Origin: Streptosporangiaceae bacterium
GTDB taxonomy: Bacteria > Actinomycetota > Actinomycetes > Streptosporangiales > Streptosporangiaceae
Assembly (NCBI GenBank): GCA_030050125.1
Contig: JASIJN010000094.1
Coordinates: 1 to 12,445, forward strand
Length of the DNA stretch: 12,445 nucleotides
Direction: 5' to 3'
Within the stretch, counting starts at the first letter, position 1. The number at the start of each line of letters is the position of its first letter. The position numbers and the translations under genes are program-made. Below are positions 1 to 12,445 of this stretch, piece after piece. The notes beneath the pieces are model-generated. The model did no database searches. It was not told where the DNA came from and saw only the letters and a program-made list of their open reading frames with translations.

Positions 1-688
1 CCTCGGCCGCCGCGAGCGCCGCGCCCGGGGGCTCCGGCCAGATGAACTCCGCGACCCGGCCGTGTTCGGCGGCGGGCAGCCCGATGTGCACGTCGGCCCC
101 GAGCGGGCGCGCGACCTCATCCCGCAGCATCGCGCCGACCGTCATGCCGGCCACCCGCCTGATCAGCTCCCCGGCCAGGAACCCGAACGTGTTCACGTGA
201 TAGCCATGCCCGGTTCCGGGCGGCCACCAGGGCGGCTCGGCGGCGAGCGAGGCGGTCATCGTGGCCCAGTCCAGCATGCTGCCGTCCGGCAGCGGATCGC
301 GGAGCGCGGGCAGGCCCGCCTGGTGGCTGAGCAGCTGCCGCACCGTGATGCCCGCCTTTCCGGCGGCGGCGAACTCCGGCCAGTAGCTGGCGACCGGCGC
401 GTCGGGGTCGAGCCGCCGCTGCCCGGCCAGACGGGCCGCGCACACGGCGATCAGGCCCTTGCCGACCGAGAACACGTTCACCAGCGTGTCCCGGCGCCAC
501 GGACGCGGTCCCGGGCCCGCCAGGCCGCCCCACATGTCGGCGACCACGGTCCCCTGGACCACCAGGCAGGCGGCGGCGCCGGTCTCGCCGCGGTCGGCGA
601 AGTTGGCGGCAAAGGCCTCGCGCACGGCGCTGAAACGCGGGTCGCACCGGCCGCCGATGCGCGGTTCGTGTCCAGGCCCAGAACTCAA
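1..688 (-). CDS. Serine hydrolase, class C beta-lactamase/esterase fold (N-terminal part, cut by window edge)
   Basis: The minus-strand frame is open from a TTG at 686-688 to the window edge, giving about 229 codons; the 3' end lies outside. Family members are usually near 380-400 residues, so roughly 60% is visible. The N-terminus has the GGRCDPRFSAVREAF block seen in EstB-type beta-lactamase-related hydrolases. The nucleophile motif S-V-G-K is at residues 74-77, followed by the LLSHQAGLP block (120-128) and the second catalytic motif Y-H-V-N at 163-166, in the context typical of these esterases. No signal peptide is visible, so a cytoplasmic esterase or amidase is more likely than a true secreted beta-lactamase. 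The TTG start is chosen because GGGGGAG lies 6 nt upstream and the family N-terminus begins soon after. Substrate is not predictable. It is divergent from the protease at 1026. Confidence 0.88.
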   Translation of the reverse strand, partial: MSSGPGHEPRIGGRCDPRFSAVREAFAANFADRGETGAAACLVVQGTVVADMWGGLAGPGPRPWRRDTLVNVFSVGKGLIAVCAARLAGQRRLDPDAPVASYWPEFAAAGKAGITVRQLLSHQAGLPALRDPLPDGSMLDWATMTASLAAEPPWWPPGTGHGYHVNTFGFLAGELIRRVAGMTVGAMLRDEVARPLGADVHIGLPAAEHGRVAEFIWPEPPGAALAAAE

Positions 689-1025
689 CCCGTTCTCCCC
701 CCTGCTCCGAGCCCTGGATAACCGGTCATGGAGCTAGTCGGCCTCCTATTCTGGTCAAACGTGACACAAGGTCACTAATAGCTGCTATTCCGGCAATGTG
801 AGCCAGCCAATACAACCAGGATTGCTGAGTGGCTCCGATAAGGATCCAGGCAGCTTAAGATCACTCATTCGTAATTGAAAAGTTATATTGCTGAAAATTC
901 TCATGAAGCTCCATTTACTGCTACCGTCCGGGCTTGTATGTCATCACGTACCTGGCCGTCCGGGCCACGATGCGCTGGGACGCACTCACCGCGGCTGTCT
1001 GGGCCGCCTGGAGGATGAGGCGAGC
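689..1025. promoter_or_regulatory. Divergent intergenic region with inverted repeats upstream of the protease
   Basis: No gene is supported in this 337-base gap between divergent genes. Bases 740-920 are clearly poorer in G/C than the surroundings. Two small inverted repeats lie side by side: GTGAC-ACAAG-GTCAC at 761-775 and AATAG-CTG-CTATT at 777-789. The imperfect direct repeat CTATTCTGG / CTATTCCGG flanks the first. A TATATT at 884-889 could be a -10 box, but no convincing -35 is seen. The 10-mer CCGTCCGGGC occurs at 924-933 and 956-965 in the presumed leader. The repeats look like operator sites, but the regulator is unknown. Confidence 0.4.
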
Positions 1026-4000
1026 ATGCAAGGACGCAGGACGGGCGGGGCCCCATGGGCGCGCGCCCGGGGCAGGTCATTCACCTTTCTCATAGCAGCG
1101 GCGGCGGTGCCGGCCCTGGTGGCCGGACAGTCCGTCATCGCGGGGTCGGCGACAGCCGCGCCCGCGGCGCTGAACGTCGCGACGGCGCCGATGACTCCGG
1201 CGCTGGCCGCACAGCTGTCGCAGCACGTGAACCAGCATGTGATCGTGATCATGAAGAGCCAGCTGGCCGCCGCCCCGGTGGGCAGCCGGGCGGCCACGGT
1301 GCGCGCCGGCATGATCAAGACCGCCCAGAAGCCGCTGTTGAACGAGCTGAGTGCGGTGCACGCCACCCACGTCAAGGCCTACCAGCTCGTGAACTCGTTC
1401 GCGGCCACGGTCTCCGCGGGCGAGGAGTCGCGGCTGAAGGCCAACTCGTCGGTGGCCGAGGTTATCCCGGACGTGACCATCCGCGGGGCGCAGCCCGAGA
1501 CGGCCGGCCCGGCGCAGACCATCACCACGGCGGCGAAGAGGGTCAACCACAAGTCGGACGCGCCGACATCGCTGACCCCGAACGTGATCCCGGGCGCCTG
1601 CGGCGCGAACGGGGCGGTCCAGCTCGACCCCGAGGGCCTCGCGCTGATGGGCGTCGACTCGAGCAACCCGAACCAGCCGACCGCGCGGTCGCTCGGCATC
1701 ACCGGCGCCGGCGTCAAGGTCGCCTACATCGCCGACGGGCTCGACCCGAACAACGTCAACTTCATCCGGCCCGACGGCACGTCGGTGTTCGACCCGGCCA
1801 CGGGCGGCGACTACCAGGACTTCACCGGCGACGGCCCGGGCCAGCTCACCGACGGTGACGAGGCCTTCCTCGACGCCAACTCGATCGCTGGCCAGGGCAT
1901 CCACGTCTACAACGTGCAGGACTACAGCGCGCAGCCCGACCCGTCCGCGTGCAACGTCCGGATCGAGGGCGTGGCTCCCGGCGCGAGCGTGGTCGGCCTG
2001 GACGTGTTCGGCACGTTCGAGGACACCACCGAGTCCAACTTCCTCGAGGCGATCAACTACGCGGTCGAGACCGACCACGTCAACGTCATCAACGAGTCGT
2101 TCGGCTCCAACCCGTTCCCCGACATCACCGCGCTCGACGCGACCAAGCAGTTCGACGACGCCGCGGTCGCGGCCGGCGTCACGGTCACGGTGTCCAGCGG
2201 CGACGCCGGCTCGGCCAACACCATCGGCTCCCCGTCCACCGACCCCAACGTCATCTCGGTCGGCGGGTCGACCGATGACCGCTTCTACGCCCAGACCAAC
2301 TACGCTGCGGCGCGTTACTTCGCCACTACTGGCTGGCTGAACGACAACATCAGCGCGCTTAGCTCCGGCGGCCAGAACGAGACCGGCGGCACGGTCAGCC
2401 TGGTCGCGCCGGCCGAGCTGAGCTGGGCCTCCTGCAGCACCGACATCGCGCTCTACGTTGGGTGCACCAGCCCGATCGGCGAAGCGCCCGGGTTCGAGGA
2501 AGCCGGCGGGACCAGCGAGTCCTCGCCGCTGACCGCGGGCGTCGCGGCGCTGGTGATCCAGGCCTACCGGATCACCCACGGCGGGGCCAGCCCGACGCCG
2601 GCGCTGATCAAGCAGATCCTGGTCAGCACCGCGACCGACCTCGGCGCGCCCGCCGACGAGCAGGGCGCCGGCCTGGTCAACGCGTACAAGGCGGTGCAGC
2701 TCGCCGAGTCGATCAACGGCGGCAGCCCGCAGGGCGCCACGCTGCTCAAGTCGGCGAACTCGCTGAGCGCGACCGCGCTGCCCGGCACCACGCAGAGCTG
2801 GCCGGTCACCGTGACCAACACCGGCTCGGTGCCGCAGCTGGTCAGCGTCCAGGGCCGCGACTTCGGGCCGGACCAGAACGTTCAGAGCGGCACCGCCGTC
2901 CTGAACGACGCCACCAGCCCGCAGTTCGAGAACTACCAGGGCCTGCAGAACAACTACGCCGAATTCCACTTCATCGTCCCGCCGGGCCAGGACCGGCTGG
3001 TCGCGTCCGACTTCTATCCGGGCAACCCGAACAACGGCCTGAACGCGCGGGTGCGGATGATCCTGATCGACCCGTTGGGCCGGTTCGCCTCGCACTCGTT
3101 CCCGCAGGGCGTGGGCAACTTCGACACCGCCGACGTCACCTACCCGACACCGGGCCTGTGGACCGGCGTGCTGTTCGGCGACGTGGCCGCGGATGGCGGG
3201 ACCAACGGGACAGTCGGCTGGCAGGTGTCGACCGAGCAGTTCGCCTCGTTCGGCTCGGTCTCGCCGTCGGTCCTGGCTCTGGCCCCGGGCCAGAGCCAGA
3301 CGGTCACGGTGACCGAGACCACGCCCTCGTCACCTGGTGACTCGGACGGGTCGATCGTGTTCACCTCGAATCTCGGGGCCGGCGGGACCAGCACGATCCC
3401 GGTGACGCTGCGCTCCGAGATCGATCCGGCCAACGGCGGCGCGTTCAGCGGCACGCTGACCGGCGGTAACGGCCGGGCGCCCGGTGAGGGTCAGGAGGAG
3501 TTCTACGAGTTCAACGTCGGCCACGGCGTGAAGAACATCACCGCCAACGTGTCGCTCACCAACGACGTGAACGACCCGGTGGGCTCCTACCTGATCAGCC
3601 CGGACGGCGACACGCTCGGCTTCGGGCAGAACAACACCAACGGCACCCAGACGCTGTCGCTGACCGCGTACACCCTCAACCCGGCGCCCGGCACCTGGAC
3701 GCTCATCGTGGAGTTCTCCGAGCCGGTGGTCGGGGACGAGATCTCCCAGCCGTACACCGGGAACGTGGTGTTCAACGACGTCAGTACCAGCGCCCCCGGG
3801 CTGCCAGACTCCCCGAGGATCGTCCTGGCGGCGGGCACGCCGGTGACCGTCCCTGTGACGATCACGAACAACGGCGACGCGCCGGAGGACTTCTTCGTCG
3901 ACCCGAGGCTGGACCAGACGGCCAACATCACGCTGGCCGGCCAGGACCAGATCGCCGGAGTGACCCTGCCGATGACCGGAGCCGAGCCGGCCTGGTTCGT

Positions 4001-4526
4001 GCCGACGGAGGCGTCCAGCGCCAGCAGCACGTCGACCGCGTCCCTGCCGATCATGTTTGACTGGGGACCGTTCCAGGGCGACCCGGACCTCTCCAGCCAC
4101 AACCCGGGTGCCGGCCCGCTCTGCGCGACGACCGAAACGGTCAGCTACAACCCGCCAGGCGCCAGCATCGAGAACGGCTTCTGGGGCTCCGCCCCGACCG
4201 AATGCGGGCCGTACTCAGGTCCGGCGCCGGCGGGCACCGCCAGCTCGTCCATGACGGTGGTGGCCAAGCAGTTCGACACGTCGGTGAGCTCGACCACGGG
4301 CGACATCGAGCTCGCGTCCATCAACCCGGCCGCGACGGTCAGCCCGGTCACCATCAACCCGGGCCAGACCGCCACCATCGATGTCACGATCACGCCGTCC
4401 GCGGCCCCGGGCACGACGGTGACGGGCACGCTCTACGTTGACGATCTGCTCACGGCGGTTCCGCCGTACGATCAGTTCGCCGCCGACGAGCTGGCCGGAA
4501 TTCCCTACTCCTACACCGTCGGATAA
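1026..4526 (+). CDS. Secreted subtilisin-like S8 serine protease with C-terminal beta-sandwich domains
   Basis: The product is 1166 residues. A signal peptide is visible: Arg-rich n-region, hydrophobic core at 20-40 and an A-x-A type cleavage site near 43-46. Residues 66-152 resemble an I9 inhibitor propeptide. The catalytic domain spans about 200-560, with Asp237 (in IADGLD), His293 (in GQGIHV, where subtilisins have GHGTHV) and Ser497 (in [11 protein letters not shown]). The oxyanion position, normally Asn in AGN, is Asp393 in SSGDAG. Residues 565-800 and 900-1166 look like beta-sandwich modules; about 798-900 resembles a pre-peptidase C-terminal or P-type domain. No sortase motif or anchor is seen, so it is probably released. 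The ATG at 1026 is chosen over an upstream in-frame TTG at 888 because GAGG lies 5 nt before it and the signal peptide starts there. It probably degrades extracellular protein. Confidence 0.93.
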
Positions 4527-4534
4527 GGCGAGAC

Positions 4535-4566
4535 CCCGCGGGGGACCCTAACCGGTCCCCCGCGGG
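4535..4566 (+). terminator. Perfect hairpin after the protease gene
   Basis: A 13-bp perfect stem (4535-4547 with 4554-4566) encloses a 6-nt loop, starting 8 nt after the protease stop. There is no U-tract, which is common for terminators in high-GC actinomycetes. Confidence 0.75.
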
Positions 4567-4609
4567 ACACGCCCTGCGGGCACTTCGCGGGCGAGCCCAG
4601 GGTGCCCTG

Positions 4610-4640
4610 TACGGCCGGTGACGCCATGTCACCGGCCGTA
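4610..4640. terminator. Second perfect hairpin, possible back-up or bidirectional terminator
   Basis: A second 13-bp perfect stem (4610-4622 with 4628-4640) with a 5-nt loop follows the first by 43 nt. The plus strand continues with a modestly T-rich stretch. It could act in either direction, but minus-strand transcripts from 4949 would first cross the repeat region. Confidence 0.6.
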
Positions 4641-4673
4641 TCCTGTTGTGGTCCCGGGGGCTGATTGGGCAAG

Positions 4674-4702
4674 TTCCCATTACCGGACATATCCGCTATA
4701 AC
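4674..4702 (+). promoter_or_regulatory. Weak sigma-70-like promoter match
   Basis: TTCCCA (4674-4679) and TATAAC (4697-4702) are separated by exactly 17 nt. No supported plus-strand gene follows. If active, it would transcribe the repeat region and antisense to the cupin gene. Chance occurrence is quite possible. Confidence 0.25.
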
Positions 4703-4851
4703 CGGTCACCTGGCGGCCTTATCCAGCGCGGCCCAATGACATGAACGGGCCGTCGCTGCTGCTGTTTCAGCAACGATGGGCCGCTCACACTAATCCCCGG
4801 CCTGGCCGGCCGGGTTCGGGGGCGGCCGGGGTTCAGGCAGCGGTGACTGTG

Positions 4852-4943
4852 TGTCCGCGGGGGCGGGAGGGCGTGGTGTCCGCGAGGACGGCGGGGTGTC
4901 CGCGGGGGGGTGCGTTGTCCGCGAGGACGGCGGGCGTCCGCGG
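4852..4943. repeat. Short tandem repeats built on TGTCCGCG with small hairpins
   Basis: TGTCCGCG or CGTCCGCG starts at 4852, 4877, 4897, 4916 and 4935, a spacing of 25, 20, 19 and 19 nt. The 19-mer TGTCCGCGAGGACGGCGGG occurs exactly at 4877-4895 and 4916-4934. Each full copy contains GTCC-GCGA-GGAC, a 4-bp stem closed by a GNRA-type tetraloop when read on the plus strand. The rest of 4641-4851 shows no gene. The repeats end 6 nt before the cupin stop codon, so on the minus strand they form its 3' flank. Confidence 0.7.
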
Positions 4944-4948
4944 AACGG

Positions 4949-5380
4949 TCAGGGAGCGCTGGTTCCGGCTCGCCCGTAGCGGTCCTCGAGCCGGACCACG
5001 TCCTCGCGCCATCCTGGATAGGCGGTGGACGCCTCGGCGAAGTCCAGGTCCGAGATCGCGGTGATCCGGTGCAGCACGCCCGCCGGGAGGTGGATGGTGT
5101 CTCCGGGGCCGAAGTGCCGATCGGTCAGCCGGTCGGCAGCGGCGCCGTACTCGATCAGCGCCTCCCCGATCATGACGCTGATCGTCTCCTCCTTCTTCCG
5201 GTGGTACTGCAGGCTGAGCGAGTGTCCGGCATCGACGTGGATGATCTTTCCGATGTACTTGCCGTCGGCCGCGGCGAAGATCAGCTCGTGTCCCCAGGGT
5301 TTGTCCTGCCTGGCCGCCCGGTAGATCTCGGCCTCCGGAACCTGGGCGGGCGGGTCGCCAGCGTTCTGGGTGCTGCTCAT
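4949..5380 (-). CDS. Cupin protein of mannose-6-phosphate isomerase type II family
   Basis: The product is 143 residues, a single cupin barrel matching the C-terminal isomerase domain of bifunctional GDP-mannose pyrophosphorylase/PMI proteins or stand-alone type II PMI-like proteins. Motif 1 is LSLQYHRKKEE, with predicted metal ligands Gln58, His60 and Glu64 or Glu65. Motif 2 is PGDTIHLPAGVLHRI, with His104 as the fourth ligand. The C-terminal WREDVVRLEDRYGR block is a PMI hallmark. It probably binds a sugar phosphate or nucleotide sugar in the cytoplasm, but activity on mannose-6-phosphate is not assured at this length. The ATG at 5380 has GGAGG 4 nt upstream. It lies 67 nt downstream of the gluconokinase on the same strand and may be co-transcribed. 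Confidence 0.9.
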   Translation of the reverse strand: MSSTQNAGDPPAQVPEAEIYRAARQDKPWGHELIFAAADGKYIGKIIHVDAGHSLSLQYHRKKEETISVMIGEALIEYGAAADRLTDRHFGPGDTIHLPAGVLHRITAISDLDFAEASTAYPGWREDVVRLEDRYGRAGTSAP

Positions 5381-5447
5381 GAATCCTCCAACGTGTCACC
5401 CGCCTGGCAGGGGCGGGTCAGGGTCGGTCCCGGCGCCAGGCATGATC

Positions 5448-5957
5448 TTATGCACGGTCGGCCACCAGCCCGAGGCAGTCGGCGATCTCCGCGGCCAGCC
5501 GGTCCGCAGGCTGGGCCGCGTCGAGCAGAATTACTTGCTCGCTTTCCCTGGGTTCCTCGAGCTCGGCGAACTGGCTGTCCAGCAGCTGGACGGTGAAGAA
5601 GTGGCCGTGTCGTGCGGCTAGCCGGGCATGCGCGAGCTCCCTGCTGATCACCAGGAACGCCAGCCTGGCCGCGGGCCGCCCGGTGAGCAACTGGTCCCGG
5701 TAGCTCTGCTTCAGGGCCGAGCATCCGGCGACCGCCGACTCCCCCGCCGCTATGCGCTCGTCCATCCACGCGGCGATCCCGGCCAGCCAGGGCGCGCGGT
5801 CGGCGTCGGTAAGCGGGATGCCCGACCGCATCTTCGCGATATTCGCCGAGGGATGAAACGCGTCGGCGTCGGCGAAGCGCCAGTGCAGCCGCCCGGCCAG
5901 CAACACGCCAACCGTCGTCTTGCCGCTGCCCGCCACACCGCCCACGAGAACGATCAT
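5448..5957 (-). CDS. gntK: Gluconokinase
   Basis: This 169-residue protein would phosphorylate D-gluconate with ATP to 6-phosphogluconate, feeding the pentose phosphate pathway. The Walker A motif GVAGSGKT is at residues 7-14. The family signature DADAFHPSANIAKMRSG follows from Asp30, then the IPLTDADRAPWL block (47-58), and the CSALKQSYRDQL substrate/lid region. HFFTVQLLDSQFAELEEP is the typical C-terminal region. Length is normal for the thermoresistant gluconokinase family. The ATG at 5957 is the natural start, because the hydrophobic first strand begins immediately before the P-loop; no strong Shine-Dalgarno site is visible. It heads a likely two-gene unit with the cupin at 4949-5380. No gluconate transporter or regulator is in the window. 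Confidence 0.94.
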   Translation of the reverse strand: MIVLVGGVAGSGKTTVGVLLAGRLHWRFADADAFHPSANIAKMRSGIPLTDADRAPWLAGIAAWMDERIAAGESAVAGCSALKQSYRDQLLTGRPAARLAFLVISRELAHARLAARHGHFFTVQLLDSQFAELEEPRESEQVILLDAAQPADRLAAEIADCLGLVADRA

Positions 5958-6400
5958 CGAGGCACAGCGTACCGGGCGCCGGCGCGGGGCGGCAGCGGGT
6001 CAGCCCGGGAGGAACCAGGGTCCCGGCGGCAGCCGACGACGGCGCTTCAGCGAGAGCGGCGAGCCGCGCACCGCCTCACCGGCGGCTGTGGTGGCCCCAG
6101 GGCTCGGCGTGGCCGGGCCACGCGGCACGGCAACCGGTCCCGCTGGCGCGAGCCGTCACCTCGGGCGAATAACTCGCACAGGAATCTCTTTCGCCAGCAC
6201 ATTGCTCCCTCGTGGCATAGGAGGCAGTCTCGTTACGACGGAGTTATAACACGGTCCCGGCCACAGCAGAAGCGGTTCTCTGATTGCAATCTGCAGAACG
6301 CACGTTTGATTTCGCAGCAAAGGCTAATAGGCCATGTACTATTGGGTTGTTTGGTGCCTTTGCGCAGCTTTCCCCGCCCACCGCTGAATACTGACCTTGT
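5958..6400. other. Intergenic region without supported genes; contains palindromes
   Basis: About 440 bases between the gluconokinase start and the terminator of the cold shock gene hold no convincing coding frame. From about 6160 the base composition becomes AT-richer. A perfect palindrome GATTGCAATC is at 6282-6291, and an inverted repeat AATAG-N8-CTATT at 6326-6343 shares its arms with the one at 777-789. TTATAAC-type sequence near 6244-6250 could belong to a promoter on either strand. The gluconokinase promoter should be in this gap but cannot be placed. Confidence 0.35.
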
Positions 6401-6433
6401 GAAAAGAACCCGGGGGGCGAAGGCCCCCCGGGT
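6401..6433 (-). terminator. Strong intrinsic terminator of the cold shock gene
   Basis: An 11-bp perfect stem (6408-6418 with 6423-6433) encloses a 4-nt loop, followed on the minus strand by TTCTTTTC (6407-6400). It starts 23 nt after the csp stop codon. This is the most classical terminator in the window. Confidence 0.92.
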
Positions 6434-6456
6434 CCCTCGTGCGTGGCCTGGCCGGA

Positions 6457-6660
6457 TCAGAGCGGGCGGACCTGCTCGGCCTGTGGGCCCTTGGCACCCT
6501 GGCCGGCGGTGAACTCGACCCGCTGGTTCTCGTGCAAGCTGCGGAACCCGTCAACCTGGATCGCGGTGTGATGCACGAAGACGTCGGCGGTGCCATCGTC
6601 CGGTGCGATAAAGCCATAGCCCTTGTCGGCGTTGAACCACTTTACGGTGCCCTGAGGCAT
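6457..6660 (-). CDS. cspA: Cold shock protein, CspA family
   Basis: A 67-residue single cold-shock domain, the usual length for bacterial Csp proteins. RNP1 (KGYGFI, residues 13-18) and RNP2 (VFVHH, 27-31) provide the aromatic RNA/ssDNA-binding surface; the N-terminal [15 protein letters not shown] block is nearly consensus. It is expected to act as an RNA chaperone in the cytoplasm. The ATG at 6660 is preceded by AGGAG 7 nt upstream. A 238-base gap separates it from the upstream gene on the same strand, room for its own promoter and a long structured 5' leader as is common for csp genes. The transcript ends at the terminator 6401-6433, so it is probably monocistronic. Confidence 0.96.
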
Positions 6661-6898
6661 TTACCTTCTCCTACGAGACGATCTCCGGGATCCTCTTCTG
6701 AGGGCCCCGGGTTGCCGCGGCCGTGCGTCTGCTTTGTGGGCCCCGGACTCCGAGAGACCGGCTCTCAGATCCGGCGGGCGCAGGTCGCATGAAAATCCGA
6801 ACGCAACCAGGGCTATCCAACACCATCGGCGATGCCGATGTTACGCGGTCCAGCGAGTTCGCCGTTTTGTCGCGCTCGTCCCGCAGAGCTTTCCGCGC
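6661..6898. other. Leader/promoter gap upstream of cspA
   Basis: No independent gene is supported. A hairpin CATCGGC-GAT-GCCGATG (6824-6840) lies about 60 nt after the stop of the upstream minus-strand gene and may be its weak terminator. GGGCCCCGG occurs twice (near 6703 and 6739). The frame that follows the UAG stop of the 6899-7594 gene remains open for 75 codons until a second UAG at 6671-6673. A cspA promoter is expected here but no clear pair of hexamers was found. Confidence 0.35.
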
Positions 6899-7594
6899 CT
6901 ATCCAAACAGCGGCAGCCGCCGCGCCAGCTCGCCTAGGACCGCCCGATCGGCGGCGGTGACCGGCGCCCGGCCGGTGCCCTTGAGGGCGCAGGTCTGGTC
7001 GTCCCATTCACCGGGCATGGGCGTACCGAGCAACCCATCCAGGACCCACCGCACCAGGGCAAGGGAGGCGGCGTCAGGGGGCGGGGCCGAGGGCAGCGCC
7101 ACGGTCAGGTCGAGGTAGTGAACGGCGGCCTCCACTGCCAGCGTGGCCATGAAGTCGACCGTGGTCAGCACGTGCCCCTGGGTCGCGACCGCCTGGTGCG
7201 GACAGGCACGGGCCGCGCGGCAGGCTGCCTCGGAGGTCTCCCGCCACTCCCACTGCAGGCCGCCCGGCGGATAGGCCGAGGCCACCATGCGCACGTGCCG
7301 TGCGTGGGCCGCGGCCTCCGCGCGCCCGGCCTGGGCCGACTCGCCCAGAAGAGGGTAGAGGGCCCAGTACCCGACCTGGTCCACGTCGGGGGGCTCGGCC
7401 GACGGACTGGCAAACGTGCGCAGCGCGCGCCGGGCGTCGAGTAGCTCGTGATACAGGACGTCGGCGACGGCCCAGCCGGCACACCGGCTGGGCAGCATCA
7501 GGTCGGCCTCGCTCAGGCCATCGGCGACCGCGGTGATGTTCCGGTAGACGGACTCGAGCGCGCCCACGACTTCGATGCGGCGCCGTTCGGCCAT
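6899..7594 (-). CDS. DinB/maleylpyruvate isomerase-like (mycothiol-dependent) metal-binding protein
   Basis: The 231-residue product has the four-helix DinB-like fold of the actinobacterial maleylpyruvate isomerase N-terminal family. The probable Zn triad is His49 (in VADVLYHEL), Glu155 and His159 (in EAAVHYLDL), matching the H...E-x3-H pattern known from mycothiol-dependent maleylpyruvate isomerase. The CAGWAVADVLYH block around residue 38 is characteristic. The actual reaction is unknown; most paralogues in actinomycetes are uncharacterised thiol-dependent enzymes. The ATG at 7594 is preferred over an in-frame TTG at 7654, since the family homology begins right after it, though no good Shine-Dalgarno site is seen. 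The gene ends in UAG, which matters because a UAG-reading tRNA is encoded nearby at 8424. It is divergent from the Pth2-like gene. Confidence 0.85.
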   Translation of the reverse strand: MAERRRIEVVGALESVYRNITAVADGLSEADLMLPSRCAGWAVADVLYHELLDARRALRTFASPSAEPPDVDQVGYWALYPLLGESAQAGRAEAAAHARHVRMVASAYPPGGLQWEWRETSEAACRAARACPHQAVATQGHVLTTVDFMATLAVEAAVHYLDLTVALPSAPPPDAASLALVRWVLDGLLGTPMPGEWDDQTCALKGTGRAPVTAADRAVLGELARRLPLFG

Positions 7595-7656
7595 GGCGCT
7601 GATTCTGCCAGCGGCGGCCAGGCCGCCGTGCCGCACGGTCGCGCGGCGGCGCAAAG

Positions 7657-7685
7657 TGGTCGAGCGGGCCAGCGACGGCTATAAT
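7657..7685 (+). promoter_or_regulatory. Promoter with canonical TATAAT for the Pth2-like/suppressor tRNA cassette
   Basis: A perfect -10 hexamer TATAAT occupies 7680-7685. At 17-nt spacing the -35 position (7657-7662, TGGTCG) matches TTGACA at only three positions. Seven nucleotides after the -10 box is G7693, the first base of a GTG codon, so the predicted transcript would start exactly on a start codon (leaderless). A perfect TATAAT is notable in such GC-rich DNA. Confidence 0.65.
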
Positions 7686-7692
7686 GCGATTT

Positions 7693-8052
7693 GTGCCGCA
7701 CCGCTAGGGCTACGGTCTTCCTCGCCTGTACCTGATTACCCGGGCCGATCTGCATCCCGGAACGCAGGCTTGCCAGGCGGCGCACGCGGCAATCGACTTC
7801 GCCCTCGCCTTCCCGGCCATGGCCGGCGACTGGCATGCGGCATCGAACACCCTGGTCGTCCTGGCGGTCGCCGATGAGCTGTCTCTGGGCTGGCTCTGCG
7901 ACGACGCCGAGGCCGGGGGCCTGCGTGTGGTCCGGTTCCACGAACCGGACCTCGGTGGCGCCCTGACCGCGGCCGCGTTCGAGCCGGCCGCGGCTCACCT
8001 GGTTTCTCGCCTCCCGCTCGCCTTCTCGCGAGGAGAGGAGGTGAAAAGATGA
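7693..8052 (+). CDS. Peptidyl-tRNA hydrolase 2 (Pth2)-like protein with in-frame UAG at codon 5
   Basis: From the leaderless-position GTG at 7693 the frame reads four codons, then UAG (7705-7707), then runs open to TGA at 8050-8052; total 119 residues counting the UAG, the usual length of compact Pth2 proteins. The body shows Pth2 features: strand LYLITRADL, then P-G-T-Q-A-C-Q-A-A-H-A with conserved Gln28 and His31, the WHAASNTLVVLAV strand, and the C-terminal FHEPDLGGALTA block replacing the DAGxT motif. The Lys of the classical G-K-x-A-x-Q motif is Thr, as in a divergent bacterial branch. Pth2 enzymes release peptides from stalled peptidyl-tRNA. Without readthrough, the only starts before the conserved domain are non-canonical (CTG 7726, no Shine-Dalgarno); ATG 7819 would delete half the fold. 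The stop overlaps the next ATG. Confidence 0.75.
8036..8048 (+). promoter_or_regulatory. Perfect Shine-Dalgarno site embedded in the end of the Pth2-like gene
   Basis: AGGAGGTG at 8036-8043 is fully complementary to the 16S rRNA tail and lies 5 nt before the ATG at 8049. The same bases encode the charged C-terminal tail EEVKR of the Pth2-like protein. The ATGA overlap implies translational coupling, while the strong site also permits independent initiation. Confidence 0.85.
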
Positions 8053-8354
8053 CCGTTCCTTCTGACGCAGCCGCTCTGCGCGCGCAGCTTGTCGAGCTCG
8101 CCGCGGAGCGGGACGCGCTGCGGGCCCAGCTCGACGGGGACCTGCCTGCGGCCACGCGCTGGCTGCAGCGCAAGGTGTGGCGGCAGGCCGCGGCCCTGGA
8201 CGCGCTGAACCGTCGCGTGGTGACGCAGCGGTTCGTGCTGCGGAGTCTCGACGAGCTCGGCCGGTCGCTAACCGCGGCCGAGTACCGGGCCGCCCGGGCC
8301 CGGATCGCGAACGCCCAGTTGCGCGATCGGATCCAGGATCCGGACGCGGCCTGA
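8049..8354 (+). CDS. Small helical/coiled-coil protein of unknown function
   Basis: A 101-residue protein with no recognised family. Residues 7-35 have heptad-like spacing of Leu and Ala with charged residues (AALRAQLVELAAERDALRAQ) and should form a coiled coil. The middle (40-70) is basic, with K-V-W-R and R-R-V-V-T-Q-R clusters, and the C-terminus returns to an Ala/Arg-rich helix. No signal peptide, membrane segment or Cys is seen. Its ATG overlaps the stop of the Pth2-like gene (ATGA) and has the best ribosome binding site in the window, so it is very likely a real, co-translated partner. The basic helical character would suit binding to RNA or a partner protein, but this is a guess. It ends in TGA, so its translation is not affected by amber suppression. 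Confidence 0.8.
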   Translation: MTVPSDAAALRAQLVELAAERDALRAQLDGDLPAATRWLQRKVWRQAAALDALNRRVVTQRFVLRSLDELGRSLTAAEYRAARARIANAQLRDRIQDPDAA

Positions 8355-8380
8355 GCACAATGGGGCTAGGCCGGGCGGCC

Positions 8381-8400
8381 GCGCGGCCCACTGGCCGCGC
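8381..8400 (+). terminator. Hairpin between the coiled-coil gene and the suppressor tRNA
   Basis: GCGCGGCC (8381-8388) pairs perfectly with GGCCGCGC (8393-8400) around a CACT loop, 26 nt after the coding stop and 23 nt before the tRNA. It may be a terminator without a U-tract or a processing/attenuation structure controlling how much transcript enters the tRNA. Overlapping GC palindromes make the actual fold uncertain. Confidence 0.45.
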
Positions 8401-8423
8401 TGTGCCGGCCGGTCGCCCCGCCA

Positions 8424-8495
8424 ACCCCAGGAGCCCGACGGTAGGGCAGCCGCCTCTAAAGCGGAGTGCAGCGGGTTCGACTCCCGCCTGGGGTA
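8424..8495 (+). tRNA. Amber suppressor tRNA, anticodon CUA (reads UAG)
   Basis: A complete 72-nt cloverleaf can be drawn. The acceptor stem ACCCCAG (8424-8430) pairs perfectly with CTGGGGT (8488-8494); discriminator A8495. The D-arm is GCCC/GGGC (8433-8436, 8444-8447) with a 7-nt loop. The anticodon stem 8449-8453/8461-8465 has four pairs and one G-A mismatch at the top. The loop is CTCTAAA (8454-8460), with U33 at 8455 and anticodon C-U-A at 8456-8458. A 5-nt variable loop follows, then a perfect 5-bp T-stem with loop TTCGACT (8476-8482). CCA is not encoded. The normal D-loop GG, canonical T-loop, 2-nt acceptor-D linker and 5-nt variable loop exclude a pyrrolysine tRNA. The short variable arm excludes Leu, Ser and bacterial Tyr types. 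The amino acid carried is unknown. Confidence 0.9.
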
Positions 8496-8529
8496 CGCGT
8501 TCTGCTTGATCATCTTGCGGCCGGGGCGC

Positions 8530-9015
8530 TCAGGGCTGGGGGCGGGCGATCGGCGCGACGGTGGCGTTCGCCGCCCGGACCAGGTCGCCCGGGGCCAGCT
8601 CGATCTCCAGCCCGCGCCGCCCGCCGCTGCAGTAGACGGTGGGGAACTCCAGCGCGGTCGCGTCGATGACCACGGGCAGCCTTCGGCGCTGGCCGACCGG
8701 CGAGATCCCGCCCGCCACGTAGCCGGTCGCCCGTTCTGCCGCGGCCACGTCGGCCATGGCGCCCTTCTTGCCGCCGACCGCGGCGGCCAGCGCCTTCAGG
8801 TCAAGCTGGGCGGACACCGGCACCACGCCCACGGCCAGCGCTCCGTCCACGTCGGCGACCAGGGTCTTGAACACCCGGCCGGACGGCACTCCCAGTGCCT
8901 CGGCGGCTTCCGTCCCATAGGAGCCGTGCCGGGGGTCATGCTCATAGGTGTGCACCGTGTGCGGGATGCCCAGCCTGGTCAGCAGCGCCGTCGCCGCGGT
9001 GCCTTGTCCGGCCAC
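8530..9015 (-). CDS. ybaK: Cys-tRNA(Pro)/Cys-tRNA(Cys) deacylase, YbaK/EbsC family
   Basis: This 161-residue protein belongs to the YbaK/ProX trans-editing family, which hydrolyses Cys mischarged on tRNA(Pro). Visible signatures are the catalytic-type Lys50 in RVFKTLVADVDG, the GGISPVGQ loop (102-109) and the C-terminal SGGRRGLEIEL strand (130-140). Length is standard. The start is GTG at 9015; no purine-rich site precedes it, so the exact start is less certain. It lies 52 nt downstream of the anti-sigma gene on the same strand and could be transcribed with it. It converges on the suppressor tRNA, 34 nt away; a second tRNA-related function beside the cassette may be meaningful or coincidental. 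Confidence 0.93.
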   Translation of the reverse strand: MAGQGTAATALLTRLGIPHTVHTYEHDPRHGSYGTEAAEALGVPSGRVFKTLVADVDGALAVGVVPVSAQLDLKALAAAVGGKKGAMADVAAAERATGYVAGGISPVGQRRRLPVVIDATALEFPTVYCSGGRRGLEIELAPGDLVRAANATVAPIARPQP

Positions 9016-9067
9016 GGGAGGTCAGCGTAGCCCAGGACCGCCCGCCCCCGGACGGCTTCGCGCGCGG

Positions 9068-9364
9068 CTACCGGGGCGGGTCCCCGCGCGGCTCACCGCC
9101 ACCGTCGGCGCGCCAGCGCCGGTACAGCGCGATGAACTCGTCCTGCACCGGCTCCGGGAGGTCATCGACGGTGATCGACCCGGTGAGCTCGATCGTCGCG
9201 CGCATCTGGGCCAGGTACTCGGTGCAGTGCGGGCAGCCGGCCAGGTGCGCCTCGAACCGGCGCCGGCCAGAACGCGACAGTGAGCCCTCGAGGTAGTCGG
9301 TGACCAGCTCGACGGCCTGCTGGCAGACCAGGTCGCGGCGGGAAAGCCGCAGCTTGGACAGCAT
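9068..9364 (-). CDS. Zinc-binding anti-sigma factor (ZAS/zf-HC2 type)
   Basis: A 98-residue protein with the putative zinc-finger anti-sigma signature: Cys14, His40, Cys44 and Cys47, the last three in HLAGCPHC (H-x3-C-x2-C). No membrane segment is visible, so it should be a soluble, cytoplasmic ZAS protein that holds the adjacent sigma factor; such proteins are often redox sensitive through zinc-ligand cysteines. The ATG at 9364 follows the sigma gene stop by 2 nt, and GGGAGG within the sigma gene end serves as its ribosome site, pointing to coupled synthesis. The C-terminal tail is Gly/Arg/Pro-rich and disordered. The gene ends in UAG; readthrough would add a tail of a few dozen residues. 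Confidence 0.92.
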   Translation of the reverse strand: MLSKLRLSRRDLVCQQAVELVTDYLEGSLSRSGRRRFEAHLAGCPHCTEYLAQMRATIELTGSITVDDLPEPVQDEFIALYRRWRADGGGEPRGDPPR

Positions 9365-9366
9365 GG

Positions 9367-9963
9367 TCAGGCCCTCCCGAACTCGGTCTCAAGAACCTGG
9401 CGCAGCCGGCTGCGGCCGCGGTGCAGCAGCACCCTCTGGTTGCCTTCGCTGATCTCCAGCACGCTGCACACCTCGTCGCTGGTGAGGCCCTCGATGTCAC
9501 GCAGCACGACGACCTCCCGCTGGCGGTCGGGCAGGTCATCAATGGCCGACCTGAGCCGGTCCGCCATTTTCGCGGCGTCGACCCGGCACTCGGCCTCCTC
9601 GATCCAGCGCTCCGGCGGGTCGGCCCAGTGGCCTGTGCCGTCGAACCGGGACCCGTCGACGGCCGGCTCCAGGTCGCCGACGGCCACGCTGCGCCGTTCC
9701 CGGGTCCCGGCGGTCCGGGCCCGGTTCACCAGGATCCGCAGCAGCCAGGTCCGGACCGACGACCGTCCCTCGAACCCGCCGATGCCGCGCAGCACGCCGA
9801 GCCAGGTGTCCTGCACCACTTCCTCGGCCACGGCCATGCTCGGGACATACCCCCGGGCGAGCCGGAGCATGGCGGCGTGGTGGCGGCGGACCAGGATGAC
9901 GAAGGCCTGCTCGTCGCCCGCGCGCAGCCGGGCGAGCAGTACCGCGTCCGCGTCCTGATCCAC
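9367..9963 (-). CDS. ECF-family RNA polymerase sigma factor
   Basis: The 198-residue product has sigma region 2 at about 20-88, including the AEEVVQDTWLGVL segment (46-58) and the RTWLLRILVNRA segment (71-82), and region 4 at about 140-193 with IDDLPDRQREVVVLRDIEGL followed by the helix-turn-helix ending HRGRSRLR. A 50-residue linker separates them; regions 1 and 3 are absent, as expected for ECF factors. The partner anti-sigma factor follows 2 nt downstream. GTG at 9963 is given as start, but AGGAGG lies 18 nt upstream of it; a CTG at 9972 would be 9 nt from that site, so the protein may be three residues longer. The secreted propeller gene ends 45 nt upstream, so these genes may share a transcript. 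Confidence 0.93.
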   Translation of the reverse strand: MDQDADAVLLARLRAGDEQAFVILVRRHHAAMLRLARGYVPSMAVAEEVVQDTWLGVLRGIGGFEGRSSVRTWLLRILVNRARTAGTRERRSVAVGDLEPAVDGSRFDGTGHWADPPERWIEEAECRVDAAKMADRLRSAIDDLPDRQREVVVLRDIEGLTSDEVCSVLEISEGNQRVLLHRGRSRLRQVLETEFGRA

Positions 9964-10008
9964 CGCCGCCAGCCTAACGGGCCTCCTTTCGGGCTCGCAG
10001 CCGCTCGA

Positions 10009-11160
10009 TCAGGCCGCCACGATGCCCTCGCCGCCGGCGGCTCCGGCCACGGTCACGTGGCCCACCTCGGCCAGCGACCCGCCGGGAGAGACGGCGAACT
10101 CGTCCACCACGCCGTTCCCGCCGGTCTGGACGTAGAGGAACCGGCCACCCGGCGTGACCGCGGCGTCCACGGTGCCGGGATCGGTCGCGGTCTGGCCGAG
10201 GAGCGTGAGCGCCCCGCCCGGGCCGGAGGCGTAGCCGCTGATCGTCGCGCTGCCGGCGTTCGAGGCGAACAGCAGGCCGCGGTCGGCCACGACCCAGCAG
10301 GTGGCCGACTGTCCGGTGCCGACCGTGTCGAGCGAGGTCAGCGTGCCGTCCGGCTCGAGCGTGAACGTCGAAAGGGCATTGGTGCCGGCATCGGCGACGA
10401 CCAGGTGACCCGCGGGGTCGAAGGTAATCGCGAACGGGACCGCGCCCGGCTCGGCGTTCACCGTCGGCGTGCCCGACAGCAGGCCATTGGCGAGGACGCC
10501 GAACACGTCGATGTCACTGCCATTCGCCTTGGTGGTCACGATCAGCTGCGCGCCGTCCGGCGAGAACGCGGCCTGGCCCGGGGTGTTGGTGAACTGCGGG
10601 GTCGCCGACGGGTTCAGGCCCAGCGACCGGGCCGACCCGGGGATCGGGACCAGCCACCCGGCCACCACCCAGTAGCCGGCCACCGAGCCGCCGCCCTCCG
10701 CGTTCAGGACGTAGACCAGGTCCCCGTGGACCGCGACGCTGACCGGGAACGCCCCGCCCGAGCCGATCACCTGCCGCAGCCGCAGCCGGTCGCCCTGGAC
10801 CGCGAAGACCGACACCGTGTCGCTGCCCGCGTTCACCGCGTACAGCAGCCCCCGGCTCGGGTCGTAGCCCAGCGATCCCTGGGAGGCCAGGTGATCCACG
10901 ACCGAGCCGGCGAGCTGTCCGCCGAGCCCGCCGGTCGGATAGGTGCCGGCCAGGGTCAGGGTGCCGTCGCCGGCCCGGCGGTAGGCCACGACCTGATTGC
11001 CCGCGAGGTTGTCGGTCTGCACGAACACGGCGCGGCCGCCGGGCCACCCGGGCGTGGTCGCGGCGCCGGCCGCCGCCACCGAGCCCCCGGCGGCCAGCAC
11101 CAAGCCCGCGACCAGAGTGCTGCCGAGGCCGGCCGTCACGAGACGAGCCAGGACTTTCAT
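10009..11160 (-). CDS. Secreted lactonase-family (YncE/6-phosphogluconolactonase-like) beta-propeller protein
   Basis: A 383-residue protein with an N-terminal Sec signal peptide (Lys/Arg start, hydrophobic core about 9-28, A-x-A cleavage near 30-35). The rest consists of repeated blades of the type GLLYAVNAGSDTVSVFAV, AAFSPDGAQLIVTTKANG and GRFLYVQTGGNGVVDEFAV, the hallmark of seven-bladed lactonase/YVTN-type propellers. Because it is exported, a role in 6-phosphogluconolactone hydrolysis is unlikely; binding or an extracytoplasmic role is more plausible. AAGGAGGAG sits upstream of the ATG at 11160, a clear ribosome site. It lies between the fibronectin-III protein gene and the ECF sigma gene, all on the same strand. 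No lipobox or sortase motif is seen. Confidence 0.88.
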   Translation of the reverse strand: MKVLARLVTAGLGSTLVAGLVLAAGGSVAAAGAATTPGWPGGRAVFVQTDNLAGNQVVAYRRAGDGTLTLAGTYPTGGLGGQLAGSVVDHLASQGSLGYDPSRGLLYAVNAGSDTVSVFAVQGDRLRLRQVIGSGGAFPVSVAVHGDLVYVLNAEGGGSVAGYWVVAGWLVPIPGSARSLGLNPSATPQFTNTPGQAAFSPDGAQLIVTTKANGSDIDVFGVLANGLLSGTPTVNAEPGAVPFAITFDPAGHLVVADAGTNALSTFTLEPDGTLTSLDTVGTGQSATCWVVADRGLLFASNAGSATISGYASGPGGALTLLGQTATDPGTVDAAVTPGGRFLYVQTGGNGVVDEFAVSPGGSLAEVGHVTVAGAAGGEGIVAA

Positions 11161-11180
11161 GCGCTCTCCTCCTTGAAGAC

Positions 11181-11220
11181 GAATGGACCATGCGCCATTC
11201 AGTCCTCGCCGGAGACGGCG
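11181..11220 (-). promoter_or_regulatory. Inverted repeats in the gap upstream of the propeller gene
   Basis: GAATGG-N8-CCATTC (11181-11200) and CGCCG-GAGA-CGGCG (11207-11220) fill the 76-base gap between two minus-strand genes. The second may be a weak terminator for the upstream gene; the first could be an operator next to the ribosome site of the propeller gene. Functions are inferred only from symmetry. Confidence 0.35.
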
Positions 11221-11236
11221 CGTTACAGTCGGCCTT

Positions 11237-12445
11237 TCAGAGGGCCTTTACGCTCAGGAAGCCGGCTGGACCAGGGTCCCGATAGATATTGACCGCCGCG
11301 ACCTCGAACTGGTACGTCAGGCCCGGGACGAGCCCGGTGATCGTGGCCCGCGGCCCTGCGACGGTCCGGACCGGCACATAGCTTCCCGACACGCTGCGGA
11401 TGAGGACCCGGTAGCGCAGCCCCAGCCCGGCCGACGGCCAGCTCAGCGCGGCTGTCCCGGGGCCTGACCGGGCCGTGATGCCGGAGACGGCCGGCACCGG
11501 CGGGCAGCCGCCCGGGTAGGACCACGCGCTGAACCACAGGCCCGGGTCCTGCTGGGTGATGGCCGGGTAATCCGGGGCCGCGGCCCGGGCATGCCCGCGG
11601 CGCGCGCCAGGCGGGCCGAAGGCCGACATCGGCACCGCGATGAACCGCGGCTGGGTCATCGCGTTGGTGAAGTGCGTTATGGACAGGCACGCGGCGGTGA
11701 CCGCCTCCGAGTTGACGTTGTAGCTGATCACCAGCGTCTGCGCGGTGGACAGGGCCGGCTCGGCGCGGGCCTCGTACATGACCCGGAAGTCGTCGGCGGC
11801 CGACAGGCCGATGCCGGGAGCCCGGTACAGCACGATGCCCTCTGCCCGGTCGAACGGCCCCCAGGGCGCGGGCCCGGGGTAGGCGTCGATGTCGGGCGTC
11901 CCGGTCCCGGCCGTCTCTATCAGCCAGTAGCGCCCGTCGGCCGGCACGACGCTGAAGCCGGAGGGGACGTCGAGATGCTGGCCGGCCGGCTCGATCGGCT
12001 GGGCCTGGCTCTGGCTGCCGGTCCACTGCCCGGCGGCGTAGAACCGCCAGGCGCCGAAGTCGGCCAGCCGGCCGGCGTCGACCCGGGCCAGGTACAGCTC
12101 GCGGACCGGGCTGGCCGGGTCCGGGCTCTGCCAGCCGTACACGTAAACGGTGCCGTCGGCCGGGCCGGCCCGCAGCACCGCCGCCCCCCAGACGATCGGC
12201 GTTCCGCCGCCGGGCGGGGTGTACCCGGGCACCCGGGTGAGCCCTGGGCGGGCCACGCCGCCGTACGCCGGGCCGGCCCCGGCCGCGCTGAGCTCGCTGA
12301 CCGGGTAGCTGGCGATCGTCGTGCCGACCGGGACGAACGGGATCGGCCCCGGCAGATAGTCGTTGTAGAACTTGACCACGGTGCCGCCGACCCGGATCCC
12401 GTCGCCGTCCCACTCCCGCTGGCCCGAGGCCGGGTCCGGCGGCTC
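11237..12445 (-). CDS. Probable extracellular beta-propeller-like protein with C-terminal fibronectin III domain (N-terminus outside window)
   Basis: 402 residues are visible and the frame is still open at the right edge, so the start is missing. The visible N-terminal 300 residues have repeated segments such as GTVYVYGWQSP, WRFYAAGQWTG, GFSVVPADGRYWLIET and TLVISYNVNSEAV, resembling DUF4185/DUF5005-type propeller proteins that look like glycoside hydrolases; this assignment is tentative. The last 95 or so residues (from VPAVSGITARSG) form a fibronectin type III domain, with the typical W, Y and L core positions and ending VAAVN. Fn3 domains on actinomycete proteins commonly accompany secreted polysaccharide-active enzymes. 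No anchor follows. The gene precedes the lactonase-type propeller gene by 76 nt, so both may be exported together and perhaps regulated with the sigma factor. Confidence 0.75.
   Translation of the reverse strand, partial: EPPDPASGQREWDGDGIRVGGTVVKFYNDYLPGPIPFVPVGTTIASYPVSELSAAGAGPAYGGVARPGLTRVPGYTPPGGGTPIVWGAAVLRAGPADGTVYVYGWQSPDPASPVRELYLARVDAGRLADFGAWRFYAAGQWTGSQSQAQPIEPAGQHLDVPSGFSVVPADGRYWLIETAGTGTPDIDAYPGPAPWGPFDRAEGIVLYRAPGIGLSAADDFRVMYEARAEPALSTAQTLVISYNVNSEAVTAACLSITHFTNAMTQPRFIAVPMSAFGPPGARRGHARAAAPDYPAITQQDPGLWFSAWSYPGGCPPVPAVSGITARSGPGTAALSWPSAGLGLRYRVLIRSVSGSYVPVRTVAGPRATITGLVPGLTYQFEVAAVNIYRDPGPAGFLSVKAL

Follow-up and report, generated by a model that had tools for sequence, protein, structure and literature searches.

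A conserved actinobacterial cassette carries a UAG-interrupted operon and a predicted CUA-anticodon tRNA that may gate it by nonsense suppression

RESULTS

A UAG-interrupted gene pair and a CUA-anticodon tRNA lie in one short cassette

We analyzed a 12,445-nucleotide stretch of DNA from a Streptosporangiaceae bacterium (assembly GCA_030050125.1, contig JASIJN010000094.1; hereafter the window). Within ~820 bases on one strand, the window sequence holds a TATAAT hexamer, a GTG codon, an in-frame TAG, a Pth2-like frame, a gene for a helical protein (HP), a hairpin and a CTA-anticodon tRNA, arranged as follows:

7680..7685, + strand: −10 hexamer TATAAT, 7 nt upstream of the start codon; leaderless transcript predicted
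7693..7704, + strand: leader codons GTG-Pro-His-Arg (V-P-H-R), with the start GTG at 7693–7695
7705..7707, + strand: in-frame UAG, codon 5, conserved in 23/23 cassettes
7708..8052, + strand: Pth2-like domain (Pfam PTH2), stop TGA at 8050–8052
8036..8041, + strand: Shine-Dalgarno AGGAGG of HP, within the 3′ end of the Pth2-like gene
8049..8354, + strand: HP, a 101-aa basic helical protein whose ATG overlaps the Pth2-like TGA (ATGA)
~8362..8419, + strand: GC-rich hairpin between the HP stop and the tRNA (z −3.03)
8424..8495, + strand: tRNA with CUA anticodon, loop CUCUAAA, A73, no U8 and an open G27-A43 pair (ARAGORN, Rfam)

An earlier note on this DNA had described the TATAAT, the GTG, the UAG, the Pth2-like frame, the coupled gene and the tRNA, and each of them was confirmed in place. 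The hairpin 5′ of the tRNA and a second UAG inside the HP gene of Nocardia were both absent from that note. Annotation tends to mask the cassette: the listed protein relatives begin 3′ of the stop, and ARAGORN calls the tRNA pyrrolysine, a label ("tRNA-Pyl") that derives from the anticodon alone.

UAG is invariant at codon 5 of related cassettes

Genome searches with HP, in which scoring was limited to the top candidates from an initial pass and the samples overlapped, yielded 22 distinct cassettes besides that of the window, together with two decayed copies, after duplicates were removed. The hosts are Nocardia, Actinomadura, Virgisporangium, Asanoa and Dactylosporangium, as well as Streptosporangiaceae and Micromonosporaceae MAGs; the resulting 23 cassettes, window included, are not phylogenetically independent. 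Loci given to the cassette finder had been gathered by HP and not by UAG, and only the decayed L017/L122 and L121 were omitted. The finder requires a CUCUAAA tRNA and, 5′ of it, a stop at codon 5, which may be any of the three. Codon 5 proved to be UAG in all 23 distinct intact cassettes, followed by G at the +4 base in 21 of them. The earlier note had proposed to look for just such a conserved UAG beside CTA-anticodon tRNAs, and had named loci without the tRNA or with a sense codon as evidence against it; among the 22 other intact cassettes we found neither (the contig of L018 ends inside the tRNA). A protein relative described below, P0069, may lack the UAG. A recoding RNA structure of the selenocysteine type was sought after the UAG in 13 cassettes, and only a weak consensus fold was obtained (−4.8 kcal/mol over 120 nt); a recoding hairpin at this site was rejected.

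The start context is equally uniform. TANNNT lies 6–7 nt ahead of the start codon in 23/23 cassettes, compared with 16 of 6210 background positions, and a leaderless mRNA is therefore predicted. The leader starts with M or V and has Pro at codon 2 in 21/23 cassettes; P-H-R follows the start in 10/23, and the other variants are PFR, PHF, PHY, PHP, PYR, PNR, SQF, THR and PFE. Variation is greatest at third codon positions. In 17 copies, the pairwise differences at leader codons 2–4 were 144 synonymous and 144 nonsynonymous, which points to moderate constraint at the peptide level, whereas the UAG is fixed.

Most cassettes have no standard start between the UAG and the first strand of the domain

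The distance from the UAG to a TRxD motif is 7–10 codons, and the reading frame is kept across it in 23/23 cassettes. An AlphaFold2 (AF2) model of the Pth2-like domain (pLDDT 92.5) places strand 1 at residues 6–12 after the UAG. Strand 1 begins only 6 residues past the UAG in this model, and a later start would be expected to lose it. In 15 of the 22 cassettes that bear the Pth2-like domain, the first ATG, GTG or TTG 3′ of the UAG is beyond the TRxD motif; in 5 it is no more than 3 codons from the motif (inside strand 1), and in only 2 (L012 and L015) does it precede the motif. L118, which is without the domain, also has no ATG, GTG or TTG before the motif. In the window, initiation at the first ATG after the UAG would cost the domain both strand 1 and its first long helix. 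On these predicted frames, synthesis of the domain in 15/22 cassettes needs readthrough, or else initiation at CTG or another codon. The earlier note had said that a clear downstream start would speak against readthrough; of the 22 domain-bearing cassettes, only L012 and L015 have an ATG, GTG or TTG that precedes strand 1.

These data bear on a different explanation, in which V/MPHR-UAG is a short leader peptide, translation terminates at its UAG and reinitiates downstream, and the tRNA merely tunes termination. The leader is conserved and varies mostly at third positions, as such a peptide might. In 18/23 loci the stretch from the UAG to the motif contains an NTG codon, frequently CTG (CTG or GTG near strand 1), and given these codons weak internal initiation after the UAG may occur. 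Gene callers also place the protein starts just past the stop. Of 120 relatives listed, a set that includes the window's short frame, 119 start either after the RxDL motif or no more than 9 residues ahead of it; such starts near the motif would equally follow from a stop immediately 5′ of them. The remaining relative, P0069, examined as a protein sequence, starts 24 residues before the motif and may lack the UAG. Against the leader-peptide explanation, 5/23 loci are devoid of NTG codons, CTG included, from the UAG to the motif, and a search for four Shine-Dalgarno-like strings ahead of the restart found none in any locus but L015. Further arguing against it are the standard starts lying only beyond strand 1 in 15/22 and the frame maintained in 23/23; moreover, a mere leader needs neither UAG over UGA nor a CUA tRNA. 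We therefore regard it as unlikely, although it is the strongest of the competing explanations.

The tRNA is conserved as a cloverleaf and has an unusual core

The tRNA matches Rfam RF00005 at 53.7 bits (E 1.9e-9), and ARAGORN gives its anticodon as CTA. In 13 aligned tRNAs (12 distinct), 98.4% of stem cells are paired, a value reached by 0/500 shuffles, and both-side changes occur in 7/21 stem pairs, equaled by 0/500 shuffles; a third measure on the 13 tRNAs, further pair types, was reached by 84/500 shuffles. By the first two measures, the predicted cloverleaf with its CUA anticodon is under selection.

Position 8 is A, G or C, and never U, in 23/23 cassettes; 20 cassettes have G at position 14 and 3 have A, and all 23 have A at position 15. 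By comparison, 44 of the 45 ordinary tRNAs examined in N. suismassiliense have T8, and the exception is an ARAGORN call that is apparently one base off. Given this unusual core without U8, the decoding activity of the predicted CUA tRNA is not certain. The window tRNA also has an open G27-A43 pair. In excerpts of PMC13092985, which deal with four-pair anticodon stems, a G27-A43 mismatch is cited, for a tRNA-Thr mutated to CUA, as a feature that increases readthrough of UAG.

Ordinary bacterial suppressor tRNAs arise as anticodon mutants and have the CUA anticodon in common with the cassette tRNA. The latter differs from them in that it is not near any one isoacceptor among the tRNAs compared in one cassette genome, is conserved across genera and is tied to one operon. 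When 45 tRNAs of N. suismassiliense were compared (another count gave 56 matches), the cassette tRNA of this species only loosely resembled the Glu-CUC, Arg-CCU, Asn and Lys-CUU tRNAs, and no single isoacceptor among the 45 stood out as its parent.

HP and the tRNA occur together

The cassette is distributed patchily across actinobacteria. It was found in 2/297 genomes of the Actinomadura order, 6/148 of the genus Nocardia, 5/297 of the family of the Streptosporangiaceae MAG L009, and 11/250 of the Micromonosporaceae (the Virgisporangium family), one of these being a fragment. The 397 genomes of the Nocardia order gave 1 strong and 3 weak HP matches. The weak matches L023–L025 (E 1.7e-4 to 4e-4, ~50 residues in 476–702-codon frames) were attributed to coiled-coil chance and left uncounted.

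In the Micromonosporaceae, strong HP matches and the CUCUAAA-loop tRNA, the only tRNA type covered by the pattern search, were present in exactly the same 10/250 genomes, and a reversed-pattern control gave 0. Cassette-type Pth2 accompanied them in 9 of the 10, the tenth being genome G921, which carries L118; 7/250 genomes have only weaker, cassette-free Pth2-like genes. In Asanoa, one copy (L116) is intact, and a second (L017/L122) lacks the leader, is broken in frame, and bears a stop in HP and a changed anticodon loop. The fragment L121 has no tRNA. The second Asanoa copy and L121 point to parts that may decay together.

Within up to 4 kb of the cassettes, contig permitting, no neighbor was widely common and no dedicated synthetase was found. 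Gene families are shared at differing distances by the window and L014, the window and L008, and L012 and L018, and four Nocardia loci have a common downstream frame. As the surrounding genes are not widely shared, the cassette seems to form a unit of its own. The self-contained amber-readthrough cassette proposed in the earlier note thus holds up as a unit: different genera conserve the UAG, the predicted leaderless start, the coupled genes and the CUA tRNA as a set, and HP and the tRNA co-occur without exception in the 250 genomes.

In-frame stops usually mark pseudogenes, and two decayed copies exist (L017/L122 and L121), as would fit a decaying gene beside an unrelated or dead tRNA. The identical stop in 23/23 cassettes across genera, the compensatory changes in the tRNA, the 79–98% identity of HP among the 120 homologues listed of 1031, and the presence of HP and the tRNA in the same ten genomes make the probability of such decay close to nil.

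HP, rather than the Pth2-like domain, is the likely effector

The window frame matches Pfam PTH2 at 26.5 bits (cut-off 23), and 243 homologues of the domain were found, 120 of them listed. Supporting this assignment, Foldseek retrieved archaeal and human Pth2 structures with E down to 7.9e-7 and query TM of 0.72–0.78 for the top seven. The cassette protein thus has the fold and the Pfam family of the Pth2 enzyme in common with it, but differs in several respects. In Pth2, the conserved lysine after strand 1 is catalytic. In the cassette sequences, the column that aligns with this lysine, placed by alignment to solved Pth2, is never K (42/42 sequences) and holds T, V, I, A, D or S instead; hydrolase activity is therefore doubtful. 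The NCBIfam Pth2 equivalog model scored 20.5 bits, far under its cut-off of 126. Furthermore, cassette L118 keeps a leader (MPHY-UAG), HP and the tRNA and has lost the Pth2 domain, and the matches listed for its genome, G921, include no other Pth2.

These observations weigh on the loop suggested in the earlier note, by which Pth2 would control its own production through the recycling of peptidyl-tRNA; fMPHR-tRNA released at the UAG would be one such substrate. The PTH2 fold is clear from both sequence and structure, and the leader resembles drop-off minigenes. The lysine is replaced in every sequence, however, the equivalog score falls short, and L118 dispenses with the domain altogether; the suggestion did not survive these findings well, and we consider such a loop very improbable.

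HP has 1031 homologues at E 0.001 among 5.8 billion proteins. It is basic (pI 10.9), and its AF2 model is all-helical with four helices (pLDDT 89.3, pTM 0.56). HP matched no Pfam, NCBIfam or PADLOC family, PHROG gave a marginal match only (E 0.013), and a fold search against PDB and viral structures returned no match at E 0.001. A uL29-like match (E 0.34) was treated as coiled-coil chance. No PADLOC defence model matched either HP or the Pth2-like protein, and a known anti-phage defence family was rejected on this basis; carriage as phage or plasmid cargo was likewise rejected, as searches of viral_contigs, phages and plasmids found no HP relatives. A purine-rich stretch like AGGAGG precedes HP in most relatives printed.

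Mean column identity is 66% in the HP alignment and 40% in the Pth2-like alignment, the two sets having been chosen differently. Because HP is the better conserved protein and L118 is an intact cassette without Pth2, HP rather than Pth2 is the likely effector. From the loci compared, the constant core of the cassette is HP together with the UAG leader and the tRNA.

The HP gene also bears on stop usage. Its stop codons are TGA in 19 and TAA in 4 of the 23 loci, and never TAG; given the TAG usage of 34/159 reported below, the naive chance of this is ~0.004, uncorrected for kinship. Three distinct Nocardia cassettes (L007, L016 and L026) have a second in-frame UAG at HP codon 8, at a site where L008, L018 and L030, also from Nocardia, have CAG. 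Glutamine as the inserted residue is unproven by this pairing, since CAG to TAG is one transition and the region is variable. A TTG four codons past the second UAG is a possible site of translation restart.

UAG remains an ordinary stop elsewhere in cassette genomes

Genes ending in TAG numbered 34/159 in cassette Nocardia and 27/111 in cassette-free Nocardia (p 0.66), as counted with a crude gene finder on pieces of at most 20 kb from three cassette and six cassette-free genomes. TAG termination is as frequent with the cassette as without it, and genome-wide recoding of UAG was rejected accordingly. With no avoidance of TAG across the genome, suppression has to be weak, conditional or bound to context. 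Judged from these sequences, UAG is an ordinary stop otherwise in the sampled cassette genomes, and recoding would be local.

PylRS was over the cut-off in 0/22 cassette genomes, nine of which had weak sub-cut-off matches; a control search was over the cut-off in 1/14. The cassette tRNA has a 5-position anticodon stem and a 4–5-nt variable loop, compared with the 6-bp anticodon stem and 3-nt variable arm of tRNA-Pyl given in excerpts of PMC7609411. A pyrrolysine system was rejected on the absence of PylRS over the cut-off in these 22 genomes and on this cloverleaf shape.

The same counts argue against the tRNA being a general nonsense suppressor, or part of a wider UAG reassignment in which the operon UAG is one site of many. 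A cognate CUA tRNA is indeed present, and suppressor tRNAs are reported in 0.3% of 42,109 bacterial genomes surveyed, according to excerpts of PMC13092985. Yet TAG use does not differ with the cassette, PylRS stays below the cut-off in the 22 genomes, and the CUCUAAA-loop tRNA never occurs without HP in the 250 Micromonosporaceae genomes. We would give this explanation only a very slim chance, marginally below that of the Pth2 loop.

A hairpin separates HP from the tRNA

The gap between the HP stop and the tRNA is 35–96 nt and folds as GC-rich stems, the sequences of which differ between loci. The mean z of the fold is −3.27, with values below −2 in 20/23 cassettes and above −2 in L009, L021 and L030. 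From the end of the fold to the tRNA there are 0–9 nt, or 14 in L015. With the stem abutting the tRNA, there is therefore no room for a promoter between them in most loci, the exceptions being L015 and L014, in which the strong stem is the distal one. A CAnnATG box is present in 12/23 loci, 5′ of the stem except in L015, where it is 3′ of it. If this box acts as a promoter of the tRNA's own, as it may, any feedback through the hairpin would be abolished. The hairpin itself might just as well be a simple terminator or a processing stem.

DISCUSSION

A self-gated nonsense-suppression operon is the probable reading of the cassette

We propose that the cassette is a self-gated nonsense-suppression operon, in which the UAG at codon 5 would block expression and the operon's own CUA tRNA would decode it to give the Pth2-like protein and HP; from the comparative sequence evidence, we put the probability of this at roughly three in four (0.77). 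The UAG of the first gene likely halts most ribosomes. The CUA tRNA from the end of the cassette would read it, and the Pth2-like protein and the coupled HP would then be made. Both the charging of this tRNA and the dependence of expression on it are inferred.

A further step, suggested more weakly by the anatomy of the locus, is possibly positive feedback: ribosomes at the HP stop could disturb the adjacent hairpin and so favor transcription or processing of the tRNA. This step is proposed because the hairpin sits a few bases past the HP stop and, mostly, directly before the tRNA. Carried further, the operon might be a bistable nonsense-suppression switch, where a little tRNA allows readthrough, readthrough opens the hairpin, more tRNA follows and the state is locked on, with HP as a new effector that does not tolerate leak. 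This extension is speculative, and we hold it at well below even odds. A locked HP could possibly serve as a stress or phage response triggered when UAG termination falters.

Relation to known systems

Selenocysteine and pyrrolysine are known cases of programmed stop-codon use by a dedicated tRNA, and in them special machinery delivers a special residue. Pyrrolysine decoding (tRNA-Pyl, PylRS and methylamine methyltransferases) likewise uses a dedicated CUA tRNA for in-frame UAG within a linked system; the cassette UAG differs by lying outside the folded domain, and resembles a gate rather than an active-site residue. A closer parallel is an engineered "leak dampener", described in excerpts of PMC7969014, in which a suppressor tRNA and UAG-interrupted genes are placed under one control and protein is made only with the tRNA. 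The cassette, too, holds a suppressor-type tRNA and a UAG-interrupted gene in one unit, in 23/23 loci; the leak dampener was built in E. coli with the known tRNA supP, whereas the cassette is natural and has an atypical tRNA and a possible hairpin feedback. Amber-recoded phages that carry suppressor tRNAs are the subject of PMC10607447 and PMC12386605. In such phages an encoded suppressor tRNA reads UAG as we propose here, but many phage genes are recoded, whereas the evidence points to recoding of the cassette only. We found no description of such a cassette in the open-access PMC literature, and none is given in the excerpts of PMC8629427 and PMC7918605.

The ~800-base unit holds both a locked frame and the matching tRNA, with no shared synthetase found adjacent, in organisms that still end ~1/5 of their sampled genes with UAG. 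If readthrough is true, nonsense suppression would be a natural regulatory principle beyond a laboratory trick, and the cassette would be a natural version of a hand-engineered genetic lock. The system is well suited to studies of how other proteins escape harm from local recoding, of how a tRNA can work when U8 is missing and of the function of HP. The size of the HP family, with its 1031 homologues, suggests that there are further cassettes.

Phage homologues of the Pth2-like gene

Phage Pth2 homologues with 46–49% identity occur in four viral contigs (loci L001–L004), around positions 3780–4030. In all four, the start of the homologue is the extreme 3' end of a tRNA gene, no ATG lies ahead of the first β strand of the domain (residues 6–12 after the UAG in the window), and the open frame extends backwards across this tRNA gene; in L002–L004, it extends across two tandem tRNAs. 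The homologue at L005 has an ordinary ATG. In the upstream tRNA of the L002–L004 phages (about 3840–3923), labelled by ARAGORN as Ala, Thr or 'unknown', the anticodon arm appears to be enlarged and to carry an extra hairpin, the sequence of which differs.

Variation within and around the cassette

Distant Pth2-like genes were also found in seven Micromonosporaceae genomes (L142–L148), and both HP, the basic helical protein of the cassette, and the tRNA with the CUCUAAA loop are absent there. At L118 (genome G921), the Pth2-like domain has been lost from the cassette, after which the UAG leader and HP share one frame. Codon 8 of HP in the Nocardia cassettes L007, L016 and L026 is an in-frame UAG, the second of the operon; sister copies carry CAG.

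The cassette tRNA of the window is adjoined by a gene for a YbaK-like tRNA-editing domain (8530–9015, minus strand). Among the other loci, compared over up to 4 kb where the contig allowed, a relative turned up at L014 alone, about 3.5 kb away on the opposite side. Unlike at other loci, a CACCATG box sits between the hairpin and the tRNA, within the HP–tRNA gap, at L015, and this box may mark the promoter of the tRNA.
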